DNA of 64,000 nucleotides, taken from NCBI RefSeq assembly GCF_013201075.1, contig NZ_CP053708.1, positions 3,539,501-3,603,500 on the forward strand. The letters run 5' to 3'. The translations under genes were made by a program, and so were the position numbers. Shown piece by piece: positions 1 through 64,000 of the stretch (position 1 is its first letter; every line of letters begins with the position of its first letter). Source of the stretch: Lichenicola cladoniae. Its GTDB lineage: Bacteria > Pseudomonadota > Alphaproteobacteria > Acetobacterales > Acetobacteraceae. The notes under the pieces are model-generated. The model searched no databases, was not told where the DNA came from, and saw nothing but the letters and a program-made list of their open reading frames with translations.

Positions 1-398
1 TGCAGGGTGGATTGCTCGGCGAGGAGGTCGTTCATCTCGTCCTCCTCCATCGGCTCGGCGAACCTGTTCGAGATCTCGTTGAAGCGATCGAGCGCCACCT
101 TCAGCGCGCCGAAGCCCAGCGCCACGTTCTCGCCGACGGTGAGTTCCTCCTCGAGCTTCGGCTCCTGCTCCAGGTAGCCGATGCTGATGCCCTCGGCCGC
201 CCAGGCCTCGCCGCCATATTCCTTCTCGATCCCGGCGATGATCTTGAGCAGGGTCGACTTGCCGGCACCGTTCACGCCGAGCACGCCGATCTTCACGCCG
301 GGCAGGAAGGAAAGCGTGATGCCCTTGAACACCTCGCGTCCGCCCGGATAGGCCTTGGTCAGGTCCTTCATCACATAGACATATTGGTAGGCGGCCAT
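1..398 (-). CDS. ettA: Energy-dependent translational throttle protein EttA (ABC-F), 5' part only
   Basis: The first ~132 residues of an ABC-F ATPase are present; the gene runs off the left edge of the window. It starts MAAYQYVYVMKDLTKAYPGG and has a Walker A motif (GVNGAGKST), a Q-loop region (YLEQEP) and the start of the inter-lobe region. EttA binds the ribosomal E site and gates the first elongation step according to the ATP/ADP ratio. The N-terminal 'YQYVYVMKDLTK' is typical of EttA rather than of other ABC-F members. The gene lies just downstream of a tRNA gene on the same strand. Family assignment is confident; completeness cannot be judged. Confidence 0.93.
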   Translation of the reverse strand, partial: MAAYQYVYVMKDLTKAYPGGREVFKGITLSFLPGVKIGVLGVNGAGKSTLLKIIAGIEKEYGGEAWAAEGISIGYLEQEPKLEEELTVGENVALGFGALKVALDRFNEISNRFAEPMEEDEMNDLLAEQSTL

Positions 399-479
399 GG
401 TGAGGCTCCCGGAACGAGGGGTATGCGACAGGGTAGTTATGGCGCGTCGAATGCGGGACGGCACCAGGAATAAGGGACC

Positions 480-552
480 TGCGCCCGGCAGGACTCGAAC
501 CCGCAACCAAGCCGTTATGAGCGGCCCGCTCTAACCATTGAGCTACAGGCGC
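480..552 (-). tRNA. tRNA-Ile with CAU anticodon (lysidine-modified, ileX type)
   Basis: On the minus strand a full cloverleaf folds: a 7-bp acceptor stem (GCGCCTG with CGGGCGC, one G-T), a D-arm (GCTC/GAGC), a 5-bp anticodon stem (GGCCG/CGGCT) around loop CTCATAA, and a T-arm (GCGGG TTCGAGT CCTGC). The discriminator base is A and the 3' CCA is not encoded. The anticodon is CAU. The stretch around the loop (CTCATAA, then CGGCTTGGT) resembles E. coli ileX rather than elongator or initiator tRNA-Met, so it should be tRNA-Ile2, whose C34 is converted to lysidine by TilS to read AUA. Confidence 0.88.
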
Positions 553-622
553 ACAGGCCGGGCATGGAATCGCGCATCGTCCGAGTTTTTGCAAGCTGCC
601 GACGCGACAATCCGGCTTCTGC

Positions 623-651
623 TTGGCAAATTGCCGTCCCCCCGATACGGT
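623..651 (+). promoter_or_regulatory. Possible sigma-70 promoter for ppa
   Basis: TTGGCA (623-628) and TACGGT (646-651) are separated by 17 bp and lie 48 bp upstream of the ppa start codon. Both hexamers are imperfect matches to the consensus, so this is only a candidate. Confidence 0.3.
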
Positions 652-699
652 CGCGCGCCCGAACACGGCCGAACCCCTCGACACAAAGAGAAGCACGCG

Positions 700-1227
700 A
701 TGGACGTCTCGAAGATCAGCCCCGGCAAGGACGTCCCGTGGGACATCAACGTCGTGATCGAAATCCCGCAGGGCTCGCAGGTCAAGTACGAGATCGACAA
801 GGAAAGCGGCGCGATCTTCGTGGACCGCTTCCTGTTCACGCCGATGGCCTATCCCGCAGCCTACGGTTTCATCCCCGGCACGCTCGCGGCCGACGGCGAC
901 CCTGCCGATGCGCTGGTCCTGGCGCCGGCGCCGATGGTTCCGGGTGCGGTGATCCGTGCCCGTCCGATCGGCATGCTGAAGATGGAGGACGAGAGCGGGA
1001 TGGACGAGAAGATCATCTGTGTCCCGCACGACAAGATGCACACCCAGTTCACCGACGTGCACGAGATCGGCGACCTGCCCGAGATCACCCGGCTGGCAAT
1101 CGAGCACTTCTTCACCCGCTACAAGGACCTCGAGAAGGGCAAGTGGGTAAAGGTCACCGGCTGGGCCGGCAAGGAAGAAGCCGGGCAGATCATCCGCGAG
1201 TCACTGGCCGCCGCCCAGAAGGCCTGA
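700..1227 (+). CDS. ppa: Inorganic pyrophosphatase
   Basis: A 175-residue soluble family I pyrophosphatase, the usual length for the bacterial enzyme. It hydrolyses PPi to two phosphates and so pulls biosynthetic reactions forward. Visible hallmarks are the N-terminal 'INVVIEIPQGSQVKYEID', the substrate-site 'YPAAYGFIPGTLAADGDPADALVL' region (signature D-x-D-P-x-D with metal-binding aspartates), and 'HFFTRYKDLEKGKWVKV'. The start at ATG 700 is chosen because the family motif begins a few residues later and a purine-rich AGAGAAG lies just upstream. The gene is monocistronic and convergent with the glycosyltransferase, with a strong hairpin between them. Confidence 0.97.
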   Translation: MDVSKISPGKDVPWDINVVIEIPQGSQVKYEIDKESGAIFVDRFLFTPMAYPAAYGFIPGTLAADGDPADALVLAPAPMVPGAVIRARPIGMLKMEDESGMDEKIICVPHDKMHTQFTDVHEIGDLPEITRLAIEHFFTRYKDLEKGKWVKVTGWAGKEEAGQIIRESLAAAQKA

Positions 1228-1236
1228 CTGGCTCCG

Positions 1237-1270
1237 GCACTATCGCCGCTTCAGGCAGCGGCGATAGTGC
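1237..1270. terminator. Perfect 13-bp stem between ppa and the glycosyltransferase
   Basis: GCACTATCGCCGC (1237-1249) and its exact reverse complement (1258-1270) flank an 8-base loop. The structure starts 9 bp after the ppa stop and overlaps the 3' end of the convergent glycosyltransferase gene. No U-tract follows on either strand, so it is a bidirectional barrier or transcript-stabilising hairpin rather than a textbook Rho-independent terminator. Confidence 0.7.
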
Positions 1271-2474
1271 GCTCGATCAGGGCCTCGTACCGGCTGATAT
1301 AGTCGGTCATCGACAGGGTACGCTCCGCCTCCTTGCGCGCGGCCCGACGCAGCCGCTGGGACAACGCCTTGTTCTCCAGCAGCTCCAGCACGCTGTCCGC
1401 GACGCCGACCGGATCGTGGAACGGCGTCAGCAATCCGTTCTTGCGGTGCCGGATGAACTCCTGCACCGGCCCGGTATCGCTGCCGACCACCGCGCACCCC
1501 GAGGCCAGCGCCTCCCGCAACGACCACGACGCCACGAACGGGTAGGTCAGGTAGACATGCGTGTCGGACCTTTTGAGCAGGTCGGCGTAGCTCTGGTAGT
1601 CGAGCTTGCCGACGAAATGCACGCGTGAAAGGTCCAGCCGGGCACCGAGTTCCGCAGTCAGGATCTCGCGCCAGCATCCTTCGGACAGGCGGGCGCCATA
1701 GCTGACCCCGTCGCCGCCGACCACGATCACCCGGGCGTCCGGGCGCGCATCCAGGATGCGTGGCAGCGCACGCATGAAGATATGGAAACCGCGATACGGC
1801 TCCAGGTCGCGCGCAACGTAGGTCACCAGTTTCTCGTCCGGCGAGACGACCACGTTGCGCAACATGAAGTCCTTTTTCGCCACTGACGCGTCCGGTGCGC
1901 AAGCCTGCAGATCGACGCCTTCATGCAGAACGTCGATCTTGTCATGCGACCAGTCCGGATAGGTCGATTTCTGGAACAAGGTCGGGGTTTGGCCGCGTCC
2001 GGTATTGTTCAACGCGAGCAGATTGACCGCGTTCTTCGCCCGCACACGCGGATACATGGCGGGATTATCCGGGAATTCCGGATCGAACCCGACGTCGAAC
2101 CTGTCGATATGATAATAGAATTCCAGATACCCGAGCATCGGCGTGTCCGGATACACGTCCGGCATGTTCAGCAACTCGCCCCAGCCATGATGACCGATGA
2201 TGATGTCGGGCTCGAAGCCGAGCTTCTTCAAGGTCTGTGCGGTCAACGCAACCATTTCGGCGCGCAGCATGGCGAGCTCGAATTCCTGCGCCGCCGGATG
2301 GGTTTCGGTAAAGGCACCCCGTGGCATCTTATAGAAGATGCGACGGACGCCGGGCATCACGTTGGTGTTCGGCTCGCTGATGAACACCACCTCATGATTG
2401 CCCTGCTGCGTGAGGTGGCGCACCAGGTGCAGGAACTGGCCTGGAAAGTTCTGGTGAACGAACAAGTATCTCAA
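1251..2474 (-). CDS. Glycosyltransferase, GT4-like family 1
   Basis: About 407 residues. It begins MRYLFVHQNFPGQFLHL if started at the TTG at 2474, which has a GGTGGA ribosome site; an ATG at 2531 is a longer alternative without a visible site. The 'FVHQNFPGQF' N-terminus is typical of a group of retaining GT4-type transferases. The C-terminal half has the nucleotide-sugar region 'YPFVASWSLREALASGCAVVGSDTGPVQEFI', matching the E-x7-E segment of GT-B enzymes. It probably transfers a sugar in assembly of a surface polysaccharide or glycoprotein. It is the last gene of the leftward block that starts with the type I secretion transporter. Acceptor and sugar are unknown. Confidence 0.85.
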   Translation of the reverse strand: MRYLFVHQNFPGQFLHLVRHLTQQGNHEVVFISEPNTNVMPGVRRIFYKMPRGAFTETHPAAQEFELAMLRAEMVALTAQTLKKLGFEPDIIIGHHGWGELLNMPDVYPDTPMLGYLEFYYHIDRFDVGFDPEFPDNPAMYPRVRAKNAVNLLALNNTGRGQTPTLFQKSTYPDWSHDKIDVLHEGVDLQACAPDASVAKKDFMLRNVVVSPDEKLVTYVARDLEPYRGFHIFMRALPRILDARPDARVIVVGGDGVSYGARLSEGCWREILTAELGARLDLSRVHFVGKLDYQSYADLLKRSDTHVYLTYPFVASWSLREALASGCAVVGSDTGPVQEFIRHRKNGLLTPFHDPVGVADSVLELLENKALSQRLRRAARKEAERTLSMTDYISRYEALIERTIAAA

Positions 2475-2527
2475 GACCGTTCCACCATTCGTTCGACCGT
2501 CGTCACACCGTAACGACCCAATCATGT

Positions 2528-2569
2528 ACAACGAAACGTGTGACCGGACGGTTAATCACGTTTCGTTGT
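2528..2569. promoter_or_regulatory. Perfect 13-bp inverted repeat in front of the glycosyltransferase
   Basis: ACAACGAAACGTG (2528-2540) is repeated exactly as its reverse complement at 2557-2569 with a 16-base spacer. It lies in the 130-bp gap between the ChW-like gene and the TTG start of the glycosyltransferase. It could be an operator for a dimeric regulator or a transcript hairpin that separates expression of the last gene from the block. No U-tract follows. Confidence 0.6.
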
Positions 2570-2604
2570 GAAGGCGAGATGAACAAACCGGGAAGCTGGC
2601 TTGG

Positions 2605-3747
2605 TCAGCGACGCACCTTGGTTCCCGGCTTGCCACTCGACCGGCCAGGCGGCAGTGGCGGCGGCGCCTTGATGACCGGCCGCGACACGATGGGCTTCGG
2701 AGCGTTGAGCCGGGGTGGCTCGGCTCGCACCGGTTCCGGCTTCGCGGCTCCCGGACGGCGCAGCACCGCCGCTGCCGCCCTGACCGCATCGCGAGCCCCG
2801 ACCGGCTCGCTGATGGCTTTCGGAACGGCGCCGACATTCGGCTGGGTCGCCCGGGCCGGTTCGCCGGCTACGGCCACCGGCACGATCTCGACCATGAAGG
2901 CCTCGAGCGGGGCCAGGCTCGGGGCTTCGGCGGTTCCGGTGGCATCGACCGGTCCGACGCTGGTGCCGTCGGTAAAGCTTGCACTGACACGGACATCGTA
3001 GTGCTCGGCGGCGTCCCCCTTCAGGCGTACCCGCAGCCCCAGGATCGGCAGCGCCATGCCGCGGCTGCCGCAATACTGGCCGCCCTCGGACCAGGGCGAA
3101 AGCCAGCCCTTGCCCAGCACCGCCTGATACTCGATGTCGGCCGGCTCGACGAAGCGGTTCGGCGAGATCGCGAAACCCTCGATCCAGTTCTGGCTGCCGC
3201 GCTCGCCCATCCACTCACCGAGCAGGGTCAGCAGGTCGCCGCGTCGCTGCACATGCGCCGCGACCTCGAGCTTGGCCGGAGGTGCGGCAGGTGCGGTGGT
3301 CGGCGTGCCGGGAAGTGCGGGCACGGCTGGTGATGCCTGCGGGTGAGCGGCCTGGCCCGCGTTCTGGATCGGCGCCTGCCCCGGGCGGGCCGGTGCCGCG
3401 TCGCTCAGGCGCAGCACCTGGAGCTTGGGCGCTTCCTGGCTGCTGTCGCTGGTCTGGTAGATCGTGACCAGCACCTGCGAGGGTGCCTGCGTCACCCGGA
3501 CCAGGGCCGCACCGGTTTCGGCGCCGAGCCACCCGTCCGGGTTGAACGTGCTGATCGAGACGGCGTCCGGCGACGATCCGGGCGGCCGGGTAATTCGTAC
3601 GCCGGGGAGCCCGGATACGGAGTCGGGAAGCGGGCCGCCGGGCGCGTGGAACACGCAGAACAGGCCGGGGTCGAGCAGCATCAGGTGTGCTGAAACCTTG
3701 AGCTCCGTCACCACTTTCTGGTTCGGTGTCGGATTGGTCTGCGACAT
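2605..3747 (-). CDS. Hypothetical protein with a ChW (hydrophobic W)-like motif
   Basis: About 380 residues from an ATG at 3747 (MSQTNPTPNQK); a 28-codon longer frame exists but runs into the upstream gene. An N-terminal region (about 1-125) is followed by a Pro/Ala-rich linker (about 130-170). Next comes a segment with 'DIEYQAVLGKGW', 'CGSRGM' and 'ILGLRVRL' spacing, which resembles the ChW repeat (Y-x-a-h-v-x-x-x-G-W ... G). A Pro/Ala/Arg-rich basic tail ends the protein. No signal peptide is visible. ChW repeats are carbohydrate- or surface-associated in Clostridia. Placement between two glycosyltransferases suggests a surface role. The function is not known. Confidence 0.6.
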   Translation of the reverse strand: MSQTNPTPNQKVVTELKVSAHLMLLDPGLFCVFHAPGGPLPDSVSGLPGVRITRPPGSSPDAVSISTFNPDGWLGAETGAALVRVTQAPSQVLVTIYQTSDSSQEAPKLQVLRLSDAAPARPGQAPIQNAGQAAHPQASPAVPALPGTPTTAPAAPPAKLEVAAHVQRRGDLLTLLGEWMGERGSQNWIEGFAISPNRFVEPADIEYQAVLGKGWLSPWSEGGQYCGSRGMALPILGLRVRLKGDAAEHYDVRVSASFTDGTSVGPVDATGTAEAPSLAPLEAFMVEIVPVAVAGEPARATQPNVGAVPKAISEPVGARDAVRAAAAVLRRPGAAKPEPVRAEPPRLNAPKPIVSRPVIKAPPPLPPGRSSGKPGTKVRR

Positions 3748-3784
3748 CGGTGATATCCGTTTCTGCGGCCCCGGAGGGCGAGGG

Positions 3785-6700
3785 TTATCGATACGGGCTG
3801 CGATCGTGCGACGATGGCCGCACCTCCGCAATGGGTTGCATCGCCGCGGACGATGGCGGAATCGCGGTTGTGCCGAGCCTGCACAGCCTGAGCAATACCG
3901 TGTTCATCTCTGCAATTGGTAAACCGAGCGGCAGGACGACGCCGCGGCGGGTGAGCCCGATCCGTTCCGCCGGTGCACCGATATCGAACGAGGCCGTGGG
4001 CAGCCCCGCCCGCCAGGCGAGACTCAACGTGAAGCACCAGGTTTCCGGCCAGATCGACGGCAGCAGCGCCAGGTCGGCGTCCTGCGACCGGATCAGCCCG
4101 ACCGCCTCGTCCTCGCCGTATTCGCCGGTGACGAACAGGCATCCCGCATCCATCAGCGCCGTATCGTCCGGGGTGTGTCCGACCACGACGAACTCCAGCG
4201 GCAGCGCCCGCGCCCGCGCGTCGGCGAGACAGGCCAGCAGCACGTCGTAGCCCTTCTCGCGCCCGATCGCGCCGATCACCACCACCCGTCCCGGACGCAT
4301 GTCGCGCGGCCCCGTCATGCCCTGCCGCGGCAGCCGGTCCGTGCCCGGCCTCGGCGCCAGCGACGAAACCGCCGCCAGCCGCTCCAGCGACAGGTCCGGA
4401 CGATCATCCTCCCAGGCCACGATGTCCGGACGGAGCTTCGGGAAGTGCCGCGTCATCCGGCTGGCCGCATCCCTGGAGGGCGCGATCACCCGGCGCGCCG
4501 CCTTCAGTTCGGCTGCCGACCGCGACAGCAGGTCCGGCATCGAGATCGCCTCGCGCAGGTTGCTGCCCTGGATGGCCACGCAGGCCTCGCAACCGGCGAT
4601 GTCCGGCTCGCCGCAATAGCGCCCCTTCGGCCCGACCAACGCGATCCGCTGGCAGAACCAGGCATAGTCGTGGACATAGGCGTCATAGGGCACGCCGAGC
4701 CGGTCGCACACCGTGCGCAGCGATGCGTGGTGGCCGAGCAGACTGTGCCACTCGGCGTGCAACACGCCCTCGGCGCCCAGCAGCGCCACCAGCGCGTCGA
4801 GTTCGCTGGGCAGTGCATAGCGCAGGTTCGGATACGGCGTTTCGTCGACCGCGTCCGACACGATCACGCCGTCCCGGGTCTCGCCGTCCGGCCCCATGCC
4901 GGCCGGTTCCGGCCGCACGATGATCGACCGGATGCCCTGGGTCCGAAGCTGGCGTGCGCGCTCCCGCACCACGCGCTCCACGCCGCCGCCCTGGTCGTGG
5001 GTGATCAGCAGCACCGAGCGCGGTGCGGCGTCGCGCGCAATGCGGGCGCGTCTTGCCTGGACCCAGCGCGCCAGGTCGAACCGGCGCCGGGCCGGCGCCA
5101 GCGGGTCGGCCGCGATATGGGCGAGGATCATGTCGTTGTAGCCGGGATGCAGCCGGTTCAGCACATCGAGGTTGCGCCGCATCAGTTCGGTCCGGGCGGC
5201 ACCGAACGAGACGTTCCCGTAATGCGCGACATACACACCGAGAGCCGCGACATGACGCCAGCCCAGATGGCGGGCGCGGAGGCAGAAATCGTTCTCCTCG
5301 CCGTAGCCCTGCGCGAACAGATCCTCACGCAGCAGCCCGACCTGGTCCACGCAATCCCGCCGGACATACAGGCAGAAACCGTTGCCGGTCGGGATATCCT
5401 GCACCCGGTCCGGATTGGCAGACGCCGCCAGCGCCATCAGGCCATCCGTGCCGGCGCGGTCGGGCGCCTTGTTGCGCTTGCCGCTGTCAGGGTAGCTGAG
5501 AATGCTGGCGTCGTTCGAGAACGGCGTCACCGTGCCGATGTCCGGCGCGTGGTAGGCCGCCCGGCGCAGGCCTTCCAGCCATCCGGGCGCCACCAGCGTA
5601 TCGCTGTTGAGCAGCACCACATCCTCGCCGTCGCAGGCGGCGATGCCGTCGTTGACGCTCGCCGGGAAGCCCTGGTTCTCGGCATGGCGGATCAACTGGA
5701 TCCGGCCGGCCTCCGCCATCTCGACGAGAGCCTCGATCAGCGGCGCATCCGGAGAGGCATCCTCGACCACCACCAGCCGCGTATTCGCGGGCACGGTCGC
5801 CAGCACGCTGTGCAGGCAATCGAGCGTGCGGCGCAAATGCCGATAGACCGGCACCACCACGGCGACCGGCGCGGGTGGCCGGATCGCCGGCCAGCGACCG
5901 ATCAGCCAGGCCGAGATCGGCAGGAACGGCGGCATCGGGTCGCGCGGCGCGCCTTCGTCGATCGGCGGGAGGCGTCCATCCCTGCGCCGGCTGTCGGTGC
6001 TGTGCCGTGCCTGCAGCAGTGCGGCGGCCGCCGCCGCCCGAAGTTCCAGCCCCGGGTCCAGCGGGCTCCCGAGCAACTCGCGCCCGTCGCTACCGCGCAG
6101 CCGCAACGGCCCGTTCGTCTCGAACACCGAGATGCCCGCCGGAAACACCAGTTCCCTGGGCCGCGCCAGGGGCCGGTCGCTGGCGATGCTGTCGGCAAAG
6201 CGGGGCATCGCCACCGTCATCCCGGCGCGTTCGCCGGGCACCACGGCAGCAACAGGGGTCTTGCCCGGCGTGACGCTGCCGAGACGGATCCGTTCCGGCG
6301 TGACCGTGACGAAAGGGATCCGTTCCGGCGTGACTGTGACGAAAGGGATCCGTTCCGGCGTGACCGTGACGAAAGGGATCCGTTCCGGCTCTCCGGGATG
6401 CCAGACCCACCCGGTCAGCCGCCCGTCCCTGACCTCCACGAACCCCTCGACCCGCAGGATCGCCTGGATGTCCAACGGACTGCCCAGCAACGGCCGGCCG
6501 CCACGCGACACCTCAAGCCGGTGCCCGCCTCGCCAGTCGCCGGTCAGCACGGTGACCCCCTTGCGGGTCTGCGCCCGGACCGGTGCGCCATCCAGTTGCA
6601 ACGACAGCAGCTCCGCGGGGTCGGCGCGCCCCGGACCGGTCCGCACCGTCGCCGGCGCCCGGTCCAGATGCAGCCGTCCATCGCCCGAGAGCCCGCACCA

Positions 6701-7123
6701 GCCGGACCACCCGCCCGCCTGCGCGATGTCCGACAGCAGGCCGAGCATCGCCTGGTCCGGCGCGTTGCGGGACAGCGCCTCCGCGATCGCGGCCGCCGCC
6801 TCGGTCGGCAGGCCGGCGGCACGACGCACGGCAGCCAGCATCATCCACCCCTCGCGGAAATCGAACTGCTGCACCAGGGGCTGCAGCAGCCGGATCGCGC
6901 CGTGCAGGTCACCGCAATTGAGGCGCGCGACGGCAAGCGGAAACACCACGTGGCCGGCCTGGGGCGCGAGACGGCGCGCGCGCTCGAGCCAGCGCAACGC
7001 CTCCTCCGGCCGGCCGCTATCGGTGGCGATGCGTCCGTGACGGAATGCTTCCTGCGCGCGCTCCTGCGCCCATTCCCGCCAGACGGCACGGTCGGCCTCG
7101 GTAACGCGGATGGGGTTCGGCAC
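3785..7123 (-). CDS. Bifunctional glycosyltransferase (TPR + GT2 + GT4)
   Basis: A 1,112-residue protein. Residues ~15-150 form TPR-like helices (EEALRWLERARRLAP). Residues ~150-400 are a poorly characterised region holding a 10-residue tandem repeat (ERIPFVTVTP). Residues ~420-660 are a GT2 domain (VVVPVYRHLRRTL, VVVEDASPD, LLNSDTLVAPGW). Residues ~700-1095 are a GT4-like domain (VLLITHDQGGGVERVV ... PSIWPETWCFTLSLAWRAG). Such double-headed enzymes extend glycans in two sugar steps. The GTG start at 7123 is the most upstream credible one, with no strong ribosome site. The gene lies 37 bp upstream of the ChW-like gene and belongs to the secretion and glycosylation block. Substrates are unknown. 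Confidence 0.85.
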   Translation of the reverse strand: MPNPIRVTEADRAVWREWAQERAQEAFRHGRIATDSGRPEEALRWLERARRLAPQAGHVVFPLAVARLNCGDLHGAIRLLQPLVQQFDFREGWMMLAAVRRAAGLPTEAAAAIAEALSRNAPDQAMLGLLSDIAQAGGWSGWCGLSGDGRLHLDRAPATVRTGPGRADPAELLSLQLDGAPVRAQTRKGVTVLTGDWRGGHRLEVSRGGRPLLGSPLDIQAILRVEGFVEVRDGRLTGWVWHPGEPERIPFVTVTPERIPFVTVTPERIPFVTVTPERIRLGSVTPGKTPVAAVVPGERAGMTVAMPRFADSIASDRPLARPRELVFPAGISVFETNGPLRLRGSDGRELLGSPLDPGLELRAAAAAALLQARHSTDSRRRDGRLPPIDEGAPRDPMPPFLPISAWLIGRWPAIRPPAPVAVVVPVYRHLRRTLDCLHSVLATVPANTRLVVVEDASPDAPLIEALVEMAEAGRIQLIRHAENQGFPASVNDGIAACDGEDVVLLNSDTLVAPGWLEGLRRAAYHAPDIGTVTPFSNDASILSYPDSGKRNKAPDRAGTDGLMALAASANPDRVQDIPTGNGFCLYVRRDCVDQVGLLREDLFAQGYGEENDFCLRARHLGWRHVAALGVYVAHYGNVSFGAARTELMRRNLDVLNRLHPGYNDMILAHIAADPLAPARRRFDLARWVQARRARIARDAAPRSVLLITHDQGGGVERVVRERARQLRTQGIRSIIVRPEPAGMGPDGETRDGVIVSDAVDETPYPNLRYALPSELDALVALLGAEGVLHAEWHSLLGHHASLRTVCDRLGVPYDAYVHDYAWFCQRIALVGPKGRYCGEPDIAGCEACVAIQGSNLREAISMPDLLSRSAAELKAARRVIAPSRDAASRMTRHFPKLRPDIVAWEDDRPDLSLERLAAVSSLAPRPGTDRLPRQGMTGPRDMRPGRVVVIGAIGREKGYDVLLACLADARARALPLEFVVVGHTPDDTALMDAGCLFVTGEYGEDEAVGLIRSQDADLALLPSIWPETWCFTLSLAWRAGLPTASFDIGAPAERIGLTRRGVVLPLGLPIAEMNTVLLRLCRLGTTAIPPSSAAMQPIAEVRPSSHDRSPYR
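6286..6389. repeat. 30-bp in-frame tandem repeat, 3.5 copies
   Basis: A 30-bp unit begins at 6286, 6316 and 6346, and a 14-bp partial copy begins at 6376. Copies are identical except for one C/T change in the second. Because 30 is a multiple of 3, copy-number change adds or removes ten residues (ERIPFVTVTP) in the glycosyltransferase without a frameshift. It is not a CRISPR: there are no spacers. Confidence 0.95.
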
Positions 7124-7152
7124 GCGGGTCAGGTTCGCATGCAGGGGCAGGT

Positions 7153-7169
7153 CAGGGGCTCCACCCCTG
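7153..7169. terminator. Intergenic CAGGGG/CCCCTG hairpin
   Basis: CAGGGG, a 5-base loop and CCCCTG lie in the 102-bp gap between the Sel1 gene and the double glycosyltransferase. No U-run follows. GC-rich palindromes of this kind are, as I recall, common between genes in acetic acid bacteria. It may weaken read-through or stabilise the upstream transcript. Confidence 0.4.
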
Positions 7170-7225
7170 GACCCCGATGAAGACGAAGCCTTTGCAGTCC
7201 GTTCGGGAAAGGAACAGGGAGCTGG

Positions 7226-9013
7226 CTAGCGCTGGCGCGCGGCGCGGGTGAGCGGCGCCTGCACGGGCTGCGGCTTGGCGCCGAGACGGCTGAGCTCGGT
7301 GTCCGCCTGGGTGATGCCCTGACCACTCGCGCGCTGCAGCCACAGCCTGGCCTCCGCGACATCGGTTTCGCCGGCGAGACCTCGCGCCAGGTAGCGGCCG
7401 AGCATGAGTTGCGCCATCGCATGCCCGCGCTCGCCGGCCTGGCGGAAATACGACTGCGCCAGCATGCGGTTTTCCGGAACGTCATGACCGCCGCCATGCA
7501 TCGCGGCAGCCGAGAACGTCGCGCCGATGTGCCCCTGCTTCGCCGCACGGACGAACATCTCGAGCGCCGCGGGGTGATCGCGCGGGCCGCCACGACCGCT
7601 CAGCAGCATCTCCGCATAAGCCATCTCGGCATCGGGCAGGCCGGCATCGGCTGCCTTGGCGATCCATACCCGCCCCTCCTTGAGGTCGACCTCGACACCA
7701 CGACCCTCGGCCAACATCCGCCCGTACCAGTATTGGGCATTCACCACGCCATCCGCGGCGCGGCGTAGCCACAGCGCTGCCTGCCGGTCGTTGCGCTCGA
7801 CGCCGACACCCTCCGCCAGGCACACGCCGAAATTGAAGGCCGCGACCAGGTCACCGGTTTCGGCTGCCTTCTCGAACCGCTCCCGTGCATCGACGCGGTC
7901 CTGCTCGGTGCCGGACCCGCTCAGGACCAGGTTACCGAGATCGACATGGGCCAGCTGGTCGCCGCGCTCCGCCGAATGCCGGAACCACCGCGCCGCTTCC
8001 CCGGCATCCCGCTGCACGCCCGCACCGGTCAGATAGAGCAACCCGAGCGCACGCGCCGATGCGGCATGACCGGCCGCAGCCGCCCGGCCATACCAGCTTG
8101 CAGCCTCGGCGTAGTTCGGCGGCAGATCACCGCCGCGTGAATAGATGTCGCCGACCAGGGCGGCGGCTTCCGCGTCGCCGCCGAGCGCCGCCCGGCGCAG
8201 CCAGGACTCGCCCTTGGTGATGCTGCGTTCGACGCCGCGGCCTTCCATCAGCGCCAGGCCATATCTTGCCTCGCCCGACCGGACATGTCGTTCGGCCGCC
8301 TGGCGATAGAGGTCGACCGCCGCAGCGATGTCCTGTTTCACGCCAGCCCCGCGCTCGGTCATCACGCCGAGCAGATACAACGCCGTCCCGAGCCCGCCCT
8401 TGGCCGCCTTGGCCAGGCTCGATGCGGCCTGCTGCTGCCCTTCGGCGTCGAGAGCGTTGCGAAGCTTCGCGAGCGCCACGCCGAGATGCCCCTGCGGACA
8501 GCCGGCATCGGCTGACTTTCCGTACCAGACGTCGGCTTCGGCGAGGTCCCGCATCTCGGGCGGTCCGGAGGTGAGGATGTAGCCGAGCAGTGCCTGGCCG
8601 TCCGGAGATCCGGCATCCGCCGCGCGCCGCGCCCAGAGCGCCGCACGCTCGAAATCGGGCTTGGCTTCGTGCTGGTTGGGGCTAGGCGCGAACACCATGC
8701 CGCCGACGCTGGCGCCGACCACCAGTCCGAACAGATGCAGCGTGGCCAGCACCACCTGTGCCTCGACCCAGCCGGCCCCGGCGGCGCGCTCCATCCAGCG
8801 AGCGCCTTCCTCGCGGCTGACCGGGACCCCGGCACCGTCGAGATAGGCACGGCCGACACGGAACTGCGCCTCGGGAATACCCGCACCGGCGGCCGCGCTG
8901 AGCGGGGCGAAGGCGCGTCCGGCCTCGCCGGCCTCGATCAGGCTCACCGCGTAACGCAGCTTGGCGCGAGGTGAAAAGATCGAAGCGACGCGCTGGGTCA
9001 GAAAGTTAGCCAT
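7226..9013 (-). CDS. Sel1-repeat (TPR-like) protein
   Basis: A 595-residue protein made almost entirely of ~36-residue Sel1-like repeats, with recurring A-x-x-x-L-G-x-x-Y-x-x-G-x-G-V motifs such as 'GLLYLTGAGVQRDAGEAARW' and 'YGLALMEGRGVERS'. About 13 repeats can be counted. These solenoids act as protein-interaction scaffolds, often in envelope-associated pathways. No signal peptide is seen. The start at ATG 9013 (MANFLTQRV) is preferred because GAGG lies 5 bases upstream. It lies between the HlyD adaptor and the double glycosyltransferase on the same strand, so it may scaffold the secretion or glycosylation machinery. That role is inference. Confidence 0.88.
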   Translation of the reverse strand: MANFLTQRVASIFSPRAKLRYAVSLIEAGEAGRAFAPLSAAAGAGIPEAQFRVGRAYLDGAGVPVSREEGARWMERAAGAGWVEAQVVLATLHLFGLVVGASVGGMVFAPSPNQHEAKPDFERAALWARRAADAGSPDGQALLGYILTSGPPEMRDLAEADVWYGKSADAGCPQGHLGVALAKLRNALDAEGQQQAASSLAKAAKGGLGTALYLLGVMTERGAGVKQDIAAAVDLYRQAAERHVRSGEARYGLALMEGRGVERSITKGESWLRRAALGGDAEAAALVGDIYSRGGDLPPNYAEAASWYGRAAAAGHAASARALGLLYLTGAGVQRDAGEAARWFRHSAERGDQLAHVDLGNLVLSGSGTEQDRVDARERFEKAAETGDLVAAFNFGVCLAEGVGVERNDRQAALWLRRAADGVVNAQYWYGRMLAEGRGVEVDLKEGRVWIAKAADAGLPDAEMAYAEMLLSGRGGPRDHPAALEMFVRAAKQGHIGATFSAAAMHGGGHDVPENRMLAQSYFRQAGERGHAMAQLMLGRYLARGLAGETDVAEARLWLQRASGQGITQADTELSRLGAKPQPVQAPLTRAARQR

Positions 9014-9142
9014 CGGACCTCGCATCAGCCTTCGTGAACAAGAGGTCTGTGACGGTCCCGCATGCCACGAAGCCTGATCGGGCAATCATGCTTCGGGCAG
9101 TGCGGCGGCAGCCCGGACATGGACGGCATCCGGGCGAACCGA

Positions 9143-10591
9143 TCAGCCTGGGTCACGCATTCCTTCGGTCGCGGTCGGGATGACCGTGCTCAACAGGAAC
9201 TGCAGGATGGTCCGCTTGCCGACATTGATGTCCGCCGCAACGAGCATGCCGGGCGTCGGCTTGAAGAACTTCGGCACGTTATGCAGCGTGTATTTATCGA
9301 TGCGTATCCGGACCCGATAGAACGACGTGGCACTGCCGCCCGGCGTCGTCAGCCCGTTCGCCGGCGCACTGGCGGAGGACGCCTCCGTCTGATCCTGCGA
9401 GAACGTATTGGCGCTGATGTTGGTGACCGTGCCGACGGCACCGCCATACTGCGTGTAGGAGAACGTCTGGAACTTGATGTTGGCGGTGTCGCCGACCCTT
9501 ACGTAACCGGCGTCGTCGGCACTGAGCCTCGCTTCGATCTGAAGCGGCGCATCGAGTGGGATCAGCGTTATGAACTGCTGGGCGGCACTGATGACCGATC
9601 CGGTGGAAACCCTTGCGATGTTCAGCACCACGGCATCCCGATCCGCGGTCATGACGTTCAGGGCGCTGGCCATATTGGCTTTCGTGTAGGAGCCGCTCGC
9701 ATCGAACAGCTTGCGCTGCGCGTCGGTCAGGTCCTGATACGTCTGTGCCTTGCTGCTCTGCACATACTCGTCACGCTCGGCGACCATCGCGTTCAGCTTG
9801 TTGCGGGCCGAGGTGGCGCTCTGCTGCGAGGTCAGCTGCGAGCGCTCGACTTCCATCAGATCGTCCTGCGACGCCAGTGAGTTCAGACGGCTGCCGACCT
9901 GGTCCCTCTGGAGCTGGACCCGCATGTTGTGCACGTCGGACGCCACCTTGACGCGTCCCGCATACATCGCAGCACTCGCCTGGTAGCCGACCAGGTCGCT
10001 CTGCAGTCCGGCGATCTGCTGGTCGTAGTCGGTCAGCTTGGCAATGTTCTGGGATTTGCGGCGCAGGAAGATGGCTTCCTGCTGGGTCGAGGCGGGGTTC
10101 TTCGGATCGACCACGTAATCCTTTCCCGACACCTCGGCAGTCAGACGATCGACCTCGGCCTGGAAGCTCTGGGTCTGGCCCAGCAGGTTGGTGACATCGG
10201 CATTCGAGACGGTCGGATCCAGGTGGGCAAGAGCCTGACCCTTGTGAACGACGTCGCCTTCGCGAACATCGATCGAACGGATGATCGAGGTCACGAGCGG
10301 CTGTACGACCATGGTCGGAACCGTGGGCACGAGTGCGCCGGGGGCTGTCGCGACCCGATCGATCGGGAACAGCGCGAGCACCAGCATGCCGGCCAGCGAC
10401 ATCGAGGAAATGATCCAGGTGATGTAGCGGGCAGACGGCGTCGGAGGCATCGATGCGATAGCGGCACTGGGGGAATGGAATTCCAGCAGTGCGGGAGGCA
10501 TGTCGTCGTCGTTGCGACGCTTGCGAACGGCGAGCTTGCGGCCGGGAGTTTCGCCCGGGCCCTGGGTGACGAGATCGGTAGAGCCGCTCAT
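9143..10591 (-). CDS. HlyD-family periplasmic adaptor of a type I secretion system
   Basis: About 482 residues from ATG 10591 (MSGSTDLVTQG) with a GGGAGA ribosome site. A cytoplasmic tail (~1-60) is followed by one membrane segment (WIISSMSLAGMLVLALFPI), a biotinyl-lipoyl-like half-motif (VVQPLVTSIIRSIDVREGDVVHKGQALAHLDPT), a long coiled coil rich in Q, E and K, and a C-terminal beta-barrel region with the second lipoyl half. It bridges the inner-membrane ABC exporter to an outer-membrane TolC-like channel, which is not in this window. The start codon lies 2 bp after the stop of the ABC transporter, so the two are cotranscribed. Confidence 0.9.
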   Translation of the reverse strand: MSGSTDLVTQGPGETPGRKLAVRKRRNDDDMPPALLEFHSPSAAIASMPPTPSARYITWIISSMSLAGMLVLALFPIDRVATAPGALVPTVPTMVVQPLVTSIIRSIDVREGDVVHKGQALAHLDPTVSNADVTNLLGQTQSFQAEVDRLTAEVSGKDYVVDPKNPASTQQEAIFLRRKSQNIAKLTDYDQQIAGLQSDLVGYQASAAMYAGRVKVASDVHNMRVQLQRDQVGSRLNSLASQDDLMEVERSQLTSQQSATSARNKLNAMVAERDEYVQSSKAQTYQDLTDAQRKLFDASGSYTKANMASALNVMTADRDAVVLNIARVSTGSVISAAQQFITLIPLDAPLQIEARLSADDAGYVRVGDTANIKFQTFSYTQYGGAVGTVTNISANTFSQDQTEASSASAPANGLTTPGGSATSFYRVRIRIDKYTLHNVPKFFKPTPGMLVAADINVGKRTILQFLLSTVIPTATEGMRDPG

Positions 10592-10593
10592 GG

Positions 10594-12861
10594 TCAATCT
10601 CCCTCGGCGAGCATGGGAGCCGGGCCGGCATTGCGGTCCGGGTTCATGTGGCGATTCTGCTGCAGCCAGAGCTGGCGATAGATGGCGCAACGCTCGACCA
10701 GCACGTTATGCGGGGCGATGTCGTCCACCTTGCCCATTTCCATGACCAGGATCTGGTCGCAATCTACCAACGACGAGAGACGGTGGGACACGATGACCAT
10801 CGTCCGACCCTTGCCGATACGCTGCAGGTTCGCGTTGACCAGCGCCTCGCTCTCCGGATCGAGCGCCGAGGTGGCCTCGTCCAGGATCAGCAGCCGCGGA
10901 TCGGAGATCAGTGCGCGGGCGATCGCCAGGCGCTGCTTCTGGCCACCGGAGATGTTGGTCGAGCCTTCCTCGATGAAGGTCTCGTAGCCGGCCGGCATGC
11001 GCTCGATGAACTCCTCGGCGCCCGCAAGTCTTGCCGCCTGAACCACGTCGTCCAGGGTCAGTCCGGGACGGCCGGCGGTGATGTTGTCGCGGATGGTGCC
11101 GCGGAACAGGAAGTTGTCCTGCAGCACCACGCCGAACGAGCGGCGCAGATGGTTCAGGTTGATCTCGCGCATGTCGATGCCGTCGAGCTTCAGGTAGCCG
11201 GTATAGTTCCGGCTTACGCCCTGCAGCAGGCGGGTGAGGGTCGACTTGCCCGAGCCGCTTCGGCCGACCACGCCCAGCATGGTACCGGCCGGGATCTCGA
11301 AGTCGACGCCGTCCAGCGCCTTGGTCGGCGAACCCGGATAGGCGAAGTTCACGTCGATGAACGACAGCGCGCCCTGGATCTTGGGCCGCATGCCGGTGGT
11401 CAGCGCCTTGGTCTCGGTCGGGTTGTTCAGCACCGAGCCGGCCTGCTCGAGCGACGACCGGACCTCGGTGAAATCCTCGAGCAGGCGGGCGAAGCCGACC
11501 AGCGGCGAGGCCACGCGCCCACCGAGCATCATGAACGCGACCAGGCCACCGGCGCCGACGGCACCGCCGGTGGTGTCGCTCAGCGCCAGATAGGCACCGA
11601 CCAGCAGCACGCCGCGGCTGATGAACATCTCGATCGGCATGATGATGGTCTGCGGCCAGTTGCTCATGCGGCCGGCTGCGAGCTTCCAGCGGGTGACCTC
11701 GGCGGTCTTCTCGTCCCACTCCTGGCGACGGGCCGGCTCGAGCGCCAGCGTCTTGAGCGTGCGGATACCGGCGATGGATTCGTAGAGCACCGCGCCGCGC
11801 GCCATCTCGGCACCGGTTACGCGCCCGACATAGTAGGCGACCGGGCCCATGAAAATGACCACGATCAGTCCGATCGCTCCGGCGGCGGCGAGCACCATCC
11901 AGGCCAGGGTCGCGTTCAGGAAGAACAGGAACGGCAGGATCAGCACCAGCGTGAACATGTCCAGGAAGGTGCGCAGCAGCGACCCGGTCATGAAGTCGCG
12001 GACCTTGTAGATCGCCATGACCCGGCCGATCACGTTACCGGCCTGCTGCCGCTCGAAATATTCCAGCGGCAGGGACAGCAGCCGGTTGAAGATGTGGATG
12101 CTGATCCGGCTGTCGATGCGGGCCGTCATGACCAGCACCAGCTCGCGCCGGGCATAGCTCAGCAGGGTCTCGTAGAAGGTGATGGTGATCATGATCATCA
12201 CGATCGAGAATAAGGTCGCCATTGAATGCTGGCCGATGACCTTGTTGATGACCTGCATGATGATCAGGGCGGGCAGGATGGTCAGCACCGACAGCACCAT
12301 CGAGGCCAGCGCGATGTCGCGGAGCGACTTCTTCTCGCGCATCACGACCCGGGTCAGCCAGCGGATGTCGACCGGCGACTCGGACTCCGCCTGGGTGCGG
12401 GAACGGCGGATCAGCAGGACGTCGCCGGTCCAGACCTGCGACAGCCGCAGCTCGTCCACGGCGACCAACGGATCGCCCTCGTCGCCCATCGGGTCGCGCA
12501 GCCAGACCACGCCGCGCGAATAATCGGCGGAGATGAAAAGGCCTGCGGAGCCGTCCTTGAACATGAGGACGACCGGCGGGGTGTTGAACATGCGGAGCAG
12601 GTAGCGCCACTTCAGGTGCATCCCCTTGGCGACCATGCCCTGGTCGTCCAGCCAGCGCACAAGCGTGGCGGGCGACGGCGACGGCTCGTTCGGCTCGGCC
12701 CGGAACGTCTTCGGGTCGAGCTCTACACCGTGATATTTCGACGCCGCCATGACCGCGCGAAGCCGGACCAGCAGGGGCTCGGGCATCTTGGCAGTGTGCC
12801 CCGCAGCAGGCGCATCCGGCGGAATGCCGAGGTCACCAGCATTTTCGTCGCGTTGATCCAC
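10594..12861 (-). CDS. Type I secretion ABC transporter with degenerate C39-like domain
   Basis: 755 residues starting at GTG 12861 with AAGGAG five bases upstream. Residues ~25-160 form a C39-peptidase-like domain lacking the catalytic cysteine (RLRAVMAASKYHG where active enzymes have Cys). This is the HlyB-like CLD type, which binds but does not cleave the substrate. Residues ~180-460 carry six membrane helices. Residues ~500-730 hold the ATPase with Walker A (GRSGSGKST), signature (SGGQKQR) and Walker B (LLILDEATSALD). It exports an unfolded protein with a C-terminal signal together with the HlyD protein just downstream. No obvious intact substrate gene is adjacent. Confidence 0.92.
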   Translation of the reverse strand: MDQRDENAGDLGIPPDAPAAGHTAKMPEPLLVRLRAVMAASKYHGVELDPKTFRAEPNEPSPSPATLVRWLDDQGMVAKGMHLKWRYLLRMFNTPPVVLMFKDGSAGLFISADYSRGVVWLRDPMGDEGDPLVAVDELRLSQVWTGDVLLIRRSRTQAESESPVDIRWLTRVVMREKKSLRDIALASMVLSVLTILPALIIMQVINKVIGQHSMATLFSIVMIMITITFYETLLSYARRELVLVMTARIDSRISIHIFNRLLSLPLEYFERQQAGNVIGRVMAIYKVRDFMTGSLLRTFLDMFTLVLILPFLFFLNATLAWMVLAAAGAIGLIVVIFMGPVAYYVGRVTGAEMARGAVLYESIAGIRTLKTLALEPARRQEWDEKTAEVTRWKLAAGRMSNWPQTIIMPIEMFISRGVLLVGAYLALSDTTGGAVGAGGLVAFMMLGGRVASPLVGFARLLEDFTEVRSSLEQAGSVLNNPTETKALTTGMRPKIQGALSFIDVNFAYPGSPTKALDGVDFEIPAGTMLGVVGRSGSGKSTLTRLLQGVSRNYTGYLKLDGIDMREINLNHLRRSFGVVLQDNFLFRGTIRDNITAGRPGLTLDDVVQAARLAGAEEFIERMPAGYETFIEEGSTNISGGQKQRLAIARALISDPRLLILDEATSALDPESEALVNANLQRIGKGRTMVIVSHRLSSLVDCDQILVMEMGKVDDIAPHNVLVERCAIYRQLWLQQNRHMNPDRNAGPAPMLAEGD

Positions 12862-12988
12862 AGGATCTCCTTCGTCAGGTCGCCGCCGGGTTCAGGACCC
12901 TCCCCGAGCGGTAGGCGCAGCTGCCACGTGTGTGGCCAAGAGCAACAACCATAGCATGCAATAGCCTGAAAACGGATGAATTTGTTCC

Positions 12989-13423
12989 CTACGGCTGCTC
13001 CAGTCGGAACAGTGCCGAAACCAACCTGTCGTCCGTCGCCAACCGCCTGAAACCGCTCTCGGCCGACACCGACATCACCAGCAGAACCCGGCGAAACAAT
13101 GGCAGTGTTCCGCGTGCGCGCTGCTGGAACAGCTCCGACAGCAACACCGCGAGCGCTGGCCGGGCGACGCAGCAGGCACAACCGCTAGCATGTCCGGCTA
13201 TCGGGCCGCTGGCCGAGCTAGCCACCCGGTTCGATGGCGGAACCCTGACAGCCGCCCAGCCCTCGGCCGGCAGCGACAACGCTGCCCGGTCCGCCACGCT
13301 CGCCACCAGCACGGTCGACCCGTCGGCCTCGGCCGCGAGGGCCGGGGGTCGCCCGATCGAACCGCGCCAGCCCGCTCCGGGAACCGTCACGATCCTCAGA
13401 GAAATGCGCGCATCGGGCAGCAT
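12989..13423 (-). CDS. G3E/CobW-like protein lacking the P-loop
   Basis: 144 residues from ATG 13423 (MLPDARISLRIVTVPG), with GGGAGG six bases upstream. The middle carries 'GCACCVARPALAVLL', matching the CxCC metal-binding motif of G3E GTPases (CICCTVRGDL in the CobW protein at 39.4 kb). It is followed by 'LPLFRRVLLVMSV', equivalent to the strand after that motif. Walker A and the guanine-specificity NKxD motif are absent, and the position of the P-loop reads VPGAGWRGSIG. It is divergent from metH and 127 bp upstream of the secretion transporter. It may be a metal-handling relic or partner. The function is unknown. Confidence 0.6.
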   Translation of the reverse strand: MLPDARISLRIVTVPGAGWRGSIGRPPALAAEADGSTVLVASVADRAALSLPAEGWAAVRVPPSNRVASSASGPIAGHASGCACCVARPALAVLLSELFQQRARGTLPLFRRVLLVMSVSAESGFRRLATDDRLVSALFRLEQP

Positions 13424-13608
13424 CGGCCGCCTCCCTGTCGGTTCGGGCATCGTTTGGCGCCCATCACGCTGGTCATATGTGCAGCCGGGGCGACTGGACA
13501 CGGGGCAACAGCCTTGTGAGAACCAAGGCCGCCCTATCTATCAGTGATGGCCTGTCGACCGCGACGTGCCGCACCATCGTAGCGACCGCTTCAGCCCGAC
13601 AGGATACC

Positions 13609-16600
13609 ATGGCTCGACCCCATCTCCTCGACGCCCTCCGGGACCAGGTGCTGCTCTGCGATGGCGGCATGGGCTCGCGCGTGCAGATGCTCGATCTCGA
13701 TGTCGAGCGCGACTACTGGGACCGCGAGAACTGCACCGAGGTGCTCAACCTGTCCCGCCCCGAACTGGTCCGCGACATCCATCGCGGCTACTTCGAGGCC
13801 GGCGCCGACATGGTCGAGACCAACAGCTTCGGCGGCTCGCCGATCACCCTGGCCGAATTCGACCTCGGCGATCGCACTCACGAGATCAACCGGATCGCCG
13901 GCGAGCTGGCCCGCGAGGCCGCCGACAGCTTCTCCGACGGCCGCCACCGCTATGTGGTCGGCTCGATCGGGCCCGGCACCAAGCTGCCGTCGCTCGGCAA
14001 CATCGCCTATGACCCGCTGGAAGCGGCGCTGGCGGAGCAGTGCCGCGGGCTGATCGCCGGCGGCGTCGACGCGCTGCTGATCGAAACCTGCCAGGACACG
14101 CTGCAGATCAAGGCGGCGGTGAACGGCGCCAAGCTCGCCCGCCTCGAAGCCGGTACCGACACGCCGATTTTCGTGCAGGTGACGGTCGAGACCACCGGCA
14201 CGCTGCTGGTCGGTCCGGACATCGCGGCGGCGGCCACCACCATCCACGCGCTCGACGTGCCGTTGATCGGGCTGAACTGCGCCACCGGGCCGCAGGAGAT
14301 GTCGGAGCATGTTCGGTGGCTCGCCGCCAACTGGCCCGGCCTGCTGTCGGTACAGCCCAATGCCGGCCTGCCCGAGCTGGTCGATGGTGCCACCTACTAT
14401 CCGCTGTCGCCGGCCGAGATGGCGAGCTGGGTCGAGCGCTTCATCAACGAGGACGGGCTCAACCTGATCGGCGGCTGCTGCGGCACCGGCACCGACCATA
14501 TCCAGGCACTGGACTCGATGCTCCGCCGTCGCGCCGGGTCGAGCCGCCGGCCCGCGCCGACCCTGCGCCGCCCGGTCTGGATCCCGTCGGTCGCCAGCCT
14601 GTACAGCCAGACCCCGTTGCGCCAGGAGAACAGCTACTTCTCGATCGGCGAGCGCTGCAACGCGAACGGCTCCCGCAAGTGGCGCGAGCTGCAGGAGAAT
14701 GCCGACTGGGACGGCTGCGTCGCGGTCGGGCGCGAGCAGGCCGAGGAAGGCTCGAATGCGCTCGACGTGTGCACCGCCTTCGTCGGGCGCGACGAGATCA
14801 TGGAGATGGACGAGGTGATCCGCCGCTTCACCAGCTCGGTGAACGCGCCGCTGGTGATCGACAGCACCGAGACGCCGGTGCTCGAGAGCGCACTCAAGCT
14901 GCATGGCGGCAAGGCGATCATCAACTCGATCAATTTCGAGGATGGCGAAGCGCCGGCGACCGACCGGCTGGTGCTGGCCCGCAAGTTCGGCGCGGCCGTT
15001 ATCGCGCTCACCATCGACGAGGTCGGGATGGCGAAAACCCCCGAGGAGAAGCTTCGCATTGCCGAGCGCCTGGTCGCGTTCGCCTGCGACAAGCACGGGT
15101 TGCCGCAATCCGACCTGATGATCGATCCGCTGACCTTCACCGTGGCCACCGGCAACGAGGATGACCGCAAGCTCGGCGCCTGGACGCTGGAGGGGATCCG
15201 GTTGATCCGCGACCGCTTCCCCGACATCCAGATCATTCTCGGCCTGTCAAACATCTCGTTCGGACTCAATCCGGCGGCACGCGCGGTGCTGAACTCGGTG
15301 TTCCTCGATCTTGCCGTCAAGGCCGGCATGTCCGGGGCGATCGTGCATGTCAGCAAGATCCGGCCACTGCACCTGATCGCGCCGGAGGAGGTGCAGGTCG
15401 CCAACGACCTGATCTTCGATCGCCGACGCGAGGATTACGATCCGCTGAAGCGGCTGCTGGAGCTGTTCGCCGACCGCAAGGCTTCCGAGGCCACCAAGAA
15501 GGTACGGGCCGAGACGGTCGAGGGGCGGCTGCGCGACCGGATCGTCGACGGTGACCGCAAGGGGCTGGAAGCCGAGCTCGACGAGGCGATGGCGAAGATG
15601 CCGCCGTTGGAGATCATCAACACGATCCTGCTCGACGGTATGAAGATCGTCGGCGAGCTGTTCGGCTCGGGCAAGATGCAGCTCCCGTTCGTGCTGCAGT
15701 CTGCCGAAACCATGAAGGCGTCGGTGGCGCATCTCGAACCGCACATGGAGCGAAAGGAAGGCCAGCAGCGCGGAACCATCGTGCTGGCAACGGTCAAGGG
15801 CGACGTTCACGACATCGGCAAGAACCTGGTCGACATCATCCTGACCAACAACGGCTACAGGGTCTGGAACCTCGGCATCAAGGTGCCGCTGGCCGACATG
15901 ATCGCCGCCGCCCGCGAGCATAAGGCGGACGCGATCGGCATGTCCGGGCTACTGGTGAAGTCGACCGTGGTGATGCGCGAGAACCTCATGGAAATGGCGC
16001 GCCAGGGGCTCGATGTCCCGGTGCTGCTCGGTGGTGCGGCGCTGACCCGCAATTATGTCGAGGAAGAATGCGTCGCCGCCTACACCGGCACCGACGGCGG
16101 GGTCGGCCGGGTCGCCTATGCACGCGATGCGTTTGACGGGCTGACGCTGATGGACAAGGTGGCGACCGGCCAGTTCGAGGATTATCTCAGCGCCATCCAG
16201 TCACGCCGCAAGGGCAAAGCCCGGGTGAACAAGCGGGCTCCGGAACAGGCGGAGTCGCGTGGGTTCCAGCCGGTAGATGCCGCAGCTGCGACGTTGCGAC
16301 GGCGGCGGCTGAACGACGGGGTCGAGGTGCCGGCGCCGCCGTTCTGGGGGCCGCGCGTGGTGCAGGCGACGCCGAATGCGGTGATCCCCTTCCTTAACGA
16401 GCGCAGCCTCTATCAATTCCAGTGGGGCTTCCGGAAACAGGGACGCTCGCTGGACGACTTCCTGGGCTGGGCCAAGCAGGAACTGCGTCCGGTGATGAAG
16501 CGCATGCTGGCCCTGTGCGCCGAGCAGGACATCCTGAAGCCGCAGGCGATCTACGGGTATTGGAAAGCGGCCGGCGACGGCAACGACCTGATCCTGTTCG

Positions 16601-17124
16601 AGCCGGACGGCACCACCGAGGCGGCGCGCTTCTCCCTGCCCCGGCAGCCGCGCGAGGACGGCGCATGCATCGCGGATTTCGTGCGCGACATCGGCGATGG
16701 CGGCGCCGACGGGCGCGACGTCATCGGGTTGCAGGTGGTGACGGTAGGCCAGAAGGCGTCCGACGTGGCGCGGGTCTGGTTCGAGGATAATCGTTACCAG
16801 GACTACCTCTATCTGCACGGATTATCGGTCGAAATGGCCGAGGCGATGGCGGAATACACACACAAGCGGATGCGCGCCGAACTCGGCTTTGCCGCCGAGG
16901 ACGACCGTGACATGGACAAGCTGCTGTCCCAGGGATATCGCGGCTCGCGCTACTCCTACGGCTATCCGGCCTGCCCGAAACTCGAGGACCAGGAGCCGCT
17001 GCTGCGGCTGCTCGACGCGAGCCGGGTCGGGGTGTCGCTGTCGGACGAATGGCAGCTGCATCCGGAGCAATCGACCAGCGCTCTGGTGATCTTCAACCGG
17101 GAGGCAAAGTACTTTTCCATCTGA
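13609..17124 (+). CDS. metH: Cobalamin-dependent methionine synthase
   Basis: 1,171 residues, full length for MetH. It transfers a methyl group from 5-methyltetrahydrofolate to homocysteine via methylcobalamin. Domains in order: homocysteine-binding (~1-310, zinc cysteines in GGCCGTGTDH and LNCATG), pterin-binding (~340-610), the cap and B12 domain (~640-890, with cobalt-ligand motif DVHDIGKN), and the AdoMet reactivation domain (~900-1171, YGYPACPKLED). The ATG at 13609 is chosen because AGGATACC lies directly upstream and the family N-terminus (LLDALRDQVLLCDGGMGS) follows at once. The pterin domain is somewhat divergent (ERCNANGSRKW). No SAM or B12 riboswitch was recognised upstream. Confidence 0.97.
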   Translation: MARPHLLDALRDQVLLCDGGMGSRVQMLDLDVERDYWDRENCTEVLNLSRPELVRDIHRGYFEAGADMVETNSFGGSPITLAEFDLGDRTHEINRIAGELAREAADSFSDGRHRYVVGSIGPGTKLPSLGNIAYDPLEAALAEQCRGLIAGGVDALLIETCQDTLQIKAAVNGAKLARLEAGTDTPIFVQVTVETTGTLLVGPDIAAAATTIHALDVPLIGLNCATGPQEMSEHVRWLAANWPGLLSVQPNAGLPELVDGATYYPLSPAEMASWVERFINEDGLNLIGGCCGTGTDHIQALDSMLRRRAGSSRRPAPTLRRPVWIPSVASLYSQTPLRQENSYFSIGERCNANGSRKWRELQENADWDGCVAVGREQAEEGSNALDVCTAFVGRDEIMEMDEVIRRFTSSVNAPLVIDSTETPVLESALKLHGGKAIINSINFEDGEAPATDRLVLARKFGAAVIALTIDEVGMAKTPEEKLRIAERLVAFACDKHGLPQSDLMIDPLTFTVATGNEDDRKLGAWTLEGIRLIRDRFPDIQIILGLSNISFGLNPAARAVLNSVFLDLAVKAGMSGAIVHVSKIRPLHLIAPEEVQVANDLIFDRRREDYDPLKRLLELFADRKASEATKKVRAETVEGRLRDRIVDGDRKGLEAELDEAMAKMPPLEIINTILLDGMKIVGELFGSGKMQLPFVLQSAETMKASVAHLEPHMERKEGQQRGTIVLATVKGDVHDIGKNLVDIILTNNGYRVWNLGIKVPLADMIAAAREHKADAIGMSGLLVKSTVVMRENLMEMARQGLDVPVLLGGAALTRNYVEEECVAAYTGTDGGVGRVAYARDAFDGLTLMDKVATGQFEDYLSAIQSRRKGKARVNKRAPEQAESRGFQPVDAAAATLRRRRLNDGVEVPAPPFWGPRVVQATPNAVIPFLNERSLYQFQWGFRKQGRSLDDFLGWAKQELRPVMKRMLALCAEQDILKPQAIYGYWKAAGDGNDLILFEPDGTTEAARFSLPRQPREDGACIADFVRDIGDGGADGRDVIGLQVVTVGQKASDVARVWFEDNRYQDYLYLHGLSVEMAEAMAEYTHKRMRAELGFAAEDDRDMDKLLSQGYRGSRYSYGYPACPKLEDQEPLLRLLDASRVGVSLSDEWQLHPEQSTSALVIFNREAKYFSI

Positions 17125-17234
17125 CCGGATCGCGAGTTCGGCCACTAACGTTTTGTTAGAATTTCGTTGCGTATCGGTTATGACAGACGCTATGGTTTCC
17201 TTGATGGCGCGTTCCCATCGAGGAAGGCACGACC

Positions 17235-18941
17235 ATGGCGACCACCTACGACATGACCAGCGACGTCGAGTTCACGGCGAGCTACACCACAGCCTCGGGC
17301 GGCTTCTACGAAGCGGCGAACTCCGTATTCAGCGCGTTCAGCAAAACCGGCACGTCCAGCACGATCGTCAGCGTGCTGTTCGGGATGTATGGGCAGACGG
17401 CCGGCGGCACCATCAATGCCGGCTGGTATTCGCACATCGAGTACAATGCCCCGGTTGGTGCATCGCCGTCGACGACGTCCATGACCATCGGCGAGACGTC
17501 GAAGGCCGCCAATTCGTCCTACTATTCGACCGCCCCCAACAAGGTCACGCCCGCTGCATCCAACGGGGGACCAAGTGATGCGAACACCGGCTACGGCACG
17601 CTGTAGATCTCTCCGATCGGGATCGGCACCACCTTCAGCAAAGGCATTACCTTCTCCGGCATCAACAACACCCTGGTCTTCGATACGAGCACGCCGAATA
17701 TCGCGTCGCTCGGCACGCTGAACAACTTCCAGGCCGCCGGCGATCAGATCGTGCTCAACGGCGTCGCCGCCGCGACCGCCTCAATCACCAGCTACAGCAA
17801 CGGCACGCTGACCTACGTGAACAACGGCGTCAGCTACCAGATCATCTTCGGCGGCATGGCGGCCAGCGTCGGCACGTCGAACTTCGCGATCGGATCGGTG
17901 GCGGCCATCGAAGGCGGCAATGCCTCGACCTTCGCCAACAACCTGGTGATCAGCTACGTCCCCTGCTTCCTGCGAGGCACGATGATCGCCACGCCGGATG
18001 GCGAGAGGCCGGTCGAGAGTTTCCGCGCCGGCGATCTCGTCAGCGTCCTCGAGGGTGGGGCCCGGGTCGCCAGGCCGCTCATCTGGACCGGCGGCCAGAC
18101 CATGCGGACCGGCGAGTTCGCGGATCCGGGAGCGATGTGCCCGATCCGGATCCGCAGCGGAGCATTTGCGGACGCCATCCCCCATCGCGACCTGCTGGTC
18201 ACGCCCGAGCATTGCATCCTGACCGAGGCCGGTCTCGTCCCGGCGCGGATGCTGGTGAACGGCAGTTCGATCCTGATCGACCGGAGCATCCCGGACTACG
18301 CGTTCTTCCATCTCGAGCTGGAGCGGCACGGCATCCTGCTGTCCGAGGGCCTGGCCACGGAGAGCTATCTCGACACCGGCAATCGCGGCGTGTTCGCGAG
18401 CGTCGGGGCGACCGACCGGCCTATGGTGATAGCGGCACCGCTGGCGGTCAGCCGTGCCCTGGTGGAACCGCTCTGGAACCGGCTCTTCGCCCGCGCCGGG
18501 CTTCTCGGCTTCGCGCCCACGCAGGCCAGCTTCGCCGTGACCAGTCAGCCGGACCTGCGCCTGCTGCTCGATGACGGGCGTGAACTCGGCGCCTGCCTGC
18601 ATCACGAGCACCGCCACATGTTCCATATCCCGCAAGGCACCCGCCCGCTGCGGCTCCTGTCGCGCTCTGCAATTCCGGCCGAGACGATCGGACCGTTCGT
18701 CGACGATCGTCGCACGCTGGGTGTTGCCGTCGATCGGCTGGTGCTCTGGGCCGGGCTGGATGGGACGGTGCTGGCCGCCGCTGACATGAACCTCGGAGGC
18801 TGGCATCCGCATGAGGCAAGCGGACGCTGGACCGACGGGAATGCCGGGCTCGACCTGCCCAAGGCCGGTTCGGATACCTTCCTGGACGTGCATGTCGCTG
18901 CGACGATGTTCTACCGCGACGAGGCGTGCATGGCCGGCTGA
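17235..18941 (+). pseudogene. Hint-domain secreted-type protein interrupted by an in-frame TAG
   Basis: One reading frame runs from ATG 17235 (preceded by GAGGAAGG) to 18941 but contains a TAG at 17604-17606. Upstream of it are ~123 residues rich in Ser, Thr, Gly and Asn. Downstream the same frame is open for ~445 codons and contains similar beta-rich sequence, then a Hint domain starting at PCFLRGTMIATPDGERPVE and including 'RDLLVTPEHCILTEAG' and 'YLDTGNR'. Hint proteins of this kind are common, as I recall, in Acetobacteraceae and often accompany type I secretion; no Sec signal is seen. A restart at GTG 17751 lacks a ribosome site. The gene is probably inactivated, unless the TAG is a sequencing error or is suppressed. 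Confidence 0.8.
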
Positions 18942-19047
18942 TCCATGACCGGCCCATTGCCCGCTGGGCTGGCTGTCCTGCATGATGGTTCTCGCAGCGC
19001 GGCCTCCGGCGCGGGCGGATCATTCGCAACGGGACGCTGTCCAACCG

Positions 19048-19407
19048 ATGGAACACACCGCCAGAGCCGATACCGTCCTGGCCGCCTTGTTCAGCCGGCT
19101 GGACGAGGACCGTAACGAGCCCGCGTCGGTCAAGAGCCTGGCACAGGAGTTCGGGGAGCAGGCAGTGCATTGCGTCGCCCATACGCTCGAAAGGCGCCAC
19201 GATGCCCTCGTGCAGTCGAGTGCCTCCATGCTCCGGACGCTGGTCCAGCTATGGGCCGCCTCAGGCCTGGCCCCCGACGAGATCTGGATCGAGCTACATA
19301 AGCGCGAGCAGCTCGGCAGCCTGCTGATGCAACTCAACCAGGCGCAGAGCCAGGCCCCGCGGCGGCTGCTCAAGCCATGGCGCGTGGACAGCACCAAACT
19401 GCCGTGA
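19048..19407 (+). CDS. HisE-like (PRA-pyrophosphohydrolase fold) protein lacking catalytic acids
   Basis: 119 residues from ATG 19048. The pattern 'TVLAALFSRLDE ... LAQEFGEQAVHCVAHTLERRHDALVQSSASMLRTLVQLWAASGLAPDEIWIELHKRE' tracks phosphoribosyl-ATP pyrophosphatase helix by helix. However, the metal-binding EExxE is EQAVH and the later ExxD is QSSAS. HisE would hydrolyse phosphoribosyl-ATP in histidine synthesis; this copy is very unlikely to be active. It lies between the Hint pseudogene and cvpA, away from his genes. It could be a decayed paralogue or a re-purposed fold. A longer start at 18982 is possible. Confidence 0.55.
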   Translation: MEHTARADTVLAALFSRLDEDRNEPASVKSLAQEFGEQAVHCVAHTLERRHDALVQSSASMLRTLVQLWAASGLAPDEIWIELHKREQLGSLLMQLNQAQSQAPRRLLKPWRVDSTKLP

Positions 19408-19565
19408 ACCGGATGCCGCGCGGCGGTCGGCCGAGGGAATGGCAGGGCTGATATGACAGGGCTGGCGTTGCGGCGTCGGCGGGGCGATATACCCGGCATC
19501 TTGACCCCGTATCCTCTTCTCCCAGGCCAGGCCGAGCGCTTCCGAGTCCCGGAGTGTCCGGCGCG

Positions 19566-20108
19566 ATGAGCTGGGTCGACCTCGCCGTGCTCGCGATCCT
19601 CGTGTTGTCTGGGCTGATCGGGCTGATGCGGGGCGGTGCCCGCGAAATTCTCGGACTGTGCGCCTGGATCGGCGCGGCCGTGCTGGCGACGCGGATCTAT
19701 CCACAAGGTCTGCCCCTGTCGCGCCGCCTGATCGGCGATGACGCGGTGGCGGACCCGGTCGCCTTCATGGTGGTGTTCGTCGTGCTGCTGATCGCGTTCC
19801 TGCTGGTGGCGGCAGCCCTGGGCAGCCTGGTACGCGGATCCCTGCTGGGCAGCCTCGATCGCCTGGCGGGGGGCTTCTTCGGGCTGGTTCGGGGGTTTGC
19901 CGTGCTGGTGGTCGCCTATCTGGTAGTGGTGCCGCTGCTCCCGACCGATGAGTGGCCACAATCCGTGCGCGACAGCCGCAGCCTGTTCTATGTTCGCCAG
20001 GGCGCCTTCTTCGTGGCGGCCCGATTGCCGGACCGGTTTCGCCCCAATCTCGGTTCGAACCCCACCGACGGCCCAGCCGGGGCGTCCGGGGAAGACCATG
20101 CCACCTGA
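19566..20108 (+). CDS. cvpA: CvpA family membrane protein
   Basis: About 180 residues. The start at ATG 19566 gives MSWVDLAVLAILVLSGLIG, the usual CvpA N-terminus; a GTG at 19554 is also possible. Four hydrophobic segments are visible (~5-22, 28-45, 64-85 and 103-125), with GlyLeu-rich 'LIGLMRGGAREILGL' typical of the family. CvpA was named for colicin V production and is linked to envelope robustness. It sits 36 bp upstream of purF, the widely conserved cvpA-purF pairing, and the two are presumably cotranscribed. Confidence 0.9.
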   Translation: MSWVDLAVLAILVLSGLIGLMRGGAREILGLCAWIGAAVLATRIYPQGLPLSRRLIGDDAVADPVAFMVVFVVLLIAFLLVAAALGSLVRGSLLGSLDRLAGGFFGLVRGFAVLVVAYLVVVPLLPTDEWPQSVRDSRSLFYVRQGAFFVAARLPDRFRPNLGSNPTDGPAGASGEDHAT

Positions 20109-20144
20109 TCGCCGCGCATCGATCGCCGGCAGGAGACATTCGCC

Positions 20145-21728
20145 ATGACCGATCAGTTCGGCGGCCATCCTTATGGCCCGACTTCGTCCCATGAGGCCGG
20201 CGGGCCGGACGGCCCGACCCGTTCGGAGATGCTCGGCGAGCCGAGCGGGCCGCACGACGACGACAAGCCGCACGAGGAATGCGGCGTGTTCGGGATCTGG
20301 AACGCGCATGATGCCGGCGCCATGACGGCACTCGGCCTGCACGCGCTGCAGCATCGCGGCCAGGAGGCGACCGGTATCGTCTCGTTCGACAAACAAGGCA
20401 GCGGCTTCCATACCCACAAGGGTCTCGGCCTGGTCGGCGACGTGTTCGGCGATGCCCGCATAATCGGCGCCCTGCCCGGCCATGCCGCGGTCGGCCATAA
20501 CCGCTACGCCACCACCGGCGCCACGGTGATCCGCAACGTTCAGCCGCTCTACGCCGAGTTCGAGTTCGGCGGCCTGGCGGTCGGGCATAACGGCAACCTG
20601 ACCAACGCCGCCAACCTCAGGCGGGCACTGGTCCGGCGCGGCTGCATCTTCCAGTCGACAACGGACAGCGAGGTGTTCATCCACCTCATCGCCATCAGCC
20701 TCTATTCCAGCGTGACCGACCGGCTCACCGATGCGCTCAAGCAGGTGATCGGCGCCTATTCGCTCGTGGTGCTGACCCAGGAGGGGCTCATCGGGGTTCG
20801 CGACCCGCTCGGGGTACGGCCGCTGATCCTGGGGCGCATCGACCAGCCGTCCGAGAACGGCCTGGAGACCAAGCCGTCCTGGGTACTGGCCAGCGAGAGC
20901 TGTGCACTCGATATCGTCGGCGCCGAATTCGAGCGCGATATCGAGCCGGGCGAAATCGTCATCATCAACGATGACGGCGTGCGCAGCATCAGGCCGTTCG
21001 GCAACCAGGCCGGCCGGTTCTGCGTGTTCGAATACATCTACTTCGCCCGCCCGGACTCGGTGCTCGACGGGCACGGGGTGTATGAGGCGCGAAAGCGGAT
21101 CGGCGTCGAGCTGGCCCGCGAGAGCGCCATCGAGGCGGACGTGATCGTGCCGGTGCCGGACTCAGGCGTGCCGTCCGCGATCGGCTTCGCGGTGGCAAGT
21201 GGCATCCCATTCGAGCTCGGCATCATCCGCAACCACTACGTCGGCCGCACCTTCATCGAGCCGACCGACCAGATCCGCAATCTCGGAGTGAAGCTGAAGC
21301 ATTCGGCCAACAAGGCGATGATCGAGGGCAAGCGGGTGGTGCTGGTCGACGACTCGATCGTACGCGGTACGACCAGCCGCAAGATCGTCGAGATGGTGCG
21401 GGCCGCGGGTGCCACCGAGGTGCACATGCGGATCTCGTCGCCGCCGACCACGCATAGCTGCTTCTACGGCATCGATACGCCGGAGCGCGGCAAGCTGCTG
21501 GCCGCCAACCACTCGGTCGAGGAAATGGCCCGGCTGATCGGCGCCGACAGCCTCGCCTTCATCTCGATCGACGGCTTGTATCGTGCACTCGGTCGGCCCG
21601 AGGGCCGCGATCCGGAGACGCCGCATTACTGCGACGCGTGCTTTACAGGCGACTACCCGATCAGCCTGGCCGATATCGACGAGAACAGCCGCGCCCGTGC
21701 GCCGGTGCTGGTGTCGGAGGCAAGCTGA
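20145..21728 (+). CDS. purF: Amidophosphoribosyltransferase
   Basis: 527 residues with AGGAG upstream of ATG 20145. It makes 5-phosphoribosylamine from PRPP and glutamine, the first step of purine synthesis. The class II glutaminase nucleophile is the Cys in 'HEECGVFGIWN', about residue 46, so ~45 residues would have to be removed as a propeptide, longer than usual. The PRPP-binding motif is VVLVDDSIVRGTT. Cysteines in FCVFEYIYFARPDS, HSCFYGIDTP and HYCDACFTGDYP point to the Bacillus-type enzyme with a [4Fe-4S] cluster. It follows cvpA, and a strong hairpin follows the stop codon. Confidence 0.97.
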   Translation: MTDQFGGHPYGPTSSHEAGGPDGPTRSEMLGEPSGPHDDDKPHEECGVFGIWNAHDAGAMTALGLHALQHRGQEATGIVSFDKQGSGFHTHKGLGLVGDVFGDARIIGALPGHAAVGHNRYATTGATVIRNVQPLYAEFEFGGLAVGHNGNLTNAANLRRALVRRGCIFQSTTDSEVFIHLIAISLYSSVTDRLTDALKQVIGAYSLVVLTQEGLIGVRDPLGVRPLILGRIDQPSENGLETKPSWVLASESCALDIVGAEFERDIEPGEIVIINDDGVRSIRPFGNQAGRFCVFEYIYFARPDSVLDGHGVYEARKRIGVELARESAIEADVIVPVPDSGVPSAIGFAVASGIPFELGIIRNHYVGRTFIEPTDQIRNLGVKLKHSANKAMIEGKRVVLVDDSIVRGTTSRKIVEMVRAAGATEVHMRISSPPTTHSCFYGIDTPERGKLLAANHSVEEMARLIGADSLAFISIDGLYRALGRPEGRDPETPHYCDACFTGDYPISLADIDENSRARAPVLVSEAS

Positions 21729-21794
21729 CCAAGGCTTCTCCGAAGGCGGATAACTTCCGGATATAGCTTTCGGTCCACGCCCGCTCTCACGTGC

Positions 21795-21829
21795 CCGGCC
21801 GGCCCCGTCGAAACGACCGGGCCGGCCGG
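21795..21829. terminator. 16-bp GC-rich stem between convergent purF and the DUF1993 gene
   Basis: Positions 21795-21810 and 21814-21829 pair with one mismatch around an AAA loop. It lies 66 bp after the purF stop and 20 bp before the stop of the convergent DUF1993 gene. No U-tract follows. A second small stem (GTGTAG/CTACAC) overlaps the DUF1993 stop codon. Confidence 0.7.
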
Positions 21830-21848
21830 TGGTGTGTAGAGAAGGCTG

Positions 21849-22358
21849 CTACACGCCGGTGAGGTAGGTCATCTTGCCGATTTCCACGCCCTGCTGCCGT
21901 ACCAGGCCGTAGGCTGTCGTGACGTGGAAGAAGAAGTTCGGGATGAGGAACTGCGTCAGGTAGTCCCCGCCATTCTTGAACACGTGCGGTTCGCCGCGCG
22001 CCGGAATGGTGATGCTCCGCTCCCCGCCCGCATTGATCTGCTCCGGGGTGAAGCTCTCGACATAAGCGATGACCTTCGCGATGCGGCCTTTCAGCTCGTC
22101 GAACGTGGTCTCGGTATCGGCGTGGCTCGGGGGCACTTCGCCGCTGAGCCGGGCAGCACCGGCCTTGGCGGCATCCGCCGCGCTCTGCACCTGGCGCGCC
22201 AGGTTGAACATGTCCGGTGCCAGACTGGATTCGATCATGGTGGCGGGCTGGATGCCCTTGGCCGCGGCATGGGCGGCTGCCTTGTCCAGGATGCTGGAGA
22301 GATTTTGCAACATGCGAACCATCATCGGGATGGAGGCGTCATAGATCGTGAATGCCAA
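21849..22358 (-). CDS. DUF1993 family protein
   Basis: About 169 residues when started at the TTG at 22358 (MAFTIYDASIPMMVRMLQNLSSIL), which has GGAG upstream and gives the usual family length; an upstream start at 22409 adds 17 atypical residues. DUF1993 proteins are small helical proteins distantly related to the DinB-like four-helix bundle. Matching features are 'SIPMMVRMLQNLSSILDKA', 'LAPDMFNLARQVQSAADAAK' and 'LIPNFFFHVTTAYGLVRQQGVEIGK'. No enzymatic function is established. It is convergent with purF. Confidence 0.9.
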   Translation of the reverse strand: MAFTIYDASIPMMVRMLQNLSSILDKAAAHAAAKGIQPATMIESSLAPDMFNLARQVQSAADAAKAGAARLSGEVPPSHADTETTFDELKGRIAKVIAYVESFTPEQINAGGERSITIPARGEPHVFKNGGDYLTQFLIPNFFFHVTTAYGLVRQQGVEIGKMTYLTGV

Positions 22359-22507
22359 GGCTGCTGCTCCGTTGCCAACCGGCCGTATACGACCGAACGT
22401 CGCGTCCATAAAGCCGGCGTGACCGGAGTTCGGTTCTTCGCGCCATCGACCGGAAGCGACCTCGATCGTTCCGGGCCCATACCGGCCCCGGGGGATCGTT
22501 TGCGCGG

Positions 22508-23263
22508 TTACGATCGGGCTGCAGATGCACCCGCATCGGACTTGCGGGCCATGACGATCCCGAGCGGTGGGAACGTGGTCAGCGGCCAGGGTCCACGGCG
22601 CTGCACGGAGAGACCTTCGTTGCGGAGCGTCGCAGCGTAGTCACCGAGATGCATCATGTCGGAGAGCAACGCGACGCCTCCGGGGCGCAGGACGCGGGCG
22701 ATCTCGCGGCATGCCAGGGCGCGCCCATCTTTTTGCGGGATATTGTGCAGGCACAAGTTCGATACGACGACGTCGATGGACTCGTCCGGCAGCGGCAAGG
22801 CTCGGGCGTCCCCTGAACAGATACCGGTCCGGTCGGCCACCCCCTCACGGTCCATGGCCGCTCTCGTCTGGTCCGCGCCGTTACCGCTCAGATCCTTGGC
22901 CTGCCAGAGATCGATGCCGATCGCGTGCCCTCGCAACGCCCGACGGGCCGCGCCGGCAAGAAGCACGCCGCGCCCGGTCCCGACATCGAGCACCATCTCG
23001 TCGCCACGCCAGTCATGCAGGGCGAGCAGCCGGTTGCAGTGCCGTGGCTTGCCCCAGATTGAATACCCCAGCATGGCAAAGCCCGGGGCTGCACAGAACA
23101 GGATCGGGAGCCAGAGGACGATGCGTAAGGGCCCGATCACCAGCGCCCCTTCGACAAGCTGCACGATGAGCATCAGCGCGGCGATGGCGAGGTTCACCCG
23201 GATCATTCCGGGCGCATCGATGCCCCATGGAGCGATGACCGGCCTGCGAGCAGCGACGTTCAT
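22508..23263 (-). CDS. Membrane-anchored class I SAM-dependent methyltransferase
   Basis: 251 residues from ATG 23263 (MNVAARRPVI) with GGAGAGTGCGG upstream. Two hydrophobic segments near residues 25-70 (IAALMLIVQLVEGALVIGPL, IVLWLPILFCAAPGFAML) precede a Rossmann methyltransferase domain with motif I (VLDVGTGRGVLL), acidic motif II (GIDLW), 'GDARALPLPDESIDVVVSNLCLHNI' and 'VLRPGGVALLSDM'. A hairpin (CCCGC-CGAT-GCGGG, 23281-23294) lies in the leader. The substrate cannot be inferred. Confidence 0.85.
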   Translation of the reverse strand: MNVAARRPVIAPWGIDAPGMIRVNLAIAALMLIVQLVEGALVIGPLRIVLWLPILFCAAPGFAMLGYSIWGKPRHCNRLLALHDWRGDEMVLDVGTGRGVLLAGAARRALRGHAIGIDLWQAKDLSGNGADQTRAAMDREGVADRTGICSGDARALPLPDESIDVVVSNLCLHNIPQKDGRALACREIARVLRPGGVALLSDMMHLGDYAATLRNEGLSVQRRGPWPLTTFPPLGIVMARKSDAGASAARS

Positions 23264-23655
23264 TCCGCACTCTCCGAATACCCGCCGATGCGGGATGACG
23301 GCAGCATGGCACCAATCGCCCGCTGGCAAGCATGCCGAGGAGAAGCCTGCCTCGAACCGGAGACGGCAACGATCATCCGTTGCAGCGTGGCAACGTTATT
23401 TCAGGCATTTCCGATACGCGGGTACCGCCATCCAGGCCACCATATCGCTACCGTATCGGATGGAGAGCGGTGGCAACCTCATCGCGTCGCTTGTTCAGTG
23501 CCTGCGTCTATCGTCCGTCCGCATCGCTCTCGCGACGTGAGCGGGGCGGGGGAGAATCAGATGCGACACGGGACGTTGATCGGCGTTAGCGTCGGAGGCG
23601 TGGCCAGACGCGACTGTCTCGCGTCGATATGCCCAACCACACCAAGGAGCCACCA
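23264..23655. other. 392-bp intergenic region between divergent genes
   Basis: It separates the leftward methyltransferase from the rightward DUF2171 gene and should hold promoters for both. Seen in it: a small tetraloop hairpin at 23281-23294 and the strong ribosome site AAGGAG at 23643-23648 for DUF2171. No credible gene, tRNA or longer repeat was found. Confidence 0.6.
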
Positions 23656-23886
23656 ATGATCGATCTGAGCCAGATCAAGGAACACGCCGAAGTGATCGGC
23701 GCCGACGGCGTGCATGTCGGCACCGTCGATCACCTTCAGGGTGACCGGATCAAGCTGACCAAGAAGGACTCGTCCGACGAGAAGCATCACTACATCGCGA
23801 CGTCGCTCGTGGCCGAAGTAGAGGACGGCACGGTCCGGTTGTCGGCCAATTCGGACGTGGCGCTTACGTTCGAAGAAACCGAATAA
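23656..23886 (+). CDS. DUF2171 (PRC-barrel-like) small protein
   Basis: 76 residues, MIDLSQIKEHAEVIGADGVHVGTVDHLQGDRIKLTKKD and onward. AAGGAG seven bases before ATG 23656 fixes the start. DUF2171 proteins are short beta-barrels related to the PRC domain; the 'HxGTVDHxxGDRIKL' core and 'HHYIATSLVAEVEDGTVRL' are characteristic. They are often stress-induced small soluble proteins. No operon partner is evident. Family assignment is good; the role is unknown. Confidence 0.9.
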   Translation: MIDLSQIKEHAEVIGADGVHVGTVDHLQGDRIKLTKKDSSDEKHHYIATSLVAEVEDGTVRLSANSDVALTFEETE

Positions 23887-24213
23887 AGTCTACCCCATCG
23901 CGGACTACGCGGCGGCGTCGAAGCATGGCGTCGCGTGGTCCGGTATCGAGACCAGGTCCCTCAGGATGAAGGTTGGGCTGAAGCCACCGGGCAGGACCAG
24001 CCATCATGATGACCGGAGCCTCCTTGCTCATCGGCGTCATCACGGCGTGCTTGGCTGTAAGCTGGTGACGGACTGCCCCTTGCCGCACGAGATACCGATC
24101 CGGCCGGTTTTCAAGATGCTCCGTTCCTCGCGAGCAGGCAGTCGGACCATCGGCCGGCGCATTCGGCCAGGATCACCGGGCTCTGCGTGATCAGCATCAG
24201 GGAGGCGTAGTCT
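23887..24213. other. 327-bp intergenic region without a recognisable gene
   Basis: It lies between the convergent DUF2171 and PfkB-family genes. Short open frames are present on both strands, but none has a ribosome site or recognisable protein pattern. No terminator with a U-tract was seen. Confidence 0.5.
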
Positions 24214-25191
24214 CTACGGGGACTGGACCACCGGGGCGGGCGCCGGGGCGGCCAGCATCAGGCCGCGCAGGCGCTCGACCGTGCTCCGCTCGGGAGATGC
24301 CGTACCGGGCATTGTGACGGCAGCGGCGCCGGTGGCGACGCCCCAGGCAAAGGCATCCTCGGGGCTTCGTCCGTCCGCCAGCGCCATCACCATCCCGGCC
24401 AGGAAACTATCACCGGCCCCGACCGTGCCGTTCACCACCACGTCGAGTGCCGACAGGCGAACCGCGCCCCGCTCGCTGACCAGCAGCGCGCCGTTCTCTC
24501 CGAATGTGACCGCCACCAGGCGAGCCTTGCCGGCACTGATGATCGAGGCGGCGGCGTGCTCCTGGTCCTTCGGATCGGGCAGCCGGCGCCCGATGACCGT
24601 CTCCAGTTCCGAAAGGCTCGACTTCAGCAACTCGATGCCACCGCCGCCGAGGCCGCCACGCAGCGCCGAGCCGGAACTATCGAGTGCCACGCGCATCCCC
24701 CGCCCCCGCGCGACGCTCGTCAGGCGCGCATAAAAATCCTCGGGCACGCCCGGAGGCAGGCTGCCGCTGGCGACCAGCCAGGCGGCGTCCAGGGTCGCGA
24801 CCGTGTCGAGCATGGCGGTCCATTCCGCGCGGCTCACCGTCGGACCCTGGGCGATGAACCGATACTCGTTGCCGTTCGAGGCGTCCGTGACTGTATGGCT
24901 GGTTCGGGTGCGCCCGGCGATCGGCACGCTGCGGTGCTCGATCCTGCGACCCTGGAGCAGCGCCTCGAACAGGCGCCCGGTCGGACCGCCGCACAGGAGC
25001 AGTGCCAGGGCGTTGCCGCCAAGCGCATTGACCACGCTCGCCACGTTCACACCGCCGCCACCGGGATCCTCGCGTTCGCCGAAGGTGCGGAGCTTGTGGG
25101 TCGGCTGGACGCTTTGGGCCTGCGCCGCGGTATCCACAGTCGGGTTCATCGTGACCGTAATGATCGGCGTCTTGGACGAGGAAAGCGGCAT
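24214..25191 (-). CDS. PfkB-family sugar kinase (1-/6-phosphofructokinase-like)
   Basis: 325 residues from ATG 25191 (MPLSSSKTPIITVTMNPTVD) with GGAG six bases upstream. 'TVTMNPTVD' and 'DPGGGGVNVASVVNALGG' are the N-terminal sugar-binding signature of the 1-phosphofructokinase/tagatose-6-phosphate kinase/Pfk-2 subgroup. The C-terminal signature with the catalytic Asp is 'GTVGAGDSFLAGMV'. It phosphorylates a phosphorylated hexose, possibly fructose-6-phosphate. No PTS or fru genes are adjacent, which favours a Pfk-2-like role over FruK. It is monocistronic. Confidence 0.88.
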   Translation of the reverse strand: MPLSSSKTPIITVTMNPTVDTAAQAQSVQPTHKLRTFGEREDPGGGGVNVASVVNALGGNALALLLCGGPTGRLFEALLQGRRIEHRSVPIAGRTRTSHTVTDASNGNEYRFIAQGPTVSRAEWTAMLDTVATLDAAWLVASGSLPPGVPEDFYARLTSVARGRGMRVALDSSGSALRGGLGGGGIELLKSSLSELETVIGRRLPDPKDQEHAAASIISAGKARLVAVTFGENGALLVSERGAVRLSALDVVVNGTVGAGDSFLAGMVMALADGRSPEDAFAWGVATGAAAVTMPGTASPERSTVERLRGLMLAAPAPAPVVQSP

Positions 25192-25354
25192 GCAGGCTCC
25201 ATCGGCGTAATCCAGGTTCGGCGCAGACGCGGCGTGCATCGTCCACGGTCGTCGCTGCCGGCCCCGGTCATGATCCCAGCAACCGGACCTCTGGCGGTCA
25301 ACTGCGAACTATGACCGGTCGGTCGTCAACATGGAGGCAGCGCCGCCTATGCTC

Positions 25355-27016
25355 TCAGGCCGCATCCCGCAGGTTGCGGCCACCGGTCATGTCCAGCGCG
25401 AGTGCCTCGGCAGCCCTGATCCCGTCCATGCCCGCCGTCATGATGCCACCGGCGTAACCGGCGCCCTCGCCGGCTGGATAGAGGCCGCCCGTGTTCAGGC
25501 TCTGCATGTCGGCGCCTCGGGAAATGCGCAGCGGCGACGAGGTGCGGGTTTCCACACCGGTCATGACGGCGTCCTCCATGTCGAAGCCACGGATCTGGCG
25601 GCCGAACTGCGGCAGCGCCTCGCGAATGGCAACGATCGCGTAGTCGGGCAGGCACGCCGCCATGTCGGTCGGGGTAACACCCGGCGTGTAGGACGGCACC
25701 ACGCTGCCGAGTTCGGTGGAGGCGCGGCCGGCAAGCAAATCGCCGACCCGCTGGACGGGTGCCCGATAGTCGCCGCCGCCGGCCTGGTAGGCCATGCTCT
25801 CCCAGTGGCGCTGGAACTCCATGCCTGCGAGCACATCGTCGCCGTAGGGCGTGTAGTCGGCCGGGGTGAGGCCGACGACGATGCCGGCATTGGCGTTCCG
25901 TTCGGCGCGGGAATACTGGCTCATGCCGTTGGTGACGACACGGCCCGGCTCCGACGTGGCGGCAACCACGGTGCCACCGGGACACATGCAGAAGCTGTAG
26001 ACGCCGCGGCCGTTGGCGGCGTGGTGCACGAGCTTGTAGTCGGCGGCGCCGAGTAGCGGGTGGCCGGCATTCTCGCCGAAGCGGGCCCGGTCGATCAGCG
26101 ATTGCGGATGCTCGATCCGGACGCCGATCGAGATCGGCTTGGCCAGCATCGATACGCCTGCCTGGTACAGGGCGGCGAAACTGTCGCGGGCGCTATGACC
26201 GACCGCCAGCACGACATGGGTCGCGGCGATGCTGCTGCCGTCGGCAAGGGTGACGCCCTCGATTCGACGCCGGCCGTTGGTGCCGAACCCGACTTCGAAC
26301 GACGTCACGCGGCTCTGGAACCGGTATTCGCCTCCCAGCCGTTCGATCTGAGCCCGGATGCTCTCGACCATGGTGACCAGCCGGAACGTTCCGACATGCG
26401 GCTTGGAGACAGTAAGGATCTCCTCCGGCGCACCGGCGCGGACGAACTCGTGCAGCACCTTGCGGCCGTAATGCTGGCGGTCGGCGACCTGGCTGTAGAG
26501 CTTGCCGTCGGAGAAGGTGCCGGCGCCGCCCTCGCCGAACTGCACGTTGCTCTCGGGAGTGAGTTCGGACCGGCGCCACAGCGCGAAGGTATCGACGGTG
26601 CGCTCGCGCACCACGCGGCCGCGCTCGAGAATGATCGGGCGCAGGCCCATCTGCGCCAGGATCAGCCCGGCGAGCAGGCCGCACGGTCCCGCACCGATCA
26701 CCAGCGGGCGGGCATAGTCCGGCCGCGACGCCATGGCAGGTCCGTCGTCGGTCACGAAGCGATAGGACATGTCGGGCGTTGGCTGCACATGGCTGTCGGC
26801 GAGGTGGCGCGCCAGTACCGCCGGCTCGTCGCGCAGGCTGACATCGAGCGTGTAGACGAGGCTGACCGCCATCCGCTTGCGGGCGTCGTAGCCGCGCCGG
26901 AACACCGTATGCGCGAGCACGTCAGTAACCGGCACGCCGAGGCGCGTGGCGATCGCGGGTGCCACCGCCTCGGGACCATGATCGAGCGGCAGCTTGAAGT
27001 CGGTCAGTCGAAGCAT
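25355..27016 (-). CDS. NAD(P)/FAD-dependent oxidoreductase, COG2509-like
   Basis: 553 residues from ATG 27016 (MLRLTDFKLPLDHGPEAV). An N-terminal ~90-residue region (DVLAHTVFRRGYDARKR) precedes the dinucleotide fold 'PLVIGAGPCGLLAGLILAQMG'. Further on are 'FGEGGAGTFSDGKLYSQV', 'ADYKLVHHAANGRGVYSFCMCPGG' and the C-terminal FAD contact 'GLYPAGEGAGYAGGIMTAGMDGIRAAEAL'. This matches the widespread uncharacterised FAD-dependent dehydrogenase family COG2509. The substrate is unknown. It diverges from the CDF exporter gene across 113 bp. Confidence 0.88.
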   Translation of the reverse strand: MLRLTDFKLPLDHGPEAVAPAIATRLGVPVTDVLAHTVFRRGYDARKRMAVSLVYTLDVSLRDEPAVLARHLADSHVQPTPDMSYRFVTDDGPAMASRPDYARPLVIGAGPCGLLAGLILAQMGLRPIILERGRVVRERTVDTFALWRRSELTPESNVQFGEGGAGTFSDGKLYSQVADRQHYGRKVLHEFVRAGAPEEILTVSKPHVGTFRLVTMVESIRAQIERLGGEYRFQSRVTSFEVGFGTNGRRRIEGVTLADGSSIAATHVVLAVGHSARDSFAALYQAGVSMLAKPISIGVRIEHPQSLIDRARFGENAGHPLLGAADYKLVHHAANGRGVYSFCMCPGGTVVAATSEPGRVVTNGMSQYSRAERNANAGIVVGLTPADYTPYGDDVLAGMEFQRHWESMAYQAGGGDYRAPVQRVGDLLAGRASTELGSVVPSYTPGVTPTDMAACLPDYAIVAIREALPQFGRQIRGFDMEDAVMTGVETRTSSPLRISRGADMQSLNTGGLYPAGEGAGYAGGIMTAGMDGIRAAEALALDMTGGRNLRDAA

Positions 27017-27129
27017 GGTAAACCTGGGTTCATGGCTCCCGGACGGGTCGCAGATGATTGGTGCTCGATATCGCCCCAGCATCGTGCATACGCAAGCTTG
27101 GGACAGGATAATCGGAATGGACGCCTCGA

Positions 27130-28107
27130 ATGGATGATCACGCGCACGACCATGACCATCCGCACGATCATGGCCATGCCGGCCATAACCACGCCGGGCA
27201 CGGGGGTCATGGCGGGCACGTCCATGCCCCGGCGAGCTTCGGAGCCGCGTTCGCGATCGGGATCACGCTGAACCTCGCCTATGTCGCCGGCGAGGCAATC
27301 TATGGCGTGCTGGCCGGTTCGCTCGCCCTGCTGGCGGATGCCGGCCACAATCTGGGCGACGTTCTGGGACTGGCCGCTGCCTGGCTGGCGGCCGGGCTGG
27401 GGCGGAGGCTGCCCAGCTCGCGCTTCACCTACGGGCTGCGGCGTTCCTCGATTCTTTCGGCGCTGTTCAACGCAGTCGTGTTGCTGGTGGTCACCGGCGG
27501 CGTGGCCTGGGAGGCCATCCGCCGGCTGCTGCATCCAGAACCGGTCGCCGGTACCATCGTAATGATTGTCGCCGGGGTCGGCATCCTGGTGAACGGCAGC
27601 ACCGCGCTGCTGTTCATGTCCGGCGCCAAGAGCGACCTCAACCTCCGGGCGGCGTTCCTGCACATGGCCTCGGACGCCGCCACCGCGGCGGCGGTCGTGG
27701 TCGCCGGCCTGCTGATCATGATGACCGGCTGGCTGCGGATCGATCCGGTGGTCAGCCTGCTGGTGGGGCTGGTGATCGTCATAGGCACCTGGTCGCTGCT
27801 GCGGCAGTCGCTGGACCTGGCGCTGGACGCGGTGCCGCCCGGCATCGATCCGGCGGAGGTGATGCGGTACCTGCGGGCGCTCCCCGGCGTATCCGAGGTC
27901 CATGACCTGCATATCTGGGGCATGAGCACCACCGAGACCGCGCTCACGGCGCATCTGGTACGCCCCGGCCTGCCGCCCGACGACGCCCTGCTGCACGATG
28001 CCGCCGCGATGCTGGCCCGCAAGTACGGGATCGGCCACGCGACCTTCCAGGTGGAGAGCGGCGAGGACGGACATGGCTGCGCCCTGGCACCCGCAAGCGT
28101 GGTCTAG
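27130..28107 (+). CDS. Cation diffusion facilitator (zinc/cobalt/cadmium exporter)
   Basis: 325 residues. The N-terminal ~32 residues are a histidine-rich metal-binding loop (DDHAHDHDHPHDHGHAGHNHAGHG). Six membrane helices follow, with the transport-site HxxxD pairs at H73/D77 (AGHNLGD) and H180/D184 (LHMASDA). The cytoplasmic C-terminal domain includes 'VHDLHIWGMSTTETALTAHL'. This is the CzcD/ZitB subfamily, exporting Zn2+ and related ions by proton antiport. The purine permease starts 2 bp after its stop, so the two are likely cotranscribed. Confidence 0.93.
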   Translation: MDDHAHDHDHPHDHGHAGHNHAGHGGHGGHVHAPASFGAAFAIGITLNLAYVAGEAIYGVLAGSLALLADAGHNLGDVLGLAAAWLAAGLGRRLPSSRFTYGLRRSSILSALFNAVVLLVVTGGVAWEAIRRLLHPEPVAGTIVMIVAGVGILVNGSTALLFMSGAKSDLNLRAAFLHMASDAATAAAVVVAGLLIMMTGWLRIDPVVSLLVGLVIVIGTWSLLRQSLDLALDAVPPGIDPAEVMRYLRALPGVSEVHDLHIWGMSTTETALTAHLVRPGLPPDDALLHDAAAMLARKYGIGHATFQVESGEDGHGCALAPASVV

Positions 28108-28109
28108 CC

Positions 28110-29537
28110 TTGCAGGCGCCGATCGCGGAGGAGCTGGTCACGGACGGGTCGGCCGGGAACCATGCCGTGCGGCTGGTGAAGCGTCCGGACGATGCGGTGC
28201 CGGCCTGGCAGGCCGCGATCCTCGGCCTGCAGCATGCGTTGTCGATGGATGTGTACGTGGTGCCGTTCCTGATCGGGACCGCACTCGGGCTGACGGCCGC
28301 GCAACTGGCGACGCTGATCGCCGCCGGGTTCCTGGCGGCCGGGCTGGCCAGCCTGATCCAGTCGCAGCTGTGCCTGCGCATGCCGGTGATGCAGGGTCCG
28401 TCGTATGTGCCGATCGGCGCGGTGATCGCGATCGCATCGGCATCGGGCGGCGGCATGACCGGCCTTGGCACGGCGTTCGCGGCACTCATCCCGGGCGCGA
28501 TCCTGGTGGCGCTGCTGGGCTGGCCGCTGCGGCTGTTCCACCACGTGATCCGGCGCCTGGTGCCGCCGCTGGTCGGCGGGGCGATCATCGTGGTGGTCGG
28601 GATCACGCTGATGCCGATCGGCATCCGGGCCGACGTGCTGTCCGGCGATCTGGCAACCGTGCAGGGCAACATCCTGCTGGCCACGGTCTCGGCCGGGCTG
28701 CTGGTCGCCACGAGCTTGATCGGAACCGCGCTGGGACCGCGCGGCATGGCGTTGCGCACTGGCTCGGTGTTGCTGGCATTGCTGGGCGGCAGCCTGGTGG
28801 CCTGGTGGATGGGCCGGCTCGACCTGTCTCCGGTCGCGGCGGCACCGTGGCTGCAGCGCCCGCATCTGGCGATGCTGGATTTCCCGCTGCGGTTTTCGGG
28901 CAGTGCCGTCGTGGCGATGCTGCTGGTCTATGCCGTGGTGCTGGCGGAAACCACCGGCACCTGGCTGGTGGTGTCGGCGGTGACATCGACCCGGTTCGAG
29001 CGGCGCCATGCCGATCGCGGCGCATTCGGCGAAGGGCTCGGCTGCCTGGTCTCGGCGCTGCTCGGAAGCGTGCCGGTGACCGGCTATTCGGCCAATGGCG
29101 GCGTGATCGCATTGACCGGGATCGCCAGCCGGAGCGTATTCCTGGCGGCGGCCGTGTTCCTGATGGCGTTCGGGCTGTGCGGCAAGCTGGCAGTGCTGAT
29201 CGCCTGCGTGCCGGCGCCGGTGATCGGCGGCATGTTCGGCGTGCTGTGCGTAGTGATCCTGATGAGCGGGCTGCGCATCCTGGCGCAAGCCGGGTTCGAC
29301 GAGCGCGCCACCATGGTGGCCGGCCTGCCGGTGCTGCTCGGCCTGTCCGCGACGCTGCTGCCGCCGGCGCTGCTCGCCTCCTGGCCGCCGCTGGCCCGCG
29401 AGCTGTTCGGCTCGGCGACCGCGGTCGGGGCGGGATCGGCAATCCTGCTCAACCTGATCCTGCCCGGCGCGAAACCTTACCGGGCCGCTCCACCAGCGGT
29501 CCAGACCGAAGAAATGTTGGGCCGGGACGCGGTGTAG
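28110..29537 (+). CDS. NCS2-family purine/xanthine permease
   Basis: 475 residues, probably from a TTG at 28110, two bases after the CDF stop. Twelve to fourteen hydrophobic segments are visible. Family marks are 'LGLQHALSMDVYVVPFLIG', the substrate region 'MQGPSYVPIG', the signature 'VPPLVGGAIIVVVGITLMPIG', and 'TGYSANGGVIALTGIASR'. NCS2 carriers are H+-coupled nucleobase symporters. The convergent neighbour is guanine deaminase and the two 3' ends overlap by 61 bp, so the likely substrate is guanine, hypoxanthine or xanthine. That substrate call is inference. Confidence 0.9.
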   Translation: MQAPIAEELVTDGSAGNHAVRLVKRPDDAVPAWQAAILGLQHALSMDVYVVPFLIGTALGLTAAQLATLIAAGFLAAGLASLIQSQLCLRMPVMQGPSYVPIGAVIAIASASGGGMTGLGTAFAALIPGAILVALLGWPLRLFHHVIRRLVPPLVGGAIIVVVGITLMPIGIRADVLSGDLATVQGNILLATVSAGLLVATSLIGTALGPRGMALRTGSVLLALLGGSLVAWWMGRLDLSPVAAAPWLQRPHLAMLDFPLRFSGSAVVAMLLVYAVVLAETTGTWLVVSAVTSTRFERRHADRGAFGEGLGCLVSALLGSVPVTGYSANGGVIALTGIASRSVFLAAAVFLMAFGLCGKLAVLIACVPAPVIGGMFGVLCVVILMSGLRILAQAGFDERATMVAGLPVLLGLSATLLPPALLASWPPLARELFGSATAVGAGSAILLNLILPGAKPYRAAPPAVQTEEMLGRDAV

Positions 29538-30844
29538 AGCAGCGTCGCCAGCAGGTCGTCCTCGCTCTCGCCGCCCCATAGCCTGATGGTGCCGCCGGGT
29601 GCGGCCGGATCGATCAACATGGCATCGAACAGGCAGCCCGGCTCGAACCGGCCGACGGGCAAGGCCAGCACATCAGCCCCGCCGGCGGTCGCCAAGTGGA
29701 ACGCGGCGCGTATGTCGATGCGTGAGCCGGGCCGGCCGCGCATCTCCGGCGACACCTTGGGGTCGACCCCGGTCTCCAGCATGCGCGACGCGGCCACTGC
29801 CATACGGACCGTGTCGAACATCGAGGCGCTCGGACCACCCGATATGTCGGTGCCCAGCCCGGCCCGCACGCCGCGCTGCATCGCCGCGCGCAACGGAAAC
29901 ACCGCGCCGGCGAAATAGGCGTTGGAGAGCGGGCAGTGCGCGACACCCGAGCCCCGGAGGGCCACGCGGTCCATGTCGGCTTCCGACAGGAAATTGGCAT
30001 GTGCGAGCACCGTGCGTCGGGTCAGCAGGCCGAAGCCGTCCAGCACCTCGGCATCGCTGCGGCCGAACCGGTCGAGCACATGGCGGTGCGCCCAGTCGCT
30101 TTCGGAACAATGCGTCTGCACATGGCAATGCCCGGCGCGGGCGATGTCGCCGAGCCCCTGCAGCAGACGGTCGGTGCAGGCCGGCACGAAGCGTGGCGTC
30201 ACCACCGGCTGCACCAGGCCGTCATTGCCGGGCAGCGTGCGGATCTCCTCGATCAGGGACCGGGTTCCATGCAGACCGGCATCGGCATCGCTGTCGCGAT
30301 AGGAGATCGGGCAGAGATCGGGATGGTCCATGGCGACCTTGCCGACCAGTGCCCGCTGGCGCCTCGCAACGCAGAGCTCGGCAAGCAGCCTCGTGGCCGG
30401 ACCGTGGATGGTGCCGAAATAGACCGCAGTGGTGGTCCCGCCGGCGAGCAGGTCGTCGACCAGCGCACCGTACGCATGCCGGGCGAAGGCGAGATCGGCG
30501 TAACGCGCTTCCAGCGGGAAGGTGTAGCGCTGCAGCCAGTCTTGCAGCGGGATGTCCAGCGCCTGCCCGAGCTGTGGATATTGCGGCGCATGGACGTGCA
30601 GGTCGACGAACCCCGGCAGCACGAAGCCATCCACGCGGGTCAGCGATCCGGACCGCGATGCAGACTCGACGCGTGCGGCATAGCCCGGATCGGCCGTCCC
30701 GGTGACCGACACAATGCGGCCATCCAGGTCGATCTCGATCAGCGCCGAAGCCAGCAGCGGCGCGGCATCCGGATCGGGCGCGTGAAAGAACGACCCGAGC
30801 ACGGACCTGCCCCTGAGGTCGGCCGTCGGCTGGGCTCGTGGCAT
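29477..30844 (-). CDS. guaD: Guanine deaminase
   Basis: 455 residues from ATG 30844 with GGAGG five bases upstream. An amidohydrolase-fold enzyme converting guanine to xanthine and ammonia. Metal-site and family motifs: PGFVDLHVHAPQYPQLG, 'HCHVQTHCSESDWAHRHVLDRFG', 'TVLAHANFLSEADMDRVALRGSGVAHCPLSN', and 'GLGTDISGGPSASMFDTVR'. The 3' end overlaps the convergent purine permease gene by 61 bp, and together they form a purine-salvage locus. No xanthine dehydrogenase gene is in the window. Confidence 0.94.
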   Translation of the reverse strand: MPRAQPTADLRGRSVLGSFFHAPDPDAAPLLASALIEIDLDGRIVSVTGTADPGYAARVESASRSGSLTRVDGFVLPGFVDLHVHAPQYPQLGQALDIPLQDWLQRYTFPLEARYADLAFARHAYGALVDDLLAGGTTTAVYFGTIHGPATRLLAELCVARRQRALVGKVAMDHPDLCPISYRDSDADAGLHGTRSLIEEIRTLPGNDGLVQPVVTPRFVPACTDRLLQGLGDIARAGHCHVQTHCSESDWAHRHVLDRFGRSDAEVLDGFGLLTRRTVLAHANFLSEADMDRVALRGSGVAHCPLSNAYFAGAVFPLRAAMQRGVRAGLGTDISGGPSASMFDTVRMAVAASRMLETGVDPKVSPEMRGRPGSRIDIRAAFHLATAGGADVLALPVGRFEPGCLFDAMLIDPAAPGGTIRLWGGESEDDLLATLLYTASRPNISSVWTAGGAAR

Positions 30845-30897
30845 CCGCACCTCCGCCCCGCGACCGGAGCAGATTGCTCATACCGAAACCGGCTGTC

Positions 30898-32028
30898 TCA
30901 GAACAGGACGAGCTGTGCACTCTCCTTCTGTCGCAGGCCTGCCGCAGGAACCTGGGCGGGAGGTGTGAAATGATCGGTGCTGAGGGCGGCGCCGGTGGTT
31001 AGCCCGTGCAGCCTGGCCGCCCGCCTGAACCGCTGAGCCAGAAGGTCCGCGTAGGGCCCCTGCCCCGAGAAGCGCTGGCCGAAGCGGATATCGTTCAGCT
31101 TTCCCTCGCGTGTCTCCCGGATCAGGTTGAGCACGTGTTTCGCGCGCTGCGGATAATGCTGCTGCAGCCAGGTCTCGAACATCTGTCGGAGCTCGAGCGG
31201 AAGCCGCAGCAGCGTGTAGTTGGCGTCACACGCGCCGGCGGCGGCGGACGCGGCCAGAATGCGCTCGAGTTCGGCATCGTTCAGCCCGGGGATCATCGGC
31301 GCAGCCAGCACGCCGGCGGGCACACCGGCTTCGGCAAGCCGCGAGATGGTCGCCAGCCGGCGCTCGGGCGTGGCGGCGCGGGGTTCCATCCGGCGTGCCA
31401 GCGCCGGGTCGAGCGTGGTGACAGACAGCCAGACCCGCACCAGCCCGCGCGCGGCCATCCGTTCGAGAATATCGAGATCGCGTACCACCCCGGCCGACTT
31501 GGTGACGATGCTGACCGGATGGCCGAACCGTTCCAGGACTTCGAGCACCTGGCGGGTCAGGCTCAGGGTGCGATCGACCGGCTGGTAGGGGTCGGTATTC
31601 GAACCCAGCGCCACGGTCCGGGGGACGTAGCCGGGCTTGCTCAGCTCGCGTTCCAGCAGCCGGGCGATCTCGGGTTTGAAAGTCAGCCTGGTCTCGAAAT
31701 CGAGCCCGGGCGAATAGCCGAGATACGCGTGGCTGGGCCGGGCGTAGCAATAGACGCAGCCATGCTCGCAGCCGCGATAGGGATTGATCGACCGGTCGAA
31801 ACCGAGGTCGGGGCTGTCGTTCCAGGACAAGGCGGACCGGCTTCGATCCGGCGTGAGAGTGGTGGAGACCGGCGGCGGAGCCTGCTGTTCCTCGATAATG
31901 GTGGACCAGCCATCGTCGAACGGTTCGGACCCGAGCCGGTCGAACCGGTTCCCCACATTGCCCGACACGCCGCGACCCTTGCGTATCGCAGGCGCCGATC
32001 CGGCCGTATCGCTCAGTTGTTGCAACAT
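30898..32028 (-). CDS. PA0069-family radical SAM protein (SplB-like)
   Basis: 376 residues from ATG 32028 (MLQQLSDTAGS) with GAGGAGAGC upstream. The radical SAM CxxxCxxC is in 'GCEHGCVYCYARPSHAYLG'. Other family marks are 'LSWNDSPDLGFDRSINPYRGC', 'VALGSNTDPYQPVDRTLSLTR' and 'SIVTKSAGVVRDLDIL'. These proteins are related to spore photoproduct lyase and are suspected to act in nucleic-acid repair, though the reaction is not established. A GTTC-N7-GTTC site 66-80 bp upstream suggests LexA control. Confidence 0.92.
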   Translation of the reverse strand: MLQQLSDTAGSAPAIRKGRGVSGNVGNRFDRLGSEPFDDGWSTIIEEQQAPPPVSTTLTPDRSRSALSWNDSPDLGFDRSINPYRGCEHGCVYCYARPSHAYLGYSPGLDFETRLTFKPEIARLLERELSKPGYVPRTVALGSNTDPYQPVDRTLSLTRQVLEVLERFGHPVSIVTKSAGVVRDLDILERMAARGLVRVWLSVTTLDPALARRMEPRAATPERRLATISRLAEAGVPAGVLAAPMIPGLNDAELERILAASAAAGACDANYTLLRLPLELRQMFETWLQQHYPQRAKHVLNLIRETREGKLNDIRFGQRFSGQGPYADLLAQRFRRAARLHGLTTGAALSTDHFTPPAQVPAAGLRQKESAQLVLF

Positions 32029-32093
32029 ATTGCGCTCTCCTCGACGGGACGCCCATGACACCGGAGTGTCCTGCCGTTCGCCTCCGGACACAA

Positions 32094-32108
32094 GAACAAA
32101 ATGGGAAC
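32094..32108 (-). promoter_or_regulatory. Candidate LexA (SOS) operator
   Basis: On the minus strand the sequence is GTTCCCATTTTGTTC, an exact match to the alphaproteobacterial LexA consensus GTTC-N7-GTTC with an AT-rich spacer. It lies 66-80 bp upstream of the start codon of the radical SAM gene, within the range expected for an operator. Confidence 0.6.
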
Positions 32109-32291
32109 AAAGCCGCATGGGTCAAGCCTGGCGGTCGCATGGGCGTGCAATGCCGGCACAAAGACCGGTTACGGACGGCGCTCCCGGTCGGAACAGCTAT
32201 AATTCGGGCGAAAGACACAATAGAAACAAGGACGACCTGGGCCAGAACGGCGCATGATGAAGACGGAAATCCCTGAGATGCGCGCGACACC

Positions 32292-34472
32292 ATGTCATTG
32301 ATCGCAATACTCGACGATCGTCTCACGAATAGGAACATCTACGCGCGCCTTGCTGCTGCTCTGGAGACCAATATCGAGGTGGTTACCTTCGATGACCCTC
32401 TGGTAGCGCTTGATCATCTGCAAACGGTGCAGCCCGACCTTGTCGTGACCGATTTCAAGATGCCGCATCTGGACGGCGCGGAGTTCACCAGGCGGTTCCG
32501 TTCCTGCCCCGGTTGCGCCGACATCCCGGTGGTCGTCATCACCGCCTACGATGACCGGTCGTTTCGCCTGCAGGCGCTCGAAGCGGGTGCCACCGACTTT
32601 CTGCAGAGCCCGGTGGACCATGCCGAGTTCATTACGCGCGGCCGCAACCTGCTCCGCATGCATCGGCAGCACCGCATCATCGAGACCCGTGCACGCGATC
32701 TAGAGCTGGAACTGAAGAACAGCGAGCTCTCGCACCAGAAACTGATGCGTGACAGCAGGGAAGCCCTTGCCCAGGTCATCGATACGGTGCCGGCCTTCAT
32801 CAGCGCGGCCGATCGGGACGGCCATATCGTGTTCATCAACGCGTCGCAGTCGGAACTGACCGACCACGGTGCACCCGATCGGCGCGTGCCTGACCAGTAC
32901 GCGGACCAGCCTGAAAGGCTCGGGTCCGGAGCCGTGTCGTTCGGCAATGACTACCAGCAACGCAGCCGGTCGCTGGATCTGCTTGTGTTCAAGAGTGGCA
33001 AGCCGTTGCAGGCCTTCGAACAGGAAGTCACCGACCAGCAGGGTCGGCGCCGGATCCTGCTCACCACGAAATCGCCGCTGCGGGACGGTTCCGGCGACAT
33101 CGGCAGCGTGCTGACCACCTCGCTCGATATCACCGAACGCAAGCGCGCCGAGCAGCACCTGCAGCATGTGGCCAGCCACGACCCGCTGACCGACCTGCCC
33201 AATCGGGCGCTGCTGCGCGAACGCCTGCAGCACAGGCTGTCGCGCGGCGGACGGGCCGAACGACTGATCGCGCTGCACTACCTGGACCTCGACCGGTTCA
33301 AGGAGGTCAACGACCAGATGGGCCATCATCTCGGCGACATCCTGCTGAAGACCGTCTCGGCCCACCTGATTGCCTGCGCCGGCAAGCAGGACACCGTGGC
33401 GCGCATCGGCGGCGACGAGTTCGCGATCCTGCAGACCCAGATCGACCACCCGGACCAGGCGGCCGAACTGGCGGCGCGGATCATCGCGCGGATCAGCCAG
33501 CCCTCGATGCAGAACGGCCAGGAGATCACGATCAGCGGCAGCATCGGCATCACCATCTTCCCGACCGACGGCACCGACACCGAGGAACTGATTCGCAACG
33601 CCGATCTGGCGATGTACCAGGCCAAGGCCGAGGGGCGGAACAGCTACCGCTTCTTCGTCACCGACATGAACGAGCGCATCAGCCGGATCCAGCGGATACG
33701 CCGGGAACTGCGCCAGGCGTTGCGCTCGAACGAGTTCGTGCTGCACTACCAGCCGCAGATGAACCTGCTGACCGGGCGCATCGCCGGGGTCGAGGCGCTG
33801 TTGCGCTGGAACCATCCGGTCGACGGGCTGCTGGCGCCCGGCGATTTCCTGGTCATCGCCGAACAGGGTGGCCTCGGTGGAGAGATCGACGACTGGGTGC
33901 TGCGGCGCGCCTGCCTCGATGCGATGATCTGGCAGAAGAACGGCCTGCAGCCGATCGCGGTCGGGGTGAACCTGTCACCCGTCCGGATTGGCACCCTGCG
34001 GACGCAGGAGTTGATCACCACCGTCCTGCACGAGACGGGCCTGGACCCGTCGTTGCTAGAGCTGGAGCTGACCGAACACGAGTTGGTGGACGATCTCGAC
34101 GCGGCGGCCCGGGTCCTGAACCAGATGCGCCTGCTCGGCGTCCGCCTCGCGATCGACGATTTCGGAACCGGCTACTCGTCGCTGAACTATGTGAGGAGCT
34201 TTCCGGTGAACCGCCTGAAGATAGACCAGTCCTTCATCAGGAACCTGCGCACCGACGTCAACGACGCGGCGATCGTCCGGAACATCATCAGCCTGGCGCA
34301 CGACCTGAACATCACCGTGGTGGCCGAGGGCGTCGAGACCGTCGAACAGCTCACCCACTTGGCCGGCGAAGGCTGCGACGAGATCCAGGGTTTCTATTTC
34401 AGCCGGCCACTGCCGACCGACGCGCTGCAAGCCATGCTCCGGCGCGAGCTCGCGTCTACCCATCTTGGCTGA
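32292..34472 (+). CDS. REC-PAS-GGDEF-EAL response regulator, DSF-locus output
   Basis: 726 residues. A receiver domain (~1-125) has phosphoacceptor D54 (VVTDFKMPHLDG). A coiled linker and a PAS domain (~155-285) follow, then GGDEF (intact motif at 373-377) and EAL (intact motif at 501-503, with LAIDDFGTGYSSL and VVAEGVET). It can in principle both make and break c-di-GMP; the RxxD inhibitory site is not conserved (residue 364 is Gly). It is followed 11 bp later by an RpfC-type sensor kinase and convergent rpfF, so it likely replaces RpfG as the phosphorylation-controlled output. The ribosome site is weak (GAGATG, 14 bases upstream). Confidence 0.93.
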   Translation: MSLIAILDDRLTNRNIYARLAAALETNIEVVTFDDPLVALDHLQTVQPDLVVTDFKMPHLDGAEFTRRFRSCPGCADIPVVVITAYDDRSFRLQALEAGATDFLQSPVDHAEFITRGRNLLRMHRQHRIIETRARDLELELKNSELSHQKLMRDSREALAQVIDTVPAFISAADRDGHIVFINASQSELTDHGAPDRRVPDQYADQPERLGSGAVSFGNDYQQRSRSLDLLVFKSGKPLQAFEQEVTDQQGRRRILLTTKSPLRDGSGDIGSVLTTSLDITERKRAEQHLQHVASHDPLTDLPNRALLRERLQHRLSRGGRAERLIALHYLDLDRFKEVNDQMGHHLGDILLKTVSAHLIACAGKQDTVARIGGDEFAILQTQIDHPDQAAELAARIIARISQPSMQNGQEITISGSIGITIFPTDGTDTEELIRNADLAMYQAKAEGRNSYRFFVTDMNERISRIQRIRRELRQALRSNEFVLHYQPQMNLLTGRIAGVEALLRWNHPVDGLLAPGDFLVIAEQGGLGGEIDDWVLRRACLDAMIWQKNGLQPIAVGVNLSPVRIGTLRTQELITTVLHETGLDPSLLELELTEHELVDDLDAAARVLNQMRLLGVRLAIDDFGTGYSSLNYVRSFPVNRLKIDQSFIRNLRTDVNDAAIVRNIISLAHDLNITVVAEGVETVEQLTHLAGEGCDEIQGFYFSRPLPTDALQAMLRRELASTHLG

Positions 34473-34497
34473 GGCCGGCCGTCTTGGCTGAGGCCGG
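34463..34497. repeat. 19-bp-period tandem duplication at the junction of the two signalling genes
   Basis: TCTTGGCTGAGGCCGG occurs at 34463-34478 and 34482-34497. The first copy contains the TGA stop of the GGDEF-EAL gene; the second contains the TTG start used for the kinase. One copy alone would place stop and start in overlap, so the duplication may have uncoupled them. Confidence 0.85.
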
Positions 34498-37072
34498 ACA
34501 GGCTCAGGGCTGGACTGCCGGCCGGGTGGCCGGGCTTCGCGCGATTGCTCAAGGTCTGCAGGCAAGGCTCCGGGAGCGGCCGGACCTGGAACACGAGATG
34601 GGCTTCAACCGGCTTATCTTCTGCGCGCTGATCGCGACCTACCTCTGGCTCGTTCCGTCCCCCGACATGTTTACGGGCCTACAGGCCTGCGCCGTCTACT
34701 TCGCGTTCGCGCTGGTGCTGATCACCGCCATGGTGCTGCAGCCGCGCATCTCGCACCCGCGTCGCATCGTCGCGATGATCGGTGACCTGACCGCGCTCGG
34801 CACGGAAATGCATATCAGCGGCAGCGCCAATGCCGGCTTCTATCCGCTGTATCTCTGGATCATCTTCGGCAACGGCTTCCGGTTCGGGCTGGGCTACCTG
34901 TTCCTGACGCTGGGCGTGGCGCTGGCGAGCTTCGGTGTCGTGGTCGCGACGACGCCCTATTGGTCCGGCAAGCCGATGCTGTCCGGCAGCCTGTTGCTGG
35001 CCCTGCTGGTCCTGCCCGCTTACGCGAGCGGCCTGATCCGCAAGCTTTCGGAGGCCAAGCGTATCGCCGAGGAAGCCAATCGCGCAAAGAGCCGGTTCCT
35101 CGCCAATGTCAGCCACGAACTCCGCACGCCGCTGAACGCCATCCTGGGCTCGACCTCGTTGCTCCGGGGTACGCCGCTCGAGGCGGAGCAGCGCGAACTG
35201 ACCGATGCCCTCGATGTCGGGACCCGGGCGCTGCTGTCGCTGATCGGCGGCATCCTCGACTTCTCCCGGATCGAGGCGAACCGGATGCCGCTGCGGCTGG
35301 AGCCGTTCGACCTGCCGGACCTGCTGGCGGACATCCGCGAACTGCTCGGCCCGCAGACACGCCTCAAGAACCTCCGGCTGCGCTTCCATGTCACGCAGCG
35401 CGTGCCGGAAATCATCCGGACCGACCGCCGCCATCTCCACGAAGTGCTGCTGAACCTGGCAAGCAATGCCATCAAGTTCACCTCGGCCGGCGAGGTCATG
35501 ATCTCGGTCGATGCCAGGCCGTGCGGTCCGGAGCGTCTACGCTTCCGCTTCGAGGTATCGGACACCGGCATCGGCATCAGGCAGGAAGCGCGCGAACGCA
35601 TTTTCGAAAGCTTCACCCAGGCCGAGCCGACCATCATCGACCGCTTCGGCGGCACCGGCCTCGGCCTCACCATCGCGCGGCAGCTGGTGACGCTGATGGG
35701 CGGCACGATCGGCGTCGAGAGCGTTTTCGGCGAAAGCAGCACGTTCTGGTTCACCATCGAGTGCGACGAGGTCGTTGCCGCAACCACACCGACCGATCAG
35801 ATGGCGATTCCAAACATCCGGGTGGTGCTGCTCTGCGACGATGCGCTCATGGGCGGACGCATCAAGCGGCAACTGGAAGCACTCGGACTGGAGGCCGAGC
35901 GCGCGTCGGATGAGCCGGACGCGCTGGCACGGCTGGCACGGAAGCCGAACGCGGGCGTCCGTCTCCGAACCCTGCTTCTGCTGCAGCGTGACAGTCTGCA
36001 TCCGGCGGCTACGCTCGACGAGGAGACCGGCCGTTTCCTCGGTTCCGCGGACGTGCCGATCATCGGCGTGGCGACACTCGCGGAGACCGGCCCGCCGGCC
36101 GACATCGCGATCCGGCGCTATGTCGGAACCTGGATCTCGCAGCGTCCCGATCCGGCCGAACTTCGCGCCGCCCTCCGCAAGGTGGCCGCCAGGCCGGAAC
36201 AGCACGCGGAACCGGACAGCGTAGCTGGATCGAATGCGGTTCCGAAACGAAGCCTGCATGTGCTGGTAGCAGACGACAACGACATCAATCTCCGTGTCGT
36301 CGCGAAAGTGCTGGAACGCGCGGGTCATTCGATGCGGCTGGTCAGGAACGGCGTCGAAGCGCTCGACGCACTGGAGCAGGAACGGTTCGACATTGTCCTG
36401 ATGGACGTCAACATGCCGGTCATGAACGGGATCGAGGCCACGAAACTCTATCGCTTCGCGTCGCTCGGCGAGCCACGCGTACCGATCGTGGCGCTGACGG
36501 CAGATGCGACGCAGGAGACAGAGCGCGACTGTCTTGAAGCAGGAATGGATGCCTGCCTGACCAAGCCGATCGAGGTGTTTCGGCTCGCCGCCGCACTGGA
36601 GCGCATCGCGCATCCGGCCGCCCCCCCGGCGTCTTCGCAATCGCATCGGTCATCATCCGCGGCGATGCTGCCGATCAGGCAGGTGCCGCAGCACCCGATT
36701 TTCGATGACGAGATGCTGGATAACCTTCGCACACTCGGCGGCGAGGAGTTCCTTGACGAAATGGTCGCAAGCTTCGCCGGCGATGCGGTCCTGCTGGCAG
36801 GCAATATCGCCGGTGCGGCGCAGGATGGCGACCTGCTGATGTTTCGCAGCGAGATCCACGCGCTGCGCAGCTGCGCCGCGAACGTCGGCGCGCTGGCGAT
36901 CCAGGAAGCCTGCAAGTCGTGCCGCGACGTCGGGCCTGCGGAACTGCAGACCCGCGGCGTCGAGTTGGCACGACGCGTAAGCGACGAGGTCGTTCGATTG
37001 GAAGGGGCGGTGGCGCAGTCCCCAAATCGGTACCTGCGCACGCCATCCGCAGCGAGCGAGCTTCCGACATGA
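34484..37072 (+). CDS. rpfC: RpfC-type hybrid sensor histidine kinase (DSF sensor)
   Basis: 862 residues. A short cytoplasmic N-terminus ends in 'RPDLEHEMGFNRLI', then five membrane helices (~40-185) with 'LQPRISHPRRIVAMIGD', 'WIIFGNGFRFGLGYLF' and 'TPYWSGKPMLSGSLLL'. These closely follow Xanthomonas RpfC as I recall it. Next are HisKA (H211, SHELRTP), HATPase (N-box NLASNAIKF, G-box DTGIGI), a degenerate receiver (~443-570, no acceptor Asp), a true receiver (D641) and a C-terminal HPt (H792, EIHALRSCAANVGA). It should relay phosphate to the REC domain of the upstream protein when DSF is sensed. The TTG start at 34484 is tentative; a GTG at 34526 is also possible. Confidence 0.9.
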   Translation: MAEAGQAQGWTAGRVAGLRAIAQGLQARLRERPDLEHEMGFNRLIFCALIATYLWLVPSPDMFTGLQACAVYFAFALVLITAMVLQPRISHPRRIVAMIGDLTALGTEMHISGSANAGFYPLYLWIIFGNGFRFGLGYLFLTLGVALASFGVVVATTPYWSGKPMLSGSLLLALLVLPAYASGLIRKLSEAKRIAEEANRAKSRFLANVSHELRTPLNAILGSTSLLRGTPLEAEQRELTDALDVGTRALLSLIGGILDFSRIEANRMPLRLEPFDLPDLLADIRELLGPQTRLKNLRLRFHVTQRVPEIIRTDRRHLHEVLLNLASNAIKFTSAGEVMISVDARPCGPERLRFRFEVSDTGIGIRQEARERIFESFTQAEPTIIDRFGGTGLGLTIARQLVTLMGGTIGVESVFGESSTFWFTIECDEVVAATTPTDQMAIPNIRVVLLCDDALMGGRIKRQLEALGLEAERASDEPDALARLARKPNAGVRLRTLLLLQRDSLHPAATLDEETGRFLGSADVPIIGVATLAETGPPADIAIRRYVGTWISQRPDPAELRAALRKVAARPEQHAEPDSVAGSNAVPKRSLHVLVADDNDINLRVVAKVLERAGHSMRLVRNGVEALDALEQERFDIVLMDVNMPVMNGIEATKLYRFASLGEPRVPIVALTADATQETERDCLEAGMDACLTKPIEVFRLAAALERIAHPAAPPASSQSHRSSSAAMLPIRQVPQHPIFDDEMLDNLRTLGGEEFLDEMVASFAGDAVLLAGNIAGAAQDGDLLMFRSEIHALRSCAANVGALAIQEACKSCRDVGPAELQTRGVELARRVSDEVVRLEGAVAQSPNRYLRTPSAASELPT

Positions 37073-37121
37073 AGCCGCTGGCTGTCGGGAGACGGACGCT
37101 TGATCACCGCGTTCCCGCGCC

Positions 37122-38099
37122 TTATTCGGCCGCTACGGCATGGGCCGGCTCCATCGCCATCAGCCGGCGCCGCTGTGCCGCGACCAGGCGCTCCATCTTG
37201 CGCAGGTCGGGCTCGCCGAGCTGCAGCGCGGCATCGACCCAGATTTCGACCACGTCGCGCAGTTCCTGCTCGGTGATCGCGTTGACACGGCGGCGCGCGC
37301 GCAGAAGCGCATGATGTGCGTTGAACTTGCGACTGTTGCGGGCGATGTAGTTCCGGACCGTCAGGACGCCCTCGCCATCTTCGGCAAGCACGTCGACGAC
37401 ACCCATCGCATGCAGTTCCTCGCCGGTGTAGAGGCGGCCGGACATGATCATCGCTTCTGCACGTGCGGCATCGAGCCTGCGTCGCAGGAAGCTATAGGCG
37501 CCCATGCCCGGAAACAGGTTGAACAGCACCTCGGGGAGACCGAGCTTCGCGCTGCGCTCGGCAACCAGCACGTCGTAGGACAGAGCGCTTTCGAAACCGC
37601 CACCGAGTGCGTCGCCCTGCACGAGCCCGATGGTGATGATCGGCTGGTGGAAGGCGACGTGATTGTTGAAAATCACGTCGATGCAGAGGTGCGCGTAGTC
37701 GCGCAGCACGGTCTCGTCGCGCTCGCGGATACGATCGGCGAACAGGGCCAGGTCGCCACCAAGATTATAGATGCCGGGAATATCCGAGCCGAACACGAAA
37801 TACTGGACCGGATCCTGGTTCCGGGCGATCTGGCGCTCCCGCAGGGTCCTGACAACGCCATGGGTCGACAGAACGTCGCGCAACAATGGCGGAGTGACCC
37901 GGACGGTTCCATGACGCAATTGCATCATGCTCCAGAACGTCCGAGCATCGGGATCATAGCGGTTTGCCAGATGATCGAAATCCACGACCGCATGATGATC
38001 GTCGCTCCCGCCGAAGATCGGAGAGGCATAAGATGCTCCGGGCTGTTCGGTCGTATCGAGCGCGCTGAAATGCTGGGCCTGCTTATTGATAAAGGTCAC
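37122..38099 (-). CDS. rpfF: RpfF-type crotonase, DSF-family signal synthase
   Basis: 325 residues from a GTG at 38099 with AAAGGA seven bases upstream; an ATG at 38174 is longer. A crotonase-fold enzyme matching RpfF in 'YNLGGDLALFADRIRERD', 'IGLVQGDALGGGFESAL', 'GLPEVLFNLFPGMGAYSF' and 'EIWVDAALQLGEPDLRKMERL'. The two catalytic glutamates sit at E170 (GGGFE) and E190 (GLPE), 20 residues apart as in Xanthomonas. RpfF acts as dehydratase and thioesterase on 3-hydroxyacyl-ACP, releasing cis-2-unsaturated fatty acids. The N-terminus is ~35 residues longer than in Xanthomonas. It is convergent with the sensor kinase gene (49 bp apart). Confidence 0.92.
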   Translation of the reverse strand: MTFINKQAQHFSALDTTEQPGASYASPIFGGSDDHHAVVDFDHLANRYDPDARTFWSMMQLRHGTVRVTPPLLRDVLSTHGVVRTLRERQIARNQDPVQYFVFGSDIPGIYNLGGDLALFADRIRERDETVLRDYAHLCIDVIFNNHVAFHQPIITIGLVQGDALGGGFESALSYDVLVAERSAKLGLPEVLFNLFPGMGAYSFLRRRLDAARAEAMIMSGRLYTGEELHAMGVVDVLAEDGEGVLTVRNYIARNSRKFNAHHALLRARRRVNAITEQELRDVVEIWVDAALQLGEPDLRKMERLVAAQRRRLMAMEPAHAVAAE

Positions 38100-38138
38100 G
38101 GCACAATCCTTTTGTAGATGCTGAGCGTTGCGAATACA

Positions 38139-38161
38139 GACGAACCCAGGCGCGGTTCGTC
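38139..38161 (-). promoter_or_regulatory. Perfect 8-bp inverted repeat in the rpfF leader
   Basis: GACGAACC (38139-38146) and GGTTCGTC (38154-38161) are exact reverse complements separated by 7 bases, 40-62 bp upstream of the rpfF GTG. It could be an operator or a leader hairpin controlling signal synthesis. Confidence 0.5.
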
Positions 38162-38265
38162 CATGCAACCCCAACAGTGTGTGCCGTCTTGGTATCCCCC
38201 CGCTACATCCTTATTCAGTTAACGTTACTGTCACGCAGACTTATCTCTATTTTTAGATACGGACG

Positions 38266-38285
38266 TCACATGAAATGGAATGTGA
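38266..38285. promoter_or_regulatory. TCACAT-N8-ATGTGA inverted repeat
   Basis: Six-base perfect arms with an 8-base spacer lie in an AT-rich stretch between the WD40 stop (38314) and rpfF (start 38099). It may be a transcript-end hairpin for the WD40 gene or an upstream regulatory site for rpfF. The half-sites are those of CRP-type sites in everted order. Confidence 0.35.
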
Positions 38286-38313
38286 GACGATCCCTGTATT
38301 AGGGCGGTCATCA

Positions 38314-39438
38314 TCAGCGGGCAGCTAGATCGACGACCGCCATCCTTCCGTTTTCGCAACCAAAGGCCAGCAACGTTCCGGCGGGATTGAACGCCAGTGC
38401 ACTGACCGAACTGCTGCCTCCGCCGTCGCCCGGACCGCATACCGGCAAAACCCTTTTCGTCGCGACATCGGACATCAGGACAGTGCCATCGGCGAAGCCG
38501 GCCGCGACCAGTTCATGCTGCGGATGGAACGCGACGCGGGTGCACATCGAATTCGGCGCACCGGCCAGTTCGACCGGCGGCTTGCCCATCGGCCCGCCGC
38601 CGAAGAACGGCCACAGCACCACCACCTCGGCGCCACTGGTGGCGAGCCAGCGCCCGTTGCGGGAGAAGCTGAACGACTGGGTCTTCTGCGGATAACCGCT
38701 CATGCGCATGTTGTGACTGTCGGACAGCCGCCAGCCATGCAGCTCGTTCTCCTGCATCGCAGTGACCACCGCCTCGCCGTCGGGGTGGATGGCGATGCCG
38801 ATATGGCTGCCCTTCCAGGTCAGCAGGCGCGGCGTGTCGGATCTCGAGTTGGCGAACCAGATCGAGGCGCCGTTATAGTGCGAGGCGGCGATCCGCTTGC
38901 CTTTGGCGTCGAAGGCAATGCCTGAGACCGTGCTGTCGTGGTCGAGCGTCCTGAGCAGCTTGCCCTCGGCGTCGCGGAGTTCGACCTGCTTGCCGACCGC
39001 GGAGGCGATCAGGCCCTTGCCGCCATCGCTGCCCGGGCGTTTCGCCGAACCCGGCTTGTCCTCCGAGAAACTTGCCACATGTTCGACCCAGCGACGGCCG
39101 CTGGCGAGCACGCTCGCCTCCAGGGTGTCGCCGTCGACACGGCACAGGCGGTTGTCGTCGCCGCCGGTCAGGAAGCCACGGCCGGCGATGTCTGGCGCCA
39201 GGCCGAGAATTGCACCGTCATGCGCTGCCGCCACGCGCCAGTTGCCGCCGCTGGCAGGAGACGATGCGAGATGCAGTTCGCCCTCGCCGGTTGCGAAGGC
39301 GGCCAGGCTACCATCGCGCGAGAATGCGCATCCGAGCACGAACGCATCGACCGTATGGGTGATGCCACGCGTCCGGAGCAGATGGTCGGGATCGGACAAA
39401 GCTGCCTCCATGGCCGCGTCTCCTGTGGAAGTGCTCAT
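38314..39438 (-). CDS. WD40-repeat beta-propeller protein
   Basis: 374 residues with about seven WD40-type blades, e.g. 'VLGCAFSRDGSLAAFATGEGELHLAS', 'SGIAFDAKGKRIAASHYNGASIWFA' and 'TRVAFHPQHELVAAGFADGTVLMSD'. No signal peptide is visible. Its ATG overlaps the stop codon of the upstream CobW-family gene by 4 bp, so translation is coupled. As I recall, this CobW-WD40 pairing recurs in alphaproteobacteria, suggesting the propeller is a partner or target of the metallochaperone. Its molecular role is unknown. Confidence 0.9.
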   Translation of the reverse strand: MSTSTGDAAMEAALSDPDHLLRTRGITHTVDAFVLGCAFSRDGSLAAFATGEGELHLASSPASGGNWRVAAAHDGAILGLAPDIAGRGFLTGGDDNRLCRVDGDTLEASVLASGRRWVEHVASFSEDKPGSAKRPGSDGGKGLIASAVGKQVELRDAEGKLLRTLDHDSTVSGIAFDAKGKRIAASHYNGASIWFANSRSDTPRLLTWKGSHIGIAIHPDGEAVVTAMQENELHGWRLSDSHNMRMSGYPQKTQSFSFSRNGRWLATSGAEVVVLWPFFGGGPMGKPPVELAGAPNSMCTRVAFHPQHELVAAGFADGTVLMSDVATKRVLPVCGPGDGGGSSSVSALAFNPAGTLLAFGCENGRMAVVDLAAR

Positions 39439-40439
39439 CGGGCGCGGCAGCTCTCGAAGCCCCGGCGAAGACGGGGTCGGTTCAGGTTGCGACCGATGAA
39501 CACCAGCCGCGACGTCCGCGCATCGTCTGGCTTCCAGGCGCCGATGAAATCGCCATCGGCCATCATGTGGACGGCCTGGAACGCGAACCGGCGGTTCTCG
39601 CCGGTAAAGCTCAGGATGCCCTTGGAGCGCAGGATGTCGCCGCCCTGTTCCTGCAGGAGTGCCCCGATCCAGGCCTGGAACTTGCCCTGGTCGAGCGGCT
39701 CGTCGACCTCGAACGACAGGCTGGTGATGTCCTCGTTATGACTGTGGCTGTCGTTCTCCAGGAAGTCCGGCGCGACCTCGAGTGCCCGGCCGAGGTCGAA
39801 GCCGCCCTGGTCCAGCACGTCTGTGATCGGCACGTTGCCGCGCACCGCGCGATGCAGCCTGACGAACCGGTTGATGCCACGGATCCGCTCCTCGAGCGCC
39901 ACCAGCGTGGCCTCGTCCACCAGGTCGGTCTTGTTCAGTACGATGACGTCGGCGAACGCGATCTGCGTCCGCGCCTCGGGACTGTCCTCGAGCCTTGCGG
40001 GCAGGTTCAGCGCATCGACCACGGTCACCACCGCATCGAGGCGGGTGCGGGCGCGGATATCGTCGTCGACGAAGAAGGTCTGGGCGACCGGCGCCGGGTC
40101 GGCGAGGCCGGTGGTCTCGACGATGATGCCGTCGAACCTGGTCCGGCGCTTCATCAGCGCGCCCAGGATGCGGATCAGGTCGCCGCGCACGGTGCAGCAG
40201 ATGCAGCCGTTGTTCATCTCGAACACTTCCTCGTCGCTCTCGACGACGAGGTCGTTATCCACCCCGAGCTCCCCGAACTCGTTGATCACCACCGCATATT
40301 TACGGCCGTGCTGCCCGGTCAGGATGTGGTTCAGCAGCGTGGTCTTGCCGGCGCCGAGATAGCCGGTCAGCACGGTGACCGGGACCAGGCCCGGCTCGGC
40401 CACTGCCTGTTCTCTGGGATCGGTCATCGCGTCAGCCAT
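39435..40439 (-). CDS. CobW/COG0523-family G3E GTPase (metal chaperone)
   Basis: 334 residues from ATG 40439 (MADAMTDPREQ); an ATG at 40427 is an alternative. Walker A (LTGYLGAGKTTLLNH), the metal-binding CxCC (NNGCICCTVRGDL), ETTGLADP and the NKxD motif (VLNKTDLVD) are intact. A His-rich stretch (ENDSHSHNEDI) precedes the C-terminal CobW_C domain (GILSFTGENRRFAFQAVHMM). Members insert or sort Zn or Co. It overlaps the O-antigen ligase-like gene at its start (8 bp) and the WD40 gene at its stop (4 bp). No Zur box was recognised. Confidence 0.93.
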   Translation of the reverse strand: MADAMTDPREQAVAEPGLVPVTVLTGYLGAGKTTLLNHILTGQHGRKYAVVINEFGELGVDNDLVVESDEEVFEMNNGCICCTVRGDLIRILGALMKRRTRFDGIIVETTGLADPAPVAQTFFVDDDIRARTRLDAVVTVVDALNLPARLEDSPEARTQIAFADVIVLNKTDLVDEATLVALEERIRGINRFVRLHRAVRGNVPITDVLDQGGFDLGRALEVAPDFLENDSHSHNEDITSLSFEVDEPLDQGKFQAWIGALLQEQGGDILRSKGILSFTGENRRFAFQAVHMMADGDFIGAWKPDDARTSRLVFIGRNLNRPRLRRGFESCRAR

Positions 40440-41811
40440 GTTGTTTCTCACTGTCCGTGTTGGCCTGGATATAGGCGGCGCCTGCAGTCTGCACAGGGGA
40501 TCGGGCTATCCCGGACGCTTCTGCCAGCCCTGTTCCCAGGAGCAGGAAGAACCATCCGCCGAGCGGCATGTTGGTGAATGCGCTGGCCGATGCGATCGGC
40601 CATTCATGGATGAACACCGCGGCGAACAGGCCGACCCGCCAGGCCTGCCGCGTTCCGCCCGCGCCCTGGGCCAGGCCCCGCCCGAGGGCGACGAGCCAGG
40701 CAACCACCATGGCGCAGAACATCGCCAGCCCGATCAGGCCGGAGTCGGTCAGTGCCTGCAGAACGTGGTTATGGGCGTGCTGGACGCAGATCGCGGCACC
40801 ACCGCCACTGCCGTTGTTCAGGCTCCAGGGGGGCCAGTCCTGGAAGTAGGCGGGTAGCGGGCATCCGTTGCGGAAGCCGTCGAAACCGAGCCCAGTCAAC
40901 GGGTTGGCGATCGCGATGGCCAGCGCTCTATTATAGATCAACCCGTACGGGCTGTTCGGGAAGTCATGCATCTGCGTGCCGAAGAGCACTACCAGGTGCT
41001 TGAAGCTGTGCGGCGAGACGAACGCGCTGATCGCGATCAGCACCGGCGCCGCGGCAAGAGCCGCCAGCAGCGGCAGCCGCAGCCGTCGCAGCACCAGCCC
41101 CGACACGACCAGGCCGAGCAGCACCAGCAGCATCGGCATCCGCTGGCCCGCCAGCACCATCACGGCGAGCCCCGCCAGCAACGGCAGCACCGAGGCCGCA
41201 AGCAGCCACCAGCGAGAATGGCGATTCGTGGACCCGGCGCGGTCGGCAATCCAGGTGCTCGCGACCAGCATCACCGGCAGCAGCAGGCGGGACAGCGGCG
41301 CCGAGGCACGCGGCTTGTCGTATGGGCCGGTCAGGGTACCGTCGTGGAAGCGGGGATCGCCGAACAGATTGTAGCCGGTCACCGCCTGCAGCAGCAGTTG
41401 CGCCGCGATGTACAGGCAGGCAGCCACGAGCAACCCGCGCATGAGCCGGCGGGACCGCGGGTCCGACAGCACCCCATGCTGGAGCGCCGCCACGAACACC
41501 AGGAACCGCAGGGTCGCAAGTGCCTGGCCGAAATCGGGCCAGCCGCCGATGCCGAATGGCCCGACGGGCAGCGAGCACATGACGAGCCAAAGCCACCAGA
41601 ACAGCGATACGGGCACCCAGCGCGTTCGCAACCAGAGCCAGTCATGGCTGATGGCGGATCGCAGCAGGAAGGCAGTGGCGGTGATGTCGATCATCGCCTC
41701 GGCAATCCCACGGCCATGCACCAGGAAGACCGGACACAGCAGTGCCGCGACGAGACACAGGCGGTCGAGCAGGCGGATCGCCGTGGGACGGGACAGAGAG
41801 GGTGAAGACAT
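40432..41811 (-). CDS. O-antigen ligase/polymerase-like membrane protein
   Basis: About 459 residues from ATG 41811 (MSSPSLSRPTAIRLL). Ten or more hydrophobic helices are seen, with a large periplasmic loop in the C-terminal half containing 'NPLTGLGFDGFRNGCPLP' and 'CVQHAHNHVLQALTDSGLIGLA'. The G-x-G-x-x-x-F ... H-x-H-N-x-x-L pattern is that of the Wzy_C/WaaL O-antigen ligase domain. It joins or polymerises surface polysaccharide at the periplasmic face. It follows a GT4 gene in the same direction, 11 bp apart. Confidence 0.88.
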   Translation of the reverse strand: MSSPSLSRPTAIRLLDRLCLVAALLCPVFLVHGRGIAEAMIDITATAFLLRSAISHDWLWLRTRWVPVSLFWWLWLVMCSLPVGPFGIGGWPDFGQALATLRFLVFVAALQHGVLSDPRSRRLMRGLLVAACLYIAAQLLLQAVTGYNLFGDPRFHDGTLTGPYDKPRASAPLSRLLLPVMLVASTWIADRAGSTNRHSRWWLLAASVLPLLAGLAVMVLAGQRMPMLLVLLGLVVSGLVLRRLRLPLLAALAAAPVLIAISAFVSPHSFKHLVVLFGTQMHDFPNSPYGLIYNRALAIAIANPLTGLGFDGFRNGCPLPAYFQDWPPWSLNNGSGGGAAICVQHAHNHVLQALTDSGLIGLAMFCAMVVAWLVALGRGLAQGAGGTRQAWRVGLFAAVFIHEWPIASASAFTNMPLGGWFFLLLGTGLAEASGIARSPVQTAGAAYIQANTDSEKQHG

Positions 41812-41822
41812 CGGCACAGGGG

Positions 41823-42932
41823 TTAGCGCGAACGCGGTATCCAAGGAAATGACGCCAGTGCGTCATGGCGAAGGGTCCGCAGCCGGGCGCGGGCTTCCGG
41901 TAGGTCGAATCCGCGGGCACGGGCAAGCCCCGCCCCGGATAGCCGTGCACGTTCGGTCTGGCCATGACCGAGCCGCAGCAATGCGGCTGCCAGCGTTTCG
42001 GGCCGATCGGGATCGATCACCAGGGCCGCATCGGCCACCAGTTTGGCAAGGCCGCCACGCCCGGAGCAGACCAGGGCCGCGCCGCAGGCCATCGCCTCCA
42101 GCGCGGTCATTCCGAACGGCTCCATCCACCGGCTCGGCACGACGACGATCGCCGCCCGCGCCATCGCCTCCAGCACAGCGGCATGCGGCTGGTAGCCCGC
42201 GAGCGTCACGCCGGCCCGTCCGGCCGCCGGACGCAACGTGGCCAGGAACGGTGTATCGGCCGCGCCGTGATGAAAACGGTCGGCGCCGATCATCTCCGCA
42301 CGCCAGCCGGGCAGCGACGGCAGCACCTGCGCGCACGCGGCGACGAAGCTGTCGGCGCCCTTATCCGCGACCAGCCGGCCGGCGAACAGGATCAACCGCT
42401 CGCGTGCCTCGGCGGGACGGGGCGGTGGCAGCGCTGCCAGATCCAGGCAGTTGGGCAGGAGCCCGATCGTGACGCCCGGCCCCACGCCCTCGAGGAAGCG
42501 GCTGCGCAGATAGTCCGAGACCGCGACGATCCGCATCCGCCCGGCCAGCGCCCGCCGGGCCCGCGGCGACCGGGCGCCCCGCATGTCCTGCGGGTCGTTA
42601 TGGAGGAACAGGCAGACGGGAATGCGCGGCAAGCGTCGGGCCAGCATCGACGCGACCTCCGGCCGGTTTTGAACCTCGATCAAATCCGGAGGTGTCGGCG
42701 CCAGCATCCGTGCGGCGGCAGCGGCATAACGGGCACCCCCACCTCGGACGAACGGGTCACGTGGCCAATCCGGCGCCTGCACCGGCCAGAAGTGCCGGTC
42801 GGCGAATGGTGCCTGCGACAGCTTCCGTCCGAGGATCAGGTCCTGCGGGTCCGACAGCCGGTGCACCAGCAGCCCGATGGCGCCGACCGCATCCGGCGAG
42901 AAACCCTCGCGCGGCGGCAGCACGATCGCCAC
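41823..42932 (-). CDS. Glycosyltransferase family 4 protein
   Basis: 369 residues from GTG 42932 (MAIVLPPREGFSPDAVGAIG). A GT-B fold enzyme: 'LIEVQNRPEVASML', 'RLILFAGRLVADKGADSFVAAC' and the C-terminal nucleotide-sugar site 'VVPSRWMEPFGMTALEAMACGAALVCSGRGG', with the E-x7-E glutamates. It probably adds a sugar to lipopolysaccharide or a capsule precursor, given the ligase-like gene immediately downstream. An upstream non-ATG start cannot be excluded. Confidence 0.9.
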   Translation of the reverse strand: MAIVLPPREGFSPDAVGAIGLLVHRLSDPQDLILGRKLSQAPFADRHFWPVQAPDWPRDPFVRGGGARYAAAAARMLAPTPPDLIEVQNRPEVASMLARRLPRIPVCLFLHNDPQDMRGARSPRARRALAGRMRIVAVSDYLRSRFLEGVGPGVTIGLLPNCLDLAALPPPRPAEARERLILFAGRLVADKGADSFVAACAQVLPSLPGWRAEMIGADRFHHGAADTPFLATLRPAAGRAGVTLAGYQPHAAVLEAMARAAIVVVPSRWMEPFGMTALEAMACGAALVCSGRGGLAKLVADAALVIDPDRPETLAAALLRLGHGQTERARLSGAGLARARGFDLPEARARLRTLRHDALASFPWIPRSR

Positions 42933-42955
42933 GCGCGGATCATCGACAGCTATGA

Positions 42956-43618
42956 TCAGGCGACGCTCTCATAGCGATCGAGCTGCCAGTCGGCCGGTTC
43001 CAGGGTGGCGGCCTCGTACCATTCCACCATCAGCGGATGGGCCAGCACCGCATCGCGATACGCGGAGGAGGCTGCACCAAGCCGCACGCCATACGAGATG
43101 AAGCGGGCCACCACCGGAGCGAACATCGCGTCGGCCACGGTGAACGCGGGTCCGAACAGAAAGGGGCCGCCGGCGCCGTATTTCGCGCGGGTCGTGCTCC
43201 AGAGTTGATCGAGCCGATCGATATCCGCCTGGACATCGGGCGCGATCCCGCCGGCCAATGGATGGTTGCGCCCCAGGTTCATCGGCATGGCGAGCCGCAA
43301 TGGCCGGAAGCCCGCATGCATTTCGGCGGATAGCACGCGGGCATGGGTGCGGGCGCGCAGATCGGCAGGCCAGAGCGCGGGCGCCAGCTCGGCGCAATAT
43401 TCGCCGATCGCCAGGCTTTCCCACACCCGGTTGCCGTCATGCTCGAGATACGGCACCAAGCCGTTGGGCGTCGCGGCAGCGATTTCCGGGGTGATCCCAC
43501 CCGCCAGCCGGATCACCTCTTCGGTAACGTCGAGCTCGGCCAGCCGCACTATCAGCCATCCACGCAGCGACCAGGAGGAATACCGCCTGGTCCCGAGAAC
43601 CAGCGTACCGTCGCTCAT
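42956..43618 (-). CDS. Glutathione S-transferase family protein
   Basis: 220 residues from ATG 43618 (MSDGTLVLGTRRYSSWSLRGWL), chosen because GGAG lies seven bases upstream. The thioredoxin-like N-domain has 'YSSWSLRGWLIVRLAELDV', the cis-Pro/Glu region 'NGLVPYLEHDGNRVWESLAIGEYCAE', and the C-domain 'PFLFGPAFTVADAMFAPVVARF', a typical GST helical signature. It conjugates or isomerises via glutathione; the substrate is unknown. A palindromic repeat separates it from mnmA. Confidence 0.92.
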   Translation of the reverse strand: MSDGTLVLGTRRYSSWSLRGWLIVRLAELDVTEEVIRLAGGITPEIAAATPNGLVPYLEHDGNRVWESLAIGEYCAELAPALWPADLRARTHARVLSAEMHAGFRPLRLAMPMNLGRNHPLAGGIAPDVQADIDRLDQLWSTTRAKYGAGGPFLFGPAFTVADAMFAPVVARFISYGVRLGAASSAYRDAVLAHPLMVEWYEAATLEPADWQLDRYESVA

Positions 43619-43658
43619 CTGCATGCTCCGCCAAAGACCTGCCTATCTAACGGGGCGC

Positions 43659-43737
43659 GGACCGGTTGAGAATGCATTGTGTCGGGTAAGAGCGGAGGGA
43701 CGTCGGATCGCCATCACAACGCGTTCTCAGCCGGTCC
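43659..43737. repeat. Palindromic intergenic repeat, copy A (short form)
   Basis: The arms 43659-43681 and 43715-43737 (23 bp each) pair with three differences, two of which are G-U compatible. The 33-base loop contains the 'cgtcggatcgcc' core also present in copy B, and in slightly altered form in copy C. The right arm covers the mnmA stop codon. It looks like an internally deleted member of the family at 44808 and 51400. Confidence 0.8.
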
Positions 43738-44785
43738 GCTGGATGTAGCCGCCGCCCAGGATGCGAGACCCATCATAGAACACGCAGGCCTGGCCCGGGG
43801 CCGGCAGGGCGGGCTCGTCCAGCACCACCGCGTTGCCATGGATGGTGGCGGCACGAACTGCCTCGCGGGCACGCAGCTGAACCTGGCAGCGGAGGGGCGC
43901 CGTCGGTGCGTCGATCAGCCAGTTGATGTCGCGCAACGCGAGGTCGCGGGTGCTGCTGCGGCCGCGCGGGCCGATCACCACGCGCCGGGCAGCCGGGTCG
44001 AGCGAAACTACCTGCTGCCGTTCGCCATCCCGCATCGCCGCGTTGCCGAGGCGCTTGGACTGGCCGACCGTATAGCCGGCCAGACCCGAATGCTGCCCGA
44101 GCACGGTTCCAGCGGCATCGACGATCTCGCCGGCCTCGGCGGTTTCCGGGCGCAGCCGGGTCACCAGGTCGGCATACGATCCGGTCGGCACGAAGCACAG
44201 ATCCTGGCTGTCCGGCTTATCCGCAACCGACAGACCCAGACGCAGCGCCTGGGCACGCACGACGTCCTTGCTGGCCAGGTCGCCGAGCGGAAACCGCAGA
44301 TAGGCGAGCTGTTCGCGGGTGGTGCCGAACAGGAACCAGCTCTGGTCGCGGCCGGCATCGACCGGGCGATGCATCTCTGCGCCGGACTTGCCGTCGACGC
44401 GGCGCACGTAATGGCCCGTCGCCATCGCGTCGCAGCCAAGCTCGCGGGCGAGGCCGAGCAGGTCGGTGAACTTGACGCCCTGGTTGCAGGCGATGCACGG
44501 CACCGGTGTCTCGCCGGCAGCATAGGCGTCGGCGAACCGATCGATCACGCTCTCGCGGAATCGCGCTTCCGCATCGATGACATAATGCGGGAAGCCGAAC
44601 CGGTCCGCGACCCGCCTGGCATCATGGATATCGTCGCCGGCGCAGCAGGCGCCCTTCCGCTTGGCGCTGGCACCATGGTCATAGAGCTGCAGCGTTGCAC
44701 CAACGACATCATGTCCTTGCTCCGCCAGCATCGCCGCAACGACACTGCTATCCACGCCACCCGACATGGCGGCCAAGATGCGCAT
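43727..44785 (-). CDS. mnmA: tRNA 2-thiouridylase
   Basis: 352 residues from ATG 44785 ([20 protein letters not shown]). It thiolates U34 of tRNA-Lys, tRNA-Glu and tRNA-Gln. The PP-loop is SGGVDSS; the catalytic cysteines are in '[12 protein letters not shown]' and '[11 protein letters not shown]'; the C-terminal barrel ends '[18 protein letters not shown]'. Sulfur comes from a cysteine desulfurase, and two such genes lie upstream on the same strand beyond a ferredoxin gene. The stop codon is inside palindromic repeat copy A, and copy B lies directly upstream of the start. Confidence 0.96.
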
Positions 44786-44807
44786 CAGCAGCACCTGCTC
44801 GAAAGAA

Positions 44808-44970
44808 CGAGACCGTTCGAGAATGTGCTGTGCCGAGTGAGAGCTCCCCCTTCGGGAGCGCCCGTCGTGGCTACCGGAGCACCGAAGCGGAGCGGCCTCC
44901 CGGCCGTGAGCATCGGATCGCACGGAAGTCGCGTCGGATCGCCGGCACAGTGCATTATCGAGCGGTCTCG
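44808..44970. repeat. Palindromic intergenic repeat, copy B (163 bp)
   Basis: The 28-bp arms at 44808-44835 and 44943-44970 are inverted repeats with four mismatches. The interior shares long blocks with copy C (e.g. gcccgtcgtgg, agcggagcggcc, ggccgtgagca, gcgtcggat). It fills almost all of the gap between the ferredoxin stop and the mnmA start, so it must lie in the mnmA leader or promoter. Confidence 0.88.
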
Positions 44971-44976
44971 CACGGG

Positions 44977-45291
44977 TTAGCCGGTCTTGGGGAGGCGCAC
45001 GACTAGGCCATCCAGGGCGTCGGTGATGACGAGCTGGCAGCCGAGCCGCGAAGTCTTCTCCAGGCCGAAGGCGAGGTCGAGCATGTCCTCCTCGTCCTCT
45101 GTCGGCTTGGCCAGTTTGCCTGCCCAGGCCGGGTCCACCACCACATGGCAGGTGGCGCAGGCCAGCGAGCCTTCGCACGCACCTTCGAGGTCGATGCCGT
45201 GACGATGCGCGATCTCGAGCACGGAAAGGCCGAGCGGCGCCTCGACCTGGCGGGGGGCGCCATTGCGCTCGATGAAAGTCATGCTGGGCAT
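44977..45291 (-). CDS. fdx: [2Fe-2S] ferredoxin, Fdx (ISC) type
   Basis: 104 residues from ATG 45291 ([11 protein letters not shown]) with GAGG six bases upstream. The four cluster cysteines fit the adrenodoxin-type pattern: '[16 protein letters not shown]' (C-x5-C-x2-C) and '[10 protein letters not shown]'. The sequence '[13 protein letters not shown]' is the conserved interaction helix. It donates electrons during Fe-S cluster assembly. The gene lies 46 bp downstream of the cysteine desulfurase pair, which fits an ISC role. Confidence 0.94.
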
Positions 45292-45337
45292 CGTCGACCT
45301 CGGCCGGGAAGCGGATTGTGTGAAAGGGGATGGTGCG

Positions 45338-46519
45338 TCACGCCGGCACGGGGATGCCGGAATGAACCAGAGCATGGGCATCGGCCAGCATGTCGGCGGC
45401 CTGGCCCAGCTCGTCGGCGGACGTAAAACGTCCGATCCCCAGACGCAAGCTTCGTGCAGCCTGGTCCCGGCTCAGTCCCATCGCGGCGAGCACGTGCGAC
45501 GACTCGATATCCGCCGCGGAACAGGCCGATCCGGTCGAGACGCAAAGGTTCGGCATCGCTGCCATGATCGCCAGCGCATCGCCTCCGGGGAAGCGGAGGT
45601 TGAGATTGCCGGCGATGCGGTGCTCGCGGCTGCCGTTGACCAGGATGCCGGGAATCACCGCCTGCAGCCGGATAAGCAGCTGGTCGCGAAGGGCGGCGAT
45701 CCGGGCCGTCTCGCTATCGAGGTCCACGCCTGCCACACGCGCCGCCTCGCCCAGGCCGACCACGAGCGGCGCGGGGAGCGTTCCGGACCGGAGCCCCCGC
45801 TCCTGCCCGCCACCGGACATCAGCGGCACCAGCCGTACGCGGGGCCGGCGGCGCACGAACAGGGCGCCGACACCCTTGGGCCCATAGAATTTGTGGCCGC
45901 TGATCGAGGCGAGATCGAGGTCGAGCGCCCGCACGTCGACCGGCAGCTTGCCCACCGCCTGGGCCAGGTCGCTGTGCAGCAGCGCCCCGGCCGCGTGCAC
46001 GATCGGCGCCAACAAGGAAAGGTCCTGGATCACCCCGGTCTCGTTGTTCACCGCCATGATGCTGACCAGCAGCGTCGGCACGCGAAGGGCCTCGCGCAGC
46101 CGGTCCGGATCGACCCGCCCGTCCGGCTCGACCGGCAGCACGACCGGCTCGAACCCTTCTCCGGCAAGGTCGCGCACGGTTTCCAGCACGCAGGGATGCT
46201 CGGTCGCCAGAGTGACGACCCGGCGCCGCGGGTCGCCGGAACGCATTGCCTGGCGGGCTGCGCCCTTGATCGCCAGGTTGTTGGATTCCGTAGCGCCGGA
46301 AGTGAAGACGAGCTCGCGCGGATCGGCACGAAGCAGGTCGGCCAGGTGCCGGCGTGCCTGTTCGACCGCATCGGCCGCCTGCTGGCCCATGGCATGCTCG
46401 GCACTGTGCGGGTTGCCGAAACTGGTCGTGAACCAGGGCAGCATGACGTCCAGCACGCGGGGATCGCAGGCCGTGGTGGCCTGGTTGTCGAGATAGATCA
46501 TCCGGCGAGCATAGCTCAT
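45338..46519 (-). CDS. Cysteine desulfurase (IscS/NifS family), second of a tandem pair
   Basis: 393 residues, [24 protein letters not shown] fold-type I PLP enzyme producing alanine and a persulfide from cysteine. Visible are the PLP lysine ([17 protein letters not shown]), '[10 protein letters not shown]' (PLP-ring histidine), and the active-site loop cysteine in '[18 protein letters not shown]'. Its ATG overlaps the stop of the upstream desulfurase by 4 bp. No iscU or iscA is adjacent. It probably supplies sulfur to Fe-S assembly and tRNA thiolation. Confidence 0.93.
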
Positions 46520-47679
46520 GCCGCCAGCCCCGGGCGCCCGGATCGGGCCAGAGACATGTAGGCCTCGATGAAGCGGTCCACGTCCGGCTCCTGCACGTTC
46601 CAGGGCAGCGAGACGCGGATCGCCGAGCCGGCCAGATCGGGCAGGCCCATCGCCGCCAGCACATGCGACTGCGCGACCTTGCCGGAGGAGCAGGCGGCCC
46701 CCGACGAGACCGCGAACCCGGCCAGGTCCAGCGCGATGAGCTGCACGTCCGCGCGCCGCCCGGCCAGGCCGAGGCAGGTGGTGTTAGCCAGCCTGGGCGC
46801 ATCGGCGCCGATGCAGACGGCTCCGGCCGTTCGGGCCGCCTGCTCGATCCGGTCCCGCAGTCCGGCGAGGCGGGATTGCGACGAGAGGGTCGTGCACGCC
46901 GCCTCGCACGCGGCCGCGAACCCGGCGATCGCCGGCACTGCGGGCGTGCCGCCACGCCGGCCACGCTCCTGGCCGCCGCCCTCGATCAGCGGCGCCAGGA
47001 TGAACCTGTCGACCAAGGAGGAGAGCAGCAATGCGCCGGCACCCTTGGGGCCGCCCATCTTGTGGGCCGAGATCGCCATGCTGTCGGCGCCGATCACCGC
47101 CAGCGACAACGGCATCCGCCCCGCCGCCTGGACGGCGTCGACATGTAGGCGCGCACCATACCGGCGGCAGAGGTCGGACACCTCGGCCAGCGGGTGCAGC
47201 ACGCCGGTCTCGTTGTTCGCGGCCATCATACAAACCAGCGCCGGGCCGCCCGGGCCGGCCAGCGCGGCTTCCAGGCCGGCAATGTCGAGCGTGCCGTCCC
47301 GGGCGACCGGCAGCACGGCTGCTCCGGGGCCGGCGGCCCGACGGATCGCGTCGTGCTCGGTAGCACCAATCAGGAGCCGGCGGCCGGCGCCGAGCGCATG
47401 CAGTGCCAGCCCATCGCTCTCGGTGCCGCCCGAGGTGAACACCAGGCCGGCCGGGTCGGCGCCGAAGCATGCGGCGATCCGTTCCCTCGTCTCCTCGAGC
47501 ACAGAACGCGCCCGCCGCCCGGCCATGTGGACCGAACTCGGATTGCCGACGAGGTCGAGCGCCCGGATCAGCGCGCCACGTGCCTCCGGCCGCAGGGGTT
47601 CGCTGGCGTTGGCGTCGAAATAAACTGGATCGTTCGCGAAACCGCGAGCATGTCCGGTCTCATGGTGCAGATCGGTCAT
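46516..47679 (-). CDS. Cysteine desulfurase (NifS-like), first of a tandem pair
   Basis: 387 residues from ATG 47679 with GAGG eight bases upstream. PLP lysine in 'AISAHKMGGPKGAGALLL'; 'ATEHDAIRRA' aligns with the cofactor-stacking histidine; active-site cysteine in 'AVSSGAACSSGKVAQSHVL'. It is clearly diverged from its downstream partner (different loop and N-terminus) rather than a recent duplicate. The 4-bp overlap implies coupled expression, possibly as a heterodimer or two routes of sulfur supply. Confidence 0.92.
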   Translation of the reverse strand: MTDLHHETGHARGFANDPVYFDANASEPLRPEARGALIRALDLVGNPSSVHMAGRRARSVLEETRERIAACFGADPAGLVFTSGGTESDGLALHALGAGRRLLIGATEHDAIRRAAGPGAAVLPVARDGTLDIAGLEAALAGPGGPALVCMMAANNETGVLHPLAEVSDLCRRYGARLHVDAVQAAGRMPLSLAVIGADSMAISAHKMGGPKGAGALLLSSLVDRFILAPLIEGGGQERGRRGGTPAVPAIAGFAAACEAACTTLSSQSRLAGLRDRIEQAARTAGAVCIGADAPRLANTTCLGLAGRRADVQLIALDLAGFAVSSGAACSSGKVAQSHVLAAMGLPDLAGSAIRVSLPWNVQEPDVDRFIEAYMSLARSGRPGLAA

Positions 47680-48199
47680 GGAGTTGTCCTCACGGCTCCG
47701 TGTCGCCGCAAAGGCGTTCGTGCGGGTTCAGGGTGCGGTATTCCGTTGTAATTGCTCGAACCGTCTCGTTATAGAGTTCATGAACAGGCGCTGACGATGC
47801 ACGCACCACTGTGGGACGGCCGGGATGCCGTCCGACAGGCGATGCCGGATCACAGTGTGCCGGAGCAGGGAGAGACCTCGTGTCCGATGTTCGGGAAATC
47901 AATCGCGTTTCCATCCCAGAGCCTGATCGAAACCTGATTTTACAGCAAAGCCAGCCCCGCGCTTGGCGCAAGCGTGACCTGCACGCCCTTTGAATCATGC
48001 GGCGTTCTGCGCCATATGCGTGCAATCAAAGCATCTATCGACCTGGACAGCCCGGCCTGAGCAGCCAAACGGCACTTTCTGATCGTCGACTATCCGAAAT
48101 CATCGAACCACGTCCGGCGGGGCATCGTCGGGTGTCGAGATTACGTTAACAAGCTGCCGTTCATGCCATCGAACGGAGCAATAAGAATCGCGGGAAATA
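47680..48199. other. 520-bp intergenic region upstream of divergent desulfurase and hydrolase genes
   Basis: No convincing gene was found. It must contain both promoters. Visible are a perfect 10-bp palindrome GTTCATGAAC (47776-47785) beside a TATAAC hexamer on the minus strand (47768-47773), a GACGGC/GCCGTC hairpin near 47815-47831, and CCGTTC-N8-GAACGG near 48154-48173, whose arms resemble the tips of the palindromic repeat family. An open frame at 47690-48025 (minus) has no ribosome site or family pattern. Confidence 0.5.
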
Positions 48200-48865
48200 A
48201 TGCCTGAGGTGATGTTCGCCGGCCCTGACGGCCGACTCGAGGGACGCTACCACCATTCCAGCGAGAGCAACGCGCCGCTCGCCCTCGTTCTCCACCCGCA
48301 TCCGATGCACGGCGGGACCATGAACAACCGCATTACCTATAATATGTACCGGACGTTCGAAAAGCTCGGCTTCTCGGTAATGCGCTTTAACTTCCGTGGC
48401 GTCGGCCGCAGCCAGGGCCGCTACGATGGCGGCTTCGGCGAGATCTCCGATGCGGCGGCAGCGCTCGACTGGATGCAGATGGTCAATCCGAACTCGGGTG
48501 GGCTCTGGATTGCCGGCTATTCGTTCGGTGCGTTCGTCGGCATGCAGTTGCTGATGCGCCGTCCGGAAATCTCCGGCTGGGTCAGTGTCGCGCCCCCGGC
48601 CAACCACTACGATTTCGGCTTCCTGGCGCCATGTCCGTGTGGCGGCCTGCTGCTGCATGGCGATTCCGACGAGATGGTGCCCGAGCCCGCGGTGCGGAAG
48701 CTGGTGGACAAGCTCAACACGCAGAAGAACGTCACCGTCGACTACCGGGTGTATGCCGGCGCCGACCATGTGTTCGCGACCCACGCTGAGCACGTCTCCG
48801 AGGCGGTCGAGGATTACGTCGGCAAGATCGTGGCACGCAAGGCGATGGCGCTGGCTGCCGATTAG
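48200..48865 (+). CDS. Alpha/beta hydrolase of the dienelactone-hydrolase-like type
   Basis: 221 residues with GGGAAATA before ATG 48200. 'LVLHPHPMHGGTMNNRITYNM' gives the oxyanion region. The nucleophile elbow is 'IAGYSFGAFVGMQL' (Ser in GYSFG). 'LLLHGDSDEMVPEP' carries the acid and 'GADHVFATHAEHV' the catalytic His. As I recall, it is often found beside cysteine desulfurase genes in alphaproteobacteria, as here (divergent). The substrate is unknown. Confidence 0.9.
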   Translation: MPEVMFAGPDGRLEGRYHHSSESNAPLALVLHPHPMHGGTMNNRITYNMYRTFEKLGFSVMRFNFRGVGRSQGRYDGGFGEISDAAAALDWMQMVNPNSGGLWIAGYSFGAFVGMQLLMRRPEISGWVSVAPPANHYDFGFLAPCPCGGLLLHGDSDEMVPEPAVRKLVDKLNTQKNVTVDYRVYAGADHVFATHAEHVSEAVEDYVGKIVARKAMALAAD

Positions 48866-48945
48866 GCCAGAACCGGCAGGGGCGGTGGGGCTTTATCCAA
48901 GCGGGATTGATCTCCTCCGTCCAACCGATTCGTCCTGCAGGCTCC

Positions 48946-50010
48946 CTATGATGGCCTGACCAGGCGTCCTCCGGGAGTAGGCTCAGGCGCACCCGTGGTG
49001 CCGGGCCAGGAGAGCGGAAGTCCAGCTTCGACCCGGACGGCGAGAAACGCGAAACACTGCGCTTCCAGGGCGTCGCCGTCCCAGCCGAGGCTCTCGACCG
49101 CTTCGACCGGCGCGTGCAGGCGATCCCGAAGCGCCTGCATCAGCACCGGATTGCGCCGGCCACCCCCGCACACGAGCCAATGTTTCGGACGCTCGGCAAG
49201 GATCGTCATGGCGATCGATGCGGCGGTGAAGGCGGTCAGGGTCGCGGCGCCATCCGCCGCCGACAGGCCAGATACAGCATCGAGTGCGGCATGGAATTGA
49301 AGGCGGTCGAGCGATTTCGGTGCGGGCCGGCTGAAGAACGGATGCGCCAGCAACCCGGTCAACACCGCCTCGTCCACCCGGCCCGATGCGGCCAGCCGTC
49401 CGTCGGTGTCACAGGGGGTGCCGGTGTGCCGCATTGCCCAGTCGTCGAGCAGCGCGTTGCCCGGGCCGGTGTCGCAGGCGATGAGGGCATCGTCCGGGCC
49501 GATCCAGGTAAGGTTTGCGACACCGCCGAGATTGAGGAACGCCACCGGTCGCTCCAGCCGCGCCGCCAGCGCCGCATGATAGGCCGGGACCAGGGGGGCG
49601 CCCTCGCCGCCTGCTGCGACATCCGCGCTCCGAAAATCGTACGCCACCGGCAGCCCGGTCCGGTGCGCCAGATAGGCGGCGTCGCCGATCTGCCATGTCC
49701 GGCCTTCGCCGGGGCGATGCAGGATGGTCTGGCCATGGAAGCCGATCAGCGCCGCCGGTTCGCCGAGGGCCGCCACCGCCGCCACATGTACGTCGGTCAG
49801 GCGGCGCTCGAGCTGCAGCAGCTCCGGATCGGTCGCATCGATGTGTGCTGCACGATCGAGCAGGCCGCGTAGGGCGGTGCGCAATGCGGGATCGTAGGGG
49901 ATGGTGAGGGCGGTGCCGAACGAGGCGATACGCTCGCCGTCGGTCTCGATCAGCGCCGCATCCACCCCGTCGAGCGAGGTGCCGCTCATCAGTCCGATCA
50001 CCCGGCGCAT
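48946..50010 (-). CDS. anmK: Anhydro-N-acetylmuramic acid kinase
   Basis: 354 residues from ATG 50010 ([20 protein letters not shown]) with GGGGGAG upstream. It phosphorylates and hydrolyses 1,6-anhydroMurNAc during peptidoglycan recycling. Family motifs: '[12 protein letters not shown]', '[12 protein letters not shown]', '[38 protein letters not shown]', '[13 protein letters not shown]' and '[13 protein letters not shown]'. It is divergent from tyrS, a pairing I recall as common in alphaproteobacteria. Confidence 0.96.
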
Positions 50011-50121
50011 GGTCGCTCCCCCGTCTGGCAGGCCGCCCGCTTCGGGAACCCCTGCCCGCATGCTACAGCACCGCCGCCGGTGGACCAGGAGATCCGGCAC
50101 TCAGCGATGGTGGTTCCAGAC

Positions 50122-51369
50122 ATGTCCAAGAGCGATTTCCTGGCAGAGGCCGAAGCGCGCGGCTTCGTGTTCCAGTGCACCGACAGCGAGGCGCTCGATG
50201 CCGCACTGAACGCCGGGATCGTGTCGGGATACGTAGGCTTCGACCTGACCGCGGACAGCCTGCATGTCGGCTCGATGGTGCAGATCATGCTGCTGCGGCT
50301 GCTGCAGCGTCATGGGCATCGTCCGGTGCTGCTGCTGGGGGGCGGCACCACCAAGATCGGCGATCCGTCCGGCAAGGAGGAGGCGCGGCAGCTGCTGACG
50401 CCGGAGCGCATCGCCGCCAACGGCCACGGCATTCTCGCGATCCTGAAGCGGTTCGTGCAGATCGGCGCCGGGCCGACCGACGCGCTGATTGCAGACAATG
50501 CCGAATGGCTCGACCGGCTCGGCTATATCGAGCTGCTGCGCGAAGTCGGGCAGCATTTCTCGATCAGCCGGATGCTGTCGTTCGACAGCGTCAAGCTGCG
50601 GCTCGAACGCGAGCAGGGACTGACATTCCTCGAGTTCAACTATTCGATCCTGCAGAGCTACGATTTCCGCGAGCTCGGGCGGCGGCATGGCGTGAGCCTG
50701 CAGATGGGTGGCTCCGACCAGTGGGGCAACATCGTGTCGGGCGTGGACCTGGTGCGCCGCACCGATGCCAGGCAGGTATTCGGGCTGACCACGCCGCTGA
50801 TCGCCACGGCCTCCGGCGCGAAAATGGGCAAGACCGCGGCCGGTGCCGTTTGGCTGTCGGCGGACCGGGTGTCGCCGTTCGACTACTGGCAGTTCTGGCG
50901 CAACACCGAGGATGCCGATGTCGGCCGCTTCCTGCGCATGTTCACCGACCTGCCTCTGGCGGAATGCGAGCGGCTGGCGGCGTTCGAAGGTGCCGCGATC
51001 AACGAGGCGAAGAAGATCCTGGCCACCGAGGCGACCGCGCTGTGCCACGGACGCGACACCGCGCTCGCGGTAGCCGAAACCGCGAGACTGAGCTTCGAGC
51101 AGGGTGAGCTTGTGCAAGCATCGCTGCCGTCCCGCGAGATACAAGCCGCCGAGTTGTCGGCCGGCATCCCGATCTTCCGGTTGTTCGCCGAAGCCGGGCT
51201 GGCCACCAGCAACGGTGAAGCCCGCCGCCTGATCCGCGGCGGCGGTGCCCGCATCAACGACGTCGCCGTCAGCGACGAAGCCCGCATCATCTCCGACGCC
51301 GACCTCATCGACGGCGCCATCAAACTCTCAGCCGGACGCAAACAGCACCTGCTCCTGCGCCCAGTCTAA
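50122..51369 (+). CDS. tyrS: Tyrosyl-tRNA synthetase
   Basis: 415 residues from ATG 50122 ([21 protein letters not shown]); an ATG at 50107 would add five. A class I synthetase of the TyrRS alphaproteobacterial type: HIGH motif 'ADSLHVGSM', tyrosine pocket '[14 protein letters not shown]', KMSKS motif 'SGAKMGKT', and a C-terminal S4 RNA-binding domain ([22 protein letters not shown]). Palindromic repeat copy C begins 30 bp after the stop. Confidence 0.97.
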
Positions 51370-51399
51370 GCCCACCAACGACGCCCCCCATCCGCGGAA

Positions 51400-51558
51400 G
51401 GCCGTTCGAGAATGCGCTACGGCGAGTCAGAGGCGCGCTCTACGCGCCGCCCGTCGTGGTTGTCCGAGCACCGGAGCGGAGCGGCCATCAGGCCGTGAGC
51501 ACCGGAGCACAGGCCAACCGCGTCGGATGACCGCCGTAGTTAGCATCATCGAACGGCC
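51400..51558. repeat. Palindromic intergenic repeat, copy C (159 bp)
   Basis: The arms 51400-51424 and 51532-51558 are inverted repeats with a two-base insertion and a few mismatches. The interior is clearly homologous to copy B. It occupies the space between the convergent tyrS and SDR genes, ending 3 bp before the SDR stop codon, so it may act as a bidirectional transcript end. Confidence 0.88.
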
Positions 51559-51561
51559 GGC

Positions 51562-52461
51562 TTAGGGGAGGTGGTTGCCGCCGGTGACCCCGTAGATTTC
51601 GCCGGTGACGTAGGAGCTTTCCTGCGAGGCGAGCAGCACATAGACCGAGGCGAGTTCTGCCGGCTGGCCGGGGCGGCCGATCGGGGTTTTCGACCCGAAG
51701 GTCGGGATCTTCTCCTGCGGCTGGCCGCCGGACGGCTGCAGCGGCGTCCAGACCGGGCCGGGAGCGACCGCGTTCACGCGGATGCCCTTCTCGGCGACCT
51801 GCTTTGCGAATGCATGCGTGAAGGCGACGATCGCAGCCTTGGTGCTGGCGTAATCCAGCAAGGTTTCCGACGGCTGGTAGGCCTGGATCGACGTGGTGTT
51901 GATAATGGTGGCACCGGCCGGCATCAGCGGCAGGGCGGCCTTGCACAGCCAGAACATCGCATAGACGTTGGTGCGGAAGGTCTCGTCGAGCTGCTCGGTG
52001 GTGAGGTCGGCGATGCTCTTCTGGGCCGTCTGCTTGCCGGCGACGTTTACCAGGATGTCGAGCCCGCCGAGCCCGGTGTTCGCCGTCTCGACGAGGCTCT
52101 TGCAGAACACCTCGTCGGAAATGTCGCCGGGCGCGGTAACGACCTTGCGGCCGGCCTGCTTGATCAGCGCCACGACCTCCTGTGCGTCCGGCTCCTCGTC
52201 GGGGAGGTAGCTCATGACGATGTCGGCACCCTCGCGGGCGAACGCGATCGCCACGGCACGGCCGATGCCGCTATCGGCACCGGTAATCAGCGCCTTGCGG
52301 CCTGCGAGACGGCCGAACCCCTTGTAGCTCTCTTCGCCGTGATCGGGCTTGGGGTCCATGTCCTTGGCAAGGCCGGGCGCCGACTGAGGCTGCTCCTCGA
52401 ACTTCGGCTGGAAATACTGCTTGGTCGGGTCCTGCATGTCGTACTGGTTGAGGGTGGTCAT
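51562..52461 (-). CDS. SDR family oxidoreductase (YhdF/YdaD-like)
   Basis: 299 residues from ATG 52461 ([19 protein letters not shown]) with GGAG upstream. An N-terminal tail (Gln/Pro-rich, '[21 protein letters not shown]') typical of this stress-linked SDR group precedes the Rossmann fold: cofactor motif '[15 protein letters not shown]', 'NVAGKQ', the catalytic Ser region 'INTTSIQAY', and YxxxK in '[13 protein letters not shown]'. An NAD(P)-dependent dehydrogenase of unknown substrate, similar to general-stress proteins. Confidence 0.92.
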
Positions 52462-53184
52462 GATGCTGCTCCGTTCAACGCGATCCAGAGCCAGCCAACG
52501 TAGCCGGCAGCTGCCGCGTTGCTGAACGTTCCGCATGCGCACCACCTTGGTCGTCGCCGGAGCTTCTGGAGGACCAATCTCGGTGGAGCCGGGACGTCCG
52601 GTATCTGCCGGTTCGATGATCGGCCACGTTCTTCATCGGGCCGTCCGGAACAAGCAAGTCGACACGTAGATCCCTGGTATGCAAGGGCGTCGTCAGCGCC
52701 TGTTTCTCGGTCATGCCGGCTGCGGCGGTTCGTTCAGTTCGCGCCTTCGGATCTACCACAGTTGACGAACACGCGCAGGTCGGCTTCGGTCGAGCCGGTG
52801 CAGTCTGGTGCTATCGATTCAGGCTCACTAGAATACCTGTATGTTTATGAGTTGGCTCCTGATCTCCCTCTTTATGTCGTAGCAATCTTATTCCGGATCA
52901 CGATGCTTGCGGTTTCAATCCTGGGCAAGAATGAGCGTCTTACAAACGTTACGACGGAACACGGCGCCGCCAACTCGCGAGGTAAGCTTCAGAATGCTGA
53001 TCCAGCATTTTATGATTCACGGACCAGAATATATTGCGGTAGTTCAAAACATATTGCGAAAGACATACATTTGATCTTCTTCAAGAAGACCCAGCAGGCG
53101 CCCACGAGACAAGCTGATTTCGATCGGTGTAACCAGCCTCTCCATCATGACCAACTTCGTCTCCGCCCCATATCTATCGAAGCG
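52462..53184. other. 723-bp gap with atypical, AT-richer composition and no clear gene
   Basis: From about 52810 to 53180 the base composition is visibly richer in A and T than the surroundings. The frame of the HExxH protein stays open back to 52519, but the extra residues look non-coding (low complexity, no family pattern). No tRNA, integrase or repeat boundary was found. It may be a remnant of transferred DNA. Confidence 0.5.
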
Positions 53185-54372
53185 TTGCGTTGGTTCGCCA
53201 CGATCGGCCTCGTCTCCATCTATCTTGCCCCAATACAAGGCTCCGCCAAGGAACCGGGTTCACTGGCGATGCAGACTCCTGAGGCAGACTCGGTCGGAAC
53301 ATCGACCAATCTTGAGCTGGCCTCGAAGACATTGCTCACGCGGTTCGGCCAAATATCGAGACGAGGAGATCGGCTATCATTGGAAGACCTTCGCCGGGAA
53401 GTTTCGGCGCACGCGACCGATGGCCAGCACAAGGCACAGGATGCTGCTCGGTTCTTCATCGCGAGTCCGATCGCGAGGATACTGGCCGGCGAAACGAAAA
53501 CCGGTGGGCTTACCCGCGCGGGTCTGGCGTCGGCTGCGCAACTGACGACGGACCCACGGCTCGATGAGCGGCTTATATCATTGAACGACCATGAAAAGCA
53601 GGATCCGGCGCGTTTCCAATCCCTGCTGCTTCGTGATCCCGGCATTCCGAACGCCGTTCGTGCTCGAATCATCATGCGACTTGGGGACGAACGGCTTCTC
53701 CAGGCAATCGGACGTCCGATCGTGATGGGAAACGAGCAGGACAAGCGCGACGTAACGACAGCCTTTCTCTACCTCGCGCGGCTGAGTTGGCTAGGGGGGG
53801 CAGAGGCGGAGGCAATCGTTGAATACAAGGTTCCCTACACGATGCTTCGCGGAGACAAGGACCATTCGGCTTCCTACTGGAACAATCACACCGTGCAGAT
53901 CAGCGAGAAGATGATCAGTGGCGGTAGCGGAATGGTCAACGACCAGGCGCTCGCCAGGCATATCGGGATCTTCGCACATGAAAGTGGCCATGCGATATCC
54001 GGCCTGTCCGGTCAGCAGAAGAAGCTGAACGCGGATCTGGCGGCGCAGCGCATCACCCGCGGCATGGACGGCATAGTGAACGAGGCGGTGGCAGGCGTAT
54101 TCCAAAACCGGGCCCACGTGGCAGCACTCGGCTACGGCGCCAACAAGGACAGCGACAAGAACCTAGCTATCATCCATGACGTCGAGAAGAACATCGTCAA
54201 CGGCAACACGATGTATGCACGCTACTACCATGTCGATGTCGATGCGGCCCACGCACAGCTTCCTGTCGTAAAGCAGATCATCGCCAACGACCTGATCCCG
54301 TTCTTCCAGACCCGGTTCGGCCTTCTCGATGACCCTCAGTTGACGTCGGGACTGCCACCGTCGCACCGTTGA
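53185..54372 (+). CDS. Exported HExxH-motif protein (putative metallopeptidase)
   Basis: About 395 residues if started at the TTG at 53185, which gives a signal-peptide-like N-terminus (MRWFATIGLVSIYLAPIQGSA). The start is uncertain because the frame is open to 52519. The C-terminal part has 'FAHESGHAI' (H265-E266-S-G-H269) and 'VNEAVAGVF' (E300), the HExxH ... NExxA layout of gluzincin-type zinc peptidases. The middle (~60-230) matches nothing I recognise. The upstream gap is compositionally atypical, and an LprI-like exported protein gene follows 83 bp later. Substrate unknown; a toxin or a cell-wall role is speculation. Confidence 0.55.
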   Translation: MRWFATIGLVSIYLAPIQGSAKEPGSLAMQTPEADSVGTSTNLELASKTLLTRFGQISRRGDRLSLEDLRREVSAHATDGQHKAQDAARFFIASPIARILAGETKTGGLTRAGLASAAQLTTDPRLDERLISLNDHEKQDPARFQSLLLRDPGIPNAVRARIIMRLGDERLLQAIGRPIVMGNEQDKRDVTTAFLYLARLSWLGGAEAEAIVEYKVPYTMLRGDKDHSASYWNNHTVQISEKMISGGSGMVNDQALARHIGIFAHESGHAISGLSGQQKKLNADLAAQRITRGMDGIVNEAVAGVFQNRAHVAALGYGANKDSDKNLAIIHDVEKNIVNGNTMYARYYHVDVDAAHAQLPVVKQIIANDLIPFFQTRFGLLDDPQLTSGLPPSHR

Positions 54373-54455
54373 TCGCATTGCGAATTGAGCGTCTTCCGCT
54401 GCGGCTGCAAAACTATCCTCGATCCACGGCTTCGAGCCGTCATGAAGGAAATCAC

Positions 54456-54863
54456 ATGCAAAAAAACCGTCTCTACGGAATCCTGGCGATCGGCCTGGCA
54501 ACCAGCGCACCGCTGTATCCGGCTTCTGCAGCCGAGAAATGGACTGCGGATCATAATCAGTGCAACAACCAAACCAACACGATCGACATAACGTCCTGCA
54601 TCAATGCGCGAACCGCAATCTGGGACCAGAGACTGAACCAGGCCTACAAGGCGCTGACCGTGATGCTGGCCGGGGAGCCATCGACCAAGAGTCGGCTGGC
54701 GCCGCTGCAGACGGCGCAGAGGGCATGGCTCAAATATCGCGACGCGAACTGTGCGTACTACAACGCCCAGGAGGGCACGATCCGCTCGGTCGAGGTGTCG
54801 GACTGCATGCAGAGGATGACCCAGGATCGCGCCATCGAACTGCAGGGTGAAGGCCCGCAATAG
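54456..54863 (+). CDS. LprI/DUF1311-family exported protein
   Basis: 135 residues from ATG 54456, with GAAGGA six bases upstream. A signal peptide (MQKNRLYGILAIGLATSAPLYPASAA) precedes the DUF1311 pattern 'CINARTAIWDQRLNQAYKAL ... LAPLQTAQRAWLKYRDANCAYY'. The fold is a small helical bundle with paired cysteines (four visible: QCNN, SCIN, NCAY, DCMQ). Mycobacterial LprI inhibits lysozyme; most members are uncharacterised. It lies just downstream of the HExxH protein, possibly cotranscribed. Confidence 0.85.
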   Translation: MQKNRLYGILAIGLATSAPLYPASAAEKWTADHNQCNNQTNTIDITSCINARTAIWDQRLNQAYKALTVMLAGEPSTKSRLAPLQTAQRAWLKYRDANCAYYNAQEGTIRSVEVSDCMQRMTQDRAIELQGEGPQ

Positions 54864-54894
54864 GCACGCATCGCCGACATCCCACCTTGCGGGG

Positions 54895-55341
54895 TCAGCT
54901 CGATACCCCGTCCGGCCGCTCGGTCGGCGTTCCCAGCCGGGCCTTCATGTCGGCGAGCGACGTTGCGGCGAGAGCGACGCGCATTGCGGTCTCGGCGCCC
55001 AAGAACACGTCGCCGAACAGCCAGGGAACCTGGCTGCCGACCGGACAGCCCGGGTCGGGACTTGCATGGAGCGGCAACAAGGGCGGCGCCGGTGCCGGAT
55101 GCACCGCGCACCAGACATCGTCCAGGCTGATCCCGGCCGCCTCGCGTCCGAGCGAGGCGCCGCCCTGGCCGCGACGGACGTGGACCAAGCCGGCACGGGC
55201 CAGCAGGCGCATGATGCGGCGGACGACCACGGGGTTGGTGTTCACGCTGACGGCGATGCGCGGGCTGGTCAGCCGGCCGACGGGCTCGGTCGCCATCAGC
55301 AGCATGATGTGGGTGGCGACCGAAAACCGTGTTGCAATCAT
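54895..55341 (-). CDS. Rrf2 family transcriptional regulator
   Basis: 148 residues. The winged helix matches Rrf2: 'RFSVATHIMLLMA', recognition region 'SPRIAVSVNTNPVVVRRIMRLLARAGLV' and wing 'VRRGQGGASLGREAAGISLDDVWCAV'. Only two cysteines are present and not in the IscR/NsrR three-Cys arrangement, so an Fe-S cluster is unlikely. It resembles the YwnA-like cluster-free subgroup. Its target is not evident; it is divergent from mmcB. Confidence 0.9.
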   Translation of the reverse strand: MIATRFSVATHIMLLMATEPVGRLTSPRIAVSVNTNPVVVRRIMRLLARAGLVHVRRGQGGASLGREAAGISLDDVWCAVHPAPAPPLLPLHASPDPGCPVGSQVPWLFGDVFLGAETAMRVALAATSLADMKARLGTPTERPDGVSS

Positions 55342-55432
55342 GATGGTGCTGTAAGCCGCATTCGCTTCCTTGGTTCATCGAAGATATTCGCGACTTGCAG
55401 CAAGGCCTGCCCGGGCGGCATGAAGATCCGGC

Positions 55433-56002
55433 ATGGACATGCCTTCCTCCGATCCGGCCGTCGTCGACACGCCGGCATCCGATCCGCTGCTCTCGGCAGC
55501 GCCCGAACTGATCGGGCTGCCCGAGAACCAGCTTGCGATCCGGCGGGCAACGACGATGCTGTGCGGCCGGCTGGCCTGGGTGGTGCTGCACGAGGTGCCG
55601 CTGCCGAACGGACGGCGCGCCGACATCCTGGCGCTCAGGCCGGACGGTGGCTTCGTCTGCATCGAAGTGAAGTCCGGGCCGCGCGACTTCCTGGCCGACG
55701 GCAAATGGCCCGAATACCGGCCCTATTGCGACGCGCTGTATTTCGCGGTGGATGACGGCTTCCCGCAGGAGCTGTTGCCGGACGATGTCGGCGTGATGGT
55801 CGCCTGCATCGGGCCGCACTGCCTGCCGAAGGGGGTGACGGCGGATGCCGACCTGCTGCGCGAGGCCCCGGCGCATCGCCTGGCACCCGCGACCCGACGC
55901 GCCCTGATGCAGCGGTTCGCCACCATCGCCGCCAGCCGGCTCGCGGCCCTGGAAGACCCGGCGATCACCGCGTCACTCCGCGCGGCCCTGCGCGTCGAGT
56001 AG
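55433..56002 (+). CDS. mmcB: MmcB family DNA repair protein
   Basis: 189 residues. It contains a PD-(D/E)xK-like nuclease core: 'HEVPLPNGRRADILALRPDGGFVCIEVKSGPRDFLADGKWPEY' with D and E-V-K. In Caulobacter, MmcB contributes to mitomycin C resistance and is SOS-induced. No GTTC-N7-GTTC operator was found in the 91 bp upstream here. The family assignment is good; the precise activity is not established. Confidence 0.9.
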   Translation: MDMPSSDPAVVDTPASDPLLSAAPELIGLPENQLAIRRATTMLCGRLAWVVLHEVPLPNGRRADILALRPDGGFVCIEVKSGPRDFLADGKWPEYRPYCDALYFAVDDGFPQELLPDDVGVMVACIGPHCLPKGVTADADLLREAPAHRLAPATRRALMQRFATIAASRLAALEDPAITASLRAALRVE

Positions 56003-56051
56003 GCACGCCTCCCCTGGTCCGACCGTGCCAACACATGCGAGATTGCGTCGC

Positions 56052-56861
56052 ATGACATCCGTGTCCTCGCAGCCTCCCCTCGAACTCCGACGCCGCTTCG
56101 AGTCCGCCCGCATCGTGGTCGCCGAGGCGGCCGAGATGGCGATGCGCATGCGGCCGCCCTCGGGCGGGCCTGTCGCCACCCAGAAGGGCGCGCAGGACTG
56201 GCTGACCGAGGCCGACGGCGCGGTCGAGGCGATGATCGCCGCTCGCATCGGCGCGCTGTTCCCGGATGACGGCTTCCAGGGCGAGGAGACCGGTCGCACC
56301 CGCGACGGCGCATTTCACTGGGTGGTGGATCCGATCGACGGCACCTCGAACTATGCACGCGGCCGCAACCGCTGGTGCGTCTCGCTCGGCCTGCTCGAGC
56401 ATGACCAGCCGGTCGCCGGCATCCTGGCGGCGCCGGCCCTGGGCGAGACCTACGCGGCGGTGCGCGGCATGGGCGCCACCCTCAACGACCTGCCGATCCA
56501 GGCATCCCCGGTCGTCGATCCAGGCCGCGCGATGATCGAGGTGGGCTGGGGGCCGCGCGTGCCGGTGCCCGAGTTCATCGCCACGATCGACCGGGTGATG
56601 ACGCTGGGTGCGATGCCGCGCTCGAGCGGATCGGGTGCGCTGGCCCTGGCCGACGTCGCCTGCGGCCGGCTCGACGGGTATATCGAGCTCTCCATCCACC
56701 TATGGGACGTGGCGGCGGCGCTGGCGATCCTGGCCGAGACTACGGCGATGGTGTCTCCGTTTCTGCGCGACGGCGGGCTGGAGCGGGGCATCCCGATCCT
56801 GGCGGTGGCACCGGGCATTGCGGCGGCGCTTGCCGAAGCCGCCCGCATCCCGCTGGACTAG
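56052..56861 (+). CDS. Inositol monophosphatase family protein
   Basis: 269 residues from ATG 56052 (MTSVSSQPPLELRRRF); a GTG at 56025 is also possible. A lithium-sensitive phosphatase fold with metal sites in 'GFQGEETGRT' (GEE), 'WVVDPIDGTSNYARG' (DPIDGT) and 'LWDVAAALAIL' (WDxAA). It could be an inositol-1-phosphatase, a CysQ-type PAP phosphatase or a histidinol-phosphatase of this superfamily; motifs alone do not decide. The SYLF protein gene follows 101 bp downstream. Confidence 0.9.
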   Translation: MTSVSSQPPLELRRRFESARIVVAEAAEMAMRMRPPSGGPVATQKGAQDWLTEADGAVEAMIAARIGALFPDDGFQGEETGRTRDGAFHWVVDPIDGTSNYARGRNRWCVSLGLLEHDQPVAGILAAPALGETYAAVRGMGATLNDLPIQASPVVDPGRAMIEVGWGPRVPVPEFIATIDRVMTLGAMPRSSGSGALALADVACGRLDGYIELSIHLWDVAAALAILAETTAMVSPFLRDGGLERGIPILAVAPGIAAALAEAARIPLD

Positions 56862-56962
56862 CTGTTCTACCAAGATCAACTATTGTGCGAAGCTGGCAGC
56901 GCAGGCCATTGTTTCGGCACAATTTCGGCGTCAGTCGAACCGAGATTTCAGGAACCACCAGA

Positions 56963-57856
56963 ATGCCCATGAGCCGTGCAACATCCAGCATCCGCCGCGG
57001 GCTGGCTCGTGTCCTGTCGACGAACCTGATCACCAGCGGCGTGGCCGCCGGCCTGATGGTGATGGCGGGCGCGGTTCCGGGCGCGAACGCACAGAGCGAA
57101 CGGGCCCAGCAGCAGCAGCAGCTGGTCGATCGCTCGACCCTGGCGGTGCAGGACGTGCTGGCCTGGAAGCAGAATGGGGGCACCGCGCAGAACCTGCTCC
57201 GGAAGGCCAAGGGCGTGATGATCTGCCCGAGCATCTTCCGCATGAGCTTCCTGTTCGGCGGTTCGGGCGGCGGCTGCGTGCTGCTGTCGCGCGATGCCGC
57301 AGGATCGTTCTCGGCCCCGGCCTTCTACTCGATGGGCTCGGGCAGTTTCGGCCTACAGGCCGGCATCCAGGATGCCGAGCTGGTTATGTTCATCATGACC
57401 CATCGCGGCCTGACGGCGATCATGGACAGCCAGTTCAAGTTCGGCGCCGACGCCTCGGTCGCCTTCGCAACGCTGGGTGCCGGCATGGAAGGCGCCACCA
57501 CGGCAGCATTCCGGGCGGATATCGTCGCGGTCGAGAAGGCCAAGGGCCTGTTCGCCGGCATCTCGCTGCAGGGGAGCATCATGAGCTCGGACAGCGTCGG
57601 CAATCGCGCCTACTACAACCAGCCGGTCGGCCCGGAGGACATCGTGGTGGCGATGCGGGTCAACAATCCCGGTGCCGACCCGCTCCGTGCCGCGCTGATG
57701 CATTTCAGCACCCGGCCGGGTGCACCCGGGCCGGCGCCGGCCTATGGACAGGGCGGTCCCGGCGGCGGCTACGCGCAGCCGTCGAACGAGAACGGCCCGA
57801 TGCAGCTGGCCCCGACCGGCCCGGTCCAGCAGCAATCGTTGCCGCCGCCGCGCTGA
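56963..57856 (+). CDS. SYLF (Ysc84) domain lipid-binding exported protein
   Basis: 297 residues from ATG 56963, AGGA nine bases upstream. A long signal peptide (to ...AGAVPGANAQ) is followed by a Gln run, then the SYLF domain: 'NLLRKAKGVMICPSIFRMSFLFGGSGGGCVLLSR', 'FYSMGSGSFGLQAGIQDAELVMFIMTHRGL', and 'GADASVAFATLGAGMEG'. A Pro/Gly/Gln-rich tail closes it. Eukaryotic SYLF proteins bind phosphoinositides; bacterial members are periplasmic and poorly understood. Confidence 0.9.
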   Translation: MPMSRATSSIRRGLARVLSTNLITSGVAAGLMVMAGAVPGANAQSERAQQQQQLVDRSTLAVQDVLAWKQNGGTAQNLLRKAKGVMICPSIFRMSFLFGGSGGGCVLLSRDAAGSFSAPAFYSMGSGSFGLQAGIQDAELVMFIMTHRGLTAIMDSQFKFGADASVAFATLGAGMEGATTAAFRADIVAVEKAKGLFAGISLQGSIMSSDSVGNRAYYNQPVGPEDIVVAMRVNNPGADPLRAALMHFSTRPGAPGPAPAYGQGGPGGGYAQPSNENGPMQLAPTGPVQQQSLPPPR

Positions 57857-57868
57857 GGCGACGGCGGC
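57841..57868. terminator. 7-bp GCCGCCG/CGGCGGC hairpin between convergent genes
   Basis: The stem spans the SYLF stop codon (57854-57856) and ends just before the stop of the alcohol dehydrogenase gene (57873). The loop is 14 bases. No U-run follows, so its termination strength is uncertain. Confidence 0.4.
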
Positions 57869-57872
57869 TGGA

Positions 57873-58973
57873 TCAGGCGGCCTCCTCGTCGAGCTTCAGC
57901 GTCGCCATGTCGATCACGTAGCGGAAACGGGCGTCGCCCTTGATCACCCTGGCATAGGCCTGGTTGATTTCCTGGATCGGAATCACCTGGATATCCGGGC
58001 CGATCCCGTGCTCGGCACAGAAATCGAGCACGGCCTGGGTCTCGGCGATGCTGCCGATCAGCGAACCGGCGACGCTCTTGCGATGCATCACCCGCTCCTG
58101 GTTGTTCTCCGACGGCAGGGGCTCGATCGCACCGACGATGGCCAGGGTGCTATCGCGCTTGAGCATCTTCACGAACGGGTTGACGTCGTGCTTCTCGGGC
58201 ACCGTGCTCAGCATGAAATCGAAACTGTTCGCCAGCGACGTCATGGTTTTCTTGTCGCTCTCCAGCACCGCCGTCACACCGAGCTTCTTTGCTTCCTCGA
58301 GCTTCTCGGCGGTCCGGGTGAACAGCGTGACCTCGGCACCCATCGCCTTGGCGATCTTGGCCGCCATGTCACCGAGCCCGCCGAAGCCGACGATACCGAC
58401 CTTGTCGCCCGCCTTGACGCCCCAGTGCATCATTGGCGAATAAGTGGTGACCCCGGCGCACAGGATCGGCGCCGCAACTTCCGGCTTCAGAGATGCCGGT
58501 ATCTTCAGGACGAAATCCTCGGACACGACGATCGAGCTCGAATAGCCGCCATAGCTGTTGTCGCGGCCGTACATGTTGATACCGCCCGGCGCCATCTTTG
58601 CCGGGATCATCGGACCGTTATAGGTGGCGAGCCAGCTGTTCGGGCCTTCGCAGTAATTCTCCTCGTGCGCATGGCAAGGCTCGCAGACGCGGCAGCTATC
58701 AATCATGCAGCCCACGCCGACGAGGTCGCCGACCGCATGCTTGCTCACCGACCCGCCGACGCGTGCGACCCGACCGACCACTTCATGGCCGGGCATGCAG
58801 GGATAGACGGTGTTCGACCACTCGTTCTTGACCTGGTGGATGTCCGAGTGACAGACGCCGCAGAACATCACCTCGATTTCGACCTCGGAGTCCGTCGGGT
58901 CGTCGCGCTCGAACACGATCGGCTTCAGGCGGCTGTATGAATGCTGGGCGGCGTAACCAATTGCCTTGGTCAT
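57873..58973 (-). CDS. NAD(P)-dependent zinc alcohol dehydrogenase (YahK/CAD-like)
   Basis: 366 residues, MTKAIGYAAQHSYSRLKP. A medium-chain dehydrogenase with the catalytic zinc site (FCGVCHSDIH, GHE), structural zinc cysteines (CRVCEPCHAHEENYC) and the Rossmann motif 'VGIVGFGGLGDMAAKIAKAMG'. The sequence 'TYNGPMIPAKMAPGGINMYGRDNSYGGYSS' places it with the broad-specificity NADPH aldehyde reductases of the cinnamyl-alcohol type (YahK). It probably reduces aldehydes. It lies 33 bp downstream of the yellow-like gene, the two likely forming an operon. Confidence 0.93.
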   Translation of the reverse strand: MTKAIGYAAQHSYSRLKPIVFERDDPTDSEVEIEVMFCGVCHSDIHQVKNEWSNTVYPCMPGHEVVGRVARVGGSVSKHAVGDLVGVGCMIDSCRVCEPCHAHEENYCEGPNSWLATYNGPMIPAKMAPGGINMYGRDNSYGGYSSSIVVSEDFVLKIPASLKPEVAAPILCAGVTTYSPMMHWGVKAGDKVGIVGFGGLGDMAAKIAKAMGAEVTLFTRTAEKLEEAKKLGVTAVLESDKKTMTSLANSFDFMLSTVPEKHDVNPFVKMLKRDSTLAIVGAIEPLPSENNQERVMHRKSVAGSLIGSIAETQAVLDFCAEHGIGPDIQVIPIQEINQAYARVIKGDARFRYVIDMATLKLDEEAA

Positions 58974-59006
58974 GTGATTGCCTCGACGATCGCTTGCGGG
59001 AGTGGA

Positions 59007-60149
59007 TTATGCGGGACGGAAACGGAACAGCTGGGTCTCGGTGATGCCCGGCCCCTGCCACGCCTTCATCTCCGGAATATGCGAGGCGGTGACATAGATT
59101 GCGCCGTCTGGCCCTTCCGCCATGCTGTCCGGCCAGAACAGTCGCGGGTCCTGCACCAGAACGGTAAAGCTGCCGTTGCTCTCCATCCGCTTGACCGAGA
59201 ATTCCTCGGCACTGGTCAGCAGCATTCCGTGTTTGCGGCTGAACCAATAGCCGTCGGTGACGAAGGTCCGGGCCACGACCTGCACCTGCGCACCTAGGTG
59301 AGCAGGCAAGAGCGAGGCGTCGAACAGCGCGGCGAGCGGCACGCGATACATCGTGCGGCCGGTGGTCGCCTGCCAATAAAGGTAGCGATCCTGCCCATCG
59401 ATCAGCAGCCCGTCGGCGGCGAAATGGGCCGGCTGCCCGTCGAGCATCCGCAACGGCTTGCCATTCACGGTGATGGTGACGGCCGGGTCGAACTGGGTCG
59501 ATGGATGGTTGACCAGAGCCTGGCGCGCGACCCCGCTCTGCACGTCGAGCACGATCAGCGAGCCGGGATTGCCGGAGTTGGTGATAACCGCCCGCCTGCC
59601 GTCCGAGGTGAAGCGGATGTCGTTCAGGTAGCTGCCCTGCGGCGCCACCCTGGTATCAAAACGGTAGACCCGCTTCACCGTGTTGGTGGCGAGGTCGATG
59701 CAGACGAGCTTGGGTCCGCCCGGCACGATGAAGGTGAGGCCGGGTGCCGCCGGGTCGAGCACCCAGAGGTGGCCCTGGGCATCGACCGTCACGCTCTGGA
59801 CGCACACGAAGCTGGATCCCGCCTTGCCGGCACTGCCGGGATCGCCGTTACGGAACCCGTTCCAGGCGGCATCGGGGAACGGCTTCAGACTGCCACCGGC
59901 GCCGACCTCGGCCACCGAGATCGATACGTCCTCCTCCCAACGCGGGAAATTAACGAAAATCCGGCCGGTCGGAGAGACCGCCACACCGGTGACCTGCCTC
60001 GGACTGGTGAAGCGTGCCACGAGTTCGAGAGAAGCCGGGCCGGTAGCGGCGCGTGCCCGCGACACCGGCGCGACCGTCGAGAGGGCGGAGACCGCCACGA
60101 TCCCCGTAAGAATATCGCGTCGTCCCGGCTGGAAAACGGCGTCCTGCAT
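59007..60149 (-). CDS. Yellow/major royal jelly-like beta-propeller, Tat-exported
   Basis: 380 residues. A Tat-type signal is visible at the N-terminus (GRRDILTGIVAVSALS, cleavage near ARA). The rest matches the bacterial L-dopachrome tautomerase-related/MRJP propeller: 'LVARFTSPRQVTGVAVSPTGRIFVNFPRW', 'YLNDIRFTSDGRRAVITNSG', 'FAADGLLIDGQDRYLYWQ', 'SMAEGPDGAIYVTASHIPEM'. Bacterial members are uncharacterised. It is followed by the aldehyde-reductase-like gene on the same strand. Confidence 0.88.
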   Translation of the reverse strand: MQDAVFQPGRRDILTGIVAVSALSTVAPVSRARAATGPASLELVARFTSPRQVTGVAVSPTGRIFVNFPRWEEDVSISVAEVGAGGSLKPFPDAAWNGFRNGDPGSAGKAGSSFVCVQSVTVDAQGHLWVLDPAAPGLTFIVPGGPKLVCIDLATNTVKRVYRFDTRVAPQGSYLNDIRFTSDGRRAVITNSGNPGSLIVLDVQSGVARQALVNHPSTQFDPAVTITVNGKPLRMLDGQPAHFAADGLLIDGQDRYLYWQATTGRTMYRVPLAALFDASLLPAHLGAQVQVVARTFVTDGYWFSRKHGMLLTSAEEFSVKRMESNGSFTVLVQDPRLFWPDSMAEGPDGAIYVTASHIPEMKAWQGPGITETQLFRFRPA

Positions 60150-60202
60150 AGATTTAATCCATCATCTTCCGGGACCTAATCTCTCCATGCGATCACAGTT
60201 TC

Positions 60203-60214
60203 GTCTCATGAGAC
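60203..60214. promoter_or_regulatory. 12-bp perfect palindrome GTCTCATGAGAC
   Basis: It lies in the 173-bp divergent region between the yellow-like gene (start 60149) and the GGDEF-EAL gene (start 60323), in an AT-richer stretch. It is a candidate operator for either gene, with no family assignment. Confidence 0.4.
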
Positions 60215-60322
60215 ATTCCTCCGCGCCTCTTCACGATTTTGTGTGTAAACAGTTGATCGTAAGCCCGGGGCATGCGGATCTTCTGACCGGACGCACCGCA
60301 TCCTCACCGGCCAGGACGGAAT

Positions 60323-62890
60323 ATGTCGATATCGACCGGTAGCGACCTCAGGACACGATCGCAGCATGGCTGGACGGCTCCGGACCCGTGTGCCGACAGC
60401 CATCTGGACATGCTCACGCGCGTTGCCTGCGAAGCCTTACTCATGCCGATGGCGATGGTGAACCTGTTCGACGGCGACCGGCTGGCCGTCGGCTCGGCGT
60501 TCGGACTCGGGGCCCGCGAGACCGACCTGCAGGATCCACCCTTCTGCCGGCACGTCATGCGGAGCGACCAGAAGCCGCTGATCGTTTCCGATGCATGGGC
60601 GGATCCGCACTACGCCACCAGTGCGCTGGCGGCAGGCTGTCTCGGGGTGCGCTTCCAGGCGGGCACGGCCATTACCGATGCAACCGGGCAGACCCTCGGC
60701 ACCCTGTGCGTGTTCGATACTCGCCCACGTCACCTGGACGAGCATGCCATCGGCATCCTGCTCGACCTGGCGGCCACCGTCGCAGCCAGGCTCGATTTCC
60801 ATCAGGTGAAGGCGGCGTTCGAGGAGAGCGAACTGCATTACCGTCACGCACTGGAGCTCAATCCGCAGATGCCGTGGACCGCATCCGCGGACGGGATCGT
60901 CGATGAAGCGAGCCCGCGCTGGCGAGCCGTGATGGGCGAGCCGGCAGACAAGGCGACGCCACTCGGACGCTGGGCATCGGGGTTTCATCCTAACGAGACC
61001 ATCGACGTCATGGCCGCATGGTGGAAGTCGGTGAAGGATGGCACGCCGTACGACATCCAGTGCCGCCTCCGTACCGGCGGTGCGATCTATCGGTGGTTTC
61101 GCATCCGTGCCGCTGCGAGACGCGATGACGACGGCCACATCGTGCGCTGGTACGGAACCACCGAGGATATTCACGACCAGAAAACCACCGACCTGGCCTT
61201 GGCCGAAAGCGAGCAGCGGCTGCGCTTCGCACTCGAGAATGCGAAACTCGGAACCTGGGATCTCGATCTCGCCAGCGGACATCTGAAATCCTCTCCGCTC
61301 TTCGCCGCGTGCTTCGGCTTCGAACGGGTGGACGAGGAGACCGGCCATCAGCAGCTTCTGTCGATGCTGCATCCGTCGGACGGGGCCGTCCGGCGCGACG
61401 CGATCGAAGGCGCACTGGCGCGGCACGAGGATCTCTATGTCGAGTATCGTATCATCTGGGCCGACGGCAGCACGCACTGGGTCAGGATCACCGGCCACGG
61501 CATCTACGACCGGGCCGGCAAGCCGACGCGGATGACCGGCCTGGCGCTGGACATCACCGATCAGCGGCGGGACGAGGAAGACCGTGCCCTCGCGGAGGCA
61601 CGGATCCGGTATCTCGCCTACCATGATCCGCTGACCGGCCTCGCCAATCGCCGGCTTCTGCACGATCGCCTGAACGAAAGCGTATCCGACGCTCACGAAC
61701 AGTCCCGGCTGGCGCTGCTGTGCATCGACATCGATCAGTTCAGGGCGATCAACGACACGCTGGGGCACGACGCCGGCGACCGCCTGCTGCTGCATGCCGC
61801 CGACCGGCTGCGCGCCTGTGCCGGACCGAAAGACATCGTCGCCCGCTATGGCGGCGACGAATTTGCCTTCCTGGTCACGGATGCGCGCAACGACGCCGAC
61901 ATGGACCGGCTGGTGATTCGCATCCAGCAGGCGCTGGCGAAGCCGTTCGAGGTCGAGCAGCACACGGTCCTGCTGACCGGCAGCATCGGCATCGCATTCT
62001 CGCCGGACCACGCAGGCGATGCGGAGCAGCTGCTGCGCAATGCCGACGCTGCCCTCTACCGCGCGAAATTATCGGGACGAGGCAGCTCGCGTGTATTCGA
62101 AGCCGGAATGGACACGGTGATGCAGGCGCGCCAAGCCCTCAAGCTCCGGCTGCGCGATGCCCTGACCAAGAACCAGTTCAGGCTGTTCTACCAGCCGCTG
62201 GTCGACGTCGCGACCGGACGCGTCGACAGCTTCGAGGCGCTGCTGCGATGGCAGCATCCGGAACGCGGCCTGCTGGCACCGAGCGAGTTCATCCCCGCGG
62301 CCGAGGAAACCGGCTGGATCGTCGCAATCGGACGATGGGCGCTCCAGGAGGCGTGCCGCGAGGCCATGAAGTGGCCGAGTACGATCGGCGTCGCCGTCAA
62401 CCTGTCCGCGATCCAGTTCCGGTTCGCGACCCTGACCGCCGATGTCATCGGCGCCCTGGAACAATCGGGGCTACCCCCGAACCGGCTGGAACTGGAAGTC
62501 ACCGAGACCCTGCTGATCCAGGACAACGACACCAACACCTCGATCCTGGAGAGCCTGAGCGAACTCGGCGTGCGGATCGCGCTCGATGATTTCGGTACCG
62601 GGTATTCGTCGCTCAGCTACCTCCGCAGCTTCCGTTTCGACAAGATCAAGATCGACCGGTCGCTGATCACCACCCTGACCGAGCCGCCGGACAGCGATGC
62701 CGTGATGAACGCCATTGTCGGCCTTGGCCGGAACCTGGCGATCGCGACCACCGCCGAAGGTATCGAGACCGACGAGCAGTTCGCCCTGGTCCGTGCCTAT
62801 GGCTGCACGCAGGCGCAGGGCTTCCTGTTCAGCGAACCGGTGCCGGCCTCGGGCGTCTCCGGCCTGCTCGAGCGGCTCGGCAGCCGCTAA
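60323..62890 (+). CDS. GAF-PAS-PAS-GGDEF-EAL c-di-GMP turnover protein
   Basis: 855 residues, AGGACGG before ATG 60323. GAF (~28-160, 'DPPFCRHVMRSDQKPLIVSDAWADPHY'), PAS (~170-290), PAS/PAC (~297-420), GGDEF (intact, 510-514) and EAL (intact, 638-640, with LDDFGTGYSSLSYLRSF). No membrane segments are visible, so it senses a cytoplasmic signal. The RxxD inhibitory site is not conserved (residue 501 is Gly). Both catalytic motifs are intact, so net activity cannot be predicted. It is a single gene, divergent from the yellow-like gene. Confidence 0.94.
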   Translation: MSISTGSDLRTRSQHGWTAPDPCADSHLDMLTRVACEALLMPMAMVNLFDGDRLAVGSAFGLGARETDLQDPPFCRHVMRSDQKPLIVSDAWADPHYATSALAAGCLGVRFQAGTAITDATGQTLGTLCVFDTRPRHLDEHAIGILLDLAATVAARLDFHQVKAAFEESELHYRHALELNPQMPWTASADGIVDEASPRWRAVMGEPADKATPLGRWASGFHPNETIDVMAAWWKSVKDGTPYDIQCRLRTGGAIYRWFRIRAAARRDDDGHIVRWYGTTEDIHDQKTTDLALAESEQRLRFALENAKLGTWDLDLASGHLKSSPLFAACFGFERVDEETGHQQLLSMLHPSDGAVRRDAIEGALARHEDLYVEYRIIWADGSTHWVRITGHGIYDRAGKPTRMTGLALDITDQRRDEEDRALAEARIRYLAYHDPLTGLANRRLLHDRLNESVSDAHEQSRLALLCIDIDQFRAINDTLGHDAGDRLLLHAADRLRACAGPKDIVARYGGDEFAFLVTDARNDADMDRLVIRIQQALAKPFEVEQHTVLLTGSIGIAFSPDHAGDAEQLLRNADAALYRAKLSGRGSSRVFEAGMDTVMQARQALKLRLRDALTKNQFRLFYQPLVDVATGRVDSFEALLRWQHPERGLLAPSEFIPAAEETGWIVAIGRWALQEACREAMKWPSTIGVAVNLSAIQFRFATLTADVIGALEQSGLPPNRLELEVTETLLIQDNDTNTSILESLSELGVRIALDDFGTGYSSLSYLRSFRFDKIKIDRSLITTLTEPPDSDAVMNAIVGLGRNLAIATTAEGIETDEQFALVRAYGCTQAQGFLFSEPVPASGVSGLLERLGSR

Positions 62891-62926
62891 CGTCGCGCGC
62901 GGCCGGAATCACACGAGGCCGAGGCG

Positions 62927-64000
62927 CTATCCGACGGTCGGAACGAACGCGCCGAGTTCCTTCGGCCATGGACCGCGGGTGGTGTCCAGCCCGTCGACCG
63001 GAGGCAGCTTCACCACGCCGCCACCAGCCGCGGCCTGATAGATCGCTGCCATGATCTTCATGTCCTGCAAGCCTTCGGCACCCGGCGTGCGTGGTTCCTG
63101 GTTCGCGTGCAGGGACGCGGCGAACGCATCCATTTCGTGGGCGAACTGGCTTTTCGGCGAGAAGCGTCTTGAGTCGGTCGAGCTCGCCATTCCCGCCTTG
63201 CGATTGATGCCCAGCGTCAGGTTGTCGTAGCCGAACGCCGGGTCGAGCCCGAACCATCCGGTCTCGGCGTGCACCCGCAGGAACCGGCTTTCGTGGAAGC
63301 TGTAGCCGGCGGTGCCGTTGGCGACGACGCCGCTCGGAAACCGCAGGGTGAACATGGAGATGTCCTCGATCTCGCGGAAGCGCGGATCGTTGGCGGGTCG
63401 GGTCAGCTGGCCGGTCACCTCGATCGGCTCCTCGCCGGTGATGTAGCGGAACGCGTTCAGGCAATAGAGTCCGACATCGGGCAGCGAGCCGCCACCGGCA
63501 AGCGCCTTGATCTGGCGCCACTGGCCATTGGGCGCGTCGTTCTGCCCGTTCACCGCCTCGATCATGCGGATCGCGCCAAAGGTTTTCGACCGGGCGAGAT
63601 CGATGACGGTGCGGTGCTCCGGCGTGTATTGCAGGCGGTAGGCGATCATCAGCTTGCGATTGGCCTGGGCACAGGCATCGACCATCGACTGCGCCTCGGC
63701 AACGGTCGCCGCCATCGGCTTCTCGCACAGGACATGCTTGCCTGCCTTGGCGGCGCGAATGGTAAACTCGGCATGCAGTGCGTTGGGCAGCACGATATAG
63801 ACGATGTCGATATCGGGATTGTTGCTGATCTGGTCGAAGGTATCGTAGCTGTAGAGGTTCTTTTCCGGCACGCCGTACTGCGCGGCGATCGCGCGCGCCT
63901 TGGCCGGGTCGCCACTGACCAGGCCGGTCAGGCGAACATGCTTGGTCTCGCCGAAGCCCGGGATGATATTCTCGAGTGCCAGAGCGCCAAGTCCGACCAC
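62927..64000 (-). CDS. Glucose-fructose oxidoreductase-like Gfo/Idh/MocA protein, 5' end missing
   Basis: The last ~357 residues are in the window; the start lies beyond the right edge. The Rossmann segment 'VGLGALALENIIPGF' lacks only its first residues. 'LPNALHAEFTIRAAKAGKHVLCEKPMAATVAEAQ' carries the catalytic EKP lysine, and 'GGGSLPDVGLYCLNAFRYITGEEPIEV' is the C-domain motif. The overall pattern closely follows Zymomonas glucose-fructose oxidoreductase as I recall it. Whether a Tat signal precedes the window edge cannot be seen. Confidence 0.9.
   Translation of the reverse strand: MVGLGALALENIIPGFGETKHVRLTGLVSGDPAKARAIAAQYGVPEKNLYSYDTFDQISNNPDIDIVYIVLPNALHAEFTIRAAKAGKHVLCEKPMAATVAEAQSMVDACAQANRKLMIAYRLQYTPEHRTVIDLARSKTFGAIRMIEAVNGQNDAPNGQWRQIKALAGGGSLPDVGLYCLNAFRYITGEEPIEVTGQLTRPANDPRFREIEDISMFTLRFPSGVVANGTAGYSFHESRFLRVHAETGWFGLDPAFGYDNLTLGINRKAGMASSTDSRRFSPKSQFAHEMDAFAASLHANQEPRTPGAEGLQDMKIMAAIYQAAAGGGVVKLPPVDGLDTTRGPWPKELGAFVPTVG

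Follow-up and report, generated by a model that had tools for sequence, protein, structure and literature searches.

Fatty-acid signalling of the RpfF/RpfC kind is best known from plant-pathogenic xanthomonads. A locus in Lichenicola cladoniae, whose placement in the Acetobacteraceae by the original prediction is right in the GTDB sense, raises the question of whether three of its genes form such a circuit and, if so, how the signal would be read out. The original prediction described a complete DSF quorum-sensing module of synthase, sensor and c-di-GMP protein at positions 32292-38174, and these three adjoining genes were found there in the window (the whole stretch of 64,000 nucleotides analysed, C1:3539501-3603500, from a genome of 6.06 Mb in 8 contigs). 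At the level of sequence, the homology, the gene order, the conserved catalytic residues, the co-occurrence and the differences in receiver and sensor are established, and we propose, with a probability of roughly 0.7, that the three genes constitute a DSF-family signalling module with a rewired c-di-GMP output.

Features of the three-gene locus, in window coordinates
Feature	Position	Strand	Description
P0001	32292..34472	+	REC-PAS_4-GGDEF-EAL output protein, 726 aa (Pfam)
P0002	34484..37072	+	Hybrid histidine kinase resembling RpfC; 862 aa with TTG 34484 as the called start
P0002 alternative start	GTG 34526	+	Also possible
RPDLEHEM stretch of P0002, residues 32-39	34577..34600	+	Matches Xcc RpfC residues 15-22
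Degenerate (pseudo-)receiver in P0002, approximately residues 444-565	35813..36178	+	hhalign; boundaries approximate
P0003	37122..38099	-	RpfF-type DSF synthase homologue, 325 aa from GTG 38099
P0003 alternative start	TTG 38174	-	Start used in the original prediction; gives 350 aa

P0003 is convergent with the other two genes. Its GTG start is probably the genuine one rather than the upstream TTG, because a homologue from the same genus (G181) has an ATG at the equivalent place. Neither an rpfB-like gene next to rpfF nor an rpfH next to the three genes was seen at the locus; a promoter scan found 0 promoters, a PHROGs search returned nothing useful, and a LuxI search of the genome gave no match, the control genomes giving none either. 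The GC content drops slightly, to 0.61, at the edges of the locus (32-33 kb and 38-39 kb), the rest of the region from 25 to 46 kb lying at 0.64-0.72.

When P0003 was searched against the PDB (phmmer), the top match was RpfF (3m6m, E-value 5e-55), followed by 7zq7 (a crotonase/enoyl-CoA hydratase family protein), 6dgn (RpfF) and 5fus (a putative enoyl CoA hydratase), with the next crotonase after these four being far weaker (2.6e-16). P0003 passed the NCBIfam model PRK08788 (360.8 bits for a cut-off of 177) and fell below the cut-off of the RpfF equivalog NF053515 (219 versus 550 bits), a threshold which marks a narrow group, since it was reached in just 3 of 398 phylum genomes. The pair of catalytic glutamates put forward in the original prediction is present (E195 and E215); the 20-residue spacing that was meant to identify RpfF is a weak argument, because four of the seven other crotonases (ECHs) in the same genome have both glutamates. 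Better discriminators were M224 and W312, each found in 141 of 142 RpfF rows (the remaining row being gapped) and in none of the seven ECHs, three of which are gapped in the W312 column, while G140 and L190 performed nearly as well (each present in one of the seven ECHs). Among the positions of Xcc RpfF with equivalents in P0003 are L136, M170, W258 and L276, which we take to be pocket residues. Equivalents are also present for G86, G138, E141 and E161, assigned to the catalytic glutamate pair and pocket in an excerpt of PMC9040811.

Phylogenetic analysis was based on two trees, both of them short searches supported by SH-aLRT alone and flagged for long branches. With 13 identical rows and two broken contig-end rows (L076, L077) left out, 134 of 149 rows entered the maximum-likelihood tree; from the earlier tree of 119 rows the 13 twins of the identical rows, L122 and L152 were also absent. 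The RpfF set including P0003 was split from the seven ECHs with a starred support of 99 (98, starred, in the 119-row tree), with PDB 3m6m and 6dgn on the side of P0003 in the 134-row tree, so that the phylogenetic test attached to the original prediction came out in its favour. Xanthomonad-like RpfF (100, starred) and RpfR-type RpfF (99, starred) formed clades of their own, apart from that of the window. In the 134-row tree the sister of P0003 was its homologue from G181 (99, starred) and the nearest named genus by path was Microvirga; the eight-row set joining the window to Microvirga had a starred support of 96 in the 119-row tree and was unstarred in the larger one. Acetobacteraceae were mixed with other families in the alphaproteobacterial part of the 119-row tree, which suggests that RpfF moved horizontally.

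The genes recur together well beyond this genome. Among 397 family genomes, RpfF was detected in 92 (E <= 1e-20), the RpfC input region in 91 (E <= 1e-8) and the receiver in 98 (E <= 1e-22), at least two of the last (G004, G148) being of another type. RpfF and the RpfC input were found together in 84 genomes, with RpfF alone in 8 and RpfC alone in 7 (phi 0.89, Fisher 1.4e-67, relatedness ignored), and all three components were present in 83. Genomes with RpfF and no RpfC match were G114, G143, G188 (where the kinase is cut by a contig end), G257, G382 and G394; a further case, G347, is weakened by a run of N that occupies the place of rpfC (1876 of 2050 bases inspected). Of 40 stretches from family genomes, 22 contain RpfF, RpfC and a REC-PAS-GGDEF-EAL protein, six contain RpfC with a REC protein without GGDEF-EAL (L045, L059, L062, L069, L070, L071), two contain RpfC with no regulator within the stretch (L047, L055) and ten have no RpfC input within the stretch. 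These ten comprise L051, whose kinase is cut by a contig end, two contig-end fragments of G219, four stretches from genomes whose RpfC lies on a different contig (G147, G223, G065, G034) and three in genomes without any RpfC match (G382, and G143 twice). The genes rpfF and rpfC lie on different contigs in 4 of 20 genera examined.

A similar picture was obtained with the best 80 of at least 579 confirmed loci in a named collection. All three genes are present in 60 of these 80 (56 convergent, 4 divergent), RpfC with another REC protein in seven, and 13 lack a recognised RpfC, six of them near contig ends. The 80 loci include Roseomonas, Gluconacetobacter, Acidocella, Inquilinus, Microvirga, Ancylobacter, Aureimonas, Pseudovibrio, Kaistia, Rhizobium and Stappia, and an HD-GYP query found no match in this best 80 of at least 579. 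Around 139 loci, the only gene families that recur widely are these three (in 136, 101 and 84), the next family being present in 14. The family-genome and named sets overlap and may hold the same contig twice, so counts of loci are not counts of independent genomes. The module belongs to a large alphaproteobacterial set; it is common rather than local, and no rarity confined to this genome.

P0002 contains Pfam HisKA, HATPase_c and Response_reg domains. Its HPt region matched at 21.8 bits, under the Pfam cut-off of 24.6; the histidine context aligns by eye with that of a xanthomonad RpfC, and a strict HPt pattern finds a match in just 41 of 111 RpfC. Hydropathy of residues 39-185 gave four strong peaks, which sit at matching places in a xanthomonad RpfC, and one weak peak, and the input region (first 190 residues) is 32-33% identical to the RpfH/RpfC input of the xanthomonad-like loci L091 and L092. 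The RpfC architecture described in the original prediction (five-helix input, histidine kinase, receiver and HPt) is therefore present, with the reservations that the fifth helix is weak and the HPt match below its cut-off. That description also missed an extra domain between the HATPase and the receiver, which is a degenerate receiver (hhalign probability 96.3, E 1.5e-9 against receivers of the same genome). The distance between HATPase and receiver was measurable in 108 of 111 RpfC: it is 58-81 residues in L091-L094 and L099, 193-198 residues in L096-L098 and L100, which are likewise outside the class, and 171-209 residues in 98 of the 99 others, the remaining one having 98. The pseudo-receiver is not present in the xanthomonad-like RpfC measured. 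The catalytic-to-receiver part of P0002 has as its top PDB match 6qrj (Hybrid kinase), with which it shares the histidine kinase, the degenerate receiver and the receiver, although the match begins only after the membrane domain. We take 6qrj to be the Caulobacter hybrid kinase ShkA, whose pseudo-receiver binds c-di-GMP.

Differences from Xanthomonas were also observed in the sensor. Residues R15, D17, S18, E19 and Q22 of Xcc RpfC, beside the membrane, matter for DSF sensing, and every substitution of S18 except threonine lowered the response (PMC5391125, in part). P0002 keeps the equivalents of R15, D17 and E19, with leucine at S18 and methionine at Q22 (three of five kept). In an alignment of 107 RpfC (4 of 111 were dropped because their H box was not recognisable), serine or threonine occupies the S18 position in 62 and methionine the Q22 position in 74. 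An Asn-Arg pair directly after the sensor motif is common in alphaproteobacterial rows and missing from xanthomonad-like rows. Because two of the five residues are changed in P0002, its ligand may differ from DSF itself.

In the output protein P0001, the GGDEF, EAL, DDFGTG and ELTE motifs are intact and the I-site RxxD is lost (glycine replaces arginine). The receiver keeps the acid pair, the phospho-Asp D54 and T84, with Ser106 at the usual lysine position. Across 106 receivers from the loci, the acid pair and the aspartate are present in 106 and the threonine in 105. Lysine occurs in only seven (L091-L095, L099 and L100), all of them RpfG-type with an HD-GYP match, and it is missing in 99 of 99 loci of the P0001 type (serine in 89, threonine in 7, alanine in 2, methionine in 1). 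As a control, 70 receivers out of 76 matches in the window's genome were examined: 67 have the lysine, two end before the site and one has leucine, leaving P0001 as the sole receiver among the 70 with serine and an otherwise intact site. Given this missing switch lysine, activation of the P0001 receiver by phosphorylation is uncertain.

The relatives of P0001 vary in what accompanies the receiver. A REC-PAS protein without c-di-GMP domains adjoins RpfC in several lineages, so c-di-GMP is not the obligate output, and the output proteins of L166 and L185 have a kinase-like part. In the congener G056 no rpfF or rpfC match was found and the regulator remains, with an acid pair of HD and a GADEF motif. 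Decay of the receiver wherever rpfC is lost was rejected as a rule, because the acid pair, the aspartate and the threonine are all retained by the orphan regulators of G215 and G247, despite the decay in G056; G132 ends at a contig edge. A derivation of P0001 from RpfR was likewise rejected. Within its own genome, the ten GGDEF-EAL proteins nearest to it share 41-45% identity with its GGDEF-EAL part, compared with 34-42% for P0001 against two RpfR domain by domain and 33-38% for seven window-type regulators against one RpfR; in these seven, RpfR matches only the PAS-GGDEF-EAL part.

How, then, does the locus compare with known DSF systems? With RpfF/RpfC/RpfG of Xanthomonas and relatives it shares an RpfF-type synthase, an RpfC-type hybrid kinase with a receiver and HPt region, and a receiver-bearing c-di-GMP protein adjoining rpfC. 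The order and orientation, with the regulator followed by RpfC and RpfF convergent on both, match those of the xanthomonad-like rpf clusters at L091 and L092, and this synteny strengthens the DSF-type reading. The RpfF of these two loci passes the curated RpfF cut-off, and xanthomonad-like loci carry REC-HD-GYP (RpfG) at the output position, whereas here the output is REC-PAS-GGDEF-EAL with the receiver lysine replaced, RpfC has the additional pseudo-receiver and two changed sensor residues, and neither rpfH nor rpfB was seen adjoining. With RpfF/RpfR of Burkholderia and Cronobacter the locus shares an RpfF homologue and an output protein with PAS, GGDEF and EAL; however, RpfR is itself the soluble receptor, lacks REC and has an N-terminal region of its own, its RpfF belongs to a separate clade, and both REC and RpfC are present here. 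The rpfFCG genes of Leptospirillum similarly cluster a DSF synthase, RpfC and a regulator outside xanthomonads, but are described, in the available part of PMC8357829, with RpfG (HD-GYP) and in a one-directional order. The predicted DSF module is thus upheld as DSF-type by tree, synteny and co-occurrence and has to be amended in its particulars: a c-di-GMP output with intact GGDEF and EAL motifs is present, yet it is a protein with a lysine-less receiver in place of RpfG, and the sensing residues are only partly those known to perceive DSF.

Three other readings of the locus were weighed against this one. A metabolic role for P0003, as an enoyl-CoA hydratase or thioesterase lying by accident next to a kinase that senses something unrelated, would fit its score under the curated RpfF cut-off and the few genomes with RpfF and no RpfC match. 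Its identity as an ordinary enoyl-CoA hydratase was rejected by the tree position and the RpfF-type residues, and co-occurrence and a conserved convergent order over many families also speak against an accidental neighbourhood, which makes this reading very improbable. A stronger contender, somewhat short of an even chance, retains the circuit and changes the signal, to a related non-DSF fatty acid (differing in chain length, branching or double-bond position) that serves as a private channel. The substitutions at S18 and Q22, the latter to a residue shared by most aligned RpfC, the alphaproteobacterial Asn-Arg pair and the separate RpfF clade are consistent with such a signal. On the other hand, R15, D17 and E19 are kept, and in the Burkholderia cepacia complex the mix of signals is ascribed to substrate supply, not to RpfF specificity, in the available part of PMC4504480.

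The remaining reading concerns the receiver, which could be a phosphate sink or docking module rather than a phospho-switch, with binding of RpfF or a fatty acid to the PAS domain setting the GGDEF-EAL activities, much as in RpfR or RpfS. The uniform loss of the lysine, set against its presence in nearly all receivers examined in the genome itself, and the persistence of REC-PAS alone in several lineages argue for this arrangement, as does the PAS_4 domain of RpfS, which binds DSF according to part of PMC4504480. We nonetheless judge it unlikely, as the rest of the phosphorylation site is almost invariant, the RpfC receiver and HPt region are kept, and the identities given above tie the PAS-GGDEF-EAL part no more closely to RpfR than to other proteins of the genome.

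Taken together, these results favour the DSF-family module with a rewired c-di-GMP output. The signal and how it is sensed, the phosphorelay, the target and whether c-di-GMP goes up or down are inferred, and the scheme would run as follows. RpfF would convert an acyl-ACP precursor to a cis-2-unsaturated fatty acid, which would build up outside. The RpfC-like kinase would perceive it through its membrane domain and the short hook at its N-terminus, and would then autophosphorylate and relay phosphate from His to Asp to the HPt His and on to Asp54 of the P0001 receiver, which would set the balance between GGDEF (synthesis) and EAL (breakdown) and with it the c-di-GMP level. RpfC may in addition restrain RpfF by receiver binding, as in Xanthomonas. 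In a search for PilZ-type receptors, the sole PilZ match in the window's genome was a fused BcsA-BcsB cellulose synthase, which would be the most concrete candidate for a downstream target. A private link from the module to cellulose is a guess, because a PAS-GGDEF-EAL query gave 28 matches in the same genome at E 1e-20, P0001 included.

A broader reading, possible though rather doubtful, is that the locus represents a third DSF-perception architecture across Alphaproteobacteria, combining an RpfC relay, a lysine-less receiver and a PAS-coupled two-way GGDEF-EAL protein. Under such an architecture the signal could push c-di-GMP up as well as down, reversing what holds for xanthomonads, and at high cell density it could turn on cellulose synthesis. 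As some lineages keep REC-PAS alone, the core output may even be the binding of a fatty acid or RpfF to PAS rather than c-di-GMP.

In the open-access literature, to which our search was confined, we found none that deals with DSF signalling in Acetobacteraceae. As far as the available parts of these sources go, a survey of 83 acidophiles including Acidiphilium reports DSF systems in Leptospirillum and Acidithiobacillus (PMC9040811), a KEGG-based remark has RpfC-RpfG held by alpha- and betaproteobacteria (PMC8895600), and a review of quorum sensing in acetic acid bacteria names AHL systems and mentions DSF just in a list of signal types (PMC7889782). An excerpt of PMC10226988 holds nothing further on rpfF/rpfC loci in alphaproteobacteria, and a DSF review, also seen in part, divides signal read-out into two core routes, through RpfCG and through RpfR (PMC4504480). 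If the module works, a fatty-acid quorum signal would be common in alphaproteobacteria and would have a third read-out, and the uniformly lysine-less set of receivers would offer a clean case for signalling without the switch lysine. For the family, a working module would connect population density with c-di-GMP, and perhaps with cellulose, in a way that can be tested.

Beside RpfC, the c-di-GMP output is not a constant feature of the regulator. At eight loci (L059, L062, L069, L070, L071, L169, L178 and L182) the regulator adjoining RpfC and RpfF is reduced to REC-PAS, and no c-di-GMP domain was found in these eight proteins. At three loci from other alphaproteobacteria (L105, L108 and L183), RpfF adjoins a GGDEF-EAL protein without REC, and no match to the N-terminal membrane domain of RpfC was found within these stretches, an arrangement resembling that of RpfR. 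The Inquilinus-type loci (L111, L135 and L142) carry one or two additional RpfC-like membrane kinases, lacking receivers, between rpfC and the regulator gene; despite its title, Mycobacterium sp. KBS0706, the L142 RpfF clusters with an Inquilinus record in the RpfF tree.

In the congener G219 (L076 and L231; contig C145), rpfF is broken across two overlapping contig ends, with ~15 kb separating it from rpfC. In another congener, G056, neither rpfF nor rpfC was matched, and its orphan regulator retains EAL while the acid pair of the receiver and GGDEF are changed.

Features within and beyond the window
Feature	Location	Strand	Remark
Orphan regulator	L233 (G056:C34), 7388-9544		congener
Further GGDEF-EAL protein	window, about 61568-62875	plus	second in window
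PilZ match	G000:C1:1538741-1539031 (L248)		inside fused BcsA-BcsB cellulose synthase
Overlapping gene run	window, 38314-42932	minus	upstream of rpfF, same strand

The gene run encodes a GT4 glycosyltransferase, a Wzy_C O-antigen ligase, a CobW GTPase and a WD40 protein. In G219, rpfF is followed in the same order by WD40-like, CobW-like and one further gene, the match having been tested for WD40 only. The further GGDEF-EAL protein shares 43% identity with the GGDEF-EAL part of the window's regulator, P0001. A genome-wide search of the window's own genome placed its sole PilZ match in the cellulose synthase.
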